Origin: Cephaloticoccus capnophilus
GTDB taxonomy: Bacteria > Verrucomicrobiota > Verrucomicrobiia > Opitutales > Opitutaceae
Direction of reading: 5' to 3'
Assembly (NCBI RefSeq): GCF_001580045.1
Contig: NZ_LSZP01000003.1
Location: forward strand, 1 to 64,000
DNA: 64,000 bases
In this document: positions 1 to 64,000 of the stretch, one piece after another
Numbering within the stretch: the stretch's first letter is position 1
Layout: each line of letters begins with the position of its first letter
Notes under the pieces: generated by a model
Seen by the model: only the letters and a program-made list of their open reading frames with translations
Databases searched by the model: none
Told to the model about the DNA's origin: nothing
Made by a program: the position numbers and the translations under genes

Positions 1-365
1 CGCACCGCCTTGTTATACGCCGCTTGCGCCGCTGCGTCTCCATTAGCCGCCGCGATCAACTGCTCGCCCTGCTCAGGCGACGCGGAGAGTTTGATCAAGT
101 CCTCGTCCGTGTTGTACTTGCGCAGTTGCTCGTAGGCGAGGGGAGTGAGCAAGCCCCCGTCCGTGTCGGTAATGTAGATCTGCCGCTCGCCGGTCTCAGG
201 ATTGACCGCCACAGCCTGCATAGACGCGCCCGACTGCTTCGGCTGCGCTTCGAGCATCTGCCTAGCTAACACCCGAGCACGTGCCCGCGCATCCACTGCC
301 CCCGCCACACCGAACACACCACCACCTACGCCGCCCAATAGCCCGCCGATACCCGCCTCCAGCAT
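1..365 (-). CDS. Edge-cut Gly/Ala-rich protein in accessory region, possibly phage-like
   Basis: The reverse strand stays open from a TGA at 465-467 to the window edge, so the 3' end is missing. The first ATG in this frame is at 363-365. The protein from there opens with a glycine-zipper-like stretch (GIGGLLGGVGGGVFGVAGA), a pattern of membrane-active segments, then an Arg/Ala-rich helix and a soluble, acidic Ala-rich part. The residues encoded before the ATG also look coding (WNDYRASQTYDETREAF), so the true start may lie upstream, or the gene may be a fused or truncated fragment. I do not recognise the family. Glycine-zipper segments in large phage virion or ejection proteins are one possibility, but this is a guess. 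The neighbour upstream is a broken cyclophilin-like gene. Confidence 0.45.
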   Translation of the reverse strand, partial: MLEAGIGGLLGGVGGGVFGVAGAVDARARARVLARQMLEAQPKQSGASMQAVAVNPETGERQIYITDTDGGLLTPLAYEQLRKYNTDEDLIKLSASPEQGEQLIAAANGDAAAQAAYNKAV

Positions 366-444
366 ACGCCGCTGCAAGCCCTCACCCGTGAAAGCCTCGC
401 GCGTTTCGTCGTACGTTTGCGACGCCCTGTAGTCATTCCAAAGC

Positions 445-579
445 CTAGATTGAGCCGAGGAGGATCAACCCGCGCGAGTAGCCGAAATCTTTGTAAAAGA
501 GGGAGAGGTTTCCCCAAGGCGCGTAGTAGGCGACAGAGCCCAGCTCCGGGTCGCTGCCAGCAGGGGCGTCGTTTTTATT
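445..579 (-). pseudogene. Cyclophilin-like domain protein, C-terminal fragment
   Basis: About 44 residues ending in a stop at 445-447 match the C-terminal part of small cyclophilin-like proteins as I know them: an APAG turn, then the signature VAYYAPWGNLSLFYKDFGYS and a final GLILLG strand. The rest of the domain is missing: upstream on this strand the frame runs into the end of the next gene and loses similarity. This is therefore a gene remnant rather than an intact enzyme. It is fused edge to edge with the Gly/Ala-rich reading frame, which suggests a recombination junction. The family match is from memory of the motif and was not checked by search. Confidence 0.55.
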
Positions 580-1039
580 AGGTTTGCGCGCAAGACCTGA
601 TAAGTCCCACACGCGACACCGCCTCATAACGCGCCGCGTTGTCGCTCCCTATACGCTTAAGCTTACCAGCTCGGGTTAACGCCACCAGCTCCCGAGTTAT
701 CGCCTCCGGCGCTAGCGTGTACTCATAACCCTCCGCTCGCAAACCCTCGATAATCTCCGCACGGGGTAGCGCCTCAGACGCCTTGCCCACCACCGCCAAA
801 ATGCGGCGCGGTAAATACCCCCTAGGCGCTCGCAAACGCCCCACTGCTGCCCCACCGCAACCACGCATCAACCCCACACGCGCTTTTTCGACCGCCCGCA
901 GCTCCAACTGCAGCCGCGCAATCTCCCCGTGCAAACGCCCCTCCTCCTCTCGCATAGACGCCACCAGTGCAGCAATCGCCGCATTTGCCGCCGATGATAC
1001 GGCCCCACCCACACTATCCGACGCTTGTTGAGTACTCAT
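578..1039 (-). CDS. Hypothetical protein: N-terminal coiled coil, possible C-terminal winged helix
   Basis: This is a 153-residue protein of unknown function. Residues about 12-55 are Ala/Glu/Leu-rich and look like a coiled coil (MREEEGRLHGEIARLQLEL). A Gly/Arg-rich linker follows. Residues about 80-140 read like a winged-helix fold (RRILAVVGKASEALPRAEI, then a second helix and TRELVALTRAGKLKRIG), so DNA binding is plausible but unproven. The ATG at 1037-1039 is preceded by a good Shine-Dalgarno (TAGGAGCT, about 7 nt away), which most housekeeping genes in this window lack. The short ORF upstream ends 11 nt before this start, and its stop codon lies inside the ribosome-binding site, suggesting translational coupling. 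The gene sits in the accessory DNA next to tRNA-Pro. Confidence 0.55.
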   Translation of the reverse strand: MSTQQASDSVGGAVSSAANAAIAALVASMREEEGRLHGEIARLQLELRAVEKARVGLMRGCGGAAVGRLRAPRGYLPRRILAVVGKASEALPRAEIIEGLRAEGYEYTLAPEAITRELVALTRAGKLKRIGSDNAARYEAVSRVGLIRSCAQT

Positions 1040-1050
1040 AGCTACAGCTC

Positions 1051-1221
1051 CTATCTTGTTGTTGTTGTGGGGGCGTTAGTATCCCCCAGCTCTGCCGACG
1101 CCACACCAAACAACCGACAAAATCGCTCCCAGCCCAGCTCTACGGTCTTTGGGGTGATGCAAAAATAGGCACGCACCACCGCACGAGATACCCCACGACC
1201 CCGATAGTGCGCTAGCAGCAT
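1051..1221 (-). CDS. Short basic ORF (56 aa), possible helix-turn-helix fragment
   Basis: A 56-codon reading frame runs from an ATG at 1219-1221 to a TAG at 1051-1053. The middle is basic and helical (RGRGVSRAVVRAYFCITPKT), reminiscent of helix-turn-helix segments of phage or plasmid regulators. The C-terminus is a Thr run. The frame is open upstream of the ATG for about 20 more codons (to a TGA), and that stretch includes LLTHRDIN, so the start may be wrong or the gene may be truncated. The stop codon is embedded in the Shine-Dalgarno of the next gene. No family is recognised, and it could be a remnant. Confidence 0.35.
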   Translation of the reverse strand: MLLAHYRGRGVSRAVVRAYFCITPKTVELGWERFCRLFGVASAELGDTNAPTTTTR

Positions 1222-1423
1222 ATTAATGTCCCGATGCGTCAGTAATACCGCCGTGCAGCACCACGCCCACTCACACGCTCACGACCTTTGCTCTGCAACT
1301 GATCTTATACCATGTTTGTAACAGTTTTGTACCCGCTCCCGTGCTAAATCAGGCCCCAAACCACCATCACAATCCACTTTTTCCGACACTTTTCCCTCTG
1401 CCGCTCCCTCTATCCCTCGGCCA

Positions 1424-1500
1424 TGGTCGGGGTGGGGAGATTCGAACTCCCGGCCTCTACGTCCCGAACGTAGCGCTCTACCAGGCTAAGCTACACCCCG
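1424..1500 (-). tRNA. tRNA-Pro (anticodon CGG), CCA encoded
   Basis: The reverse strand folds as a full cloverleaf. The acceptor CGGGGTG pairs with CACCCCG, the anticodon stem CTACG/CGTAG closes the loop TTCGGGA (anticodon CGG), and the T arm is GGGAG-TTCGAAT-CTCCC. Discriminator A and an encoded CCA occupy 1424-1427. The 3' end faces the accessory genes at 1-1221, the classic geometry of an element integrated at a tRNA 3' end. Confidence 0.95.
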
Positions 1501-1611
1501 AATGGCGATCCTCTCACGAGGAGGGGACAGGAAGGAGAGTCGTAGAAGACGCCGCAACTCAAAACTGGGAGACAATCGAAAGAAAAGGGGAAGGAAAACC
1601 GGTTCGGGACG

Positions 1612-1645
1612 AAACAAAAAAGCCCGACTCGTTTTGAGTCGGGCT
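1612..1645 (-). terminator. Rho-independent terminator of the exbB-tonB operon
   Basis: There is a perfect 10-bp stem, AGCCCGACTC / GAGTCGGGCT, with a GTTTT loop. On the reverse strand it is followed by a T-rich tract (complement of aaacaaaaa at 1612-1620). It lies about 50 bp after the last gene of the minus-strand operon and ends its transcription before tRNA-Pro. Confidence 0.9.
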
Positions 1646-1695
1646 GAGAAAGAGGCGGCTGTGCCTAGCGATTTGGAGTAAGCGGGGTGGGGAGA

Positions 1696-2244
1696 TCAAC
1701 GACGCCGAGTACCGCTACCCGCCTGCTGAGCAGCGGGCATTTGGGCGACGGCGCTCGACTCGACACGACGGAGCATGAGCTCAGCCTTACGCTGGATTTC
1801 GAGCTCTGCATTGCGCTTAGCGATTTGGGCCAACTCGACGCGTTTGGCCGCGTTGAGGACGTCGGTGTTTAGCTGCTCTTTTTGCTTACGGAGGGTGTCG
1901 AGTTGAATCTCTTTTGCTGAGATATCTTTGGAGATACGATCGGCTTCTGCATTAAAGGCGTCGGTCGCGTCTTGGATGTCACGGCCTTCGGCTTCCCATT
2001 TGGCGATGCGGTCTGCTTCTTTTTGAGCGGCTTCGGCTTCGCGCTCGGCCGCGCGAGCAGCGGCGTCTTGCCGAGCTTTCTCTTCGATCACCGCGCGCTT
2101 GGCTTCTTCTTCTTTGCGCTCGCGCTCCACACGCTCCTTACGGGCGATTTCTTGCTGCTCCAACTCCTTCGACTGGGAGAGGTAGAAGAACGTGAAGACC
2201 ACCAACATGACGGTGGGAACGATTAAATAGAGCCATTTTTTCAT
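1696..2244 (-). CDS. Membrane-anchored coiled-coil protein, last gene of tonB operon
   Basis: This is a 182-residue protein of unknown function. It has an N-terminal signal anchor (residues about 4-22, WLYLIVPTVMLVVFTFFYL) followed by roughly 110 residues of charged, Glu/Lys/Arg/Ala-rich heptads that should form a long coiled coil in the periplasm. The last 30 residues are Ala/Gln-rich and end in three Arg. It is paralogous to the gene just upstream (same length, same anchor-plus-coil design, similar tail), which points to a tandem duplication. Position after tonB and a TPR gene suggests a structural or scaffold role for the TonB complex. This is inference from context only, and ORFs with this design are often misread by similarity searches. 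Confidence 0.75.
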   Translation of the reverse strand: MKKWLYLIVPTVMLVVFTFFYLSQSKELEQQEIARKERVERERKEEEAKRAVIEEKARQDAAARAAEREAEAAQKEADRIAKWEAEGRDIQDATDAFNAEADRISKDISAKEIQLDTLRKQKEQLNTDVLNAAKRVELAQIAKRNAELEIQRKAELMLRRVESSAVAQMPAAQQAGSGTRRR

Positions 2245-2301
2245 GAGAGTAACGTGGAGTAATGAAAGGACGAAAGGGTGGGCGGGGGAGGCGGGCTGAG
2301 C

Positions 2302-2847
2302 TTATGAGTTGCGGCGGCTGCTTGCTTGGGCGGCCTCGGCGGCAGCGGCAGCGCGGGCGGCCTCAGCTGCGGCGATGCGTTGAATAACTTCGGTGATACC
2401 GCCTTCGTTGGACTCGGCTTTGCGGACATACTCTTGAAGGAAGCCTTCTTCCGCGAGGAGGTATTGTTTGCGCTCTTCGAGCTTAGCAACGGCCTCCGTT
2501 TCCTTCACAATATCTTGGTCTAGAAGTTCGGCTTGGCGGCGGAGTTTTTGACGCTCGCGGTCGGCGCGCTCACGGGCTTCACGCGCGGTTTGGCGGTCTT
2601 CGCGCTCCTTTTGACGTTTGGCCTCGCGAATTTCGCGCTCACGGCGCTGTTCGGCTTGTTTTTCGATGGCCAGCTTAATGGCGAGTTCTCGGTCTTGGGC
2701 TTCTTTTTCTCGTTTAGCGACGAGGGCTTGGCGGTCCCGCTCCTTTTTGGCCTCTTGCTCGGCTTCGTACTGTTTGTTGTAGTTCCACCAGTAGCCGCCA
2801 AACAGAATCATGGCGATGAGGGGGAAGAGGACGTGGACTTTCTTCAT
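2302..2847 (-). CDS. Membrane-anchored coiled-coil protein, paralogue of next gene
   Basis: This is a 181-residue protein of unknown function. It starts MKKVHVLFPLIAMILFGGYW, an N-terminal membrane anchor. Residues about 25-150 are almost entirely charged (EREAKRQKEREDRQ pattern) and predict a long coiled coil with one break near residue 115. The tail is Ala-rich (IQRIAAAEAARAAAAAEAAQ). It shares length, topology and motif order (DQDIVKETEAVAKLEERK here, ISKDISAKEIQLDTLRKQK in the neighbour) with the downstream gene. It lies 40 bp after the TPR gene on the same strand, so it is very probably co-transcribed with exbB-exbD-tonB. No known TonB-system subunit looks like this to my knowledge. Confidence 0.75.
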   Translation of the reverse strand: MKKVHVLFPLIAMILFGGYWWNYNKQYEAEQEAKKERDRQALVAKREKEAQDRELAIKLAIEKQAEQRREREIREAKRQKEREDRQTAREARERADRERQKLRRQAELLDQDIVKETEAVAKLEERKQYLLAEEGFLQEYVRKAESNEGGITEVIQRIAAAEAARAAAAAEAAQASSRRNS

Positions 2848-2886
2848 AAGTTTTAAGGGGCTAGAGGGCTACGAAATACAGAGAGA

Positions 2887-4266
2887 TTAGAGGGCTTTGG
2901 TGGCGGCTTCGCGGTTGGCGATGGCGTCTTGAATCGCTTGGCGAAGGCCGGGGAGTTGGGCGTTTTCCGTGCGTTGGAGTTCTGCTGCGAGATTAATGGC
3001 AACGAGTGCTTCATCGAGCTTTTGGAGTTCGAAGCAGATGTACGCTTTGAAGTAATGGACCGCTCCGACGTTATCGAGCCCGCCTTTCGCGAGTGCGCTG
3101 TTGAGGTAGCGGTAGGACTCTTCGCTTTGGTTAAGCGAATAGTAGATTTGGGCAACTTGGTTATCGAGCTGGCCGGATTCCGGGAATTGCTGAATGGCCT
3201 CCTTGAGCACCTCGATGGCGGTGAGCTCGCGGTTTACCTGAATGAAGGAGTAGGCGAGGAGTTCCCATTTCTTAATGTCTGCGTCAATGGCGCCACTGCG
3301 GAGCCCAGCATGTAGGAGCTCGGTCGCCTTTCCAAATTGGCCGATGTTAAAGTAGATACCAACCAGGTTGTAGTTGTCCTTGGGGGTATTCATGAAGCCG
3401 AGGGCTTGCGCGCGCTCTAGGGTCACTATGGCGCGTAGGTTGTACGACTCGGCTTCTTCGGGGCGTTTGGCCTCGGCTGAGAGATTGGAGTAAGTTGCAA
3501 AAAGCTGCTGCCAGTAGGTCTGCTTGGCAGGGTATTGCTTTGCGAGGAGCTCTAGGAGGTCAGTCGTGCGCGCGAGGTCGCCTTCCTGTTGAAGGGTGGC
3601 GAGGAGGATGAGGTAGAGGCCTTCCTTTGGCGCGAGCTCAGCTTGGAGGGCTTCTTGGCATTGTTGCTGGGCTTTTTTGAGGAAGCCCATATCGATTTTT
3701 TGTGGATCGAGTACTGCCTGATTATAGAGGAGCGAGATGTAGAACATCCGTCCATCGGCACTGGGGGATTCTTGGGAGTTTATCCACTTCTCAATGTAAC
3801 CTAGTGCCTTGCTAAAGAGCTGGGCTTGGGCGGCGGGCACTTTAACCGTGGAGGCCTCTTGGTAATAAATTTGAGCAAGGAGGTAAAGGCGCTCTAGTTG
3901 GCTTCTCTCCTCGAAAAATCCATTGGCGACGGCGGAGTTGTAGGCCGCTTCCAGCGGTGGGAGGCTGGCGGCATAATCGCCAAGCTGAAGGTACGCCTTG
4001 GAGAGGATGTCGTTGGCGAGTGCCTGATCGAAGCTGTTGGGCGCGGCGTAGCGAAGGATGCTCTGCATGAGCTCGACCACGCCGTTCCAGTCTTGGCCAT
4101 CAATGAGCGGCTGGATTTTGACCAACTCATTTGCCGTGCGCTCTGAAGGTTGGTTTACAGAGGCTTGCTGGGCATGCAGCGACTGAGGTATGCTGCTCGC
4201 GAGAGCGAGAACCAGCCATGTACCCGCTGCTACTCGAGAGATTGTTTTCAGGTGGGGGAAAAGCAT
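2887..4266 (-). CDS. Secreted TPR-repeat protein of the tonB operon
   Basis: This is a 459-residue protein with a signal peptide (about residues 1-32, ending near SLHAQQA) and a helical body made of TPR-like repeats. Examples are LANDILSKAYLQLGDYAASL, NYNLVGIYFNIGQFGKATE and QIYYSLNQSEESYRYLNSAL. It should lie in the periplasm. TPR proteins next to tonB/exbBD are common in Verrucomicrobia and Bacteroidota as far as I recall, but their partner is not established. The gap to tonB is 36 bp and to the coiled-coil gene 39 bp, so it belongs to the operon. A role in docking TonB to receptors or to peptidoglycan is a guess. Confidence 0.85.
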   Translation of the reverse strand: MLFPHLKTISRVAAGTWLVLALASSIPQSLHAQQASVNQPSERTANELVKIQPLIDGQDWNGVVELMQSILRYAAPNSFDQALANDILSKAYLQLGDYAASLPPLEAAYNSAVANGFFEERSQLERLYLLAQIYYQEASTVKVPAAQAQLFSKALGYIEKWINSQESPSADGRMFYISLLYNQAVLDPQKIDMGFLKKAQQQCQEALQAELAPKEGLYLILLATLQQEGDLARTTDLLELLAKQYPAKQTYWQQLFATYSNLSAEAKRPEEAESYNLRAIVTLERAQALGFMNTPKDNYNLVGIYFNIGQFGKATELLHAGLRSGAIDADIKKWELLAYSFIQVNRELTAIEVLKEAIQQFPESGQLDNQVAQIYYSLNQSEESYRYLNSALAKGGLDNVGAVHYFKAYICFELQKLDEALVAINLAAELQRTENAQLPGLRQAIQDAIANREAATKAL

Positions 4267-4302
4267 GTCAAAAGGAAGGAAAGAGGCTATTTGCGTTGGC
4301 GA

Positions 4303-4959
4303 TTAGTCCTGTTGGAGCGTGAAGGACAGCAATTGCTGTACGCGGGTATTCACGTTACGCCCGCCTTTGCGGCCGGGGCGGAACTTCCACTTACTGACCG
4401 CTTGGATCGCAGATTGCTCAAAGTCGCGCTGACTGGAGCGAACAATGAAAGGGTTACGTACCTCTCCGCTGCTATCGACGATGAACTCGACGAGGACCTC
4501 GCCTTCGACACCGGCGCGGCGCATCTCGAAGGGATACTGGGGCTGGACGCGGAAGCGGGGTTGGGGCTGTTGGTCGAGGTTACGAATGTCGAAGATTTCG
4601 ACGCCCTTGCCGAGGCCAGTTTGGCGAACGGTCGGAATATTAATCGCGCCTGCCGATGGCTTGAGGCTCTGTGGAGGAGGCGGTTGTACAGGTTGTACGA
4701 ACGAATCCACGGAGACGAGCTGTGGGACGTCGGTCTGCATCGGGGGCGCAAACTCGGCGACCTCTGCGGCCTCGTCAGATTCGAGGATTTCCTCCTCTTC
4801 GGGCTCAAGGTCGAGCTCCGGCATTTCCATCAACTCAATAGTTGGCGGGGCTTCAATGGCCGGGGGAGGCGGCGGTTCGTCGGGCCAAAAGGAGGTTGCC
4901 CAGAGGCCGACATGGATAAGGAGGGAGGCGATGATGCCAAGAACGAGGTCGCGGCGCAT
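4303..4959 (-). CDS. tonB: TonB energy-transducing protein
   Basis: This 218-residue protein has the TonB layout: a cytoplasmic start and single anchor (VLGIIASLLIHVGLWATSFW, with the conserved membrane His), a Pro-rich stretch (PDEPPPPPAIEAPP) and an acidic Glu-rich hinge (LEPEEEEILESDEAAE). It ends in a C-terminal TonB domain at about 135-215 (RVQPQYPFEMRRAGVEGEV, then VSKWKFRPGRKGG). It transmits proton-motive force from ExbBD to outer-membrane receptors. No receptor gene lies in the window. It sits 23 bp after the second exbD and ahead of a TPR gene. Confidence 0.92.
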   Translation of the reverse strand: MRRDLVLGIIASLLIHVGLWATSFWPDEPPPPPAIEAPPTIELMEMPELDLEPEEEEILESDEAAEVAEFAPPMQTDVPQLVSVDSFVQPVQPPPPQSLKPSAGAINIPTVRQTGLGKGVEIFDIRNLDQQPQPRFRVQPQYPFEMRRAGVEGEVLVEFIVDSSGEVRNPFIVRSSQRDFEQSAIQAVSKWKFRPGRKGGRNVNTRVQQLLSFTLQQD

Positions 4960-4982
4960 AGGGAGAGGGTCTTTCTGGGGGG

Positions 4983-5423
4983 TTAGCGGCCTGTAGTGCG
5001 AACACGGGTCTCGACTGAGACTTTGTCGATATCGGCGAGACGGACTTCGTCTAAAACACGGATGGCGAGAGAGAACTTAGCGCGGTCGTCGGTAGTGATG
5101 AGTACCCGAGGATCAGCGGTGTTGGCCTTGTAGTTTTGCAACCTAGGGCGGACATCGCTTACGTCAATGAGTTCAGTCGTTTTTCGGTGTGTCCAGTAGC
5201 AGTTTCCAAACTCGGATACCTGCAAGGTTACGGTCTCATCTTCTTGACTGGTCGCCGCAGAAGGGGGAGCGGCCTTGGGCAGCTCAACAGGCAGCGATTG
5301 GATTTTCTCCAGCGAGAGCGTGAAGAGGATGAAGGTGGCGAGCAGGAAGAAGATCACGTCAATGAGAGGGATAATCTCAATACGTGCTTTCTTGGGGCCG
5401 CCGGATGAGTCGTTTCCGGTCAT
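4983..5423 (-). CDS. exbD: ExbD/TolR biopolymer transport protein, second copy
   Basis: This 146-residue protein has one N-terminal membrane helix (IEIIPLIDVIFFLLATFILF) carrying the conserved Asp of the proton channel, then a periplasmic ExbD domain. It is a tandem paralogue of the gene just upstream. The first 30 or so residues are nearly identical between the two, also at DNA level, whereas the periplasmic parts have diverged strongly. That suggests gene conversion or strong constraint on the membrane segment. The two copies may form a heteromeric ExbD pair or serve separate TonB partners. Confidence 0.92.
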   Translation of the reverse strand: MTGNDSSGGPKKARIEIIPLIDVIFFLLATFILFTLSLEKIQSLPVELPKAAPPSAATSQEDETVTLQVSEFGNCYWTHRKTTELIDVSDVRPRLQNYKANTADPRVLITTDDRAKFSLAIRVLDEVRLADIDKVSVETRVRTTGR

Positions 5424-5508
5424 GTTCTAGGAAGAGTTCGTGGGTAAGGTGGGACTTGGGGAGCCAGAGAAGGTTACGGGCGGTGCTGGAAGCACGCCCA
5501 GTAGGCGA

Positions 5509-5931
5509 TCAGCCCTCGGCCTTTGCGAGGCGGGTTTCGATAAGGACCTTCTGGACCCCCGCTTTGCGGACTTCGTCGAAGACGTAGATGGCTTGGCTGA
5601 AGAAGGCATTTTCGTCGCCGTTAATGAGTACCTTCGGGCTGGCTTCGGAGGCGACGTAGGTCTGCAGACGAACGAGAAACTCGTCGAGCGTCACCGGGTC
5701 TTTGTCCCAAGCGAGAGTGCCTTCGTCAGTCACGGTGATTGTGACCGAGTTAGAGGGATCACGGGGCTCACCGGTTTCTGACCTAGGCAGCGCGACGCGC
5801 AAGCCGCCTGGTGTATTCAGTGAGAGCGTGAAGAGGATGAAGGTGGCGAGCAGGAAGAAGATCACGTCAATGAGAGGGATGATCTCAATACGTGCCTTCT
5901 TAGGGCCGCCACCTTGTGTGCCACCGGTCAT
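5509..5931 (-). CDS. exbD: ExbD/TolR biopolymer transport protein, first copy
   Basis: This is a 140-residue ExbD-type protein with the membrane helix IEIIPLIDVIFFLLATFILF and the channel Asp. A periplasmic domain ends in the usual segment VFDEVRKAGVQKVLIETRL. It is encoded 42 bp after exbB on the same strand. A near-identical 5' segment recurs in the following exbD gene. The product forms the proton channel with ExbB in the inner membrane. Confidence 0.93.
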   Translation of the reverse strand: MTGGTQGGGPKKARIEIIPLIDVIFFLLATFILFTLSLNTPGGLRVALPRSETGEPRDPSNSVTITVTDEGTLAWDKDPVTLDEFLVRLQTYVASEASPKVLINGDENAFFSQAIYVFDEVRKAGVQKVLIETRLAKAEG

Positions 5932-5973
5932 CGGAGCGTGTTGTTCAGAGGGTTTTCGTGAGCAGCCCAGCGG

Positions 5974-6642
5974 TTAGCGGGCTGCTGCGGTGGCGGCTTC
6001 GTGCTTGTGGAGGATGATCTCCAAGGCATTGGACGCATCGGCGAGGTCGTGCTTAGCCTGTTCAGCGCGAGTGTTCAGGTAGTTAAAGGGCAGCATCGCG
6101 GTGATGGCGATAGCGAGACCGGTCGCGACCGCAATGAGGGCTTCACCCACACCACCGGTGATTTGGCCAGCGTTTGCGGCGATATCGCCTTCGCCGAGAG
6201 CACCGAACACGCGCATCATACCCGTAACAGTGCCGAGCAAGCCCATGAGCTGGACGATGGGAATAACCGTGTCGAGGGTGGGGAGTCCTTGCTGGAAGCG
6301 GGCGAGTTCGCGGTTCGAGGCGCGGACGAGGGCGTTTGCGAAGGAGGACTTGCGGTGTTCGAGTGCGTAAACTAACACGCGGGCCACATAGTCACCGCTC
6401 TTCTTGCCGATAGCGATTGCCCCTTCGATGTCGTTTTTCTCTGCCTTATCTAAAATGGCCTCAACCGCCTCTTCGTCCCGGCTACTGTTTTCACGAATGA
6501 TGAAGATGATGCGCTCGACGATGACCGTGATAGCGATGAAAGAGGTCAGCAGAATCGGCCACATGATCGGGCCTCCGTGAATGAACAACTCCATGAGAGT
6601 GAGGTTCATGAGGAAGGCCATTGGCAGTAGTTGGGTAATCAT
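5974..6642 (-). CDS. exbB: ExbB/MotA/TolQ proton channel protein
   Basis: This 222-residue protein has the three-helix ExbB topology: TM1 near residues 25-47, a cytoplasmic loop with the charged segment SSRDEEAVEAILDKAEKNDI, TM2 near 124-148 (LGTVTGMM motif) and TM3 near 165-188 (GEALIAVATGLAIAITAM). It drives TonB using proton-motive force and is the first gene of a seven-gene minus-strand operon. The annotated ATG gives about 12 extra N-terminal residues, and internal ATGs (MNLTL or MELF) are possible starts. No Shine-Dalgarno is evident at any of them. Confidence 0.93.
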   Translation of the reverse strand: MITQLLPMAFLMNLTLMELFIHGGPIMWPILLTSFIAITVIVERIIFIIRENSSRDEEAVEAILDKAEKNDIEGAIAIGKKSGDYVARVLVYALEHRKSSFANALVRASNRELARFQQGLPTLDTVIPIVQLMGLLGTVTGMMRVFGALGEGDIAANAGQITGGVGEALIAVATGLAIAITAMLPFNYLNTRAEQAKHDLADASNALEIILHKHEAATAAAR

Positions 6643-7060
6643 AAGTTTTACTGTATTCGGGTTGAGAGATTAGGGGAAGGAGGAGAGTGTGATGAAGTTA
6701 GCAGTGGTGTGGGTTAAAGAGTGCAGGGGGCTCAGGCTTAGAGGACTTAGCCGCTCCCTAAAGGGACGGGGGCTCTGACACGGGAAAACGGAAAGCGTTC
6801 AATGGTTAGACTCATTTATTTTGTGAGCAAAACTAATAGTGGGGGCTAGTAGAGGGGAGGGACGGGCCTGCAAAGGCACCCTGAAAAAAGCACTGAATAA
6901 CGGGGCGCGGGGAGTTGGAGGACACGCTCACGGCATGTCAACTCCCAAGCTTTGCGTAGTCTTTGTCACTGGGGCTCGATACAAGCCTACTCGAAAGGGG
7001 TACTTAGGTTGGGTTGAGGGGATTTCCTTCTTTCAGAACCAATCTCAATCTTATGGCACT
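6643..7060. other. Intergenic region upstream of exbB; no gene seen
   Basis: These 418 bases separate exbB from the tRNA cluster. I see no credible coding frame. The promoter of the exbB operon must lie here on the reverse strand. An AT-rich patch near 6810-6840 (tttattttgtgagcaaaact on the plus strand) could hold it, but I cannot define -35 and -10 boxes with confidence. Confidence 0.5.
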
Positions 7061-7134
7061 TGGCTGCCCGGCTAGGATTCGAACCTAGACAAGCAGAGTC
7101 AGAATCTGCTGTGCTACCATTACACCACCAGGCA
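7061..7134 (-). tRNA. tRNA-Gln (anticodon CTG), CCA encoded
   Basis: The reverse strand gives acceptor TGCCTGG/CCGGGCA, anticodon stem GCAGA/TCTGC with loop TTCTGAC (anticodon CTG), T arm CTAGG-TTCGAAT-CCTAG, discriminator G and an encoded CCA at 7061-7063. It is the last of three tRNA genes on this strand. Confidence 0.95.
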
Positions 7135-7200
7135 GTGGGCTATCGCGCTGAGGCGGGGTGTGGGCCATACCCAGTGTGGGTTTTATCTGGGAGGCCAAAA

Positions 7201-7275
7201 TGGAGCCGGCGATGGGAATCGAACCCGCAACCGCCTGTTTACAAAACAGGTGCTCTACCGTTGAGCTACGCCGGC
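7201..7275 (-). tRNA. tRNA-Thr (anticodon TGT), CCA encoded
   Basis: On the reverse strand the acceptor is GCCGGCG/CGCCGGC and the anticodon stem CCTGT/ACAGG closes loop TTTGTAA (anticodon TGT). The T arm carries TTCGATT, the discriminator is T and CCA is encoded at 7201-7203. It lies between tRNA-Lys and tRNA-Gln. Confidence 0.95.
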
Positions 7276-7385
7276 ACTAAAGTCAGAAAAAAGTGCGCGA
7301 AAGAAGGGGGGAGATGTGAAGGAGCATGCTTACGGCCGATTTTCTCAAGGGGAAAATGGAAAGTTCCGCAATCTGCGCTTTGCTT

Positions 7386-7460
<75 letters not shown>

Positions 7461-7596
7461 GACAAAACGAAGGCCGCAGAAGACGTGGATTCGGCCACGG
7501 GATGTCAACAGCGTTCATTCTACAAAATAAAAGTCTCATCGTGGTAAATTGCCTTTACAGGGAGGGGAGGGGGCTGTGTGGTGCGCGGCTTTTCTC

Positions 7597-7791
7597 ATGC
7601 AAAAGACCAAAAAGTCCGTTGCCAAACGCTTCAAACTTTCCGCCACCGGGAAGTTGATGCACCGTTCGCCAGGCACGCGTCACCTCGCTTCGACAAAAAC
7701 CTCGAAGCAGAAGCGCCGTCTGGGCCAAGCCAAGGCTCTCGCTGTCGGGCACGCTGTGCCGCTGAAGCGCTGCCTGCCTCATGGCCTTTAA
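7597..7791 (+). CDS. rpmI: Ribosomal protein bL35
   Basis: This 64-residue basic protein has the L35 signature (MQKTKKSVAKRFKLSATGKL, then RRLGQAKALAVG). I chose the ATG at 7597 because L35 proteins normally begin just before the first Lys cluster. The frame is open upstream, and a GTG at 7576 sits right after a purine-rich GGAGGGGAGGGGG, so translation signals are ambiguous. The usual upstream neighbour infC is absent and divergent tRNA genes stand there instead. rplT follows after 105 bp. Confidence 0.93.
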   Translation: MQKTKKSVAKRFKLSATGKLMHRSPGTRHLASTKTSKQKRRLGQAKALAVGHAVPLKRCLPHGL

Positions 7792-7839
7792 GCTGTTCGT
7801 TAGCAATTAGATACGAAGCGAAAAACAAGAACCTCGCTC

Positions 7840-7869
7840 GGCGGGTGATTCCCTCAAAGCCGACCCGCC
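7840..7869 (+). promoter_or_regulatory. Hairpin in rpmI-rplT spacer, possible L20 control site
   Basis: GGCGGGT at 7840-7846 can pair with ACCCGCC at 7863-7869 (7 bp, 16-nt loop), about 27 nt before the rplT start. L20 is known to autoregulate rpmI-rplT in other bacteria by binding leader RNA structure. Whether this hairpin does so is a guess. No T-tract follows, so it is not a terminator. Confidence 0.25.
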
Positions 7870-7896
7870 AGCGATTAACCTAAAAGGAAACCTAAC

Positions 7897-8286
7897 ATGG
7901 CTCGTGCAACTAACTCCCCCGCGTCGCGCAAGCGGCGCAAAAAAGTCCTGAAATACGCCAAGGGCTATTTCGGCAATAAGTCCCGGCTGTTTCGCTACGC
8001 GAACGATGCCGTCAAGCATGCGTGGCAGCATGCCTACATCGCCCGCCGCAAGAAGAAGAGCGACATGCGTGCGCTCTGGATTGTCCGGCTCAACGCGGCC
8101 TGCCGCGAGGCGGGTATTAGCTACAGCCGCTTCATGGAGGGGCTAAAGGCTGCGCAAATCGAGCTCGACCGCCGCGTGCTTTCTAACCTCGCGATTGAGG
8201 ATGCCGCCGCCTTCGCGCAGCTCGTCAAGCAGGCTCAAGACGCGCTAAAGGCCAAAGCTGCAAGCACTGCTGCCGCGAAAGCCTAA
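7897..8286 (+). CDS. rplT: Ribosomal protein bL20
   Basis: This 129-residue basic protein has the L20 hallmarks: RKRRKKVLKYAKGYFGNKSR near the N-terminus, the helix AYIARRKKKSDMRALWIVRL and the C-terminal RRVLSNLAIEDAAAFAQLV. It is about 10 residues longer than typical because of an Ala/Lys-rich tail. It binds 23S rRNA and is needed for 50S assembly. The start has a Shine-Dalgarno-like AAGGAAA, unusual in this window. A terminator follows. Confidence 0.96.
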   Translation: MARATNSPASRKRRKKVLKYAKGYFGNKSRLFRYANDAVKHAWQHAYIARRKKKSDMRALWIVRLNAACREAGISYSRFMEGLKAAQIELDRRVLSNLAIEDAAAFAQLVKQAQDALKAKAASTAAAKA

Positions 8287-8330
8287 GCCGCTTCCCTCTC
8301 TCCCAGCGCGGCCACGCGCGGAAAATTTCG

Positions 8331-8372
8331 GAGGACGGGCCTCGACCGTGGGGCACCGTCCTCTTTTGTTTT
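8331..8372 (+). terminator. Rho-independent terminator after rplT
   Basis: The stem GAGGACGG / CCGTCCTC (8331-8338 with 8356-8363) encloses a 17-nt loop and is followed by ttttgttttt. It separates rpmI-rplT from pheS-pheT, so the phenylalanyl-tRNA synthetase genes probably have their own promoter or rely on readthrough. Confidence 0.85.
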
Positions 8373-8455
8373 TGCGAATTGCCGCCTGTGCCAAACCGCG
8401 CTTTTCCGCTAGATGAGTGCCGTTCCCGCGGCTGAACTCCTTTCTCTTTTCCCCT

Positions 8456-9508
8456 ATGCAACACACTTTGGATGCCATCCTCACTTCGGCTCGCGCGGAA
8501 TTTGCCGCCGATGTGCCTTTGCCTAGCCGTGCCGAGTTTGAAGCGGCCAAGGCCCGCTACGTCGGCCCGAACGGTCAGCTTACCGCCCAAATGAAAAAGA
8601 TGGGCAGCGTGCCGAAGGAGGAGCGGCCCGCGCTCGGCAAACTCATCAACCAGACCAAGCTCGACGTGCAGCAACTTCTTGATGCCGCGCTCGCCCGCAT
8701 CGAGGCCGGCGAGCTCCGCGCAAGCCTTGGGCCGCCCATCGACCCGACCTTGCCCGCGCCCGATATCGGCCCGGGCTCTTATCATCCGCTCTCCGCCGTC
8801 CGTGAAGAGCTGAGCCGTATCTTGCGCAAAGTCGGCTTCACCGTCGCCGACGGGCCGGAAGTCGAGACGGAGTATTACTGTTTCGACGCGCTCAACACGC
8901 CTGCCGACCATCCCGCGCGCGACACGCAAGACACCTTTTACCTGCCCAGCTCGGTGCGCTTCGCCAACGTGCCCAAGAAAACCGAGCACGAGCACTATCT
9001 GCTGCGCACGCACACGTCCTCGGTGCAAATCCGCACGATGCTCAAAGGCCAGCCGCCGATTCGCATCGTTTCGCCAGGCCGCGTCTATCGGCGCGACACG
9101 ACGGATGCGACTCACTCGGCCAACTTCCAGCAACTAGAGTGCCTTTACGTGGATAAGAACGTCACGATCGCCGACCTCAAAGCCCTGCTCGACTACCTCT
9201 TCGAGTCGCTCCTCGGCAAAGACACGAAGACTCGCTTTCGCCCGCATTATTTCTCCTACACCGAGCCGAGTTTTGAGGTGGATTTGAGCGCACGCCACTT
9301 GCCCAAGGTCAACAAGGAGTGGATAGAGATCGGCGGCTGTGGGATGGTCGATCCAGCGGTGTTTGCCGATGTGGGCTACGACCCGGAAGTGTGGAGCGGT
9401 TACGCCTTCGGCATGGGAATCGAGCGACTTGCCATGCTCCTCTACGGTATCGATGACATCCGCTATTTTTACCAAAACGACCTACGCTTTCTGAGGCAGT
9501 TTGCTTAA
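8456..9508 (+). CDS. pheS: Phenylalanyl-tRNA synthetase alpha subunit
   Basis: This is a 350-residue class II synthetase catalytic subunit. An N-terminal coiled coil (about residues 1-85) is followed by the catalytic core, with motif 2 around FQQLECLYVDKNV and motif 3 GYAFGMGIERLAMLLYGIDD near the C-terminus. It charges tRNA-Phe as an alpha2beta2 enzyme with PheT, which is encoded 55 bp downstream. I chose the ATG at 8456 (MQHTLDAIL). An in-frame start 13 codons earlier gives an unlikely extension. No Shine-Dalgarno is evident. Confidence 0.96.
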   Translation: MQHTLDAILTSARAEFAADVPLPSRAEFEAAKARYVGPNGQLTAQMKKMGSVPKEERPALGKLINQTKLDVQQLLDAALARIEAGELRASLGPPIDPTLPAPDIGPGSYHPLSAVREELSRILRKVGFTVADGPEVETEYYCFDALNTPADHPARDTQDTFYLPSSVRFANVPKKTEHEHYLLRTHTSSVQIRTMLKGQPPIRIVSPGRVYRRDTTDATHSANFQQLECLYVDKNVTIADLKALLDYLFESLLGKDTKTRFRPHYFSYTEPSFEVDLSARHLPKVNKEWIEIGGCGMVDPAVFADVGYDPEVWSGYAFGMGIERLAMLLYGIDDIRYFYQNDLRFLRQFA

Positions 9509-9563
9509 GCCGAAAAACGGAAACCGGCCTGCTGTCGTCCCATTTCTGATACGTCTGCTCCCA

Positions 9564-12056
9564 ATGAAAATTTCGCTCAACTGGATAAAAGACTACCTGC
9601 CCGCGCTCGACGCCTCGCCAGAGGAAATCAGCCGTGCAATCACCTTCCTCGGCTTCGAGGTCGAGGCCGTCCTCCACAGCGGTGCGCCCGCGCTCGAAAA
9701 CGTAGTCGTCGGCAAAATCCTCACCCGCGAGAAACACCCCAACGCGGACAAGCTCTCCGTCTGCACGGTTGACGTCGGGGAGGCGCACGGCGGTGTGCGC
9801 ACCATCGTTTGCGGTGCGCCCAATTGCGATGCGGGCAGGCACGTGCTTGCGGCGCTCCCGGGGGCCGTTCTCCCCGGCGATTTCAAAATCAAGTCCTCAA
9901 AAATTCGCGGCCAAGTCTCCGACGGGATGCTCTGCTCAACGGACGAACTGGGCATCGGGACCGACTCTGAAGGCATTCTCCTGCTCTCCGGTGAGCCTGC
10001 GCTCGGCACAGCGGCGAACGACGTGCTGCCGGCGGGCGACGTCGTCTTCGACGTCGAAATCACGCCCAATCGGCCCGATTGCCAATCGCATCTTGGGCTC
10101 GCGCGTGAGTTGGCCGCGTGGTTCAAGCTCCCGCTTGTTTACCCGCAATCGCGTTTCCGTGGCCTCGCCGAAGACGCGCCAGAGCGGCGCGACCTGCTCG
10201 CTGCCGTGCAAGTCGATACACCGGTCGAGTGTCCGCTTTACAGCGCGCACATCATCAGTGGCGTAAAAGTCGGGCCGAGCCCTGATTGGCTCCAAGCGCG
10301 GCTTAGCGCTGTCGGGCTGCGCCCAATTAACAACATCGTCGATGTCACGAACTACGTGCTCCTCGAATACGGCCAGCCACTCCACGCCTTTGACGCGGCG
10401 CGACTCGGCGGCGACGCGCGCGTTAGCCCTGGTGGCCAGCGCTTGCACATCCGGCACGCGCAGGCGGGCGAGACGCTCACCACGCTCGATGGCAAGGCGC
10501 GCGCACTGGAGCCGCCCACGCTCGTTATCGCCGGTGCGGAGACGCCGCTTGCCGTTGCCGGAATTATGGGTGGCGAAGCCTCTGGTGTGAGCGATGCGAC
10601 GAGCGACCTCGTCCTCGAGTGCGCGATTTTTAAGCGGCAGACGATTCGCCGCACCTCGAAGCGGCTTGGGCTGTCCTCCGACTCGTCCTATCGCTACGAG
10701 CGCGGTGTCGATCCGCACATGGCACTTGAGGCGGCGCGTCGTGCGATCGGCCTCATCCTTGAGACGGCGGGCGGCGAAGTAGTCGGCCCGGTTTTCCAGG
10801 TTGGCGGCGAGGTGCCTTGGCAACGCGAGGTCGTCGTAACGCACGACTATATTTGCGAAAAACTCGGCTTCGACATTCCCGCCGAGGCGATGCGCGCGGC
10901 CTTTGAGTCGCTCGAACTGCGCATCACGCGCGAGGAGCCCACGGAGGCGCGCGGCCCCGCGTGGACGCTTGCCATCCCGAGTTGGCGGCAAGACCTCGAC
11001 CGCCCGATTGATTTGGTGGAGGAGGTTTTGCGCGTTTACGGCACAGATAAAATCCCCGCAACGCCGCTCACGAGCCCCGGCCTCCTCGCCGAAGACGACC
11101 CGACCGTGCGTTTTAATCGCCGCGTGACTGACTTTCTCGTTGGGCACGACTTTAATGAGTGCGCCAGCTACACGCTGCGTTCGGGCGAGGAACTGAGCAC
11201 TTGGGTTTCGCAGACCGCTGCGGCCGAGCTTGCGCTGGCGAATCCTTTTGTCGCTGACCAATCGCATCTGCGCCCGACGCTGCTGCTCGGTCTGCTCGAA
11301 GCCCTGCACCTGAATCAATCGCGCGGAACGCCCGTGCAACGGCTTTGCGAAGTCGGTCGCGTGTTTATCGAGAGTAACGGCCAAACGCACGAGTGCGCGT
11401 CGGTCGGCTTCCTCATCGCGGAGGACACGACGACGCGCCACTGGCTGAAACGCGAGGCTGCCGACTTTTACACGGCCAAGCACCTCGTCGCGGCGCTGGC
11501 GAATGCGGCTGGAATCGATTTTGCGCGGCAGCCAGTAGAGCCCACCTCCGGCGATTTTCTTGGCTGGCAAGACGGGCACGCGGCCCGCGCGGGCGACCTC
11601 GAAAAGCTCGGCTGGAAAGCGCGTTTCGGGCTGCTCGACCTCGCGCTTGTGAAGTCGCTCGGGATTGAGGGCAAAGTATATGCAGGTACGTTTTCGATTT
11701 TGCCTGAAAAACTCGCCGATGCGCAGACGCGCCGCCGCTTCGCGCCCTTTAGCTTGTATCCGGCGACGCTGCGTGACCTCGCGCTTGTCGTCCCCGCCGC
11801 ACTGCCTGCCGAGGACTTGCGCAAGCAACTGCAAAAAACCGCGCGTGCCGTCGTGGGTAATGCCTTTGCGGTCGAGTCGGTCGCACTCTTCGACGTGTAT
11901 CGCGGCGAGAGCCTCGGAGACGCGCAGAAGAGTTTGGCCTTCAGCCTCGTTTTTCGCGCCGAGGATCGGACGCTTACCGATGACGAGGTGAACGCGGCCT
12001 TCCAAAAAATCCAAGACGAGTTACTCGCATCGACTGGATACGCGCTGCGCAAGTAA
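9564..12056 (+). CDS. pheT: Phenylalanyl-tRNA synthetase beta subunit
   Basis: This 830-residue protein has the PheT domain order. The N-terminal region (MKISLNWIKDYLP) leads into a tRNA-binding OB fold at about 40-150 (KHPNADKLSVCTVDVG), then a B3/B4 editing domain with RPINNIVDVTNYVLLEYGQP. A B5 domain follows, then a catalytic-like core (PSWRQDLDRPIDLVEEVLR) and a C-terminal ferredoxin-fold anticodon-binding domain (FAPFSLYPATLRDLALVVP). The ATG at 9564 fits the family start. A long opposite-strand frame covers this gene but is only a GC-rich shadow. Confidence 0.96.
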   Translation: MKISLNWIKDYLPALDASPEEISRAITFLGFEVEAVLHSGAPALENVVVGKILTREKHPNADKLSVCTVDVGEAHGGVRTIVCGAPNCDAGRHVLAALPGAVLPGDFKIKSSKIRGQVSDGMLCSTDELGIGTDSEGILLLSGEPALGTAANDVLPAGDVVFDVEITPNRPDCQSHLGLARELAAWFKLPLVYPQSRFRGLAEDAPERRDLLAAVQVDTPVECPLYSAHIISGVKVGPSPDWLQARLSAVGLRPINNIVDVTNYVLLEYGQPLHAFDAARLGGDARVSPGGQRLHIRHAQAGETLTTLDGKARALEPPTLVIAGAETPLAVAGIMGGEASGVSDATSDLVLECAIFKRQTIRRTSKRLGLSSDSSYRYERGVDPHMALEAARRAIGLILETAGGEVVGPVFQVGGEVPWQREVVVTHDYICEKLGFDIPAEAMRAAFESLELRITREEPTEARGPAWTLAIPSWRQDLDRPIDLVEEVLRVYGTDKIPATPLTSPGLLAEDDPTVRFNRRVTDFLVGHDFNECASYTLRSGEELSTWVSQTAAAELALANPFVADQSHLRPTLLLGLLEALHLNQSRGTPVQRLCEVGRVFIESNGQTHECASVGFLIAEDTTTRHWLKREAADFYTAKHLVAALANAAGIDFARQPVEPTSGDFLGWQDGHAARAGDLEKLGWKARFGLLDLALVKSLGIEGKVYAGTFSILPEKLADAQTRRRFAPFSLYPATLRDLALVVPAALPAEDLRKQLQKTARAVVGNAFAVESVALFDVYRGESLGDAQKSLAFSLVFRAEDRTLTDDEVNAAFQKIQDELLASTGYALRK

Positions 12057-12108
12057 CGTCGTAAAACCGCCCTCCGCTCAACCGCTGCTTCTAGGCCACT
12101 TCCCAAAC

Positions 12109-12393
12109 ATGCCCGAGGAAATCGATATCGACCGCGTCGCCCAGCTCGCCCGCATCGCGCTGACGCCGGAAGAAAAGGAAAAATTCTCCCGTCAGCTTGG
12201 CGACGTGCTCACGCACATCCACCAGCTCGAGCAAGTTGATGTGAGCGGCGTCGAGCCGATGTCGCACGCGCAGCCGCTCGCCAACGTGTGGCAGGCAGAC
12301 GAGCCGCGCCCCGGGCTGCCGCTCGAAGACGTGCTGCGCAACGCGCCCGCCCACCGCAGCGGCATGATTTCCGTGCCCAAGATTATCGATTGA
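12109..12393 (+). CDS. gatC: Asp-tRNA(Asn)/Glu-tRNA(Gln) amidotransferase subunit C
   Basis: This 94-residue GatC protein starts MPEEIDIDRVAQLARIALT and has the family helix LGDVLTHIHQLEQVDVSGVE and the tail RNAPAHRSGMISVPKII. It stabilises GatA-GatB. It stands 52 bp after pheT and 12 bp before gatA, in the complete order gatC-gatA-gatB. GatCAB supports indirect aminoacylation of tRNA-Gln and/or tRNA-Asn. Confidence 0.95.
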   Translation: MPEEIDIDRVAQLARIALTPEEKEKFSRQLGDVLTHIHQLEQVDVSGVEPMSHAQPLANVWQADEPRPGLPLEDVLRNAPAHRSGMISVPKIID

Positions 12394-12405
12394 GTCTTCC
12401 CGCGA

Positions 12406-13902
12406 ATGAGCACTGCAACTTCCGCCCCTTCGGCCCTCGCGCCGCTCCACTCTCAAACGATTGCCGAGCTTTCGGCGCGGCTCGTGCGCGGTGAGTTGAG
12501 CGCAGTCGAGCTCACGAAAGCGGTGATTGAGCGGACCCGCGCGGTCGAGCCACAGGTAAAGGCGTTTAACTCGTTCGACGAAGCCGATGCACTGGCGCAG
12601 GCCGCCGCCTCGGATGTGCGCCGCGCGGCGGGCGAAGCACTCGGCCCGCTCGACGGTATTCCGATCGGGCTAAAAGACGTGATCGCGGTGAGGGATCAGC
12701 CTTTGACTGCGTCGAGCCGGATGCTCGCTAACTTCGTGTCGCCCTATGACGCGACGGTGACTGAGCGGCTCAAAAACGCGGGTGCCGTCCTTTGGGGACG
12801 GCTAAACCTAGACGAGTTTGCGATGGGCTCTTCGACGGAAAACTCGGCGACGCAGACTACGCGCAATCCTTGGGACTTGGCTTGCGTGCCGGGAGGCTCG
12901 TCGGGCGGCAGTGCCGCCGCGGTCGCCGCGGGGCAGGCGATTGCCACGCTCGGCTCGGACACGGGCGGCTCGATTCGCCAACCGGCGGCGTTTTGCGGCG
13001 TCGTTGGGCTGAAGCCAAGCTACGGTCTCGTCTCGCGCTACGGGTTAATCGCGTTTGCGTCGTCGCTTGACCAAATCGGCCCGTTTACGCGGACAGTCGA
13101 GGATGCCGCGCTGCTGCTCCAAGCGATCGCCGGGCACGACGCGCGGGACTCGACTTCGTTTAACACGCAAATTCCCGACTATCGCGCGGCACTCGCCCAA
13201 GCGGGTAAGCCCTCTGCTTGGAAACTCGGCGTGCCGAAGGAGTATTTTGGCGAGGGCATTGATGCGGAGGTTTCCGCTGCCGTTGAGAGAGCGATCGAGT
13301 TCTACCGTGCCCAAGGCTGCGAAATTGTCGAAGTCTCGCTGCCGCACACGCGCTATTGTTTAGATGTTTACTACGTGCTGGCGACGGCTGAGGCGTCGTC
13401 GAATCTCGCGCGCTACGATGGTATCCGCTATGGCCACCGTGCACAGGGGGCGAGCGACATCGTCGACCTCTACTTCAAGTCGCGTGCCGAGGGTTTCGGC
13501 GAGGAGGTTAAGCGGCGGATCATCCTCGGCACCTACGTGCTCTCCAGTGGTTACTACGACGCCTACTATCTGCGTGCGCAAAAAGTCCGCCGCTTGGTGA
13601 CGCAGGATTTCCTTAACGCCTACGCGAAGGTCGATGCGCTGATTACGCCGACTGTTCCCGCGCCGGCTTTTAAAGTCGGGGCCAAGGCCGACCCGCTCGC
13701 GCTTTACTTGTGCGATATTTACACGATTGGCGCGAATCTCGCGGGCTTGCCTGCGATCAGCCTACCCTGCGGTTTCACGGCGGGCGGCTTGCCAATCGGG
13801 CTGCAACTCATCGGCCAACCTTTTGGCGAGGCGGCACTACTGCGCATCGCGCAGGCGTACGAAACTGCGCACGATTGGCATCGCCGCGTGCCCGCACTCT
13901 AA
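12406..13902 (+). CDS. gatA: Asp-tRNA(Asn)/Glu-tRNA(Gln) amidotransferase subunit A
   Basis: This is a 498-residue amidase-signature protein. The Ser-cisSer-Lys triad motifs are visible: the Lys in IPIGLKDVIAV (about residue 88), the glycine-serine loop PGGSSGGSAAAVAAGQ and GSDTGGSIRQPAAFCG with the catalytic Ser. GatA releases ammonia from glutamine for transfer to misacylated tRNA. Length and C-terminus (GLQLIGQPFGEAALLRIAQA) are typical. It is encoded between gatC and gatB. Confidence 0.96.
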   Translation: MSTATSAPSALAPLHSQTIAELSARLVRGELSAVELTKAVIERTRAVEPQVKAFNSFDEADALAQAAASDVRRAAGEALGPLDGIPIGLKDVIAVRDQPLTASSRMLANFVSPYDATVTERLKNAGAVLWGRLNLDEFAMGSSTENSATQTTRNPWDLACVPGGSSGGSAAAVAAGQAIATLGSDTGGSIRQPAAFCGVVGLKPSYGLVSRYGLIAFASSLDQIGPFTRTVEDAALLLQAIAGHDARDSTSFNTQIPDYRAALAQAGKPSAWKLGVPKEYFGEGIDAEVSAAVERAIEFYRAQGCEIVEVSLPHTRYCLDVYYVLATAEASSNLARYDGIRYGHRAQGASDIVDLYFKSRAEGFGEEVKRRIILGTYVLSSGYYDAYYLRAQKVRRLVTQDFLNAYAKVDALITPTVPAPAFKVGAKADPLALYLCDIYTIGANLAGLPAISLPCGFTAGGLPIGLQLIGQPFGEAALLRIAQAYETAHDWHRRVPAL

Positions 13903-13945
13903 GGGTTTTAACCCGCCTATTTTTCAGTTTTTCCGCGTTTTCGAC

Positions 13946-15421
13946 ATGGCAAATTACGAAGCAGTCATCGGCCTAGAGGTGCATGTGCAACTGCGCACGC
14001 GCTCGAAGATGTTTACCCGCGTGCCGACTGGCTACGGACAGCCGGAAAACACACTCACCGACCCGACCGTGCTCGCGCTCCCGGGGGCTTTGCCCGTGAT
14101 GAACCGCGCCGCGCTCGACGCGATTATTAAGGCAGGGCTGATGCTCGGTTGCGAAATCGCGCCCGTCTGCAAATGGGATCGCAAAAACTACTTTTATCCC
14201 GACTCGCCGAAGAACTACCAAATCTCCCAGTACGACCAACCGATCTGCCTTGGCGGCGCGGTCGAGATCGAGTTACCCGGCTCGGCGCGAAACGTGATGG
14301 GCGAGCACAAGCACATCCCGCTTACCCGCATCCACCTCGAAGAAGACGTGGGTAAGTGCACGCACGGTGCGAGCGATTCGCTCGTGGATTATAACCGCGC
14401 AGGTACGCCGTTAATGGAAATCGTATCCGAACCAGCCCTACACAGCGGGGAGGAAGCCTACGCCTACCTCACTGCGTTGCGCGCAGCGATGGTGCAGGGC
14501 GATATCTCCGAGTGCGACATGGAGAAGGGGCAGATGCGCTGCGACGCGAATATTTCGATTCGGCCCGTGGGCTCGACCGAGCTCGGGACGAAGGTGGAGC
14601 TCAAAAACCTGAACTCTATCTCCTACGTTCGCGCCGGAATCGACCACGAGATTAAGCGGCAAATCGCGCTCCTCGAATCCGGTGGCGTGATCGTCCAGGA
14701 AACGCGCGATTACGACGGGTTGACTGGGGCGTCTCAGTCGCTGCGCACGAAGGAAATGGCGCACGACTACCGCTATTTCCCCGACCCCGACCTCATGCCT
14801 GTGCGTGTGGATGAGGCGTGGAAAGCGCGGCTGCGCGCGACTTGTCCGGAGCTGCCCTTTGATCGGCAGCGGCGGTTTTTCGCCGACTATGCGCTGCCCT
14901 ATACGCTGACCTCGGTCCTCGTTTGGGATAAGCCGTTGGCGGACTATTTTGAAGAAGCCGTCAAGTTGGCGGGGGCGCAGCGCGCCCAGCCGATTGGCAA
15001 CTGGATCGTCAACGACCTGTTGCGTGAGCTAAAGGCGGGAGGCGCCGGAGGGGCGGGAGGGCTCTCGCTTTCTGAAGTGCGCGTGCGGCCCGAGCACATC
15101 GCTGAGCTCGTCGAGCTTGTCGAGTCGGGCAAGTTGCTCAGCCAAGCGGCGAAGGAAGTGTTCGCGGAAATGTTCGCGACAGGCGAGTCCCCGGCGGTGG
15201 TTGCGGAAAAACGCGGACTGCTCGCAGAGCCTGCCGACGCGAGCGAACTCGAAGCGTGGTGCCGTGCGGCGATTGCCGAAAACGAAAAGGCCGCCGCCGA
15301 GTTTCGCGCGGGTAAGGAGAGTGCGATTAACGGCCTAAAAGGCCCGGTAATGAAAGCGTCGCGCGGCAAGGCCAACCCAAAGGAAGTCGATGCGACCTTG
15401 CGCCGCCTGCTGGCGGGGTAG
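13946..15421 (+). CDS. gatB: Asp-tRNA(Asn)/Glu-tRNA(Gln) amidotransferase subunit B
   Basis: This 491-residue protein starts MANYEAVIGLEVHVQLRTRS, the standard GatB opening, and contains the Cys-poor kinase-like core (DRKNYFYPDSPKNYQISQYD, HLEEDVGKCTHG). The C-terminal GatB/YqeY helical domain ends in GLKGPVMKASRGKANPKEVD. It activates the misacylated tRNA with ATP and transfers ammonia. The frame is open upstream into gatA, but the ATG at 13946 gives the family N-terminus. One Gly-rich insertion (GAGGAGGLS) lies before the C-terminal domain. Confidence 0.96.
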   Translation: MANYEAVIGLEVHVQLRTRSKMFTRVPTGYGQPENTLTDPTVLALPGALPVMNRAALDAIIKAGLMLGCEIAPVCKWDRKNYFYPDSPKNYQISQYDQPICLGGAVEIELPGSARNVMGEHKHIPLTRIHLEEDVGKCTHGASDSLVDYNRAGTPLMEIVSEPALHSGEEAYAYLTALRAAMVQGDISECDMEKGQMRCDANISIRPVGSTELGTKVELKNLNSISYVRAGIDHEIKRQIALLESGGVIVQETRDYDGLTGASQSLRTKEMAHDYRYFPDPDLMPVRVDEAWKARLRATCPELPFDRQRRFFADYALPYTLTSVLVWDKPLADYFEEAVKLAGAQRAQPIGNWIVNDLLRELKAGGAGGAGGLSLSEVRVRPEHIAELVELVESGKLLSQAAKEVFAEMFATGESPAVVAEKRGLLAEPADASELEAWCRAAIAENEKAAAEFRAGKESAINGLKGPVMKASRGKANPKEVDATLRRLLAG

Positions 15422-15430
15422 GCGAGCCGC

Positions 15431-15462
15431 GCGGCCACGTTTGAAACGGGAACATACCCTAG
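15431..15462 (+). repeat. Dispersed 32-bp intergenic repeat, copy 1
   Basis: This unit begins GCGGCCACGTTTGAAACGGG and ends ACCCTAG, and lies 9 bp after the gatB stop. It matches a reverse-oriented copy at 24760-24791 in 30 of 32 positions and a third copy at 31765-31796 more loosely (about 26 of 32). All three are intergenic. It has no obvious hairpin or coding content. Confidence 0.75.
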
Positions 15463-15581
15463 CCACGGAACCGGCGCGGCTATGTTTGCTCGCTCTTTGA
15501 GCGCCGCCGCCAATAACGCGTTTTATAAAACCCTCACAGCAAAGTTCGCCTTTTACTCCCCAACTCTGTCCCCCTTTCGCT

Positions 15582-15677
15582 ATGTTTAAATGGATGTTTC
15601 TCCCGCTGAAACGCTATGCCGAGTTTTCGGGCCGTTCGCTTGAGCCGCTAAAAAAACGCGTGCTTGTCGGCGCGTGA
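15582..15677 (+). pseudogene. DUF805-like N-terminal remnant (31 codons)
   Basis: A short frame, MFKWMFLPLKRYAEFSGRSL and 11 more residues, resembles the conserved start of DUF805 membrane proteins (pattern W-x-L-x-P-L-x-R-Y-A-x-F-S-G-R), then stops at 15675-15677. The membrane helices that should follow are absent. The stop overlaps the region where the DUF2851 frame begins. I read it as a deletion remnant. The family match is from memory of the motif. Confidence 0.45.
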
Positions 15678-15699
15678 TGTGTGGCGCAGCTTTGCTGGC

Positions 15700-17010
15700 A
15701 TGAAGCCGTCGCTGCCGAGTTTAGCGGACGTGTCGCCAGCTCGGCTTACGCACGGGTCGCCGCAGAGGCCAGTGCACTCGTCGCCAAGTCGTGTAGCCGA
15801 AGCGTTGGGGACTTACGGGCCTTTCACGTTTTCAGAAAAACTGTTTCAAAAAATCTGGGACCAAGGAGCCTTTGACCAAGCGCGACTCGAAACGGTCGAT
15901 GGGCAACGCATCCGAATCGAGCGGCGCGGTAAGTGGAATCATCTCGGCGGGCCAGATTTCCGCCATGCGCGGTTGCGGATTGGCGAGGAGGGCAGGGCGG
16001 TCGAGGGGGATATCGAGTTACACCTTTATGCGGGCGATTGGGCGGCACACGGGCATGCAGCTGATCCGGCTTATGATCGCGTGAGGCTGCACGTCGTCCT
16101 TTTCCCGCCTGCTGAGGGGAAGCGCACGTTCGCGCGTGACGGCAGCGAGATTCCGACTGCCTGCCTTTTGCCGCTGCTTCATCACGATTTGGAGGAGTAC
16201 GCAGCAGAGGAAGCCGTGGAAACGCTCGCGGGGCGGCGGACGGATACGCTTGCGGAGGCGATTCGCGCGCTCGCGCCCGAGGCGTTGCGCGAACGCTTAG
16301 TGGGGCTGGCCGCACAGCGTTGGGCGCAAAAACTGCGTTACGCGGGGCTGCGCGTGCGTCGCTTGGGCTTTGATGAAGCGTGCCACCAAACTGCGCTCGA
16401 AGTGCTGGGCTTCCGCTTCAACCGCGTGCCGATGCTTAACCTCGCGCTGCGCTACCCGCTCGCGACTTGGGCGGGCGTGGATGAGGCGGAGCTGGACGCT
16501 CGGTTTGCCGAGCAGGAGCAAGCGTGGGCGCGTGCGGCGGTGCGACCGGCCAATCAACCTCGGCGGCGGCTCGCGCAATACGCGCGCTGGGCGAGTGCGT
16601 GTCCGCAGTGGCCGACCCGTTTGGGCGAGTTGGCCGTGGGCTGGCCCGTGCCATCGATGGAAGACGATACGCGGGCCTTGCGCCGGGGGCTTTCGCGTGC
16701 TGCGTTGCGCGACGAGATTTCCCTGAAAATTTGCGATCGCGCGGTGCGCGGCACACGGCTCGACACGCTGATTTGCGATGGCCTACTCCCGCTGGCGGCG
16801 CTGCGCACGGGGCGCGACTTTTCTGGACTGTGGTGGCATTGGTGGGCGGGAGATTTGCCCGGGTTTTTGCGCAACGCGCGGAGCGATTTGCGAAGCGTGG
16901 TGACGCCCCAATGCCAAGGCGCAATCCAAGCCCTTATCGCTTGGGCTCTGGAGTTGGAGGCGGTGTCGTCGCTGCGTGCGGCTGCCGATACGGCGGCTTC
17001 CTCCGAGTAA
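15700..17010 (+). CDS. DUF2851 family protein of unknown function
   Basis: This protein of about 436 residues matches what I know of DUF2851: FTFSEKLFQKIWDQGAFD, then RGKWNHLGGPDFRHARLRI, EGDIELHLYAGDWAAHGH, YDRVRLHVVLF and the C-terminal ALEVLGFRFNRVPMLNLA region. These proteins are common in Bacteroidota and Verrucomicrobia, with no assigned activity. The acidic/His pattern (DIELHLYAGDW...HGH) hints at a nuclease or metal site, but that is speculation. The ATG at 15700 is chosen because the frame before it overlaps the DUF805 remnant. A hairpin with a T-tract follows the gene. Confidence 0.8.
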   Translation: MKPSLPSLADVSPARLTHGSPQRPVHSSPSRVAEALGTYGPFTFSEKLFQKIWDQGAFDQARLETVDGQRIRIERRGKWNHLGGPDFRHARLRIGEEGRAVEGDIELHLYAGDWAAHGHAADPAYDRVRLHVVLFPPAEGKRTFARDGSEIPTACLLPLLHHDLEEYAAEEAVETLAGRRTDTLAEAIRALAPEALRERLVGLAAQRWAQKLRYAGLRVRRLGFDEACHQTALEVLGFRFNRVPMLNLALRYPLATWAGVDEAELDARFAEQEQAWARAAVRPANQPRRRLAQYARWASACPQWPTRLGELAVGWPVPSMEDDTRALRRGLSRAALRDEISLKICDRAVRGTRLDTLICDGLLPLAALRTGRDFSGLWWHWWAGDLPGFLRNARSDLRSVVTPQCQGAIQALIAWALELEAVSSLRAAADTAASSE

Positions 17011-17108
17011 GAATGGCGCAGGGGCACTGTGCCTCCTTGACAGCCCCGAAAGCCTCCGGCACGCTCGCCGCTCTTTTACACACTCACTTTCCCGAACAGT
17101 TCTGAGAA

Positions 17109-17136
17109 GTGGGCCCTCTTGGCCCGCTTTTTTTTT
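17109..17136 (+). terminator. Hairpin plus T-tract just upstream of nusA
   Basis: GTGGGCC / GGCCCGC forms a 7-bp stem (one T-G wobble) with loop CTCTT, followed by nine T and then more pyrimidines. It can end transcription of the DUF2851 gene. It lies only about 20 nt before the nusA start, so any nusA mRNA starting upstream must pass through it. Because NusA promotes pausing and intrinsic termination, an autoregulatory attenuator is possible. Confidence 0.8.
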
Positions 17137-17157
17137 CCCTTTTTTACTAAAGCCACT

Positions 17158-18408
17158 ATGAGCCGCGAAATACTATTTGTCCTCGAATACATGGAGAAGG
17201 AGAAGGGCATCGGTCGTGCAGACATGATTAACACGATCGCGAATGCCGTGAAGACGGCGGCTCAGAAGGGCGTAAACTCGGGCCAAGAGCTCAAAATCGA
17301 GATTAACGAGCGCAACGGCCAGATGCACGCGTGGGCGCTGCTCAAGGTCGTGGACTCTGTCAGCGACCCGAAGACCGAAATCCATGTTGAGCGTGCGCAA
17401 GCCATCCAGCCCGGAGCACAGCTCGGTGACATCGTCGAACTCGAAATCGACCCTTCCACACTCGGGCGTATCGCCGCGCAAACTGCCCGCCAAGCGGTGA
17501 TGCAGCGGCTGCGCCAGTTCGAGAAAGAGCGCATCTACGACGACTTTAAAGACCAAGTGGGCAACATCGTTACGGGCACCGTGCGCCGTCGCGAACGTGG
17601 TGACCTTTACATCGACCTGGGCAAGGCTGAGGCGGTCCTGCGCTCCCGCGAGCAAGTCCCGGGCGAGGAATACCAGCCCGACGAGCGCATCCGCTGCCTG
17701 CTCCTTGGGATCGACTCCACGCCGCGCGGCCCCGAAATCATCCTTAGCCGCGCGAGCCCCAGATTTGTTCGCCGCCTCTTCGAGCTCGAAGTGACCGAAA
17801 TCGCCGATGGCACGGTAAAAATCGAAGCCTTTGCGCGTGAGCCCGGCTATCGCACAAAAATTGCCGTCACCAGCACCGACCCGAGGGTTGACCCGGTCGG
17901 GGCTTGCGTCGGCGCACGCGGTGCTCGCGTCAAAACCATCGTGCGCGAACTCGGCGGCGAGAAGGTCGACATCATCAAGTATTTTAGCGATCCGCGCGAG
18001 ATGGTGCTGGAGGCATTCAAGCCTGCGGTGCCCCGCGAAATCATCATCAACGAGGTCGATCACCGCATCCTCCTCAAAGTCGCGACTGACGACCTCGCGG
18101 TGGCGATTGGCCGCAAGGGACAAAACGCGCGGCTTACCTCGCGCCTTATCGGTTGGCGGCTCGACATTGAGGAGTTCAAGGCGGCCGGCGACGACCCCGT
18201 GCGCAGTGCTATCGACCTGCTCGTGGCCACCTTTGGCATCGACGCGTCTAGCGCGTCCCGCCTTGTCGAAATGGGGATCAACTCGCCCGGAGCCTTTGAA
18301 GGCGTCGATGCGGAAGATCTTATCGACGCGGGCTTCAGTGCTGATGAGGCGCAAACTATCATCGCTCGCGTCTCGGCCTCTACCGCCGAGGCCTCTGCTG
18401 CCCGGTAA
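17158..18408 (+). CDS. nusA: Transcription termination/antitermination factor NusA
   Basis: This 416-residue NusA has an N-terminal RNA-polymerase-binding domain ([20 protein letters not shown]), an S1 domain near 135-200 ([20 protein letters not shown]) and KH1 with [17 protein letters not shown]2 carries the sequence [20 protein letters not shown], and a short C-terminal helix-hairpin-helix tail ([20 protein letters not shown]) follows. There is no second acidic repeat as in E. coli. rimP, its usual upstream partner, is absent. It leads the nusA-infB-rbfA-nrnA-truB-ribF series. The ATG at 17158 fits the family start and no Shine-Dalgarno is visible. Confidence 0.96.
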
Positions 18409-18509
18409 GCTCACTCGCCATCCTGCCGCCGCTCTTCCTCTCTCTCACTTTTTACTAAGACCGCCCGCCTCTCTCCGCAGATAGACCCGCACCTCCCCGC
18501 ACCTTTTAG

Positions 18510-21152
18510 ATGAGCATCCGCATTCACGAACTGGCCAAGAAGATCGGCATGGACAACAAGCAGCTCCTCAAGCTGCTCCAAGGGCGCAACTTCGAGGTAA
18601 AGAGCGTCTCCAGCTCGATTGATAACATCTCGGCTGACGCGCTCGTAGCGGAGTTTGCCAAGCCCGAGGATGCGTCTGCGCCGCAAGATGCCGAGACCGC
18701 TGTGAAAACTTCGGCGAGGAGCAAGGCCGCTGCCGAGACGGCGTCTAGCGAGTCTGAAGCCGCCAGCACGCCCGGCGCTCCCGCGACACCGACCGTTAAT
18801 TTACCTGCCGGAGTCTTTGTTAAAACCCCTGAAGACATCGCTCGCGAGAAGGCCGAAAAAGCCGCCGCTGCCGAAGCCGAAGCGGCTGCGCTAGCCGCCG
18901 AGAAAGCAGCGACTCGTGCACAAGCCGAGGCAGCCGCGCGTGAGCCGAAGCCTGTCGCTACTCCGCCTCCTGCGGCTGCGCCCGTGGCACCGTCCGCAGC
19001 AGTTTCGGCACCGCCAAAACTGCCGCCGCTGCCGAAACCCGTTCCGCGTGCGGCCCCGTCTATCGCCGCAAAGCCGAGCGCTACTTCCACGGCTTCTGCT
19101 GCGCCGCTTTCAGTTCCGCCAGTCTTGGGTGCGCGGCCTCCAGTAAAAGAGTCTTCGCCCGCGCAGCCTCCGGTAAAACCGGCTGCAAGCGCTCCGCCGC
19201 CGCCGCCCGTGTTGAGTGCGCCGCCGTCGATTGCGACGACCGCTCCGCGTCCCATAACTGGGGCTGCGGCCCCGGTGCCTCCTCCACTGCCGCCTGTTGC
19301 CGGAGCATTTGCACCGAAGCCGCCGCCAATCGCAGCCCCGCTCGCAGCCGCCGCTAGCAGCAGCGACGACCAGGAGATTAAGCACATCCAGCTCAAGCCG
19401 CCGATCATCGTCCGCGACTTCGCCGCCGCGCTTGGCCTGAAACCCTTTAAGCTCATCTCGGAGCTCAATCAGCAGGGCGGTTTTGCCTCGATGAACTCGA
19501 CCATTGAGGAGGCCGTCGCCATCGCGGTCGCCGAGAATCACAACTTCATTCTCGAAATCAAACACCGTGGCGAAGCTGCGGAAAAGAAGGTCGTCCAAGA
19601 GAAAGCCGACCCCGAGGAAGAGGAAAAGCGCAACCTAGAGTCGCGCCCGCCAGTCGTGTGCATCTTGGGCCACGTCGACCACGGCAAAACCTCGCTCCTC
19701 GATCGCATCCGCTCCGCCAACGTCGTCTCTGGCGAAGCGGGCGGGATCACCCAGCACATCGGTGCGTATCAGGTCGAGAAAGAGGGCCGAAAAATCACTT
19801 TCCTCGATACTCCTGGTCACGCTGCATTTACCAAGATGCGCGCGCGCGGAGCCCATGTCACCGACATCGCCGTGCTCGTGGTCGCTGCAGACGACGGCTT
19901 CATGCCGCAGACGGACGAAGCGCTCAAACACGCCCAAAAAGCTGGAGTCTCCCTCATCGTCGCGATCAACAAAACCGACGTGAAGGGGGCCAACATCGAC
20001 CAAGTCAAAACCCAGATGCAGCAGCGCAACATCGCTGCCGAAGACTGGGGCGGCGAGACGATCACCGTGCCCGTCTCCGCGCTCAAAGGCGAGGGCATCG
20101 ACACGCTCCTCGAAATGATCCTGCTCCAAGCAGACATGCTGGAGCTCAAGGCCAACCCGAAAGCCGAGGCCAGCGGCATCATCGTTGAGAGCGAGATCGA
20201 TTTTGGCCGTGGCCCGATGGCGACTGTCATCGTCCAGCGCGGCACGCTCAAGGTCGGCGACGCGCTCGTATGTGGAACGCACTACGCGCGAGTCCGTGCC
20301 ATGTTTGACGACCAGGGCCGCAACATCAAAGCCGCCCCGCCCTCGACTCCTGTGCGCATCATCGGCTGGTCGAGCACACCGGACAGCGGTGCGACCTTCC
20401 GCACTGCGAAAAACGCCCGCGACGCCGAAGACCAAGCCGAGACCGAGCGCTTGCGTATCCGCCAAGTCGCCACCCGGGCCGCTTCTGCGCCCAAGGAAGT
20501 CTCCGTCGACCAACTTTTCGCGAATATCGCCGCGACACAGGCGCGCACGCTCAAGGTCATCCTCAAGACTGATGTCTTTGGCTCAACGGAGGCCGTGCGC
20601 AATGTCCTCGAATCGATCAAGAGCGACAAAGTGCAGCTCGACATCATCGCTGCGGAAGTCGGCCTCGTGACAAAGAACGACGTGCTCATGGCCAGCGCGG
20701 CCAAGGCCCTCGTCATCGGCTTCAACACCAAGCTCGAAAACGGCGTCACTTCGATGGCCAAGCACCACGGCGTGCGCATCGAGAGCTTCGAACTCATTTA
20801 CGAACTCGGCGACAAAGTGCGCGAACTCATGGCCGACCTGCTCGATCCTGACCTTAAGGAAATCAAGCTTGGCGGGGCCGAGGTGCGCCAAGTCTTCGAG
20901 TTGGGCAAAGGCGCAGTCGCGGGCTGCCTCGTCACCGATGGCAAGATTACGCGCAACGTTCTCGCGCGTCTGCGCCGTAAAAAGGGCATCGTCCACGAAG
21001 GCCGCGTCAGCACCCTCAAACGTTTCAAGGACGACGCCAACGAAGTCCGCGCCGGCCTGGAGTGCGGTATCAAGCTCGACGATTTCAACGGCTACGAAGT
21101 CGGCGATCTCATCGAGTGCTACGAGGTGCAGAAAGTCCGCGCCTCGCTCTAA
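18510..21152 (+). CDS. infB: Translation initiation factor IF-2
   Basis: This 880-residue IF-2 starts with the N-terminal helix domain ([20 protein letters not shown]), followed by about 230 residues of low-complexity Ala/Pro/Lys sequence. A second N-domain segment precedes the GTPase: P-loop [14 protein letters not shown] near residue 387, [15 protein letters not shown] and NKTD. The C-terminal beta barrels and the fMet-tRNA-binding C2 domain end in [13 protein letters not shown]. The large Ala/Pro linker is typical of high-GC genomes. It follows nusA by 101 bp. Confidence 0.97.
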
Positions 21153-21233
21153 TCGGTGCGGGCTCGCTCCTAGGCCCGCCCGTGCTCCTACCTTCGCCGC
21201 CCCGTTTGCTCCTCACTTAGCTTTTTTCTCGAT

Positions 21234-21659
21234 ATGATTAACCGGCTCTTGCGAGTGAACGTGCTCCTGCAACGGGAGATTAGCGACATCCTCCACCGGC
21301 ACTATCAACAGGACACCGTTACGCTCACGATTACGGAAGTTCGCTGTGCGCCCGACTTGCGCACTGCGCGCGTGTTTGTGTCGGTCGTGGGGGACGAAGA
21401 TCACGCCGCCGAGCGGATGCGCTGGCTCTCTCGCCAAGCCAAAGACATCCGCCTAGAACTGGGCCGCCGCATCGTCCTCAAATACCTGCCACGGCTCGAC
21501 TACGTCCTCGACGGCTCGGCAGAGCGCGGCACGCGCATCGTCCAAATCCTCGACGAACTGGATGCGCACCAACCGAGAGAGGCTGCTGCTGCACGCGACG
21601 ATGAGGCGGATTTTTCTGCTATCGACGCCGATGAGCAGGGCAGGGAGCTCGCCGAGTGA
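21234..21659 (+). CDS. rbfA: Ribosome-binding factor A
   Basis: This 141-residue protein has the RbfA KH-like fold signature: RLLRVNVLLQREISDILHRH, then TLTITEVRCAPDLRTARVFV and LGRRIVLKYLPRLDYVLDGS. It assists 30S maturation and 16S processing. The stop overlaps the next start (TGATG), which indicates translational coupling. The C-terminal 25 residues are acidic and variable. Confidence 0.94.
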   Translation: MINRLLRVNVLLQREISDILHRHYQQDTVTLTITEVRCAPDLRTARVFVSVVGDEDHAAERMRWLSRQAKDIRLELGRRIVLKYLPRLDYVLDGSAERGTRIVQILDELDAHQPREAAAARDDEADFSAIDADEQGRELAE

Positions 21660-22741
21660 TGGCCTGTTTTTACCCCGAGTTTTCCCAAAAGTTTGCCGCG
21701 CTTTTGCCGGAGCTTCGTGCGCACGGTCGTGTCGCCATTGTGGGCCACATGCGGCCCGATGGCGACTGCATCGGTGCACAGGTCGGGCTCGCTCGCGTCC
21801 TCTCTGCGGCCGGTGTGCGCGAGGTCACTTGTCTCAATGCCGATCACGTCCCGCGCCGGCTGTCCTTCCTCACGGCGCAAACGCGCGTCCTCCACGCGCC
21901 GGAGTTTTTGGGGAATCCCGACTCGGATTTCCGCGCCGGTGATTACGCAGCAATCTTTGTCGATTGCGCGGATGCGGCCCGCTGCGGTGTGGAGCTGCAA
22001 ACGGCCTTTCCGAAGCCCTTCGCGATGGTTGATCACCACCTCTCGAACCCGGGTTTCGCGACGCACGATTTTTTAGACGCCAACTCAGCGGCGACTTCCG
22101 AAATCTTGGCGGGGATCTTTCTCGACCTTGGGCTGCCGATTGATGAGCAGACCGCCCAAGCGCTCTATACGGGAATCGTAACTGATACCGGCCAGTTTCG
22201 CTTCCCCTCGACTACACCGCGCTGCTTCGCAATCGCAGGCGAGCTTATCGCTCGCGGAGCCCAACCTGCCGAAATCGGCTACGAACTCTACGAGCGCGAA
22301 TCGCTCGGGCGGCTGCGCTTGTTGGAGGCATTTCTAAAAACGCTGCGGCTCGAATGCAGCGGGCGGTTTTGCTTCGGGTTTTTGCCCAAAGGGATTTTTG
22401 AGGCGACTGGCTCCACCGTGGAAGACACCGAGGGGCTAGTCGATTACGCCCGCTCAATCGAAGGCGTGGAGATCGCCGCACTCGTCGAAGAGCGCGTAGA
22501 GGCCGAGTGGCGTGGTGGCGGAGTGAAGATGAAGGCGAGCCTTCGCGCAAAGAACCCGATTTACCGCGTGGATAAAATTGCCGCGAAATTTGGCGGCGGC
22601 GGTCACGCGTGTGCGGCGGGGCTCACCGCGGAGGCCGATCGCGAGGCGTTTTGCGCAGAGCTACTCGCCGCAGTTGCCGAGCAACTTGCGCGCGTTGAGG
22701 CCAGCGGTGGGGCGACTAACTCGGAGGAGACGATTCTATGA
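21659..22741 (+). CDS. DHH family phosphoesterase, NrnA-like (nanoRNase/pAp phosphatase)
   Basis: This 360-residue DHH/DHHA1 protein carries [20 protein letters not shown] (motif with catalytic His and Asp near residue 27), a second metal motif FVDCADAA and the DHH triad [11 protein letters not shown]. The C-terminal DHHA1 motif is [13 protein letters not shown]. NrnA-like proteins degrade short RNAs and dephosphorylate pAp. This gene commonly sits between rbfA and truB. Its ATG overlaps the rbfA stop and its TGA overlaps the truB ATG (ATGA), so the three genes are translationally coupled. Substrate preference cannot be read from the sequence. Confidence 0.9.
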
Positions 22742-23463
22742 TTGGACAATTGGAAGAGCTGCACGGCGTCTTACTCGTCGATAAGCCGCAAGCGCACACC
22801 TCGCACGACGTGGTCGCGCGATTGCGCGGAAAATTGCACACGCGAAAAATCGGCCACGCGGGCACGCTCGACCCGATGGCGACGGGGCTCCTCATCATGC
22901 TCGTGGGCAAGGCGACGCGGATTTCCCAATACCTCATCAGCCTCGATAAGGAATACACCGGCAGCATCGAACTCGGCAAAATCACCGACACGCAGGACGC
23001 CGAAGGCCGCGTGATGGAGACGCGCCCCGTGCCCGCGCTCAGCGAGGCCGAGCTGCGCAAGGCGATGGCCGGTTTCATGGGCGACCAATACCAGACTCCG
23101 CCTATGTATTCGGCGATTAAGATAGACGGTGTGCCGCTTTACAAAAAAGCGCGCGCAGGGGCGGAGGTCGTCCGCGAGCCGCGCTTTATTCGCGTCGGTG
23201 CTTTCGACCTCACTCGCTTTGGGCTGCCGCAGTTCGACTTCCGGCTCCGCTGTAGCAAAGGCACTTACGTCCGCACAATTGCCAACGATCTCGGCGAGCG
23301 CATCGGTTGTGGCGGGCATCTCGCCGCGCTGCGCCGCACGGCGAGTGGACAATTCTCACTCGACCAAGCTTTGCCACTTGAGGCGATTTTAGAGCTGTCG
23401 CGCGCGGAGATTAAGGCGCGGCTGATCCCAATCCACGAAGCCGCGCCGAGCGTTGCGCTTTAA
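22738..23463 (+). CDS. truB: tRNA pseudouridine-55 synthase TruB
   Basis: This 241-residue TruB has the catalytic motif [22 protein letters not shown], with the nucleophilic Asp in TLDP. It also has GEYTGSIEL-type and [20 protein letters not shown] motifs and [16 protein letters not shown]. It makes pseudouridine 55 in the T arm of tRNAs. The C-terminal PUA-like part is short. A GGAGGAG Shine-Dalgarno lies inside the end of the preceding gene. Confidence 0.96.
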
Positions 23464-23518
23464 GTGTACGGCAACGGGATTGCGCGTAGCGAAATTGGCC
23501 TCACAAAACGACGACACG

Positions 23519-24523
23519 ATGGGCACGAAGACACTACGGCAGTTTCCAAGTTTGGAGTCGGTCGATTTTCCTAAAACCGTGCCGCTGCATCTGGCAGTCG
23601 GGATGTTTGACGGGCTGCACCTCGGCCACCAGGCCGTAATTGGTCAGGCACTACAGGCAGCCAAGCGCGATGGAGGGACCTTACCTGCAATCGCTGCGGT
23701 TCTCAGTTTCTGGCCGCATCCGAGCCACCTACTCCGGCCCGACGCGGCGACTCAGATGCTGATGCTCCCGAGCGATAAAGCCCGCGTGCTCGAAAAACTC
23801 GGCGTCTGCGCACTCATCACCCAACCCTTTACTGAAGCGTTTGCGGCACTGGAGGCGGAAGCGGTGCTGCCGCACTTTAAACGCGCGCTGCCCGGACTGG
23901 CGGGAATTTACGTGGGCGAGAATTGGTGTTTTGGACGCGGCCGACGCGGCGACTTGGAGCTTCTTAAAGCACAAGGGAAAGCGCACGGCGTCGAAGTCGT
24001 TGGGCTTTCCCGTGTGGAGTATGACGGCGAGCCGATTAGCAGCACGCGGATTCGGGCGGCGATTCAGCGCGGCGAAATCGAGCAAGCCAACGCGATGCTC
24101 GGCTATCCCTATTTCGCGCAAGGCGTGGTCGCCTCGGGGCGCGGGCTCGGGCGGACGATTGGCTCGCCTACGCTAAACATTGAGTGGCTGCCCGAGCTCC
24201 AACCACGCTACGGCGTTTACGCGGTGGAAGTCTCGGCAGTGGGCGCGGAGAGTGGGGCTGGGGTGAACGCTGCGCTGCCGGGAATCGCAAATTATGGACT
24301 GCGCCCAACGGTCGGCACGCAGGCCGTGCCGCAACTCGAAGTCTTCATCTTGGCGGACGAATGCCCGTGGGACAGGGGGGACGAACTGCTCGTGGAACTG
24401 CGCCACTTCATCCGCCCAGAAAAGAAGTTTGCGGGGCTGGACGAACTGACCGCCCAAATAGTCAAAGACACCACAATCGCGCGCCAGTGCTTAGCTGGAA
24501 ATCCGCGTATTTCGCAAAATTAG
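23519..24523 (+). CDS. ribF: Bifunctional riboflavin kinase/FAD synthetase
   Basis: This protein of about 334 residues has an N-terminal nucleotidyltransferase domain (GMFDGLHLGHQAVIGQAL, with the HxGH-type motif; YVGENWCFGRGRRGDLELL; GEPISSTRIRAAI). The C-terminal flavokinase domain carries GRTIGSPTLNIEWLPELQPRYGVYAVEV and a FIRPEKKFAGLDEL tail. It converts riboflavin to FMN and FAD. A start 22 codons earlier would overlap truB. I prefer the ATG at 23519, but no ribosome-binding site decides it. Confidence 0.94.
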   Translation: MGTKTLRQFPSLESVDFPKTVPLHLAVGMFDGLHLGHQAVIGQALQAAKRDGGTLPAIAAVLSFWPHPSHLLRPDAATQMLMLPSDKARVLEKLGVCALITQPFTEAFAALEAEAVLPHFKRALPGLAGIYVGENWCFGRGRRGDLELLKAQGKAHGVEVVGLSRVEYDGEPISSTRIRAAIQRGEIEQANAMLGYPYFAQGVVASGRGLGRTIGSPTLNIEWLPELQPRYGVYAVEVSAVGAESGAGVNAALPGIANYGLRPTVGTQAVPQLEVFILADECPWDRGDELLVELRHFIRPEKKFAGLDELTAQIVKDTTIARQCLAGNPRISQN

Positions 24524-24613
24524 CCTACAAAAAAACCGAAGTGATAATTCTTCGGCGGATTGAGGAGGCGGGGGTAACGACGACGCCCAAAATAAAAATG
24601 GTCTGTGACCGCG

Positions 24614-24687
24614 TGGACCCTACTGGACTCGAACCAGTGACCTTTTCCATGTCAAGGAGACGCTCTAACCAACTGAGCTAAGGGTCC
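24614..24687 (-). tRNA. tRNA-Val (anticodon GAC), CCA not encoded
   Basis: The reverse strand folds with acceptor GGACCCT/AGGGTCC, loop TTGACAT (anticodon GAC) and T arm ACTGG-TTCGAGT-CCAGT. The anticodon stem TCTCC/GGAAA has one C-A mismatch. Unlike the other five tRNAs here, the discriminator A is followed by CGC, not CCA, so the end must be added by CCA-adding enzyme. Confidence 0.92.
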
Positions 24688-24759
24688 GCTCGGAGAAGAG
24701 GAGCGCGGAGTAAGGACGAGCGGTGGGGGGCTGCGCAAGAAAAATTCCGGTCGTTCTAA

Positions 24760-24791
24760 CTAGGGTCGGTTCCCGTTTCAAACGTGGCCGC
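24760..24791 (-). repeat. Dispersed 32-bp intergenic repeat, copy 2
   Basis: The reverse complement begins GCGGCCACGTTTGAAACGGG and ends ACCCTAG. It matches copy 1 at 15431-15462 in 30 of 32 positions. It lies between tRNA-Val and recN, about 75 bp before the chosen recN start, so it could overlap the recN promoter region. Confidence 0.75.
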
Positions 24792-24864
24792 GACGGAGGC
24801 CTATTCTATATCGGTCGAACGACCTCTTGAAAGTATGCGGAGTTTTCTCCGGTATCCGCAGTCT

Positions 24865-26526
24865 ATGCTCCAATCGTTGCGGATCCAAAACCTAGCCCTT
24901 CTGGAAGAGGTCGAGCTCGACTTCGAAGCGGGGTTCACGGCGGTCACGGGTGAGACTGGCGCGGGCAAGAGTATCCTGATTGGCGCGTTGAGTCTGCTCG
25001 CGGGGCAGCGTGCGGATAAGACGATGATTCGGCAGGGCGCGGAGGCACTCGTCGTTGAAGCGAGTTTGTTTTTCGCAGACTCGGAGCGCGTAGACGCAGT
25101 GCTCATGGAGTTGGAGCTGCCGATTTGCGAGGAGGGCGTGTTGATTTTGCGGCGTAGTTTGCCGCGTGAGAAGGCGCCCAAGATTACCATTAACGGCAGC
25201 CTCGCGACGCTCAGTGCGCTGCAGCAGTTGGGCGAACTGTGGATTGATTTTCACGGGCCGAGTGAGCCGCGCCGTTTGCTCAAGGAGAGTTGCCAACTGG
25301 AGTTACTCGACCTGTACGGACGCTGCGGGCCTGCGCTGGAAACCTACCAGAGGCGCTACCGCGCGTGGCGGGAAGCGGAGGCGGCGGTCGAGCGCTTGCA
25401 AGCTCAGCGGCGCGCTTCGCCCGAGCAACTTGAGTTTTTGCAAAGTCAGCTCGCGCGGATGGAGGCGCTCGACTTGAGCGAGGAGGCGATTGGGGCCTTG
25501 GAGCGCGATTTTACGCGGATGAGTCAGGTGCAAGAATTGACCGAGCTTGCGGGGCGGCTGGTCGAGGGGCTTTCGGGGGAGGAGGGCGTTGAATCGCGGT
25601 TGGCGGCGGTGCTGGCGGACGCGCGGCGCTTGCGCGAGATGGATAGCGAGAGCGCGACACTGGCGGAGCGATTGAGCAGCGCGGCGATTGAGCTGGCGGA
25701 TGTGGCGAGCGAGGCGAGTGCGTTGCTCGAGGGGCTACAGTTTGACCCGCAAGAGGCGCAGCAAGTGCAAGACAACATGAGTGCATGGCTGGACTTGAAG
25801 CGGCGGCACGGCGGGGACCTCGATGCGGTGATCGCGGCGCGCGGCGAGATGCAGCGGCAGCTTGACGAGCAGGGAGACATTGAGGGCGCGCTGCTCCGCG
25901 CGGAGACGGCGCGGGATGCCGCGTTGCGCGAGGCACAGGCCGCGGCGGCGGTGTTGCGTGTGCAGCGAGAGAAAGCGGCGACTGGGCTGGGCGAGGTTGC
26001 CGCCGGAGCGATCGCGCAGCTCGGTTTCGCCAAGTCGGAGTTTCGGATTTGCATCGTGCCGAAAGAGCTCGGGCCGCAGGGCGATTGCGGTGTGGAGTTT
26101 TTGTTTTCGCCCAACGTGGGTGAGGCTGCGTTGCCGCTTAACCGAGTCGCTTCGAGCGGCGAGTTGGCTCGGGTGATGCTTGCGCTAAAAACGCTTTTGG
26201 CGGACCTCGACCGTGTGCCGCTGCTCGTGTTCGACGAAATCGACGCCAATGTGGGCGGTGAGATTGGCGCGATTGTGGGGCAAAAGCTGGCGCAGATCGC
26301 CCAGACTCACCAGGTGCTTTGCCTGACGCATTTCCCGCAAGTGGCTGCGCAAGCGCGTCGCCACTTGCTCGTTGAGAAAGACCAAACGCAGTCGCGTGCA
26401 GTGGTGCGGATTAGAGGGATTGAGGGCGAGCGGGAAGCCCGACTGGGCGAGCTGGCGCGAATGCTCGGCGATCGAAACGCGGCGAGCGCGTTGGCGCACG
26501 CGCAGAGGCTGCTAGACTTAGCCTGA
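24865..26526 (+). CDS. recN: DNA repair protein RecN
   Basis: This 553-residue SMC-like ATPase starts MLQSLRIQNLALLEEVELDF, with Walker A GETGAGKS near residue 29. A long coiled-coil middle (about residues 150-360, rich in Glu/Arg/Ala) precedes the ABC signature region (LNRVASSGELARVMLALKTL), Walker B LLVFDEIDANVGG and the H-loop LCLTHFPQVAAQA. It acts in double-strand-break repair. An in-frame start 27 codons upstream gives an implausible extension, so the ATG at 24865 is chosen. Confidence 0.95.
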   Translation: MLQSLRIQNLALLEEVELDFEAGFTAVTGETGAGKSILIGALSLLAGQRADKTMIRQGAEALVVEASLFFADSERVDAVLMELELPICEEGVLILRRSLPREKAPKITINGSLATLSALQQLGELWIDFHGPSEPRRLLKESCQLELLDLYGRCGPALETYQRRYRAWREAEAAVERLQAQRRASPEQLEFLQSQLARMEALDLSEEAIGALERDFTRMSQVQELTELAGRLVEGLSGEEGVESRLAAVLADARRLREMDSESATLAERLSSAAIELADVASEASALLEGLQFDPQEAQQVQDNMSAWLDLKRRHGGDLDAVIAARGEMQRQLDEQGDIEGALLRAETARDAALREAQAAAAVLRVQREKAATGLGEVAAGAIAQLGFAKSEFRICIVPKELGPQGDCGVEFLFSPNVGEAALPLNRVASSGELARVMLALKTLLADLDRVPLLVFDEIDANVGGEIGAIVGQKLAQIAQTHQVLCLTHFPQVAAQARRHLLVEKDQTQSRAVVRIRGIEGEREARLGELARMLGDRNAASALAHAQRLLDLA

Positions 26527-26562
26527 AGTAACGCAGCAACCAGCGGCGCGGCGGTGCCGGCA

Positions 26563-26587
26563 GGGTCCTGACGTAGGGCCCTTTTAT
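26563..26587 (+). terminator. Rho-independent terminator after recN
   Basis: GGGTCCT / AGGGCCC forms a 7-bp stem (one T-G wobble) with loop GACGT, followed by ttttatt. It lies between convergent recN and ccsA and is oriented for recN. No T-tract supports use in the other direction. Confidence 0.8.
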
Positions 26588-26598
26588 TCGTGGCGCAC

Positions 26599-28455
26599 TT
26601 ATTGGTGCGCTGTCTTTTGAGGCGAGATTGGGCGCAGGAGGGCGAGGGCGATTGCGGCGAGTTGGCTTATGACGAAGGCCGAGAGCCACCAAAAGGCCGC
26701 GTCCATAAAGCCGTAGCTGTGTAGGCCTACGCCGAGCATGTTGGTGCCGAACCAGCTCCACGCCGTGACGATGTTGCCAAAGACGGCGAGGCACATGAGG
26801 CCGCGTTGGCGGACGAGCCCGCCCCAGCGGGCATGCAGGATAATCGCGTTCCAAATTACGATAATTAGCGCTCCGTTTTCTTTCGGATCCCAGCCCCAGA
26901 AGCGTCCCCAACTTTGGTCGGCCCAGATACCGCCGAGGACGGTGCCGACGAGGCTAAAGAGTGTGGCGAAGCAGACGATGCCGTAGACCATCCGTGAGAG
27001 TGCGGCGGCGGTTGGACGATCGAGTGAGCGGGTGAAGCATCCGCGCAGGATGTAGATGAGTGCCAAAAAGCCCGCGAGGAAGGTGGCCGAGTAGCCGATT
27101 GTGATAATGATGACGTGGGTCGCTAACCAGAAGTTGGAGTCGAGGACGGCGCGCATCATTTCGAGCGTGTCGCCGCCGAGCGAGAGGTGGTGCGCGATTA
27201 GTAGCGTGCTAAAGCCGATGAGCCCGGCGGCGACGCTGCCTATCGCGTTTTTGTAAAGCGCTTCGAGGACGAGGCAGAGGAGCACCGCGCCCCAACCGAC
27301 GAAGAGCGCGGAGGAGTAGAGGTTGGTGACGGGCGGGCGACCTTCGAGCCACATGCGTGTGGCGATGCCCGCACTGGTTGCGATGAAGGCGCAGAGGATG
27401 AGCCAAAAGGCGGTGCGGCCCAGCACGTCTGGCCATTTGAGCCAGGAGAAAATGGCGAGGACAAAGGCGAGCACGTAGAGCAGCATGCTGCGGTAGAAGG
27501 GGGCGGCTGCGTTAAAGCGCGCCTCGGTGTCGGTTTTGCGTAGCTCGGGTGCGAACTGCGTTTGAAGTTGGTCGCGGTAGAGCCGGACGATTTCGTTAAA
27601 CTGCGCGTGCTTTTGTCCGCGCCAAGCTTGGGCAAGGCCCGCGTAAGCGAGCACGTTGTGGTCGACTAGGCCGGTTTCAAAGGTGCCGAGCAGGGCTGCG
27701 CCCGTCGTGCGCCAGTCGGCGTGTGATGAGTCGTTTGCGCTGCCGCTCGGCGGCGGGATGGGCCGGAGTGTAGAGGCAGTCGAGAGCGTGTCGAAGCGTG
27801 TGCCGAGCGCGAGCATGGCGTTAAATGCGGCTTCGTCATAGGGCTCGTTTTGCTGGCGTGCGCGCACGGCGGCGACCCCAGCGGGGAGGTTTTGTTGGAA
27901 GTTGAGCAGTTCGCCTAGGAAGTCCGCGCTATCGGGTGGGGCGAGCGTGTGCTTGAGTTCGTGATACAGGTTGAGGTTGAGGTGGAGCTGGATGACGGCG
28001 CGTTGGAAGGCGCTGCGTGCAGCGGTGTCGGTTTGCTGCGCGAGTTGCGACTGGCGCATGAGTTCGGGGAAACCGCCGCTGAGTTGGACGAAGGAGAAGC
28101 GTTTGCCGCTGTCTCCGTCTTCGGGGCGTAGGTTGAAGAGCGTGAGCACTTCGGGGTGCACGACTTCGAAGGTGCGCATCCGGTCGGCGCGCGCGGGATC
28201 GAAAAACACGGTGGCGAGCCAGGCCGTGGGCGCGAGCGTCGCGCCGGAGCCGCTCTGCACGCGTTGGCGGCCTTGGAGCTGGAGGAGCGAGCTGCGGGCG
28301 ACGGTATCGAGTGGCTTGATACGGCCGTTGGCGAGGATGGGGAGCCGACCAAAGCCTTCGAGGTCGAGCTGCTTGTCCGCGCGGTGGTCGCGCAGGGTGT
28401 TTGCGAGCCAGAGTATGGCGAGCGCGAGGACGAGGAGCGGGAGCGCGCGTTTCAT
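26599..28455 (-). CDS. ccsA: Cytochrome c biogenesis protein CcsA
   Basis: This 618-residue multi-span protein of System II cytochrome c assembly has an N-terminal anchor and a large periplasmic region (about residues 25-320). It is followed by eight or so membrane helices with the heme-handling tryptophan motif WGRFWGWDPKENGALIIVIW near residue 517 and conserved His residues on flanking helices (LIAHHLSL, HARWGG). It delivers heme to apocytochromes with ResB. Its start overlaps the resB stop by one base. The long soluble insertion is larger than in classic CcsA but typical of PVC-group versions as I recall. Confidence 0.9.
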   Translation of the reverse strand: MKRALPLLVLALAILWLANTLRDHRADKQLDLEGFGRLPILANGRIKPLDTVARSSLLQLQGRQRVQSGSGATLAPTAWLATVFFDPARADRMRTFEVVHPEVLTLFNLRPEDGDSGKRFSFVQLSGGFPELMRQSQLAQQTDTAARSAFQRAVIQLHLNLNLYHELKHTLAPPDSADFLGELLNFQQNLPAGVAAVRARQQNEPYDEAAFNAMLALGTRFDTLSTASTLRPIPPPSGSANDSSHADWRTTGAALLGTFETGLVDHNVLAYAGLAQAWRGQKHAQFNEIVRLYRDQLQTQFAPELRKTDTEARFNAAAPFYRSMLLYVLAFVLAIFSWLKWPDVLGRTAFWLILCAFIATSAGIATRMWLEGRPPVTNLYSSALFVGWGAVLLCLVLEALYKNAIGSVAAGLIGFSTLLIAHHLSLGGDTLEMMRAVLDSNFWLATHVIIITIGYSATFLAGFLALIYILRGCFTRSLDRPTAAALSRMVYGIVCFATLFSLVGTVLGGIWADQSWGRFWGWDPKENGALIIVIWNAIILHARWGGLVRQRGLMCLAVFGNIVTAWSWFGTNMLGVGLHSYGFMDAAFWWLSAFVISQLAAIALALLRPISPQKTAHQ

Positions 28456-29729
28456 TAGCGGGTCCTCCTTGGCTTGGCGGTTTTAGCGGGCGGCGGCTGT
28501 GCGGATGCGCTCGTTGCGACTGCGGCCGTCGCCGTTGCGGTTGCAGCCGTGAGGCTTCGTTTTTTGGTAAAGCCAAAAAGCGAGATGCCGAATTGGATGA
28601 GGAGCCCGGCCATCATCAAAATGCAGGACACATAGGGGAGCATCCAACTGGGGTTTTTCACGACTTGGAGGACGGAGTAGCCGCTGGCGCTATCCATTTG
28701 GTATTGGTAAAAGGTGAGGCCGCCGTAGCGAAGCGGGTTATTCATGTAGATGAGGACTTCGCGGTCGGCTTGTGCGCCGGCCTCACTGAGCCGCACGCGG
28801 CTGGAGAAGTTTTTGGGAATTTCGGTGCCTGGGTAAACGTCGTGCCGGAGTTCGAGCAGTTTTAGGGAAAAGGGTTTGTAGTTGCGCGCGAAGCGAAGCG
28901 AGAGCTCGAAGCTGCGCCCCGCGTACTCAAAAGGCTGCGGGCGCACAAAGGGATGTGCGGAGAGTAGCCAAGTGCCGAGCGAGCCGTCCGGGCCGATTAG
29001 CTCCACGACTGCAGCGGAGAGGTTGCTTTGGTCTTGGCGGTAGCTGAGCGGCAGCGGGATAACCGTAAAATCGCGGCCAAAGCCCATCGTCGTTGGCGGG
29101 ACGCTCGGTGCGTTCGGCGGGACTTGGTCGCGGGTTTGCGGGATGGCGTTGGGGTAGTAGTCGCGGACGACGAGGCGGAAGGGGAGCTTCGGGTGTTGGA
29201 CTTCGGCCCTACCGCTTTTCCCGCCGCGCTTTGCGAGGAGTCGGTCGGGCAGGATTACCACGTCGTCGTAGTCGGGATGCGTCGTGTCGATTATGGCGAG
29301 TTCTTGGTCTCGGAAGCTTTCGGAGTAGTTTTTCTCTACCCCCTCATCGAGCCGGAGTTGGTAGTCTTGTTGCCAAAGGCCGGTGAACAGCTCGCCGAGG
29401 AGTAGCAGGATGAGCCCGCTGTGGGTGAGCTGGATGCCGCTTTTGCCCCAAGTGAAACGGAACCGATACAGATGAGAAAAGATGAGATTTAGCAGGAGCA
29501 GTCCGCCGATGAAATAGCCGCCCGGGAAAACGGGCACGGGAATCTCCGTGCCGGGGATTTTTTTGAGGACGAAGAAGGTTTTAAAAAATTGCTCCTGAAC
29601 CCCCCAGATCCCGAGTTCGACCTGCGCGAGCGTCGCCCAAAAAATCAGGACAATCGAAAGCGCAAGCAGCACGACGGTGAGCTTCAGCGAGGTGAAAAAC
29701 TTTATGAACTCGTCCCAGTTTTCGCGCAT
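28455..29729 (-). CDS. resB: ResB-like cytochrome c biogenesis protein
   Basis: This 424-residue protein has N-terminal membrane helices (FFTSLKLTVVLLALSIVLIFW, a typical ResB opening; GGYFIGGLLLLNLIFSHLYR; SGLILLLLGELFTGL). A large periplasmic domain and a C-terminal helix (MLPYVSCILMMAGLLIQFGI) precede an Ala/Lys-rich tail. The motif RYGGLTFYQYQMDSASGYSV before the last helix is characteristic of the ResB family. It works with CcsA, which is encoded immediately downstream with overlapping start and stop codons. Confidence 0.9.
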   Translation of the reverse strand: MRENWDEFIKFFTSLKLTVVLLALSIVLIFWATLAQVELGIWGVQEQFFKTFFVLKKIPGTEIPVPVFPGGYFIGGLLLLNLIFSHLYRFRFTWGKSGIQLTHSGLILLLLGELFTGLWQQDYQLRLDEGVEKNYSESFRDQELAIIDTTHPDYDDVVILPDRLLAKRGGKSGRAEVQHPKLPFRLVVRDYYPNAIPQTRDQVPPNAPSVPPTTMGFGRDFTVIPLPLSYRQDQSNLSAAVVELIGPDGSLGTWLLSAHPFVRPQPFEYAGRSFELSLRFARNYKPFSLKLLELRHDVYPGTEIPKNFSSRVRLSEAGAQADREVLIYMNNPLRYGGLTFYQYQMDSASGYSVLQVVKNPSWMLPYVSCILMMAGLLIQFGISLFGFTKKRSLTAATATATAAVATSASAQPPPAKTAKPRRTR

Positions 29730-29816
29730 GGTTTTCGAGGGAGGGGAAGGGGGGCGGTAGTGGAGTGGCGGAATGCCGGAGAGGGGCAGGGCTTTGGGCG
29801 GCGAGTGAGTGGGCCC

Positions 29817-30491
29817 TTAGCGCGGCTGGATGGTTTTGAGAAACTCCAGAAACGCGGGCTTCTCGGCGGAGATGAGCGCGGGCGCACCGGTGAGCTTGAA
29901 GAACCAAGTGTGCCCGTCGTGCTCGGTGTAGGCGGCGAGGGTGGCTTGCGCGGGTGAGCTTTGGGCGTTGGTCATTTCGACGAGCTTAAAGTCGCGCGGC
30001 TTTCGTTCGCCCTCTTGTCCCTCTGGCCCGTCGATGCGCAGCCGTTGGAGTTCGGTGGCGAGCGTGTCGGCGGAAATGGGGTTTAGGCCGATTTGGCCGC
30101 GCCAGCGGTTGATGTTGGCAAGGTCGCCGCCGACATCGCCCGGAAAGGCCGTGATGGTGAGCTCGGCGGTCGAGCTGTCGTCTGCACGCGTGAGGCGATA
30201 GCCGGCGACTCGCATGGCCACGGGCGGGAGCGGAGCCCAGCTTTCGGGAGCGGTCCAGCGCAGCGCGGCATCGGCCGCACTGGCGGCGGGGATAGCGGGT
30301 TGCGCGGTGGGGTTAGCATTGGGCCCGGCTCCGGCATTCGCGGCGGCCATTCCTCCGGGCATCTCAAAAGAGAGCGGGGGTAGCGGGGCTTCCTTGGGCA
30401 CGCGGTAGGATTGGACCTTGGCCTCTCGACACCCTGAGAAAAACAGGAGCAAGCCTGTGGAAGCGAATAAACTGGCGCGGACAAAACGCAT
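29817..30491 (-). CDS. Putative lipoprotein of the cytochrome c assembly cluster
   Basis: This 224-residue protein has a lipoprotein signal peptide (LLLFFSGCREA, lipobox Cys near residue 21), an Ala/Pro-rich linker to about residue 75 and a globular domain. The domain begins LRWTAPESWAPLPPVAMRVA and ends in GHTWFFKLTGAPALISAEK. Similar proteins occur in Planctomycetes and Verrucomicrobia, often near ccsA/resB as far as I recall. No activity is known to me. It is 87 bp upstream of resB on the same strand, so a role in envelope redox or cytochrome maturation is suggested by context only. Confidence 0.7.
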   Translation of the reverse strand: MRFVRASLFASTGLLLFFSGCREAKVQSYRVPKEAPLPPLSFEMPGGMAAANAGAGPNANPTAQPAIPAASAADAALRWTAPESWAPLPPVAMRVAGYRLTRADDSSTAELTITAFPGDVGGDLANINRWRGQIGLNPISADTLATELQRLRIDGPEGQEGERKPRDFKLVEMTNAQSSPAQATLAAYTEHDGHTWFFKLTGAPALISAEKPAFLEFLKTIQPR

Positions 30492-30699
30492 GAAGGCCGA
30501 GAAAGCGCAGCTTATCCCGTGAGTTCAAATCCTTACTGTTAGCTATTAGGTGCAGGAGCCTCGCGTATTAGATGGTTTGCTCGCGTTGGGCGCTGCTCAG
30601 AAATGGGCGAGTGGGCAGCCTTGTTCATCAGTGCGGTCTCGGCGGTGGCGTAGCAGGTCTGCTCGGGACAGCCCGCTGTCGCTGCACTCCAGCACTCAA

Positions 30700-31698
30700 T
30701 CAAACGCGGTCCAGGAAGCTGAAGAGGTCGGGGGAGAGTTGGCCTTCACTGACTTTTGTGACGGTGCCGGTGAGCGTGATTTCCCAGTCGGGGGCGATGT
30801 TGATTTCGAGCGTGCCGCCGGGCATGTGCACGGTGACTTGGCTGTCAACGAGTCCGAGCCGGTGTGCGACGGCGGCGGCGGCACTGGAGCTAGTGCCCGA
30901 GGCGAGGGTGTAGCCTGCGCCGCGCTCCCAAATCTCGATGCGGATGTTTGCGCGGTCGATTACTTGCATGAACTGCACGTTAATCCGGTTCGGGAAAAGC
31001 GGGTGCGTCTCGATTTCTGGGCCGTAGCGGCGGGCGAGTTCTTCTGAGATTTCGGGCAGCGGGACGACGCAGTGAGGGTTTCCCACGCTGGCGGCGCAGA
31101 AGGAGAAGTGACGGTCGCGGCCAAGGTCGAGCGACTCGCCTAAGACGTCGCGGGATGGCCCTGCCACAGGGATTTCCGCGCTGGCAAAGGTGGCGCGGCC
31201 CATGCCGATGCACAGGCGCCATGCGGCGCGGTCGATAATCTCAACTCGCGCGAGGCCGCCGACTGTTTGGAGGGTGAAGGTGTCGCCTTGCACGAGTCCG
31301 TGTTCGGCGAGATAGCGGGCGAAAATCCGCAGCCCGTTTCCGGACTTTTCGGCTTCGGAACCGTCGGGGTTATAAATCCGCAGCATACGGGGGCGGCCAT
31401 TCGGGCGAGGCTGGGCGGCGTTGTCTTGTTTCGCCCGATCGCCCACTGCATCGGCTACGTTATCGAGCGTCTCGACGGGCCCCCAGAGGATGCCGTCGGA
31501 GCCGAGTCCGTAATGTCGGTGGCAGAGGAGGCGGACTTCGGCTTCGGACGGCGGGGCGGATCCCCACTTACTTGGCGTGCGGTCGTTGCCGGCAGGGCCA
31601 TCCAGCAGTTTGCAGGCACTCGTCGCCTGCGCGGGAAAATCGGCGGGGTTGAGGACGAGGTAGTCGTTTCCTAGGGCGTGATATTTGTAAAACTTCAC
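30700..31698 (-). CDS. dapF: Diaminopimelate epimerase-like protein lacking both catalytic cysteines
   Basis: This 332-residue protein has the two-domain DapF layout: start MKFYKYHALGNDYLVLN, NPDGSEAEKSGNGLRIFARY in the first half and ERGAGYTLASGTSSSAAAAV in the second. In characterised DapF the two catalytic thiols sit in CGNG and CGTG. Here both are Ser (AAG-TCC-GGA and GCC-TCG-GGC codons, read directly). It may be a divergent epimerase, an inactive homologue or a racemase for another substrate. A true dapF elsewhere would be expected if meso-diaminopimelate is made. The start is GTG. The gene is longer than usual (about 275 residues) owing to inserts near residues 25-50 and 75-105. Confidence 0.8.
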   Translation of the reverse strand: MKFYKYHALGNDYLVLNPADFPAQATSACKLLDGPAGNDRTPSKWGSAPPSEAEVRLLCHRHYGLGSDGILWGPVETLDNVADAVGDRAKQDNAAQPRPNGRPRMLRIYNPDGSEAEKSGNGLRIFARYLAEHGLVQGDTFTLQTVGGLARVEIIDRAAWRLCIGMGRATFASAEIPVAGPSRDVLGESLDLGRDRHFSFCAASVGNPHCVVPLPEISEELARRYGPEIETHPLFPNRINVQFMQVIDRANIRIEIWERGAGYTLASGTSSSAAAAVAHRLGLVDSQVTVHMPGGTLEINIAPDWEITLTGTVTKVSEGQLSPDLFSFLDRV

Positions 31699-31764
31699 AG
31701 TTGGAGACTGGGTTATTTGGCGGGCGGTCCGACGGCGTTGTGCAGGACGAGCTTAGTCGCCGAG

Positions 31765-31796
31765 GCGGCCACGTTTGAAGCGAGAACAGACCCGGC
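31765..31796 (+). repeat. Dispersed 32-bp intergenic repeat, copy 3 (degenerate)
   Basis: It begins GCGGCCACGTTTGAAGCGAG and shares about 26 of 32 positions with copy 1. It lies between the dapF-like gene and the following conserved gene, again in non-coding DNA. Confidence 0.6.
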
Positions 31797-31817
31797 CCTT
31801 CGTTTGTGGTTCGGAGA

Positions 31818-33431
31818 TTAACTGGCGCCAACGAGCGTGCTGGGCTGCTGCGGAGCTTGGTAGTGGAAGAGTTGGCGGGCTTTGATGACGGCAGCGACGG
31901 AGTCGGGGACGAGGTTTTCCCAAGTCGGGTCTTGGTCTTGGATGCGGCGGAGGACTTCGCGCGAGAAGATGTGAAGGATGTCGGGGTTGTAGCCAGTGAG
32001 GCACTCAATGTAGCAGTTTTCGTAGAGGTGCGCGTAGAGGTTTCGCAGGTGCGGGGCGACTTGGATGTTTTGCGCGGTGACTGTCTCAATTTTGTGCGCC
32101 TCTGTTAGTCGCGCGTCGCGCGGTGTACTGCCGCTGCCATTTTGGCGCTCTCCCGTTGGCGGTGCGGCGGAGTCAGTGGTAGGCTCACTCGTTTGGCCGG
32201 TGGCGAGGTAGCATTCGTAGGGTTCTCGCAGCATCGGGTAGACGTAGAGTTTGACGGAGTGGCGGAAGAGCCGTCCGAGCGATTCGAGGATGCCGCCTTC
32301 GAGGTTTTCGTAGTATTTTTCGTTAAGAATTTCCAAGAGGTTGGTGATGCCCATGGCCATGCCGATCATCTCTTTGGTGTAGCGGCGGAAGTAGGCGGTG
32401 AGTCGGTAAAACTCGGAGTAGTTGGAGATGAGGACGGTGAAGCCGATGGCCCCGAGCAGGTCGACGCGCGAGAGGAAGTCGGCGGAGTCAAACTGGCCGT
32501 CAGCCAGCAGGTTGTGCACGGTGATTTCAGTGAGGACGATGAAGTCGCGGTCTTTGACGAGCGGCTCTTGGATAAACTGGGCGGCGGCACAGTGGAGCAT
32601 ATCGACGTTGACGTGGGTGACGGGGCGGAAGCTGCCGCGCTCCACGAGGATGGCTTTTTTGCGCAACACCTCGGAGGGCTGGAGGACGGATCCGCCGGGG
32701 CCAAACATGACAGCGTTGGTGAGTCCGTAGTGGACGAGGAGCAGCGAGGTGAGGCGGTTGTCGATGTGCGCAAACTCGGGGCCGCGAAACTCAAGCATGT
32801 CGATCTCGATCCGCGTGGGGCTGAGGTGGTCGAGGAGCGAGGCGGTGAATTTTTGCGGGTCGTTGCGGTAGTAGAAGGCGGCGTAGACGAGGTTGGTTCC
32901 GATGATGCCGAGGGCTTCTTGCTGGAGGACAGCTTCTGTGTCCGACATGCGGACGTGCAGGACGATCTCGCTGGGTTCGGCGCAGGGCGCAGGCTGGAAG
33001 CGGATGCCCATCCAGCCGTGTTGCTCGTTGGTGCCCGCGAAGTTTCGTGCAGAGACAGTGTCGGCAAAAACGAAGAATTGGGTCTTCGTGCCGCGCGATT
33101 CGGAGAGCCGTTCGCGCAAGAGCTCGAACTCATGGTCGAGCATCAGCAGGAGCCGTTCTTGGGAGACGTAGCGCGGGGCTTTCCCGTAGATGGCGTCGCT
33201 AAACGTCATGTCGTAGGCGGAGATCGTCTTGGCAACCGTGCCGGAGGCGCCTCCTGCTTGGAAAAATACGCGGGCGACTTCTTGGCCTGCGCCGATTTCG
33301 GCAAAGGTGCCGTATTTGGTCGCATCAAGGTTGATGCGCAGTGCCTTACGGTGAGTGGTGAGCAGGTCTTGGCTATCGGGGGACGCGGCCCCTTCCATCG
33401 GCATCGGGGTGTCGGGCGTAGGGCGACTCAT
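31818..33431 (-). CDS. Large conserved protein of unknown function
   Basis: This 537-residue protein contains a set of blocks I recognise from a widely conserved bacterial family (cyanobacteria, Planctomycetes, proteobacteria) with inconsistent database names. The blocks include KYGTFAEIGAGQEVARVFFQ, GGASGTVAKTISAYDMTFSD, FFVFADTVSARNF, HGWMGIRFQ, VDNRLTSL-type, VERGSFRPVTHVN, AQFIQEPLVKDRDFIVLTEI and TVLISNYSEFYRLTAYFRRY. No catalytic motif of a known enzyme is evident. A variable Ser/Thr/Gly-rich insert lies near residues 425-450. It is divergent from sppA. The strong conservation of Gly, Phe and Arg blocks suggests an enzyme or nucleotide-binding protein, but I assign no function. Confidence 0.8.
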   Translation of the reverse strand: MSRPTPDTPMPMEGAASPDSQDLLTTHRKALRINLDATKYGTFAEIGAGQEVARVFFQAGGASGTVAKTISAYDMTFSDAIYGKAPRYVSQERLLLMLDHEFELLRERLSESRGTKTQFFVFADTVSARNFAGTNEQHGWMGIRFQPAPCAEPSEIVLHVRMSDTEAVLQQEALGIIGTNLVYAAFYYRNDPQKFTASLLDHLSPTRIEIDMLEFRGPEFAHIDNRLTSLLLVHYGLTNAVMFGPGGSVLQPSEVLRKKAILVERGSFRPVTHVNVDMLHCAAAQFIQEPLVKDRDFIVLTEITVHNLLADGQFDSADFLSRVDLLGAIGFTVLISNYSEFYRLTAYFRRYTKEMIGMAMGITNLLEILNEKYYENLEGGILESLGRLFRHSVKLYVYPMLREPYECYLATGQTSEPTTDSAAPPTGERQNGSGSTPRDARLTEAHKIETVTAQNIQVAPHLRNLYAHLYENCYIECLTGYNPDILHIFSREVLRRIQDQDPTWENLVPDSVAAVIKARQLFHYQAPQQPSTLVGAS

Positions 33432-33551
33432 GTTGGCGCGAAGGGTGGGAGGCCGTGCCTATGACGCAACTGTTCCTGTGCGGAATGAACCGGTGCGCGT
33501 GCGCTCCTTTTTCTCGCCGCGTGGGCATTGAGGCCCACGCTGTGGCGGTTT

Positions 33552-35450
33552 ATGAAGTCTTTCCTTCGCTCGATGCTGGCGGCCTTTGTTGCCTTGGTGC
33601 TGTTTTTTGGTGGGGGCTTTGCGCTGCTGATGCTGGCGGTGGCGATGTTCAGCTTCGTCGGAAAATCGGCTGGGCCGCGCGTGCCCACGGTGCCGAGCGG
33701 GGCTTTCCTCGTGGTGAATTTGGACACGCATTTTCGCGATGCGCCTGCTGGGCCGCCGGACTTTACAATGGCCCTTTTGGGCGGTGGACATCTACCGCCC
33801 ACAGTGCCGCTACGGCGTGCGCTTGACGCGATTCGCACGGCGGCGGACGACGAGCGGATTAAGGGCGTCGTGATTTTTGGCGGGGACAGCGCGACAGGGA
33901 TTGCGGAGCGGCGCGAACTGCGCGCGGCCTTGGCTGACTTTAAGGAGTCGGGAAAGCCGATTCGGGCCTACCTCTCGCTGGCGTCGAGGAGCCAGTATTA
34001 CCTCGCCTCGGTGGCCGATAAGATTGCGCTCGATCCGTTTGGCTTCGTGGCGATACCGGGGCTCGCGAGCCAAGGGCTGTTTTTTAAAAATGCGTTCGAG
34101 AAGCTTGGAGTGGGCGTGCAGGTCACGCGTGTGGGCAAATATAAGAGCGCGGTGGAGCCTTTTACGAGTGACGGATTGAGCGAGGAAAACCGTGAGCAGA
34201 CGCAAATGCTTTTAAATGACGTGTGGGGGAGCTTGCTTGGCGATATGGCGGCCAGTCGTGGCCTTGAGGTGAGCGAGATTCAGGCGGCAGTGGATGCTGA
34301 GGGGGTGTTGCTCGCCGAGTCGGCCCTGAAGCACGGGCTCGTCGACGAGTTGGTCTATCGGGATGAGTTTTTAGCAGCGATGCGGGCGGAGGCGGGGCAC
34401 GGGAGCGATGGAGCAGGAAACCGCTCGTTTAAACAAATCTCGCTCCAGAAATACTCGCGCGCGCTGCGAGCCGGAGAGCGGGCGGGGGTTTTTGTGGAAA
34501 AGGCGGCAGCCGAAAAAAAGAAAAGTGTGGCGGGTGAAGCTGGCGGAGCGCGAAAGCCGCGCGGGCGCGTGGCAGTGCTTTACGCGGAGGGAGCCATCGT
34601 CGATGGGCGTGGAGGGCCCGGGCAAATCGGCGGAGAGCGGTTTGCCCAAGAGCTGCGCACGCTGCGCGAAGACAGCCGAGTGAGCGCGATCGTGCTACGG
34701 GTAAACAGTCCGGGCGGCAGTGCGTCGGCGTCGGAGGCGATACAGCGCGAGTTGAGCTTGGCTGCCCAGTCGAAGCCGGTGGTGGTATCGATGGGCTCGG
34801 TCGCCGCGTCGGGCGGCTACTGGATTTCGACGCCCGCGCAGCGGATTTTTGCCGAGCCAGTTACGATTACCGGCTCAATCGGTGTCGTTGGCGTGTTCTT
34901 CAATATCGAGAGTTTAAGCGAAAAGCTGGGGCTCAATTTTGAGACGGTGAAGACGAGCCGCTTTGCCGATACGGGGGCGATTGACCGCCCGCTCACTGCT
35001 GCCGAGCTCTCGATTGCGCAGCGGAGCGTGGATTGGATTTACGACAAATTCATTGAGCGGGTCGCAGAGGGGCGCGGGCTCGCACCGGACTTTGTGCACG
35101 AGATTGCGCAGGGGCGTGTGTGGTCGGGACTGCGGGCGCAGCGGCTCGGGCTCGTCGATGAGTTGGGCGGGCTGGGCGAGGCGATTGCTTATGCGGCGGA
35201 GGCCGCCGGGCTGGAGCAGGGCCGCTACCGCGTGAGCGAATACCCGAGACCGACGCAGTTTGGCGAAGCCCTTGCGGAGTTCTTCGAGGAGTTCATGCAA
35301 GAGGGTTTTGGCGAAGCGCGTGCGCTGAAGGCGAACGCAGTCGTGCGCGGTCTCTGGCAGCGGGCAGCGAGCGAGCTTCGCGCGCTCGAAAGCTACAACG
35401 ACCCGCAACACGTCTATGCACGGTTGCCGTTAATACTCGAACTGAACTAA
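33552..35450 (+). CDS. sppA: Signal peptide peptidase SppA, 67-kDa type
   Basis: This 632-residue protein has an N-terminal membrane anchor (SMLAAFVALVLFFGGGFALL) and two tandem SppA domains, as in the E. coli enzyme. The likely catalytic Lys is in YYLASVADKI (residue 157) and the nucleophilic Ser in VNSPGGSASASEAI (about residue 389). The flanking region ASGGYWISTPAQRIFAEPVT is also typical. It degrades signal peptides in the membrane. A TTG start 8 codons upstream is possible, but the ATG at 33552 gives a normal N-terminus. Confidence 0.94.
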   Translation: MKSFLRSMLAAFVALVLFFGGGFALLMLAVAMFSFVGKSAGPRVPTVPSGAFLVVNLDTHFRDAPAGPPDFTMALLGGGHLPPTVPLRRALDAIRTAADDERIKGVVIFGGDSATGIAERRELRAALADFKESGKPIRAYLSLASRSQYYLASVADKIALDPFGFVAIPGLASQGLFFKNAFEKLGVGVQVTRVGKYKSAVEPFTSDGLSEENREQTQMLLNDVWGSLLGDMAASRGLEVSEIQAAVDAEGVLLAESALKHGLVDELVYRDEFLAAMRAEAGHGSDGAGNRSFKQISLQKYSRALRAGERAGVFVEKAAAEKKKSVAGEAGGARKPRGRVAVLYAEGAIVDGRGGPGQIGGERFAQELRTLREDSRVSAIVLRVNSPGGSASASEAIQRELSLAAQSKPVVVSMGSVAASGGYWISTPAQRIFAEPVTITGSIGVVGVFFNIESLSEKLGLNFETVKTSRFADTGAIDRPLTAAELSIAQRSVDWIYDKFIERVAEGRGLAPDFVHEIAQGRVWSGLRAQRLGLVDELGGLGEAIAYAAEAAGLEQGRYRVSEYPRPTQFGEALAEFFEEFMQEGFGEARALKANAVVRGLWQRAASELRALESYNDPQHVYARLPLILELN

Positions 35451-35568
35451 GGATCGCAGACCCTGCTGATTGGGGCTCGGCTCGTTGGCCGAGTCGGACG
35501 TCCATCATTTAATAAAAAGGGTCGGCGTACCTGCCGGCGACCTCTCTAACACTCCTTTAACGATTTTT

Positions 35569-36147
35569 ATGGAACACCTATTGATGCGCGATGTGCGCGC
35601 GACACGCATCCCTTCGGGCGAGTCGGTAATGCTACCGATGGGCGCGGAGTTGCGAATTATGCAGGCACTCGGCGGCAACCTCACAGTGCGCAGCGACGAG
35701 GGACTTTTCCTTATCGCTTCGGGTGATGCAGACGCGCTCGGTGGCTATGTGCCGGAAGGCGGTAGCGAGCCGATAGACGAGGGCGGGAGCGGCACGAGCG
35801 CGGCTGCGCAAGCGGCCCCGCGTGAGTTTAGCGCGGATGCGGTGTGGGCTGCGTTGCGCGGCTGCTTCGACCCGGAGATTCCGGTCAACATCGTTGATCT
35901 GGGGCTCGTCTACGATATGGCGATTGAGACGAGCGAGAGTGAGAAAGGCGTGAGGTATCGGGTGGAGGTGAAGATGACGCTCACCGCGCCCGGCTGCGGG
36001 ATGGGCCCGGTAATCGCCGAAGACGCGCGTGCGCGAATCGCCGCACTGCCCGACGTCGAAGACGTAAAGGTGCACATCGTCTGGGACCCAGTCTGGGTGC
36101 CGCAGATGATTTCCGAGGCGGGCCGCAAAAAACTCGGCCTCGAGTAG
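35569..36147 (+). CDS. sufT: SufT-like iron-sulfur assembly protein (MIP18/DUF59)
   Basis: This 192-residue protein has a C-terminal MIP18/DUF59 domain (ALRGCFDPEIPVNIVDLGLV, then MTLTAPGCGMGPVIAEDARA and VHIVWDPVWVPQMISEAGRK). The N-terminal region (TRIPSGESVMLPMGAELRIM) is the extension that distinguishes SufT from shorter DUF59 proteins. It is thought to help iron-sulfur cluster maturation. No other suf gene is in the window. An Ala/Ser/Gly linker of about 25 residues separates the two parts. The ATG at 35569 is chosen from the family start. Confidence 0.85.
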   Translation: MEHLLMRDVRATRIPSGESVMLPMGAELRIMQALGGNLTVRSDEGLFLIASGDADALGGYVPEGGSEPIDEGGSGTSAAAQAAPREFSADAVWAALRGCFDPEIPVNIVDLGLVYDMAIETSESEKGVRYRVEVKMTLTAPGCGMGPVIAEDARARIAALPDVEDVKVHIVWDPVWVPQMISEAGRKKLGLE

Positions 36148-36250
36148 TCGCGTCGCTTCGGACAAGTCGAACCTTTCCCTGCCGGAAGGCAGGTAGACTC
36201 ACTTGCTCGCTGCATCTTGTTCGCGAGATCGATGGAAGAGGTCACTGGCC

Positions 36251-37339
36251 TCACGCGGCCACTGTTTCCAGTGAGCAGCCGTCTGACTGCGGGGTTTCAC
36301 AATTGGGGCGTGCGATGACGCCCGGGTAGGGTTCGTCTGAAAAGGGTTTTCCCGGCTCGGAAAGCAGGTGTGTGTCGCAGATTTGGAAGAGTTCGGTGGC
36401 AGTGCTTGCGCGGCGGATGGCATGGAGAAATGCCCCAGCGGGATCGACGCTTTGGCCCACAAAGTTGAGGTATTTCTTCATCTTGTTGACGTGCGCGCGC
36501 TCGGGAAAATCCGCGCTGCGCGTCGCTTCGTAGAGCCGCTCAATGTAATCGCGAACTTGAGCGAGGACGACGGGGGGCGGTTCGCGATCGGCGAGCGTGT
36601 CACGGCACTGGGAAAAAATCCACGGGTTGCGAATCGCGTGGCGGCCAATCATCACGCCTGCGCTTCCGGTTGCCGTGAGGACGTCGCGGGCTTTGGTGGC
36701 AGAGGTGATGTTGCCGTTGGCGAGGACGGGGCAGGGAACGCGCGCGGCGGCGTGGGCGATAAAGTCGTAGTGGACCTCGCTGCGGTAGCCTTCGCGGACG
36801 GTGCGCCCGTGAACGCTGAGCAGGTCAACACGGTGCTGGGAGACGCTATCGAGAATCGTGTTGAAGTGGGCTGTATCCTCGAAGCCGATACGCATTTTGA
36901 CGGTAAAAGGGCAGTCGCTGCCGCACGCGTCGCGCAGGGCGGCGAGGAGTTCGGCAATGCGTTGCGGGTCTCGCAAAAGCCCGCCGCCGACGTTTTTCTT
37001 ATAAACCTTGGGCGCGGGGCAGCCGAGGTTTAGGTCGATTCCGGCGATTGCGTGCGTGCGCAGTTCGCGGACGGTGCGGATGAGTTGTGGAGTGTCTTCG
37101 CCGATGAGTTGGGCGAAGATGGGGCGGCCCGTGTCGTTTTCGTCAATTGAGCGCAGGATGTGCTTTTCGGGGCGCGACTGGGAGTGAACGCGGAAGAACT
37201 CGGTGAAAAAATAGTCCGGTGCGCCGTAGTGCGCGATGACCCGCATGAAGGCGAGGTCGGTCACGTCCTGCATCGGGGCGAGTGCTGTCAGCGGCTGCCC
37301 GAGGATATGTCCGCTCGGAAGTTTAGGAAGCTGGCTCAT
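36251..37339 (-). CDS. dus: tRNA-dihydrouridine synthase
   Basis: This 362-residue Dus family flavoenzyme starts with ALAPMQDVTDLAFMRVIAHYG (FMN-binding strand). It then has GIDLNLGCPAPKVYKKNVGG with the catalytic Cys in GCPAP, followed by FTVKMRIGFED, LLSVHGRTVREGYRSEVHYD, VLANGNITSATKA and VMIGRHAIRNPWIF. It reduces uridine in the D loop of tRNA. The exact subfamily (DusA, B or C type) cannot be fixed by eye. The C-terminal 25 residues are non-conserved. It is convergent with sufT and 65 bp upstream of the next start on its strand. Confidence 0.92.
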   Translation of the reverse strand: MSQLPKLPSGHILGQPLTALAPMQDVTDLAFMRVIAHYGAPDYFFTEFFRVHSQSRPEKHILRSIDENDTGRPIFAQLIGEDTPQLIRTVRELRTHAIAGIDLNLGCPAPKVYKKNVGGGLLRDPQRIAELLAALRDACGSDCPFTVKMRIGFEDTAHFNTILDSVSQHRVDLLSVHGRTVREGYRSEVHYDFIAHAAARVPCPVLANGNITSATKARDVLTATGSAGVMIGRHAIRNPWIFSQCRDTLADREPPPVVLAQVRDYIERLYEATRSADFPERAHVNKMKKYLNFVGQSVDPAGAFLHAIRRASTATELFQICDTHLLSEPGKPFSDEPYPGVIARPNCETPQSDGCSLETVAA

Positions 37340-37403
37340 TGGGTGGGAGAGTCACATGACGAGGCGACACCGACACCTCGCAAAATAAAATAGTCTGCGA
37401 CTG

Positions 37404-38258
37404 CTAATTGAAGCCGAGCAGGGCGATTTTGGCTTCTCGGGCGCGGGCGAGGATGGCGGGCTTATCGAGGAGGATGACGCTGCCGACCTTGAGCGCGGCG
37501 GCGTGAATGCCCGCTTCGCGCATGACCTCGAGCGTGTGCAGGCCGAAGCAGGGCACATCGAAGCGGTAGTCTTGCGCGGGTTTCACGGTTTTCACGAAGA
37601 GGGCTTCTTCGGTTTTAAATTGTCCGGCGCGGCGGAGCATTTCGTCGGTGCCCTCGAAGGCTTCGACGGCGAGGACGGTGCCTTTGCGCACGACGCAGCC
37701 TTGGCCGATATCGAGCCGTGCACACTCACGGGCGATTTGGATGCCGTGCTCTAGGTATTCGGGGGCGATTGCGAATTTTCCGCCTGTCATGCAGCCCTCG
37801 GTGGGCAAGTGCGCGTCGAGGAAGCTGCGTGCGTCGAGCAGCGGGATGCCGAGTTTTTCGATTTCAGCGGCAATTGCGCCAAAGATCGTTTCGGCATTTC
37901 GGCGTTTGAGGGAAAAGAGGATTTGGGCGGCCTTGAGGTCGGGGTGTAGTCCTTTGAAAAGGCGACGTGGGGTGATTTGGCCCGCCATGAGCGCGGAGCC
38001 GCAGCCAAAGCGTGCGAGGGTTTTTAGGAGTTTGCCGAGTTGGCCAACGAGGATGATTTCGCGTTCGGCAGGCGGGAAAAGCGCAAGGAGTTCGGCGGAG
38101 GTTTCGCCCTCGAAGGCAATCAGCCGGACGGCGACTCCGGTGCGTCGTGCGGCCTCGGCGACGAGCAGCGGATAATGGCCCTTGCCCGCAATGAGCCCCA
38201 GTGGGCGAGTGGGATCAAAGTTTTCAGGCAGGAACGCAGAAAGAGGAGTGTTTGGCAT
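37404..38258 (-). CDS. lpxI: UDP-2,3-diacylglucosamine pyrophosphatase LpxI
   Basis: This 284-residue protein of the LpxI (DUF1009) family starts with GLIAGKGHYPLLVAEAARR. It continues with GQLGKLLKTLARFGCGSALM, AGQITPRRLF, LDARSFLDAHLPTEGCMTGG, CARLDIGQGCVVRKGTVLAV and EAFEGTDEML, and ends in a C-terminal VGSVILLDKPAILARAREA. It makes lipid X in lipid A synthesis and marks the organism as Gram-negative with LPS. It is followed by dus. A fragment of a PIN-toxin gene lies directly upstream. Confidence 0.93.
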   Translation of the reverse strand: MPNTPLSAFLPENFDPTRPLGLIAGKGHYPLLVAEAARRTGVAVRLIAFEGETSAELLALFPPAEREIILVGQLGKLLKTLARFGCGSALMAGQITPRRLFKGLHPDLKAAQILFSLKRRNAETIFGAIAAEIEKLGIPLLDARSFLDAHLPTEGCMTGGKFAIAPEYLEHGIQIARECARLDIGQGCVVRKGTVLAVEAFEGTDEMLRRAGQFKTEEALFVKTVKPAQDYRFDVPCFGLHTLEVMREAGIHAAALKVGSVILLDKPAILARAREAKIALLGFN

Positions 38259-38275
38259 GGTGACTCGGAGTCGGC

Positions 38276-38359
38276 GAACGGGTTGAGCACTCGAACTCCT
38301 GTTTGCTGGAAATCGGAGACATTACGCGTGACGACCGTGAGCCCGCGCCGGTGGGGCAT
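38276..38359 (-). pseudogene. PIN-domain (VapC-like) toxin, C-terminal remnant
   Basis: The reading frame RRGLTVVTRNVSDFQQTGVR followed by VLNPF is the typical C-terminal end of VapC/FitB PIN toxins (last strand, conserved TRN-x-x-DF). The rest of the domain and any antitoxin are missing, and the frame runs on without a stop into lpxI. I read it as a deletion scar of a toxin-antitoxin module. It is too short to be active. Confidence 0.5.
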
Positions 38360-38476
38360 GATGGGTCGAGTGGTTTTTCCGAAGCGGACTCTTGGCGCAC
38401 CACCCCCGATAAGGAAAGCCGATTAACGTGACACGAGGCTCACCGTCGCTTGCCGCTTGGCACAAGCTACTGTGCG

Positions 38477-38516
38477 AAAAACGAAAAAGAGCGACCCGCT
38501 TGGGTTCGGGGCGCTC
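38477..38516 (-). terminator. Rho-independent terminator after the BY-kinase gene
   Basis: On the reverse strand GAGCG-C-CCCG pairs with CGGG-T-CGCTC around an 8-nt loop, followed by TTTTTCGTTTTT. It lies about 30 bp after the stop of the exopolysaccharide kinase gene and closes the 38546-43752 gene group. Confidence 0.85.
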
Positions 38517-38545
38517 TTTCAGAAGATAATAGGCTCGGCTTTCGC

Positions 38546-40795
38546 TTACGCGATTTCGCTGACTTCGGCCTCCTCGACGACCTTCTTTGGTCGCTTGGTT
38601 TCTCGCTCTGGCCGGTCGACTCGCTCGGTGTATTTGCCGTAGCTGCGGTAGTAACGGTAGTTGGAGTAATACTCGACGCGGCGCGGGGTGAGCCCGTTGA
38701 GAACGACGCCGAGGACTTCCGTCTTCGCGTTGCGCAGCGCACGCATGTAGAGCTGGATGTGCTTACGGTGGGCACGGTTGAAGCGGCACACGTAGGCGAC
38801 CTCGTCCACACGCTCGGCGATGAGCAGCCCATCGGTGACGGCCCCGAGCGGGGGCGAGTCGATAATGATGAGGTCGTAGTAGTGGCCGAGTTTTTGAAGC
38901 AGGTCACCGAAGAAGGGAGATTCCAAGAGCTCGGTGGGGCGGCGGGAGCGTCCGCCGGAGCGCAAGAGCGAGAGGTTTTCGCTGAGTTTGACGATGCCTA
39001 GGGTGGAGTCGTTGGGCAGGTCGCAGTCGAGGTCGCCGTCGGCCTCGTAGAAGGCGATGATGCCACTGGTGTTGGCGAGGTCGAAGCGGCGGTGGAGCAT
39101 GGGGCGGCGCAAGTCGCAGTCGACGAGGAGCGTGCGTTTACCGTGGCGGGCGAAGCTGGCCGCGAGGTTGGCCGAGACGAGGGTCTTGCCTTCGCCCGGG
39201 ATGGTGCTGGTGACGAGCATCGACTTCGGGTAATCGACGAGGCTATGCGTCTTGGCCGCGCCGTAGATGCCCATGAAGGCTTCGACAGCGGTCGGGTGCG
39301 TGTCTTTGAGCAGCAGTGTGTATTTGTCTTCGTCTTTGACGGAGGCGAGGTCGGGGACGATGCCGAGGAGGCTCGTGCCGAGGAAGTTTTCGATGTCCCA
39401 GGCGCTCTTGATCCGGTCGTCGATAAAATCGAGACCAAAGGCTGTGCCGAAGAAGACCACGCAGAACATCATGACGCACATGCGGACGATTTTCGGGAAA
39501 TTGGGCGTGTAGGGGCGGCCGGAGACTTGAGCGCGGTCGAGGAGCCGGATCGGCACTTTTTCCAGATACTTAGTGGTGGTGGTCTGGTTAAGCCGGTCGA
39601 GGATCTGCATGTAGTTTGCGCGGGCGACGGCGGCTTCGTTTTGGAGGCTCTCGAAGTCGACCCGCATGTTGCGCAGGCTGAGGGCTTCTTTCTCGTTTTC
39701 GGCGTATTCGTTTTCGAGCTGCGCGATGGTTTTCTTTACCTCAATGAGGCTGGTTTTGAGGTCAGCGATTGCGCCTTGGACGGCGAGGTCAAGGTGCTCT
39801 TGGGTGATGATGATTGCGTTAGTCACCTCGATCATCCGCGGGTGCCGCTCTAGGTAGCGCTCGGCGAGTCGCGCTTGCTCTTGGAGGAGCGTGGTCATTT
39901 GGCCGCGCAGCGGGGCGACCGTGTTGTAGTTCCCGATGTAGGTGATTTCGAGGAGGTTTGCTCCGGCCTCTTGATAGTCGTCGACCTGCTTGGCGAGTGA
40001 CTCGACTTCGAGGAGTCGCAGTCGCGCCTGAGTGAGTGAGCCGTTAACAGCGAGGAGGCGGCTATCGACGATACTTGTGCTGTTATCGAGCGAGATGAGG
40101 TTATGCCGCTGCATATACTCTTGCTGGCGCTGGGCCTTGGCCTCGGATTCGAGCCGAAGTTGCTCGGCTCGCTCGCGTAGAAAGTCGACGGCGGTGTCGT
40201 TTACGCCGCTGATGTTTTCGAGCAGGTAGCTGAGGAATTGGTCAACGTGGCGTTGGGCGAGGATGGCGGCGGCCTCGGGATCTTGGTGGCCGACGGTGAG
40301 GCGCAGGATGAAGCTGTTGCGCACAGGGTCGATGCTGAGGAGGCCGAGCATCGCAGCCAGCGGCGGGAGCGGCTCACCTGGCGCTTGGCTTTTCAGATAA
40401 GGCCGCTGGATGATGGCGACTTCTTCGGGGGTGAGAGACTCAAGGACGCGCGTGCGGACGCGGTTACTGGTGAGCTGGTGAATGTAGGTGTTAAGATCGA
40501 GCTCGTTGCGGATGGTCGCATCCATGACCGTCTGCGTGGTGACGACCGTTTCGGGACGCTCGAACTGGATGATGGCCGTGCTGGCATACATGGGTGTCTG
40601 CCGCGCTTGGTAGTAGCCAATGACGAGCGAGACGAGCAGAGCGAGCGGGAGCGCGATCCAGAATCGCTCACGCAAGATTACATAGTAATCGCGCAGCGAG
40701 CGGCGTTGCTCGACAGGTGCATCTGCGGCAGAGGAAGAGGGCGCCGCGCCCAAGGGCACAGGCGGCGTGGGCGACGAGCCAGCGGGTTCGGCCAT
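38546..40795 (-). CDS. Wzz/BY-kinase: polysaccharide chain-length regulator with tyrosine kinase
   Basis: This 749-residue inner-membrane protein has a Pro/Ala-rich start, TM1 near residues 46-66 (IALPLALLVSLVIGYYQA) and a Wzz domain. A long coiled coil at about 200-410 and TM2 near 435-455 (MCVMMFCVVFFGTAFGL) follow. The cytoplasmic BY-kinase has Walker A STIPGEGKT near 532, Walker A' LLVDCDLRRP and Walker B LIIIDSPPLGAVTD. A tyrosine cluster near 708-723 (YYSNYRYYRSYGKY) is the expected autophosphorylation site. With the Wza-like gene just upstream it should control export of an exopolysaccharide. No glycosyltransferases are in the window. Confidence 0.93.
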   Translation of the reverse strand: MAEPAGSSPTPPVPLGAAPSSSAADAPVEQRRSLRDYYVILRERFWIALPLALLVSLVIGYYQARQTPMYASTAIIQFERPETVVTTQTVMDATIRNELDLNTYIHQLTSNRVRTRVLESLTPEEVAIIQRPYLKSQAPGEPLPPLAAMLGLLSIDPVRNSFILRLTVGHQDPEAAAILAQRHVDQFLSYLLENISGVNDTAVDFLRERAEQLRLESEAKAQRQQEYMQRHNLISLDNSTSIVDSRLLAVNGSLTQARLRLLEVESLAKQVDDYQEAGANLLEITYIGNYNTVAPLRGQMTTLLQEQARLAERYLERHPRMIEVTNAIIITQEHLDLAVQGAIADLKTSLIEVKKTIAQLENEYAENEKEALSLRNMRVDFESLQNEAAVARANYMQILDRLNQTTTTKYLEKVPIRLLDRAQVSGRPYTPNFPKIVRMCVMMFCVVFFGTAFGLDFIDDRIKSAWDIENFLGTSLLGIVPDLASVKDEDKYTLLLKDTHPTAVEAFMGIYGAAKTHSLVDYPKSMLVTSTIPGEGKTLVSANLAASFARHGKRTLLVDCDLRRPMLHRRFDLANTSGIIAFYEADGDLDCDLPNDSTLGIVKLSENLSLLRSGGRSRRPTELLESPFFGDLLQKLGHYYDLIIIDSPPLGAVTDGLLIAERVDEVAYVCRFNRAHRKHIQLYMRALRNAKTEVLGVVLNGLTPRRVEYYSNYRYYRSYGKYTERVDRPERETKRPKKVVEEAEVSEIA

Positions 40796-40801
40796 GTTTC
40801 G

Positions 40802-41431
40802 TTAGATAATGCGTTCGGGGACGTAGACGATATCACCTGGCTGGAGCGCGAGGGAGTTGTCTTCGACGCTCGCGCGGGAGCGCCCTCGGATCAGACTTTG
40901 GACGTCAACGACAAATTTTTCAGTGGAGCCGTCAGCCTTTACTCGGGTGACGGTGACGGCAGAGCCGCGAGCAACATCGGTGAAGCCGCCCGCACGGGTG
41001 ACGAGTTCGACCAAGGTCATCGTTTGCTCAATAGGCAGCGGATAGCGGCCGGGGGCTCTGACTTGGCCTTGGATGGAGATTTCGCGCGGCGCGTAGTCGA
41101 CGATGGAAATGGTGACTTGTGGGCTGCGCAGGTAGCGTTCGTTTTGATACGCGCGGGCAATTGCCTGCTCGGCTTCGGGGATAGTGTGACCGGCGATTCG
41201 GATCTGGCCGAGGAGTGGCAGGTTAACCATGCCGCTGGCATCGACGCGGGCCGTGATTTCTAAATCGGACTCTTGGAAGACGACGACGCGCAGTGTGTCG
41301 TTGGTCGCTATCCGGTAGGTAGTCGGTGCAGCTCCGTAGCGACTGCTGGAGATTTGGGCAGAGGCAAAGGCGAAGCTAGCCAAAAACACTAGCAGGCAAG
41401 AGAGGGCTTGGGCGTATACGGAGCGTGTCAC
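40802..41431 (-). CDS. Polysaccharide export outer-membrane protein (Wza-like)
   Basis: This 209-residue protein has a signal peptide ending near SAQISSS and a poly-export domain (YRIATNDTLRVVVFQESDLE, MVNLPLLGQIRIAGHTIPEA). One SLBB domain follows (ISIQGQVRAPGRYPLPIEQT, LVELVTRAGGFTDVARGSAV) and the end is LALQPGDIVYVPERII. It is shorter than E. coli Wza and lacks its C-terminal membrane helix. No lipobox Cys is seen. The start is GTG. The gap to the kinase gene is 6 bp, so the two are co-translated. Confidence 0.92.
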   Translation of the reverse strand: MTRSVYAQALSCLLVFLASFAFASAQISSSRYGAAPTTYRIATNDTLRVVVFQESDLEITARVDASGMVNLPLLGQIRIAGHTIPEAEQAIARAYQNERYLRSPQVTISIVDYAPREISIQGQVRAPGRYPLPIEQTMTLVELVTRAGGFTDVARGSAVTVTRVKADGSTEKFVVDVQSLIRGRSRASVEDNSLALQPGDIVYVPERII

Positions 41432-41489
41432 CGTGAAAAGAGCCTTGGGTTTTGCTAATTAAGCGAGCGATAGGCAGCGAGGCCGCTTC

Positions 41490-42635
41490 TTAGAAGCGGC
41501 TGCTGGCGGAGAGGCTAAGCGAGTCGCGGTCGTAGTCGGAGATCGCGGTGTTCGACCAGTTGCGGAAGTAGTTGTAGCCGAGGTGAAGCCGCAGGTAGTC
41601 GCCGTAGACTGCGTAAGACGCACCGACGTTGGCCCCGAAGAACTGGTCTTTACGTCCACCGCCGCCTAGGCCGAGGAAGCGCGACTCACCGCCGTTGATG
41701 CCGCCGTTGACGCTGAAGCGTGGGGTCAGTGAGTAGCTGACGTTTGTACCTGCGCTAAGCGTGTCGGTGTGGATGTTGGTCGAGGCGACGCTGAAGTCCT
41801 TCGAGATGAAGAATGCAGCGTTGAACTTTGGGGAGATCCGCCAGTTGGCCGAGCCGGACATCGTCAGGCTGCTGTGCGAGCCTTGCCACTTCTTGGTGTT
41901 ATTGCGCTGTTGATAACCCATGTGGAAGCTGCCTGTGAGCTTGGCCAAGATTTTGCCGTTAACGCCGACTAGGAAAGCATGGTCGTAGTAAGAGTCGTGC
42001 GCACTGGTTTCACCGTAGCGACCGCGATAGCTGGCAGTGAGGTCGGTTTGGTCGGTATAAGCGTAGTTGAGGCCAGTGCTCCAGTTGGTCACGCGGTCGT
42101 CAACCAAGTAGCCGGGGGCGTTGCGGAAGGTGCGCTCATGAAAGCCACCGCCAAAGGTGAGCGAGTAGCGCGAGATGATCGGATATTTCAAGCTACCTTG
42201 CGCGTTATAGTACCAAGATTCGTTACGAATATTGGCTGCCGAGTCCGCGCGGTTTTGGCGAGCTCCACTCAGGGAGAGCGTGCCAGTCGTGCGCCCCGTG
42301 TGCTTGGACAGGCTGAGGCTCATGTCTGGGTTCGCGAAGTTTTCTTCGCTGTGGTTGTTGAAGCGGCTGATGTTTGCCGTGGCGTTGGCATCAATACTGA
42401 TGATTCCGGCGCGCCGTGAGAAGTTTACTCCCACGTTGGCGAACCAGATATGGTCGCTCGTTGTGTCCGCACTGGAGTTTATATTAGAGTCCCAAGACAT
42501 GCCTGTGGACACGTTAACGAAGATGCTGTTCTGCCCATCGTTAAAGGTTACGAGGCTGTAGCCCGGCGTAGTGGCGAAGAGGCCAAGGAGGGCAGCAACA
42601 GGCACTGCGAGTTTGGAGGAGGTGATTTTCATCAT
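41490..42635 (-). CDS. Outer-membrane beta-barrel protein of the export locus
   Basis: This is a protein of about 381 residues. The signal peptide (MMKITSSKLAVPVAALLGLF, ending near TPGYS) decides the start at 42635. The annotated frame extends 15 codons upstream to a TTG that would spoil the signal. The mature part is a series of amphipathic strands of alternating residues with aromatic girdles (YSLTFGGGFHERTF, FNAAFFISKDFSV, LRLHLGYNYFRNWS) and ends in Phe (SLSASSRF), as expected for a barrel. It resembles the barrel proteins found next to Wza/BY-kinase loci in exosortase or exopolysaccharide clusters. A role as a secretion pore or anchor is inferred from context. Confidence 0.8.
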   Translation of the reverse strand: MMKITSSKLAVPVAALLGLFATTPGYSLVTFNDGQNSIFVNVSTGMSWDSNINSSADTTSDHIWFANVGVNFSRRAGIISIDANATANISRFNNHSEENFANPDMSLSLSKHTGRTTGTLSLSGARQNRADSAANIRNESWYYNAQGSLKYPIISRYSLTFGGGFHERTFRNAPGYLVDDRVTNWSTGLNYAYTDQTDLTASYRGRYGETSAHDSYYDHAFLVGVNGKILAKLTGSFHMGYQQRNNTKKWQGSHSSLTMSGSANWRISPKFNAAFFISKDFSVASTNIHTDTLSAGTNVSYSLTPRFSVNGGINGGESRFLGLGGGGRKDQFFGANVGASYAVYGDYLRLHLGYNYFRNWSNTAISDYDRDSLSLSASSRF

Positions 42636-42819
42636 CTGTCTAAGGTTAGCGGAGAGAGCGCGGGTGTTAGGTTTTAGCAAAAAGAGGAGAGGGGAGGGGA
42701 CAAATGGGCTCCTAACGAAAGCGAGGTGTTACTTACCGATAAACCAAAAGAGGCAGGGTGAGGGAGAGAGGCTACACACATACTCTCTCCCAATTATTGG
42801 CCGGATAGCGACTTAAGTC

Positions 42820-43752
42820 TTAGGGGATATTGGCAGGGCTAACTGTGTTCGGCGGGGGCTCAACCGTTGTGCCGCCACCACCGCCACCCGGGCCACCGCC
42901 TCCGGGCCCGGGCGTCGTGGGCGTGCCAGTGATCCCTTCAGCTTGGTCAGGTGTATCAATGATGTCGCTGGCGACAGGATCACCGAGGACGTCGAAGTAA
43001 ACGCCGCGTCGCGCCAAGCAGGCGATTGTGACGATACCTTCCATCTCGGCGAGCTCTTGGCCGCTGAGCTCGGTGTCGATCGGCTCGCTGCCGTCTGCGG
43101 GGAAGAAGAGCTTGTGGCGCACCTTTAGGTCGCGGCCTTCGTTTTCATACCAGATTTGGCCGGACTGCAAAGAGGCATCTCCGCCGACGAGGGTGACGGA
43201 GCTGCCTTCGGGGCCGCGCTCGTAGACGAGCTTCCCATCGACGATGCGGGTGGTGAACTCGTCAGTAACGACCTCTAGGAGCGTGCCTGCGAGTAGGCGG
43301 CTCGTGCAAATGCCCATGACGCCACGCTCGTGTTTCAATTGGATATTAGAGACAGAGGGCTCGTTAATCATGTCGCTGCGCTCACCTTGGAAAGGTTCTT
43401 GCTCGGCGCGGGTGACAGTCATGCGGCTCGATTCGCTCAGGAAGATGCCGGTGCCGTTGGAAATAACGAGTGAGGCGGTGGATTCCTCCGAAGTGTAAAC
43501 AGTCGAGCCTTGGGCGACGTAAATTTCGCGGGCAGCGAGTGGGATGATCAGGCCGCTGTTTTCGACATAGACTTCGCCCTCAACATCGACCGCGTAGAGC
43601 TTGCTCACGAGATTGGTGGTGATCGGCGCATCAATGCCACCTCCTCCCGGGGCGTAAATCATAGGGCTCTGGGCCTGAGCAGTGCCCGTGCCGAGGGCGG
43701 CGGTGAGAGCCGTAAGCGCAAGGCCTAGCCGGAGTTTTACGTGTGTAGCCAT
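42820..43752 (-). CDS. Secreted FecR-domain protein with Gly/Pro-rich tail
   Basis: This 310-residue protein has a signal peptide (LRLGLALTALTAALGTGTAQ). A FecR-like beta domain lies at about 55-200 (LVSKLYAVDVEGEVYVENSG, ASLVISNGTGIFLSESSRMT, VMGICTSRLLAGTLLEVVTD). The C-terminal tail is low-complexity (GPGGGGPGGGGGG). Stand-alone secreted FecR-domain proteins are frequent in Verrucomicrobia and Planctomycetes. Unlike TonB-linked FecR it has no membrane anti-sigma segment, so signalling is unlikely and binding or adhesion is more plausible. It probably starts the minus-strand group ending with the BY-kinase. Confidence 0.8.
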   Translation of the reverse strand: MATHVKLRLGLALTALTAALGTGTAQAQSPMIYAPGGGGIDAPITTNLVSKLYAVDVEGEVYVENSGLIIPLAAREIYVAQGSTVYTSEESTASLVISNGTGIFLSESSRMTVTRAEQEPFQGERSDMINEPSVSNIQLKHERGVMGICTSRLLAGTLLEVVTDEFTTRIVDGKLVYERGPEGSSVTLVGGDASLQSGQIWYENEGRDLKVRHKLFFPADGSEPIDTELSGQELAEMEGIVTIACLARRGVYFDVLGDPVASDIIDTPDQAEGITGTPTTPGPGGGGPGGGGGGTTVEPPPNTVSPANIP

Positions 43753-43859
43753 AGTGTGAATACGAGTTAGATACTGCGTGTGTTAGGGAAATTACTGGGT
43801 GAGAGTTTTACTGTGCACAAAAAATTAAACCTACGTAGTTTCTTTCCGCAACTGGGTAG

Positions 43860-46499
<2,640 letters not shown>

Positions 46500-46502
46500 A
46501 AT

Positions 46503-47693
46503 ATGATGAAGCGAACGACCGTGAATTTCCCTCTTTGTGGGTCAATCTCCTTTGCCGCGCAGATCCTGCGCTTCGTGTTTTTGGCCACGCCACTGGTGGT
46601 ATTTTCAGCGGTAGCGAACGGGGCAACACTTGAGGAGCTGTGGCAGGAGCGCACGGGGAGCGTCGTAGCGGTTGAGTTTACGCTTGATGAAGGAGCGGGA
46701 GGGGCGGGAGCGAACGCCGGCGCTGTAGGTTCTACGCCGATACAGGCGTTTGGCACGGTAATAGATGCGCAGGGCACGGTGATTTTTTCGACTGCTGCGA
46801 TTGAGCTGCAAACGCCGCCGAGTGCGCTGCGCGACTTTCGACTCTATCTGCCCGGAGGCGATATTGATGCGCCGCTTCCGGCACACTATCTCGGCTACGA
46901 TGCGTTTACCGAGTGGCACTTTGTGCGGGTGGATGCACCGAGCGACGCTGCGCGCCTGACTCCAGTCACGCGCTTTCGCAGTTTCGGCGCTGGGGCAAAT
47001 GGCGGGCCGGCCCGCCCGCGCGTCGCCGAGGAGATTTGGGGGATCGGGCTGCGCAAAAAGGATGAGGGCTTCGCCCCGTATTTTTTGAGCAGCCGGGTCT
47101 CGCTCGTCGCCGAAGTGCCCGAGGCTTACGCCTTCGCTGCGCGCGAGGTCGCTGGGCCGGGGCTGCCAGTGTTTAATGCGGCGGGGGATTTTGTGGGTTT
47201 GGGGCAGAGCGGTTTCGGCCAAGCCGCGCTCCAATTCTCGCAGCGCGATCGCGAGGGGCTGCCCGTCGTGATGCTCAACCCCGATGAGACGCCCGCCGTG
47301 CTCCTCGCCGAAGAGATTTTGCAGGAGTTTATTACGCGGGTTCCCGAAAGCCCGAGCGCGCGCACGATTCCGTGGGCGGGTTTTGAGCAGTTGCGGGTCA
47401 TCGACCGCGCAAACGCCGAGCGACTCGGGCTCGTGGGGCGGCCCGCGCTTTTGGTGGGCGATGTTTTGCCCAATAGCCCTGCGGCCAAGGCCGGGATGCA
47501 GCCGGGCGACGCGATCATCTCGCTCAACAGCCGCGCGCTGCCCGCGATTCGGCCACAGAGCCGACTTGCTCGCTATTTGGAGCGCGATATCGCCCGCCGC
47601 GCCCCCGGCGACACACTCTTTATCGAAGTCGTTCGCGACCGCGCCGACGAATCGCGGATGCTCATCCTCACGCTCGAAAACGCACCGTATTGA
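46503..47693 (+). CDS. Secreted HtrA-like protein with degenerate protease domain and PDZ domain
   Basis: This protein of about 396 residues has a long signal peptide (residues 1-41, ending near AVANGA). A trypsin-like fold follows in which the catalytic motifs are not recognisable: where HtrA has TNAHV the sequence reads FSTAAIEL, and where GNSGGP is expected it reads [18 protein letters not shown]-terminal PDZ domain lies at about 305-390 ([32 protein letters not shown]). It is probably a non-proteolytic periplasmic scaffold or chaperone. It is divergent from leuS with a 3-bp gap. Confidence 0.75.
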
Positions 47694-47736
47694 CCGGTGC
47701 CCTACGCGCCCAATCTAAACCCCGATTTTTAGAAAA

Positions 47737-48393
47737 ATGTTTACCGGACTCGTAGAAGAAAAAGGGCGGCTCCTTGATTTTGCTCGCGTGGGTGAGGGCG
47801 CGACTGCGGGCTGGCACCTCACGCTCGCCGCAGAGCGCGTGCTGAGCGACGCCAAGCTCGGCGACAGTATTGCGGTAAATGGCTGTTGCTTGACGGTCGT
47901 CGCGATTGACCGCGAGGCGGGAGCGCTGACTTTCGACGTTTTGGAGGAGACGCGGCGGCTGACGAATTTTGCTGCTTTAAGCGATGGGAGAGTGGGCGGG
48001 GCGAGTCCGGCGCGGGCGAGCGGCTCACAGCATCTCAACCTCGAGCGCAGTTTGCGCGCGGATGCGCGGCTCGGCGGGCATTTCGTGAGCGGGCACATCG
48101 ACGGCGTGGGCACCATCGAGAGTTTAGCCCAACACGGTGCAGACACTCGGCTTCGCGTTCGTCTGCCGGAAGCTGCGGCCCAGCGTGGTCCGATTGTCCA
48201 CAAGGGGTCTATCGCGATTGATGGGGTTTCGCTGACAGTGGCCGAAGTCGATGCCGACGGGTTTACCGTGTGGCTGATTCCGACGACGCTTGCCGAAACC
48301 AACCTCGGCGAAAAACAGCCCGGCGACCCGGTAAACCTCGAGTATGATCTTTTGGGCAAATACGTTGCCCAAATTATCGACGGTCGGCGTTAA
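47737..48393 (+). CDS. ribE: Riboflavin synthase alpha chain
   Basis: This 218-residue protein has two lumazine-binding repeats: [20 protein letters not shown] with [13 protein letters not shown], then [14 protein letters not shown] with [20 protein letters not shown] and [18 protein letters not shown]. It dismutates 6,7-dimethyl-8-ribityllumazine to riboflavin, the substrate of the RibF encoded at 23519. Length and motifs are standard. Confidence 0.96.
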
Positions 48394-48396
48394 GCT

Positions 48397-49383
48397 ATGT
48401 GTCTCCCAATGCGTGCTTCACTCACTGCGCTCACGGAGGAATTGCGGCGGCTAAAAAGTCTAGGCGTTCGCGAGATTTTTGCTCCACCTGAAACGCTCGA
48501 GCGGCTTCGCAGCGCGCTTGCCAAACGTAAACCTGCTAAACCGGAAAGTGCCGCGTCGCTGGCCGTCGCGCATTTTGACGCTGCACCCGAGCGGGTAACC
48601 CGCGTTGGCGCGACGCCAGAAATCACGACTTCGGCACCAGGGCGCGAAGTGACTCCAGTCAGGCAAACTCTCGAACCTGTGACTACACCTGTTCGCCAAC
48701 CCAAACCGCAATTGATTGAGGCTAAATTTACACTGCCTGCTGAAGGCACCAAAGCCGAGCGGCTTGCCGCCTTGCGCGAAATCGTGCTCGCCGACAAGAC
48801 CTGTCGCGCGCAGTTGCGCCCGGGCAAGCAAGTCGTCTTTGGCGTGGGCAACCCCGAGGCGCAGATTATGTTTGTGGGCGAGGCTCCAGGCGCGGAGGAG
48901 GAGCGACAGGGCGAGCCTTTTGTCGGCCCGGCGGGCAAGCTTTTGACCAAAATGATTCAGGCGATGGGCTTGGAGCGTGAGCAGGTCTACATTGCGAACA
49001 TCATGAATTGGCGTCCGCAGATGCCGACCCAAAATGCGGCTGGCGAACAAGTGGGAAATCGCCCGCCTACGCCGGAGGAAATGGCGTATTGCCTGCCGTT
49101 TTTGCGGGCGCAGCTCGAAATCGTTGCGCCGCAAGTCATTGTAGCACTCGGTGCAACCGCCGCGCGCGGCTTGCTCGGTCACGATTCATTTAAGGCACTG
49201 GGCGAACTGCGCGGGAAGTGGCGCGAGTTCGCCGCTTGCCCGCTGATGGTGACTTACCACCCGAGCTACATTTTGCGAAACCAGTCAAACCGCTCGAAAC
49301 GCGTCATTTGGGAAGACTTTCTAAAAGTGATGGAGCGCGCCGCTCTGCCCATTTCCGAAAAACAACGCGGGTATTTTCTGTAA
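48397..49383 (+). CDS. Uracil-DNA glycosylase, family 4-like, without a full Fe-S site
   Basis: This 328-residue protein has a variable Pro/Thr-rich N-terminal 120 residues, then a family-4 UDG domain. Motif 1 is [20 protein letters not shown] and motif 2 is [12 protein letters not shown]. Characterised family-4 enzymes bind a 4Fe-4S cluster through four Cys. Here the first pair is reduced to one Cys (DKTCRAQL) and the third is Trp (NIMNWRPQ), with only YCLP kept. The cluster is probably lost, as seems to be the case in some alphaproteobacterial relatives. It removes uracil from DNA. It follows ribE by 3 bp. Confidence 0.88.
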
Positions 49384-49543
49384 AAATAGGCCGCCCTAAA
49401 ACCCTGACTCAGCGCTAGTGGCGGCTTGTGAGGGGTGGGTTGCTGCGTGTGGCCCCTATTTGCGTCATACATATTAGGGGATGCGAATATGTCGGGTTAA
49501 GGGCTTGCACTGGGGTGACATGGCACCTCTGCTCGGCGGCCGT
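49384..49543 (+). promoter_or_regulatory. Structured leader candidate upstream of metK
   Basis: These 160 bases before metK hold several potential stems. GCCGCC near 49393 pairs with GGCGGC near 49420. ACATATT and AATATGT (7 bp, about 49470-49495) enclose a loop with AGGGG that could pair with the upstream CCCCTA as a pseudoknot. GGGGTG/CACCTC lies just before the start with loop ACATGG. The position before SAM synthetase makes a SAM-sensing RNA conceivable, but I could not match any known SAM riboswitch consensus. Confidence 0.3.
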
Positions 49544-50755
49544 ATGGCAACTTCATTTGTCTTCTCCTCCGAGTCTGTCGGCGAAGGGCATCCCGATAAG
49601 GTCGCTGACTTTATCTCGGACAGCATCCTTGACGCCTGTCTTAGTTTTGACCGCACGGCGCGCGTCGCTTGTGAGACTTTGGTAAAGTCTAACACTGTTA
49701 CGGTCGCAGGCGAGATTACCTTGCCCAAGCTTCAGGACAAGAAGACCGGCAAATCGAAGCCCATCGATGCGGCGTTTAACGTGAACGATGTCATCCGTGG
49801 CGCGATTCGTGAAATCGGTTACACGCACGATGACGATGTGTTTCACGCCGATACGGCCTTTATCAATAACCAGCTCACCGCGCAGTCGGCGGACATCGCG
49901 CAAGGCGTCGATGCGCGCCGCGCCGAGGGCAAAAAGACGGCAGAGCAGGGCGCGGGCGACCAAGGGCTCATCTTTGGTTTTGCATCCGACGACACCAAGG
50001 AGCTGATGCCTGCGCCAGTCATGTTTGCGCACCGGCTGGGCCGCGAACTCACGCGCATTCGCAAGAGCGGCCAGGTCAAGTGGCTGCGCCCGGATGCGAA
50101 GTCGCAAGTCTCCGTCCGCTATGTGGATGGGCGAGTGACCGAGATTGTTAACGTGGTTATTTCCACGCAGCACAGCGCGGACGTGACGCACGCCGAAATC
50201 GAGCAGTTCATCACTAAAGAGGTCATCCAAAAAGTCCTGCCCGCAGAGCTCTTGACCAAGAAGACCGAGTTTTTGGTCAACCCGACCGGCAAGTTCGTAA
50301 TTGGCGGCCCGCAAGGTGACTCCGGTCTCACGGGGCGTAAGATTATTGTTGATACCTATGGCGGCTGGGGGCGACACGGCGGCGGTGCCTTTTCGGGGAA
50401 AGACCCGTCGAAGGTCGATCGCTCGGCGGCCTACATGTGCCGTTGGGTCGCGAAAAATGTGGTTGCTGCTGGCCTCGCCAAACAGTGCGAGTTGCAAGTC
50501 GCCTACGCGATTGGCCACCCGAAGCCGGTTAGCGTTTACGTAAATACCTTCGGCACGGGCAAGGTGAGCGACGAGAAAATCGCGGCTGCGGTCGATGACA
50601 TTTTCAGTTTCAAGCCGGCGGATATCGTTAAGCAGCTCGACTTGCTGCGGCCTATCTATCGCGAAACGACTCAATACGGCCACTTCGGCAAAGCGGGGCT
50701 GCCTTGGGAGAAGACTGACAAAGTCGCCGAGTTAAAAGCCGCGCTCAAAAAGTAA
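49544..50755 (+). CDS. metK: S-adenosylmethionine synthetase
   Basis: This 403-residue MetK has [20 protein letters not shown] at the start (ATP site) and [20 protein letters not shown]. The catalytic loop region reads [20 protein letters not shown] and the end is [20 protein letters not shown]. It makes SAM from methionine and ATP. Two in-frame ATGs both followed by GCA lie 24 bp apart (49520 and 49544). The downstream one gives the family N-terminus, while the upstream one is preceded by GGGGTG. ahcY follows after 105 bp, forming a methyl-cycle pair. Confidence 0.96.
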
Positions 50756-50860
50756 ACCCTATCGCAATGCTGCGAGGCGTCTGTGCTGCACTTTCGCAGT
50801 CGGGCGCATCGCCGCTTATCCGAGCACTAAATCTCATCCACTTTTTTTTAAAAAACCCAC

Positions 50861-52306
50861 ATGGCTTCCGCTCCTTCTCCGCTAAAAAACGCTCCCAAAG
50901 GCCAAGACTATATCGTTCGCGACCTCTCGCTCGCTGCTTGGGGCCGCAAAGAGCTAAACATCGCCGAGCACGAGATGCCTGGCCTCATCGCGCTCCGCAA
51001 AAAGTTCGGCGCGAAGAAGCCGCTCAAAGGCGTTCGCATCACTGGCTCGCTGCACATGACGATTCAGACGGCGGTCTTGATTGAGACGCTTGTCGCGCTC
51101 GGGGCCGATGTTCGCTGGGCCTCCTGTAATATCTTCTCCACGCAAGATCATGCCGCCGCCGCAATCGCCAAGGCGGGTATCCCCGTCTTCGCATGGAAGG
51201 GCGAGACTTTAGACGAGTATTGGGAGCTTACTTGGCGTGCGCTCAGCTTTCCCGGCGACAAGGGCCCGCAACTCATCGTTGACGACGGTGGCGACGCCAC
51301 GCTCCTCCTCCACAAAGGCTACGAGATGGAGCAGGGCAGCGACTGGGTAAACACCGCTTCCGAGTCCGAGGAAGAGGAAGTCATCAAAAAGCTCCTCAAG
51401 AAAATCGGGCGCACGCAGAAAGGTATTTTTGCAAAGCGCGTCAGCGAGTGGCGCGGTGTTTCGGAGGAGACCACCACGGGCGTTCACCGCCTCTACCAAC
51501 TCCACGAAAAAGGCCAGCTCCTCGTCCCGGCTATCAACGTCAACGACTCGGTCACCAAGTCGAAATTCGACAACCTCTACGGCTGTCGCGAATCGCTGGC
51601 CGATGGACTCAAGCGTGCGACCGATGTCATGATCGCGGGCAAAGTGGCTTGCGTGTGCGGCTACGGCGACGTCGGCAAAGGCTCGGCACACTCGCTGCGC
51701 GGCTTCGGTGCGCGCGTCATCGTGACCGAGATCGACCCCATTAACGCGCTGCAAGCGGCGATGGAAGGTTTCGAGGTGAACACGATCGAGTCCACGCTCG
51801 GCCAAGCTGACATCTACGTGACCACCACCGGTAACAAAGACGTTATCACACTCGAACACATGCGCCGGATGAAAGACCAAGCCATCGTGTGCAACATCGG
51901 CCACTTTGATAACGAAATCCAAGGCGCGCGTCTTGCCGCCGCTAAGGACGTCACGCACGTCAACATCAAGCCGCAATACGACCAATACACCTTTGGCAAA
52001 AACGGTCCCACCATCTACCTGCTTGCCGAAGGCCGTCTCGTAAATCTCGGCTGCGCGACGGGTCACCCGTCCTTTGTGATGTCCAACAGCTTTACCAATC
52101 AGACCCTCGCCCAAATCGATCTCTGGCAAAATAAGGACAAGTATGCGCCCGGCGTGTATCGGCTCCCCAAGCACCTCGACGAAGAAGTCGCGCGGCTGCA
52201 TCTCGACAAAATCGGCGCGAAACTCACCCGCCTTACCAAAGAACAAGCTGACTACCTCGGCGTGCCAGTCGGCGGCCCCTACAAGCCCGATCACTACAGG
52301 TATTAA
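50861..52306 (+). CDS. ahcY: Adenosylhomocysteinase
   Basis: This 481-residue SAH hydrolase opens with [20 protein letters not shown], has the NAD-binding motif [20 protein letters not shown] and the substrate/active-site blocks [20 protein letters not shown] and [12 protein letters not shown]. It ends in the conserved C-terminal KPDHYRY. It splits SAH into adenosine and homocysteine, removing the by-product of MetK-derived SAM use. The leader (50756-50860) has a CTGCGA/TCGCAG stem but does not match the SAH riboswitch consensus I know. A strong terminator follows. Confidence 0.97.
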
Positions 52307-52371
52307 AGAGATCTACCACGAAAGATCGCGGTTCAGCGCGTTCGCTGCCCGATAGAGCTGTTTCGTAATCG

Positions 52372-52400
52372 CTCCCACTCACCCGAGTGGGAGTTTTTTT
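52372..52400 (+). terminator. Rho-independent terminator after ahcY
   Basis: CTCCCACTC / GAGTGGGAG is a perfect 9-bp stem with loop ACCC, followed by seven T. It ends the metK-ahcY unit and marks the boundary to the lower-GC accessory stretch that follows. Confidence 0.93.
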
Positions 52401-52662
52401 CTGAAAAAAGCGAGCCCCTACCCAAGAGCCTCGACATTGCCAAAGTGGCTTAACGCTCAATTGGAAATGAAGAGATAGGAGATGATGGACTGAGAGTCTT
52501 GCTTTTGAGGGGCTAGTTAAGGTATTGTGCAAGAACATGAAGCATTTTACTTAAGCGATGAGGGGTGGAGTGGGAGTAAAAAACAGCCCCTAAAAACTTT
52601 GGGCCTTGGAAGACGGTTTACTCGTGCTTTAGGTCCTGGGCAGTGAGGACAAGGGCCTCCCC

Positions 52663-54057
52663 TCATTGATTGAGATCTCCCTCTTGAAACACGTTTCTTG
52701 ATATGAGGCGTCTAAGCATAGTTTCCTTTTCTTTCAGGAGTCGCAGTGCCTCGGGGACTAGGCGATCAACTGCATAGATACTGTTTTGTTCAGCGTAGGC
52801 TCGGAGTGCAATCGCAGCGGCACTGACTTGCTCATATGTGATGTATTTGTAGGGGGATGAGGGCCGCTCTGGCGCATATGGTGCTTGTTCAATATAGAGT
52901 GTCCCTGCTCGCTGACCACCGACGAAAGGGTCGGGCTCATGATAAAAGGGCTCATCCCAGAGGGTTTTGACGGGAGAGAGAATGCCCGTTGATTGCCAAA
53001 TCTTTTCTGCTCCCCTGGCTGAGGTGTAGAGCATCTTTGCGATTTCCCAACACTCTTCAACATAAGGGCTGCGCTTATTGATTCCAATATTGGAGCCACC
53101 CATCGCACTGGTACGTCGACCACCGGGCTCCCAAGCCGGTAGCGGCATGAGCCGTATCTTTCCAGCCATGCCGGGGTAATGTATTTTCCAATCTCCATAA
53201 AGCCAATCGGGGAGTATATTACCCACTACGAGGCCGTCGAGTTGCTGACGAAATCCAGAAGGGAGCGGGCTGACTGGAGTCGCAACGCGATCAGGCCCAG
53301 TAAGCCAAGTGATGATTGTTGCGAGGGAGCGAGCGTTGCGCTCATTGGCGAATATGGGCACGTCATTTTCGTCGAAAAAGACGCCATCATTTTGCATCAT
53401 CAATAGAACCAAGAACTCGTGGTCGGTTTCTGAGAGGTTAAGTAAATAGCGGTCGGGACGTCCGTCGCCATCACGGTCTACCATCAGCGGTCGCATCACG
53501 CGGAAGTAATCCTCCCAGGTTTCGATTTCGCTAACATCAATGCCTGCTTCCTCCACTAGGTCTACATGATACCCCAGTAGCACTGGGTGCACATCTTTGG
53601 GTAGACCAAATATCCGACCACGCGAGGTCATGGTAGAAAATGAGGGCGCGTTGAATTGCTCATAGAGTCCCTCATCGTGTAGCCGATCCGTGAGGTCTAG
53701 GAAACCAACCTGATCAAGTGGGCCGAGAAAGGCTTTGGGATAAACACCATTGTTGGATTCAAATACATCTGCCATTGGCGTGCCGCTTAGGAAGCCCGAG
53801 AGCATCCCTCGCTCAATTGCGGCCATGCTCATCAACTTCATAACCACGGGCTTATCGGGATGCAACCGGTTCCACTCAGCAATGTCTTCAATTCTAGCGT
53901 CGCGGTGAGGAGTGTAGAAAACCCAAAACTGAATGCCTTCAGGGTTCTCAACTGGCAGCAGTGTCACGACGAGCGAGCTCAGTGCCGCAAGGCTTACGAT
54001 GACTAGCGCCCCCGGGGAAAAGAACCGATCTGTTAGCTTTTTAATAAAGTTTGGCAT
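52663..54057 (-). CDS. Extracellular solute-binding protein (family 1, sugar type), membrane-anchored
   Basis: This 464-residue protein has an N-terminal membrane segment (ALVIVSLAALSSLVVTLLPV, not a clear cleavable signal). The body is a family-1 solute-binding fold: IQFWVFYTPHRDARIEDIAE, ADVFESNNGVYPKAFLGPLD, GIDVSEIETWEDYFRVMRPL and AMGGSNIGINKRSPYVEECW. It should capture a sugar or oligosaccharide for an ABC importer, but no permease genes adjoin it. The membrane-anchored version is common in Verrucomicrobia to my knowledge. Base composition is visibly lower in GC than the flanking housekeeping genes, which suggests transfer. Confidence 0.85.
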   Translation of the reverse strand: MPNFIKKLTDRFFSPGALVIVSLAALSSLVVTLLPVENPEGIQFWVFYTPHRDARIEDIAEWNRLHPDKPVVMKLMSMAAIERGMLSGFLSGTPMADVFESNNGVYPKAFLGPLDQVGFLDLTDRLHDEGLYEQFNAPSFSTMTSRGRIFGLPKDVHPVLLGYHVDLVEEAGIDVSEIETWEDYFRVMRPLMVDRDGDGRPDRYLLNLSETDHEFLVLLMMQNDGVFFDENDVPIFANERNARSLATIITWLTGPDRVATPVSPLPSGFRQQLDGLVVGNILPDWLYGDWKIHYPGMAGKIRLMPLPAWEPGGRRTSAMGGSNIGINKRSPYVEECWEIAKMLYTSARGAEKIWQSTGILSPVKTLWDEPFYHEPDPFVGGQRAGTLYIEQAPYAPERPSSPYKYITYEQVSAAAIALRAYAEQNSIYAVDRLVPEALRLLKEKETMLRRLISRNVFQEGDLNQ

Positions 54058-54156
54058 AAGATGTGAGTCGGAGTAGGGGGAATCTGACTTCGATCTGTTT
54101 GCACGCCAAGGGCGATTTCCAGCAGAGGCGCAGCAGCTTTAAATCTATTTCTGCAT

Positions 54157-54194
54157 AACAAAAGTGCCCCCGCTTAGCATAATTAAGCGGGGGC
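54157..54194 (-). terminator. Rho-independent terminator after the outer-membrane-protein remnant
   Basis: GCCCCCGCTTA / TAAGCGGGGGC is a perfect 11-bp stem with a 7-nt loop. On the reverse strand it is followed by ACTTTTGTT. It lies 15 bp after the stop of the 54210-54326 remnant, so it is probably that lost gene's own terminator. It now also insulates the solute-binding gene from upstream transcription. Confidence 0.88.
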
Positions 54195-54209
54195 GTAGTA
54201 ATTCGGCTT

Positions 54210-54326
54210 TTAGAACTTCAGTGTCGCTTTTAGTGAAGTTACTTGGTCTTTTGTTGCAAATGAGTTAACGGCGTTATTAACGTAGTTTAGTTCTTTCAGT
54301 TTTTCCTTATTTGAGAGTGGGGGCAT
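54210..54326 (-). pseudogene. C-terminal remnant of an outer-membrane barrel protein
   Basis: This short frame (38 codons from an ATG at 54324-54326) is rich in Lys/Asn and ends ATKDQVTSLKATLKF. The final nine residues alternate and end in Phe, the pattern of a last beta-strand of outer-membrane porins. The frame is closed by a TAG about 16 codons upstream and no longer coding part is found. A strong terminator follows directly. It is best read as the 3' end of a deleted gene. The flanks 54058-54209 and 54327-54524 hold no other gene that I can see and are AT-rich. Confidence 0.45.
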
Positions 54327-54524
54327 TAATAATGTTATAAATAGGGCGAGAGGGGGCGCGCACTACATTTGCTTATCTCAGTTGGAATGAGTCATTATCA
54401 AACGGCAATGAGCTGTCATAATAATATAATGTACAATCACTATTGCCCAAAAAGTGAACTCAAAATCCTGGGTGGCTGGTGCCAGATATAAACCCTGATC
54501 TAGTATAGCCCCAGAAATAGAGAA

Positions 54525-55292
54525 TCAATTGAGTAGTCGCGCCAGCAAGCCGCCATCGACCTGCAAGGCACTGCCGGTCACGAAGGATGCTTCGGGGGAA
54601 ATCAGAAACCCAATCGACGTTGCAATCTCCACTGGGTCGGCAATGCGGGCAATACTGTTGCGCTCGAAGGTAAGCCCCAGTGCTTCGGCTCCGCCTGCTG
54701 CTTTTATATCATCCAGTGTTATCCGAGTCGCTACCGAGCCGACCAAAATCGCGTTCACGCGGATACGGTCAACGGCATAGTCGAGTGCCATTTGCCGGGA
54801 CAAGCCCACGACGCCGGCTTTGCTTGCGGCATAGGCGGGGACGCCGGGGACGGTGGCCTCGGCGTGTACGGAGGCTATATTGACCACGGAGCCTCCGCCG
54901 CTACGGCGCAAGAGCGGCATGGTCGCACGGCAGACTTTGAAGATTGAGGTTAGATTGATCGCCAAGGCGTTGTCCCACTCTTCATCGCTCAACTCCTCCA
55001 CACGCTTACCGTTGGGGTAGATACCCGCGCAGTTAACTACCGCGTCTAGCCGGCCAAAACGGCTCTGCAGATCATCGACAGCGGATTGGATAGCCGCCGT
55101 ATCACGCACGTCCGTTTCCTTGAACACACAGGACGACGGATCACGCCCGGCGTAGAAGCCCTGCGCTATATTGGCCTCTAGGCCGATCCCGTAGACGCGG
55201 GCACCGTTATCATTCAGATATTCGACAGTCGCCCGCGCGATACCGCTGGCGGCACCGGTGACGAGTACGACTTTATCATTAAATCGGTTCAT
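54525..55292 (-). CDS. SDR family NAD(P)-dependent oxidoreductase
   Basis: This 255-residue classical short-chain dehydrogenase has cofactor motif VTGAASGIARAT (residues about 11-20), NCAG in AVVNCAGIYPNGKR and the active-site Ser in VVNIASVHAEA. The catalytic YxxxK is in PAYAASKAGVVGLS near residue 155, with RIRVNAILVGSVATRI and a C-terminal SFVTGSALQVDGGLLARLL. The next gene upstream on this strand encodes an SMP-30-like lactonase, so the pair probably oxidises a sugar and opens its lactone. The particular sugar cannot be read from sequence. Confidence 0.9.
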   Translation of the reverse strand: MNRFNDKVVLVTGAASGIARATVEYLNDNGARVYGIGLEANIAQGFYAGRDPSSCVFKETDVRDTAAIQSAVDDLQSRFGRLDAVVNCAGIYPNGKRVEELSDEEWDNALAINLTSIFKVCRATMPLLRRSGGGSVVNIASVHAEATVPGVPAYAASKAGVVGLSRQMALDYAVDRIRVNAILVGSVATRITLDDIKAAGGAEALGLTFERNSIARIADPVEIATSIGFLISPEASFVTGSALQVDGGLLARLLN

Positions 55293-55393
55293 ACTGAGTT
55301 GTTGGAGGGATGGTGTGGGGAAAGCCCAGCAAGATCGCTGGGAGAAAGCCGTAGTTGTTCGCGTAGCTCTCAGGATTGGCGATACACGAAATA

Positions 55394-56269
55394 TCAGCCG
55401 CGAAAGCGCGTTTCGGGCAGGCCTGCGACGCCCGCATCTACCGCAAACAGGCCGCCCGCCTGTGGTTGTGCCGCCCGTGCCTCGTCCGTAAGACCCTCTG
55501 CCGCACTGGTGATATAGAGGGTGCGCAAATCAGGGCCACCGAACATGCAGCTCGTTGGATTGCTCACTGGCAGGTGGACTTCACCAACAATGCGCCCGTC
55601 TGGCGCGAAGCGGAAGACTTTCCCACTGCCCCAAACTGCCACCCAGATAAAGCCCTCTGCGTCGATGGTGCCGCCATCGGGGGTATAGTCCGTGCCGATG
55701 GTATCCGCAAATGGCCGACGGTTCGAGAGGGTTCCTGCGGAATGGTCGTAGTCGAAAACCGATATTTGCTTGTCAAGCGAGTCAGCAAACCAGAAGCGGT
55801 CGTTCTCGCGCGACCAGACAAGGCAGTTCGATATGCCGATACCGTCTAACACTTTGTGCACCGACAGATCAGGGTCCAAGCGGTAGAGTGCCGCTGTGTG
55901 GTTGGGACCGCTTTCGTCCAAGGTGCCGATCCAGTATCGGCCCATGCGATCCACCTTACCGTCGTTGAAACGGTTGCTCGGCAGATGGGCCTCTGGGCGT
56001 GCGATCCAGTCGAGCCGAGAGCTATCCAAGTCATAGAATGCCAGCCCTGAGGCAAAGGCAATGACAAGGCCCCCTTGATCGCGCAGCGCAACACTCGCAA
56101 TGCGCTCGGGCATGTCCCAATGGCGCACTTCGCCAGTTGCCGGTGTAAGCCGGTGCAAACGGCTTTCAAAGATATCGACCCAATAGAGCGCCTGCTCGCG
56201 TACATCCCAAAGCGGGCCTTCGCCTAGTGTGTTGTGACAGTCGACTACGCAGTGGGCTATATTAGACAT
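55394..56269 (-). CDS. SMP-30/gluconolactonase family lactonase
   Basis: This 291-residue beta-propeller protein has the family motifs: the metal-ligand Glu in HNTLGEGPLWDVREQALYW, SNRFNDGKVDRMGRYWIGTL (metal Asn) and ISNCLVWSRENDRFWFADSL. The later metal Asp is in TPDGGTIDAEGFIWVAVWGS. Such enzymes hydrolyse aldonolactones in sugar oxidation routes. It precedes the SDR dehydrogenase by about 100 bp on the same strand. The start has a good Shine-Dalgarno (AAGGAG, 8 nt before ATG), unlike most genes here, in keeping with the idea that this patch is acquired DNA. Confidence 0.9.
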   Translation of the reverse strand: MSNIAHCVVDCHNTLGEGPLWDVREQALYWVDIFESRLHRLTPATGEVRHWDMPERIASVALRDQGGLVIAFASGLAFYDLDSSRLDWIARPEAHLPSNRFNDGKVDRMGRYWIGTLDESGPNHTAALYRLDPDLSVHKVLDGIGISNCLVWSRENDRFWFADSLDKQISVFDYDHSAGTLSNRRPFADTIGTDYTPDGGTIDAEGFIWVAVWGSGKVFRFAPDGRIVGEVHLPVSNPTSCMFGGPDLRTLYITSAAEGLTDEARAAQPQAGGLFAVDAGVAGLPETRFRG

Positions 56270-56296
56270 GATTTGCTCCTTGATGGGTTAAGTAGT

Positions 56297-56480
56297 TCTT
56301 CGGTTAGCCGTGCTCTGGTCGAGCGACCTAGCAAGTCTAAAACAGCGGTGGCGGGGCTGGATTTCATTGGCCAGCCAGCGGTGATTAAAGCCGTTCGCCC
56401 GCGATTGGTCACCGTCCCTGACAAAATCTGATTATCTTCGCCCGCTGAGCCTCCCTCAATCCGTAACGCTTTATTCCTAA
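56297..56480 (-). pseudogene. Possible IS5-like transposase N-terminal scar
   Basis: On the reverse strand the frame IKRYGLREAQRAKIIRFCQG R reads like the opening of IS5-family transposases (RYGL-x-x-x-Q-x-x-x-I near the start). It ends at a TGA. The DNA just after it still resembles the GRTA...NR block expected next, but in shifted frames. No terminal repeats were found. The stretch 56270-56590 has no intact gene otherwise. The identification is weak. Confidence 0.25.
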
Positions 56481-56590
56481 AATCCTCCCATACAAAGCCT
56501 TACTGGCCACTATCGACTCAGCCTAAAATGAAAGAACAGGCTTGCGGTTTGGGGGCGAGGTGTTTGCCTCCGAGCTTCCCGCTTGGAATT

Positions 56591-56684
56591 GGAGAGATGG
56601 CTGAGTGGTCGAAAGCGGCGCTTTGCTAAAGCGTTGTAGGGCTTAAATTCCCTACCGAGGGTTCGAATCCCTCTCTCTCCGCCA
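56591..56684 (+). tRNA. tRNA-Ser (anticodon GCT), CCA encoded
   Basis: This is a class II cloverleaf: acceptor GGAGAGA/TCTCTCC, anticodon loop TTGCTAA (GCT) and a long variable arm (TAGGGCTTAAATTCCCTA). The T arm is GAGGG-TTCGAAT-CCCTC, the discriminator is G and CCA is encoded at 56682-56684. The length of 94 nt fits tRNA-Ser. Confidence 0.95.
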
Positions 56685-56709
56685 CGGTCTAAGACCGTCT
56701 CACTTTTTT
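56684..56709 (+). terminator. Terminator after tRNA-Ser
   Basis: ACGGTC / GACCGT forms a short stem with a TAA loop at 56684-56698, followed by ctcac and six T. It overlaps the last base of the tRNA 3' end. From here to the ftsH start (56710-56975) I see only non-coding sequence. Confidence 0.7.
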
Positions 56710-56975
56710 GCCAAAACAAGGGGCATCACTTTTGCGGCAGGTCGGTGCCCTGCGCTCGCTCGGAAACTCGAAATCGCCCAAGTTGAGCACGGACTGAAAA
56801 GTTGACGCCGCACAGGTCGTATTTGGATTTGGGCGCGCAGTTAGCGAAGGACATTCTTAATAGGTAGGTCGGTTTTTCGCTAAGTTTCCCGCTAAGTAAG
56901 AGCGACTACGCGACCGCGCCAATTGACTTCGCGACGTGGAACATGCAGCGTCCACACTCACTCCTATTTGTCCCC

Positions 56976-59003
56976 ATGCCCGATTCCGATAACAAGAAGA
57001 GCCGCCGCCCTCTGAAAAACCTCCCTCCAGACCGCTTTCAGCCGAAGGTGCTGCTTATCTGGCTACTGGTCGCGCTGACTTTGACGTCGCTCTTGTTGTG
57101 GTCGCCTGCCCGCCTCGGCTCGCCCATCACGCTCAAAATCCAGCAAGTCGTCGAGCTCGCCGAAAGTGGCGGTATCAAGGAAGGCGTCATTAAGCCCGAT
57201 CTATCGGGCGGGCGCGATTGGTCACTGGTGACGGGCGAGTTGAGCGAGCCCATGTTGCTGCGGCCGGACAGCGAGCAGACGACTACGGCCTTCCGCTCGG
57301 CGGGCCGCCTTACCGACTCAAACCTAGAGCGGCTCCAGCGTTCGGCGCGCTTTGTCGAGCAACCGGCCACCACGATGTGGTCGCAGATTTTGGCGAACGT
57401 TATCCCCTTCGTCATCATTATCGGGCTCTTGTACTTTCTCTTCATCAGGCAGCTCAAACAGGCGGGGCGGGGCGCACTCAGTTTTGGCAAAAGCAAGGCA
57501 AAGCTGCTCACGCGCGATAAAGAGAAGATCACTTTCGCGGACGTCGCGGGTTGCGATGAGGCGAAGGAGGAAATCAGCGAGATCGTCGAGTTCCTAAAAG
57601 CCCCGAAAAAATTCTCCGCCATCGGTGGGCGCGTTCCCAAAGGCATGTTGATGGTTGGGCCTCCGGGCACGGGGAAGACGCTGCTCGCCAAAGCGGTCGC
57701 GGGTGAGGCGGACGTCCCATTTTTCTCCATCTCTGGTTCGGACTTTGTGGAAATGTTTGTCGGCGTCGGCGCGAGCCGCGTGCGCGATATGTTTGAGCAA
57801 GGCCGCAAAAACGCGCCCTGCCTCATCTTTATCGATGAAATCGACGCAGTGGGCCGCCAGCGCGGAGCGGGACTCGGCGGCGGTAACGACGAGCGCGAGC
57901 AGACGCTTAACTCGCTCTTGGTCGAGATGGACGGGTTTAGCACGCAGGACGGCGTCATCATCATCGCCGCGACCAACCGGCCCGACGTGCTCGATAGCGC
58001 GTTGCTGCGCCCCGGCCGCTTTGATCGCCAAGTGACTGTGGACTTGCCCGACATCGTGGGCCGCGAAGCAATCCTGCGCGTCCACGCGAAAAAAATCACG
58101 CTTGCCGAAGGCGTTGACCCCGCACTCATCGCGCGCGGCACGCCGGGCTTCTCGGGCGCAGACCTAGCCAATCTCCTCAACGAAGGGGCACTTCTCGCAG
58201 CCCGCCGCAATAAGGAGAAGGTCGAGATGATCGACATCGAGGATGCGCGCGAAAAAGTCCTCTTTGGCCGCGAGCACCGCCGCCTTATGGACGAGTCCGA
58301 AAAGCGGCTCATCGCTTGGCACGAGGCCGGACACGCCATTATTCAGGGGCTCCTCGACGATGGCACGATGCCCGTTCACAAAGTCACCATCATCCCGCGG
58401 GGCCAAAGCCTCGGCAGCACGACCTACATCCCGACGAAGGACATTCTCACGCGCCCGATGAAAAAGCTGCTCGACCAAATCGCGATGGCGATGGGCGGCC
58501 GCATTGGCGAGGAACTTGTCACTGGCGACTTTAGCAACGGCGCGAGCGGCGACATTAAGCAGGCCACAAAAATCGCCCGTGCGATGGTCTGCGATTATGG
58601 GATGAGTGCGCTCGGCCCCGTGGATCTCGCCGAAAACCAAGACACCGTCTTTCTCGGGCGCGACATTACGCGCTCCCGCCACATTAGCGAAGACACCGCG
58701 CGTAAAGTTGACGAAGAGGTGACCCGTATCCTCAAAGAGCAATACGCGCGCGCCAAAGAGCTGATTTACTCGCACCGCGCCGCGCTCGATAAAATCGCCG
58801 AGGCTCTGCTCGAATACGAGACGATCGAGGGTAAACACATCCTCGAAATCCTCGCACACGGCGAAATTAAGAGTGCGGTCATCGTCTCGCCGCCGCCTAA
58901 GCCAAAGCCCGCTCCAACTCTCGCCGAGGAGGGCACGACAGCGCAGGAAACCGAGCCGGTCATGCCCTCGCTCGAAGGCACACCCGCCCCCAGCCCAGCC
59001 TAG
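56976..59003 (+). CDS. ftsH: ATP-dependent zinc metalloprotease FtsH
   Basis: This 675-residue membrane protease has TM1 ([20 protein letters not shown]), a periplasmic domain, TM2 ([13 protein letters not shown]-type, near 140) and an AAA+ domain. The AAA+ domain has Walker [12 protein letters not shown] near residue 228, Walker [16 protein letters not shown] and the arginine-finger region [21 protein letters not shown] zinc site HEAGH lies near residue 448. The C-terminus is Pro/Glu-rich. It degrades misfolded and regulatory membrane proteins. The ATG at 56976 ([11 protein letters not shown]) is preferred to one 11 codons upstream. Confidence 0.95.
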
Positions 59004-59006
59004 GTT

Positions 59007-59040
59007 TTCCACTGCGCGTGGGGCGGCGGTCAGTGACCGC
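59007..59040 (+). repeat. Intergenic repeat unit A-B after ftsH
   Basis: The first part (A) begins TTCCACTGCGCGTGGGGCGG and the second (B) is the palindrome-like GCGGTCAGTGACCGC. A recurs inverted at 59285-59307 and 59356-59377, and B recurs at 59319-59337. It lies 4 bp after the ftsH stop. Confidence 0.8.
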
Positions 59041-59048
59041 TTCCATTT

Positions 59049-59097
59049 AATTTGGGATTTCTCATCGCGCTATTGCGCGAAAGCGAAATCCCAAATT
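59049..59097. repeat. Inverted repeat 1 in ftsH-MFS spacer
   Basis: AATTTGGGATTTC (59049-59061) and its exact complement GAAATCCCAAATT (59085-59097) flank an inner hairpin TCGCGC-TATT-GCGCGA. The whole could form a cruciform or long RNA hairpin. It has no T-tract and so is not a standard terminator. Confidence 0.85.
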
Positions 59098-59215
59098 TGA
59101 AAGCACTCCCCCCTGGCGCGTTGCGACAGGGAGGGGAAAGTAGGGTGATAACCCGTTTGGGCGAGGTGGGGAAAATCACCAGTAAACTCCCATCCCAAAG
59201 TTTGTGGTCCTTTTC

Positions 59216-59265
59216 ACAGAGCCGCTTGGCTGCTGTGCGAATGCACGGCAACCAAGCGGCTCTGT
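59216..59265. repeat. Inverted repeat 2: near-perfect 23-bp hairpin
   Basis: The 14-bp arms ACAGAGCCGCTTGG (59216-59229) and CCAAGCGGCTCTGT (59252-59265) extend inward through GCTGTGC/GCACGGC to a GAAT loop. This gives about 23 pairs with one mismatch and one wobble. It is not followed by a T-tract. Confidence 0.85.
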
Positions 59266-59284
59266 AAATGGGTGCAGCGACACG

Positions 59285-59377
59285 CTGCCGCCCCACGCGC
59301 AGTGGAAGCTCAGAGAGAGCGGTCACTGACCGCCGCCAAATAAAACAGCCTGCGGCTGCCGCCTCACGCGCAGTGGG
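59285..59377. repeat. Inverted and direct copies of unit A and B
   Basis: CTGCCGCCCCACGCGCAGTG (59285 on) is the inverse of unit A. The palindrome GCGGTCACTGACCGC (59319 on) is unit B inverted. CTGCCGCCTCACGCGCAGTG (59356 on) is a second inverse copy of A with one change. With the other elements, nearly all of 59004-59400 is repeat material and no gene is present there. Confidence 0.8.
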
Positions 59378-59500
59378 GGTTGTGGCACTTCTCTTGGAGT
59401 CTTATTATGATGTGGGCGTAGTATCTTTTCGTACCGGACGGGAATAGTGTCGAAAGCGGGAACTGAGGGGCGCAGCAGTTGCTTCGCCTGTCGGTTGTTT

Positions 59501-60787
59501 ATGTCCGAATTGTTGTCTCCTCCCGTGTCTTCTACCGCCTCTGCTAATCCTTATCGCCAACTGTTCGCGGCGCGGGGGACGCTGTGGTTTTTCGTGGCGG
59601 GGATGATTGCGCGGTTTCCTTCGGGGATGATCACGCTGTCGATTGTGATGATGCTCACGCATTCGCGGACGAATTACAGTTTGCCGAGTTTGGTCGCGAG
59701 CACGGCGATTTTGTCGAATGCGCTGATTGCGCCGCAGTTGTCACGGCTGGCCGACCGCTATGGGCAATCGCGAATCGCGCTGCCCGCGATGGGGGTGACG
59801 GTTACGGCGTTCGTCGCGCTGATGTTGGGCGCGCGGCTGATGTGGCCGGCTTGGGCTTTGTTCGTTTGCGCGGTGGGCTCGGGCTGCATTCCAAATTTTG
59901 GCGCGTTCTCGCGTGCACGCTGGTCGCATGTGTATTCGGGCACGCCGCTTTTGCGTGCGGCGTTTTCGCTAGAAGCGCTTTGCGAGGAGATGGTTTGGAC
60001 CTGTGCGCCGTTGATTGTGATTTGGTGCACGACGCGGCTTTTTCCTGAGTCGGGAATCGCGGCGGCGGCTCTACTTTTTACTTTGGGCGGCCTGGTGTTT
60101 TGCGCGCAGCGGAAGAGCGAACCGCCCGCGCTTGCGCACCAGTCGCCGCCCGCGCCAGCGGCGGATGAGGGGCGAGCAAGCGAAGTCGCGCGGGATCGAT
60201 CGGCGATTTTTATGCCTGTAGTGCTGATTTCGTCGTTGGCCCTTTTGGGCTTCGGCGGGTTTTTCGGCGTCGTGGAGGTGGCGACGACGGCCTTTGCGAA
60301 GGCACTCGGAGTACCGGGAAAGATTTTTTACCCGCTTAGTCTGTGTGCTGTCGGTTCGTTTATTGGCGGAATCCTTTACGGGCGGCGGGCGTGGGGCTTG
60401 CCGCTGCGCCGTCAGTTTTTGGTTGTTACGGGAGTATTCTTCGCGAGCACGCTGCTGTTCTTCTTTGTTGGCGGGCTTTGGGGGCTGGCATTGTTTTGCT
60501 TCCTGTCGGGCGGGATGAGTGCACCGACGATTATTATTTCGATGGGGCTGATTGAGAGCTTGGTCGCGAAGCCGCGGCTGACCGAGAGTATGACTTGGGG
60601 CTTGGTGAGTCCTCTCGTCGGGATGGCGCTGGGGGCGGCAGTTGCGGGGCCGGTAGTAGACTGGGCAGGGCCAGCGCGGGCGTTTTATGGGGTGAGCGCT
60701 TTCGGTGCCTTGACTTTTGCGGTGGCGTGGGTGGGCCAAGCTTGGCTCGCGCCGCCGTCACCGCAGGGCATTCGCACCGTTCGCTAA
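59501..60787 (+). CDS. Major facilitator superfamily transporter
   Basis: This 428-residue protein has about twelve hydrophobic helices in two halves split by a charged loop near residues 205-230 (QRKSEPPALAHQSPPAPAAD). The first half has SRLADRYGQSRIALP, matching the MFS loop 2-3 pattern (G-x-x-x-D-R-x-G with shifts). Helices include ALPAMGVTVTAFVALMLGAR and SSLALLGFGGFFGVVEVATT. The substrate is unknown, and the overall style resembles drug or sugar exporters of the MFS. I chose the ATG at 59501. The frame opens earlier but with a poor start. Confidence 0.85.
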   Translation: MSELLSPPVSSTASANPYRQLFAARGTLWFFVAGMIARFPSGMITLSIVMMLTHSRTNYSLPSLVASTAILSNALIAPQLSRLADRYGQSRIALPAMGVTVTAFVALMLGARLMWPAWALFVCAVGSGCIPNFGAFSRARWSHVYSGTPLLRAAFSLEALCEEMVWTCAPLIVIWCTTRLFPESGIAAAALLFTLGGLVFCAQRKSEPPALAHQSPPAPAADEGRASEVARDRSAIFMPVVLISSLALLGFGGFFGVVEVATTAFAKALGVPGKIFYPLSLCAVGSFIGGILYGRRAWGLPLRRQFLVVTGVFFASTLLFFFVGGLWGLALFCFLSGGMSAPTIIISMGLIESLVAKPRLTESMTWGLVSPLVGMALGAAVAGPVVDWAGPARAFYGVSAFGALTFAVAWVGQAWLAPPSPQGIRTVR

Positions 60788-60850
60788 ACTTAATATAAAT
60801 CGGTCTTGGATTTTTGGCCTGTGCTACGCAGTCTCGTAAGTCTCTTACTT

Positions 60851-62227
60851 ATGAAGATTTGTTGTATAGGAGCAGGTTACGTTGGTGGGCCCACGATGGC
60901 GATGATCGCCAAGCAAGCTCCCGATATTGAGGTCCGCGTGGTGGATATGAACGCGGCGCGGATTGCCGCGTGGAACTCGGCTAAACTGCCCGTTTACGAG
61001 CCGGGACTCGACGAGGTGGTGCAGGAGTGTCGCGGGCGAAATCTGTTTTTTTCGACAGAAGTCCGCGCGGCGATTCGCGAGGCGGACATCATTTTCGTGT
61101 CGGTGAATACGCCGACCAAGACCTACGGACTGGGCGCGGGTCGTGCGGCGGATTTGCGCTACATCGAGTCGGTGGCGCGCACTGTGGCGGAGGAGGCGCG
61201 CGGCCCCAAAATCATCGTCGAAAAGTCCACCATCCCGGTAAAAACCGCCGGGACGATTCAGACTATCCTCGCGGCTAATGCGCGTCCGGGGGTGGCGTTT
61301 GAGGTGTTGTCGAATCCCGAGTTTTTGGCGGAGGGAACGGCGGTCGCCGACTTACTTGCGCCCGACCGTGTGCTTATCGGTGGCGAGAGGACGCCGAGTG
61401 GGGAGCGTGCGCTGCAAACGCTGGTCGATGTCTATGCGCGCTGGGTGCCGCGCGAGCGGATCGTGACGACCAATCTCTGGTCGTCGGAGCTCTCGAAGCT
61501 CGTTGCCAACGCGTTTCTCGCGCAGCGGATTTCGTCGATTAATTCGATCTCCGCGCTGTGCGAAGCGACGGGGGCTGATGTCGATGAGGTCGCCAACGCG
61601 ATTGGCAAGGACAGCCGAATCGGCCCGAAATTTCTGAAAGCGTCGGTGGGCTTTGGCGGCTCGTGCTTCCAAAAAGACATCCTCAACCTGTCTTATCTGT
61701 GCGAGCACTTCGGGTTGCCCGAGGTCGCTGCCTATTGGCAAGGCGTGGTCGAGATGAACGACTGGCAGAAGCGGCGTTTCACGAGCCGGATCGTCAATGC
61801 GCTCTTTAACACGGTCGCCGACAAGCGAATCGCGGTGCTCGGTTTTGCGTTTAAAAAGGACACCAATGACACGCGTGAATCGGCGGCGATTACCGTTTGC
61901 CGCGATTTACTCGGCGAGCGCGCACAAGTCGTCGTCTACGACCCGAAGGTGAGTGCCGAGGAGATCCGGCGCGACGTGGGCGGGCCGAGCGCGGGCGACG
62001 ACTGCGATCGGTTGCAAATCGCATCGAGTGCTGCCGAGGCCTGTGCGGGTGCGCACGCTGTGGCCGTCCTGACCGAGTGGGATGAGTTCAAGACTCTGGA
62101 CTTCGGGGCGATCTACGCAGGGATGAGCAAGCCGGCCTTCGTGTTCGATGGGCGCAACCTGCTCGACCACGCCGCGCTGCGCGAAATCGGCTTCCGCGTC
62201 GAAGCCATCGGCAAGGTAGTGTCGTAG
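60851..62227 (+). CDS. ugd: UDP-glucose 6-dehydrogenase, animal/plant-like type
   Basis: This 458-residue enzyme oxidises UDP-glucose to UDP-glucuronate. It has the NAD motif [39 protein letters not shown] and [14 protein letters not shown]. The catalytic Cys272 is in [16 protein letters not shown], followed by [20 protein letters not shown]. Length and wording are much closer to animal UGDH as I remember it ([28 protein letters not shown]) than to the shorter E. coli Ugd. Product may feed exopolysaccharide or LPS. The ATG at 60851 fits the family. A terminator follows. Confidence 0.95.
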
Positions 62228-62240
62228 ACACCCTTTATGT

Positions 62241-62263
62241 GGCGGGGCGCCGCCCCTTTTATT
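62241..62263 (+). terminator. Terminator after ugd, with adjacent CG-rich hairpin
   Basis: GGGGC / GCCCC with a GCC loop is followed by ttttattt and fits a short rho-independent terminator for ugd. A second hairpin, CGCGCGC-GTTA-GCGCGCG at 62270-62287, lies next to it and may serve the convergent alr gene, though it lacks a T-tract. Confidence 0.65.
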
Positions 62264-62320
62264 TCGCCGCGCGCGCGTTAGCGCGCGTGTATGTAACACC
62301 ATTGGAGAGCGAGTCCGCCC

Positions 62321-63526
62321 TCAAATCCCCAATGGGGATTGGTAGAGGCGGGGGACGCGTTTGGTGATTGAGCAGAGGATTTCCCAGGGGATGGTGTCGG
62401 CCCAGCGGCTGAACTCGCCGATGTCGATTTGAGCGAGAGGGGCGGGGGATGTTGCGGCGGGCTCGGAACTGGGTTGCGCGGTGTTGGGTGTAGGTTGCGT
62501 GCCGATGAGGACGGCTTCGTCGCCACAAGCGACTGCGGGGAGCGCACTCACGTCCAAAATGGTTTGATCCATCGTGACGCGTCCGAGGATAGGGCAGCGG
62601 TGGCCACCGACGAGGACTTGGCCGCGATTACTGAGGGCGCGTGGGATGCCGTCGCCATAGCCGGCGCAGAGGATTGCGACGCGCGTATCGCGGGCGAGCC
62701 GGTGGGTGCGGCCGTAGCTGATGGTGGTGCCCGCGGGGAGCTCTTTCACGAGGCCGATGCGTGTGTGAAAGCTGAATACAGGCTCGGTGTGGACTTGGGT
62801 GAGCAGGGCGTGCGGGGCGGGCTGAATGCCGAATTGGAGGAGGCCGATTCGCACGGCGTTAAAAGGGCGGCCGCCTTCGGGAAGCGTGCCGAGGCCTGCG
62901 CTGTTGTCGGCGTGGATAAAGAGTGACTGGTCGAGCCGAAGCCCGAGGGCTTCGCAGCGTGAGAGTGCGTCGAGGAAGCAGTGGCGTTGTTCCGCAGTGA
63001 AGGCGGCGTCCTCGTCGGGGCTGGCGAAGTGGGTGTAGATGCCCGCGAGTTCGAGATGCGGGGCGGCGGTAATTTGCGCATAGAGCGCGTGCGCGTCTGT
63101 ATGCCAAACACCGAGGCGGCCCATGCCGGTATCAATTTTGAGGTGCACTTTTAGGCGGCGGCCAGCGGCGCGGCCTACGGCGTCGAAGCGGGCGATTTCT
63201 TGCGCACTGGAAATGGTGGCGGCGAGGTCGAGCTCGGCGAGGAGTGGGTCTTCTTCGAGGAGGAGCGGGCTGAGGACGAGGATGGGCCAGCCGGGGCCGA
63301 GCTCGCGGAGTTGCGCGGCTTCGGCGACGTTGGCGACGGCGAAGAGGTCGGCTCCCGAGTGCATCATCCGCGCGGCGGCGTGGTGCAGGCCGTGCCCGTA
63401 GGCGTCGGCCTTGACGACGGCGACGTAGCGCATGTGGGCGGGGAGCGTGGCGCGGATGCGGCGTAGGTTGCGCTCCAGGGCGGCGAGGTCGATTTGCGCC
63501 CAGCATCTATTGACGTGCGGCTTCAT
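62321..63526 (-). CDS. alr: Alanine racemase
   Basis: This 401-residue PLP enzyme has the PLP Lys in [17 protein letters not shown] (Lys39), [20 protein letters not shown] and the second catalytic Tyr in [27 protein letters not shown] also matches the family. It supplies D-alanine for peptidoglycan. A Pro/Ser/Thr/Ala-rich insert of about 20 residues (around residue 355) and a short C-terminal extension make it somewhat longer than usual. The upstream gene on the same strand ends 22 bp before its start. Confidence 0.95.
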
Positions 63527-63548
63527 GAGGTCGGTGGCGCAGGCGGTT

Positions 63549-64000
63549 TTACTTGGTGGCGGCTGCGGGTGTGTTTAGCGCAGCGGGCGGGCGGTGGATT
63601 TGGGGAGACCAAGTCTTGTAGGTCGCTTCGTTGTGCAGAAAGGCGTCTGGCTCGTGTGCGGGCGTGAAGAGCTGGGCCGCTTGCACGCGCTCGTTGGCAA
63701 AGAGCGTTTCGAGGTCGTAGGGAACGCGGGTGAGATTCGGCGGTGGCGTTGTCCAGTGGCGGAATCCCTCCGGCATGCCGTAGACCTGTTTTTTTTGCAG
63801 CGGCTCGTTGGCCCGTGTCAGGGTGCTTTGGTCAGAAGGTTCAGGATTTTCTGCGTTGGGGGCGTGGCGAAGTCCGCTACTCGGCACTTGGCGGAGTGCT
63901 TGGCCGAGTTTTTGGACGTGCCAGTGGTCGCGGCGCGCATCGGCGATGAGTGTGAGTGTGGCGTCGCCGAGTCCGTGCGCGAGAAGGGCGAGGCTTTGGT
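63549..64000 (-). CDS. Edge-cut protein of unknown function upstream of alr
   Basis: The frame is open from the right edge to the stop at 63549-63551, so the N-terminus is missing. The visible 149 residues start [20 protein letters not shown], followed by [21 protein letters not shown] linker and the segment [59 protein letters not shown] come next. I do not recognise it. A GTG at 63885-63887 could be read as a start, but coding character continues before it. It is probably co-transcribed with alr. Confidence 0.6.

Follow-up and report, generated by a model that had tools for sequence, protein, structure and literature searches.

In the window, that is, the whole analysed stretch of 64,000 nucleotides of Cephaloticoccus capnophilus DNA, the spacer that separates ftsH, whose stop codon is at 59003, from an MFS gene (59447-60787) is occupied by a cluster of palindromes and inverted repeats, which raises the question of what kind of object these units form and how it is maintained. 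Every unit named in the preliminary description was found in place: three copies of A in mixed orientations (+, -, -), two copies of palindrome B (59026-59040 and, inside the right flank module, 59319-59333), a 13-bp inverted repeat with an inner CGCG hairpin (hp1), which proved to be perfect, and a "23-bp near-perfect hairpin", which is the long stem hp2. The suggested likeness to dispersed REP/BIME repeats held with respect to high copy number, extragenic position, palindromic sequence, and inverted pairing, whereas the proposed nesting of MITE or REP insertions gave way to a single modular element of ~300 bp (window 59005-59307, plus strand; core from A to A', 59009-59305), with six local hairpins and without coding capacity, followed by a truncated second module (Table 1); nesting was seen for a small second module in some copies. 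There is almost no doubt about the identity of the element. Its inverted ends, A...A', correspond to CCACTRCGCGTGG, a nearly invariant 13-mer was present at both ends, and exact matches to each unit within the 64-kb window were confined to the cluster. None of the units is a standard terminator, as had been stated previously: the sole terminator-like site in the region lies on the minus strand (59360-59344), and the number of such sites in 58800-59600 was not clearly above that in shuffled sequences. No promoter-like site was found inside the element.

Table 1. Features of the repeat element and its right flank (window coordinates).
Feature	Position	Strand	Remarks
Complete dispersed element	59005..59307	+	ends flush at A and A'
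Unit A copies	59009-59021, 59293-59305, 59365-59376	+, -, -	
Left inverted end, unit A (CCACTGCGCGTGGGGCGGC)	59009..59027	+	
Palindrome B (GCGGTCAGTGACCGC)	59026..59040		other copies carry different perfect palindromes instead
Hairpin hp1	59049..59097		13-bp perfect arms 59049-59061/59085-59097, inner CGCG stem
Hairpin H	59111..59131	+	CCCTGGCGCGTTGCGACAGGG in this copy; consensus CCCTGTCGCGTTGCGACAGGG
Short hairpin CCCGTTTGGG	59152..59161		within conserved middle
Hairpin hp2, long near-perfect stem	59213..59268		26-nt arms 59213-59238/59243-59268, 88% complementary
Palindrome B' (GCAGCGACACGCTGC)	59274..59288		
Right inverted end, unit A'	59293..59305	-	
Flank module AAGCTCAGAGAGAGCGGTCACTGACCGC	59306..59333		occurs beside other copies too
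Truncated second module, hairpin-TTTTATTTGGCGG read on minus strand	59332..59376	-	third A at its end

The genome-wide search for the units, on which the preliminary description had let its proposal depend, found them hundreds of times elsewhere and conserved in the sister species, Cephaloticoccus primus CAG34, which belongs to the Opitutaceae and lives as a symbiont in the gut of turtle ants (PMC5840417). In the 2.09-Mb draft genome (66 contigs) of C. capnophilus, also an ant-gut bacterium, a search with window 59004-59400 revealed at least 40 copies of the 301-bp core with 83-95% identity, 40 of the 263 first-look candidates having been scored. Unit A, in the form CCACTRCGCGTGG, was counted 295 times in this genome, versus 2 for the reversed control pattern, 210 times in C. 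primus, and 0-1 times in the seven other congeners; the repeat family was present in two of the nine genomes of the genus and in two of the 252 of the family. The hairpin H consensus (CCCTGTCGCGTTGCGACAGGG) had 105 exact copies in C. capnophilus and 21 in C. primus, and none in the 250 other Opitutaceae genomes. When elements were counted on large contigs taken whole and the density was scaled to the genome, 30 elements in 638 kb corresponded to an estimated ~100 per genome in C. capnophilus, and 111 elements in 1.23 Mb to ~200 per genome, or 2.8% of the sequence, in C. primus. Chance is excluded by the copy number, by the excess of unit A over its control, and by a fold lying 14-15.5 SD below that of shuffled sequences, for RNA of either strand and also for DNA. 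The plasmids, phages, and viral contigs searched contained no match to the element, and a phage or plasmid origin was therefore rejected; a contig scan beyond the family gave single matches in unrelated bacteria, which were judged from match length to be due to chance. A known Rfam RNA was also rejected, since in Rfam 15 no match reached the gathering score and only sub-threshold miRNA hairpins were found. No published description of the element was found in a partial literature search. The family is specific to the Cephaloticoccus lineage and is a large, modular form of a known kind of repeat.

Several smaller modules accompany the element. A second small module of the type hairpin-TTTTATTTGGCG-hairpin, with swapping stems, was observed at window 59332-59365 and in many C. 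primus elements, and in each of the two species it nests within the large element or next to it. The flank modules GCGCTGATACGCTTTTTT and GCGGTCACTGACCGCTCTCTCTGAGCTT recur directly outside unit A in C. capnophilus copies (e.g., L004, L006, and L014), and a T-run ahead of unit A was observed in C. capnophilus only, without a counterpart in C. primus.

Covariation was analyzed in 30 copies of both species, chosen because their A ends were intact and hairpin H could be recognised, against a structure of 85 pairs. It was found that 91% of the cells paired and that two-sided changes occurred at 40 of the 85 pairs, the number of cells with a two-sided change being 239; shuffling gave 84 ± 8, and sliding of the partners gave 13-30. 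The largest share of covariation fell to hp1 (two-sided changes at 8 of 13 pairs), H, which is the best sequence-conserved hairpin between both species, hp2 (15 of 22 pairs), B, and B'. Two A/A' pairs had two-sided changes, and the variable positions of A and A' were uncorrelated over all copies (p = 0.23 and 0.63), so that A-A' pairing as a conserved stem was rejected. In the local hairpins of 90 full copies, 85 G-T and 83 A-C mismatches were found alongside ~4500 Watson-Crick pairs. An RNA transcribed from a single strand would be expected to accept G-U more readily than A-C; since no such bias was seen, constraint or copying is placed at the level of DNA, and the hairpins look constrained as DNA rather than as a one-strand RNA. 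Selection for a protein would account for their conservation equally well. Stem types, for example, GGGATTTC, GGGAATTGG, and GCGATTTTG, were exchanged whole between copies, a few hybrids had one arm of each type, and the hairpin modules assorted nearly freely, with no association in 5 of 6 module pairs in C. capnophilus and 4 of 6 in C. primus. In C. primus, the loop of hp2 was found in either orientation (CGGAAC or CGTTCC), a pattern that template switching or a local inversion would be expected to produce; it is known that stems can stay paired through template switching (PMC8794818).

Placement of the elements was assessed relative to codon-based gene calls made in this analysis. None of 118 element midpoints fell within a called gene, and in tandem spacers the element lay at a median of 42-60 bp after the upstream stop. 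Convergent spacers held 24 of 52 elements in C. capnophilus (74 of 400 spacers were convergent) and 19 of 59 in C. primus (74 of 454), whereas divergent spacers were avoided (6 of 52 elements versus 75 of 400 spacers in C. capnophilus). The strand of the element was random with respect to transcription (9:13 and 18:17). Insertion at terminators was rejected, since the T-run before A was enriched at both the 3' and 5' sides of genes in C. capnophilus and was absent in C. primus. The element forms the 3' flank of ftsH in both species; in those other congeners for which this flank was read, a conventional terminator (GC hairpin and T-run) and an aminotransferase gene come after ftsH. The MFS gene that separates ftsH from UDP-glucose dehydrogenase in C. 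capnophilus has no counterpart at this locus in C. primus.

Of 258 gene pairs that are neighbours in both species, an element was present in both at 10, in C. capnophilus only at 7, in C. primus only at 28, and in neither at 213; thus, presence differed between the sisters at 35 of the 45 occupied conserved spacers. The odds ratio for site sharing was 10.9 (p = 1.4e-5; p = 4e-4 for tandem pairs alone) and 9.6 (p = 0.001) when the residual spacer was at least 60 bp in both species, and a smaller, earlier sample pointed in the same direction. Identity at 11 shared sites was 0.608, compared with 0.613 with partners permuted, and orientation was inverted at 8 of 10 shared sites and the same at 2, or inverted at 8 of 11 with the addition of the ftsH copy, which is in the same orientation. 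Median copy identity was 85% within C. capnophilus, 72% within C. primus, and about 62-63% between them. Sites are therefore reused or inherited, yet the local sequence keeps no ortholog memory: either certain permissive spacers have been targeted more than once, or older copies have been overwritten and inverted where they stand. Since a scarcity of permissive spacers could also give ten-fold sharing, the shared sites are no proof of descent; position favours vertical descent of the shared copies, and sequence and orientation oppose it. Given that the congeners lack the repeat and have an ordinary terminator after ftsH, the family most likely expanded after the split from them.

Three readings assign a function to the copies. 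REPs and BIMEs are thought to end or stabilise mRNAs, and the element might likewise be under selection at 3' ends: transcription could run through it on either strand, its hairpins would act on the mRNAs, and it would have replaced ordinary terminators. Its distance from the upstream stop, its enrichment between convergent genes, its occupation of the place of the ftsH terminator, and the strength of the hairpins on both strands agree with this; however, orientation preference is absent, the sister species differ at most occupied conserved spacers, terminator-like sites show no clear excess, and purging of harmful insertions gives equal placement, which makes selection at gene 3' ends an unlikely explanation. 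BIMEs also hold sites for gyrase/IHF-type proteins, and positive supercoils gather between convergent genes. Copies kept by selection as putative binding sites for a similar nucleoid or topology protein would suit both the convergent placement and the nearly invariant 13-mer at the ends, but the high turnover between the sisters leaves this reading little probability. The structured RNA raised in the preliminary description fared worse. A very stable fold and covariation are what a family of trans-acting structured RNAs would have, but G-T mismatches equal A-C mismatches, the strand is random relative to genes, no internal promoter-like site was found, and ~100-200 copies are scattered over the genome, so that such a family is hardly credible.

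With regard to a driver, four transposase families (Y1/RAYT, DDE_Tnp_1, IS110, and rve) were searched for in the draft genomes. RAYT genes, which the preliminary description had proposed to look for, were absent from both species, and a resident RAYT was rejected; the only Y1 gene, that of C. capnophilus (none in C. primus), encodes a TnpA of the ordinary IS200/IS605 type and lies next to TnpB, with no unit A in the vicinity. This single IS200/IS605 element (L041, C59:25108-25434) comprises TnpA together with a TnpB-like ORF of 488 aa that is read divergently. Six of the seven congeners without the repeat had 1-10 Y1 genes, and two of these genes (L203:1401-2417 and L205:903-1929) were flanked by 25-32-bp inverted repeats (GGGGTC..GGCC) unlike A in sequence, resembling the TIRYT/TIRtron loci of PMC3733652. 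No DDE_Tnp_1 or IS110 transposases were found in either genome, and rve gave one good match in C. capnophilus and 0 in C. primus. Target-site duplications, also named there as a check, were not borne out: none of at least 5 bp was present in 93 flank pairs, and neither duplications nor inverted flanks exceeded the shuffles. The one long A-to-A' interval examined (1.46 kb) was rejected as an autonomous parent, as it holds a PEP-CTERM-like ORF and no transposase. The secreted PEP-CTERM-like family (L084:944-2210 and 9021-10486 on C. capnophilus contig C20) has ~31 related loci per Cephaloticoccus genome; one copy sits between two A ends of the repeat, and the two copies read have a long C-homopolymer near the coding start, possibly related to phase variation. 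The absence of RAYT, DDE_Tnp_1, and IS110 and the near-absence of rve mean that the driver has been lost, is of an unsearched kind, or that no transposase is involved.

These results bear on two further readings. A classical MITE, mobilised by a DDE transposase of the cut-and-paste type that recognises the A ends, would be, like the element and prokaryotic MITEs in general, non-coding, below 600 bp (here ~300 bp), bounded by terminal inverted repeats, and dispersed in many copies. Unlike such MITEs, the element has no target duplication, A and A' vary independently, and no autonomous parent with A ends was seen among DDE_Tnp_1, IS110, and rve or in the long A-to-A' interval, so that this origin is improbable. 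A genuine REP/REPIN family, once driven by a RAYT that both species have recently lost, would explain the inverted REP-like doublet architecture, and it fits with the Y1 transposase genes of most genus relatives and with the abundance of GTAG REPs in the Opitutus terrae genome (PMC3733652). It is opposed by the missing GTAG tag at a fixed place (A has TAC or TGC), by the single matches to A in relatives with Y1 genes, and by the different sequence of the inverted repeats bounding the Y1 loci of two relatives, and we consider it quite improbable. Of the IS200/IS605-type features, hairpins and the lack of duplication were found, whereas TnpA was present in one species only, at a locus without unit A.

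In its inverted REP-like ends, hairpin fold, compensatory arm changes, extragenic position, and occurrence in clusters and in at least 100 copies, the element is similar to REPINs (Bertels and Rainey 2011, PMC3116915) and BIMEs; it is palindromic, exceeds 100 copies, and forms an inverted doublet around a spacer. Unlike REPINs, which are roughly 100-bp doublets, it is ~300 bp long with six local hairpins, lacks the GTAG tag (position 6 of unit A is A or G, and the polarity is opposite) and a cognate RAYT in either genome, and shuffles its hairpin modules among copies. With GTAG/CGTC-tagged REP dimers (Di Nocera 2013, PMC3733652), it shares head-head pairs, structured spacers, and a preference for convergent and unidirectional spacers, and CGTC REP families likewise have no dedicated transposase; it differs in having neither tag, CGTC being absent at either end of the element consensus, and in a 215-bp interior with four hairpins instead of spacers of 20-100 bp (PMC3733652). 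Since the tag and RAYT tests failed, the element was not filed as a REP family. We know of no sequence relation between it and pneumococcal BOX elements. The resemblance to the boxA-boxB(n)-boxC modules of BOX is by description only: both are modular and intergenic, occur in a genome of ~2 Mb, and vary in length by whole modules, but the element has inverted ends, and its modules swap and are not tandem repeats (PMC3049150).

The best explanation, to which we assign a probability of roughly 0.6, is that of a REPIN/BIME-like non-autonomous DNA repeat whose hairpins are rewritten by conversion or template switching and whose driver has been lost or belongs to an unsearched family. Its architecture is that of inverted REP-like ends, A-B and B'-A', around the interior of further hairpins, and it would have spread as non-autonomous mobile DNA requiring the hairpins as single-stranded DNA; mobility is suggested by presence/absence differences between two species whose copies are ~62% alike. 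The driving transposase may be gone from both genomes or may be a member of a family other than those searched. Likeness within each genome and the perfect hairpins would be kept by DNA copying, namely, gene conversion between copies, template switching within hairpins, and inversion between A and A', while copies would be tolerated at harmless places, i.e., at gene 3' ends. Confidence in this mechanism is moderate. It is conceivable, although doubtful, that dispersed hairpin elements in transposase-poor genomes persist, stay homogeneous, and re-sort their modules and orientation by DNA copying alone (conversion, template switching, and inversion), in concerted evolution of palindromes at fixed sites without a dedicated transposase.

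The family also carries a warning, in that covariation by itself need not mean a functional RNA. With two culturable sister species, ~100 and ~200 copies, sharp presence/absence differences, and no obvious transposase, it offers a natural test case of how bacterial palindromic repeats spread and are kept perfect, in which more strain genomes could tell transposition, conversion, and selection apart.
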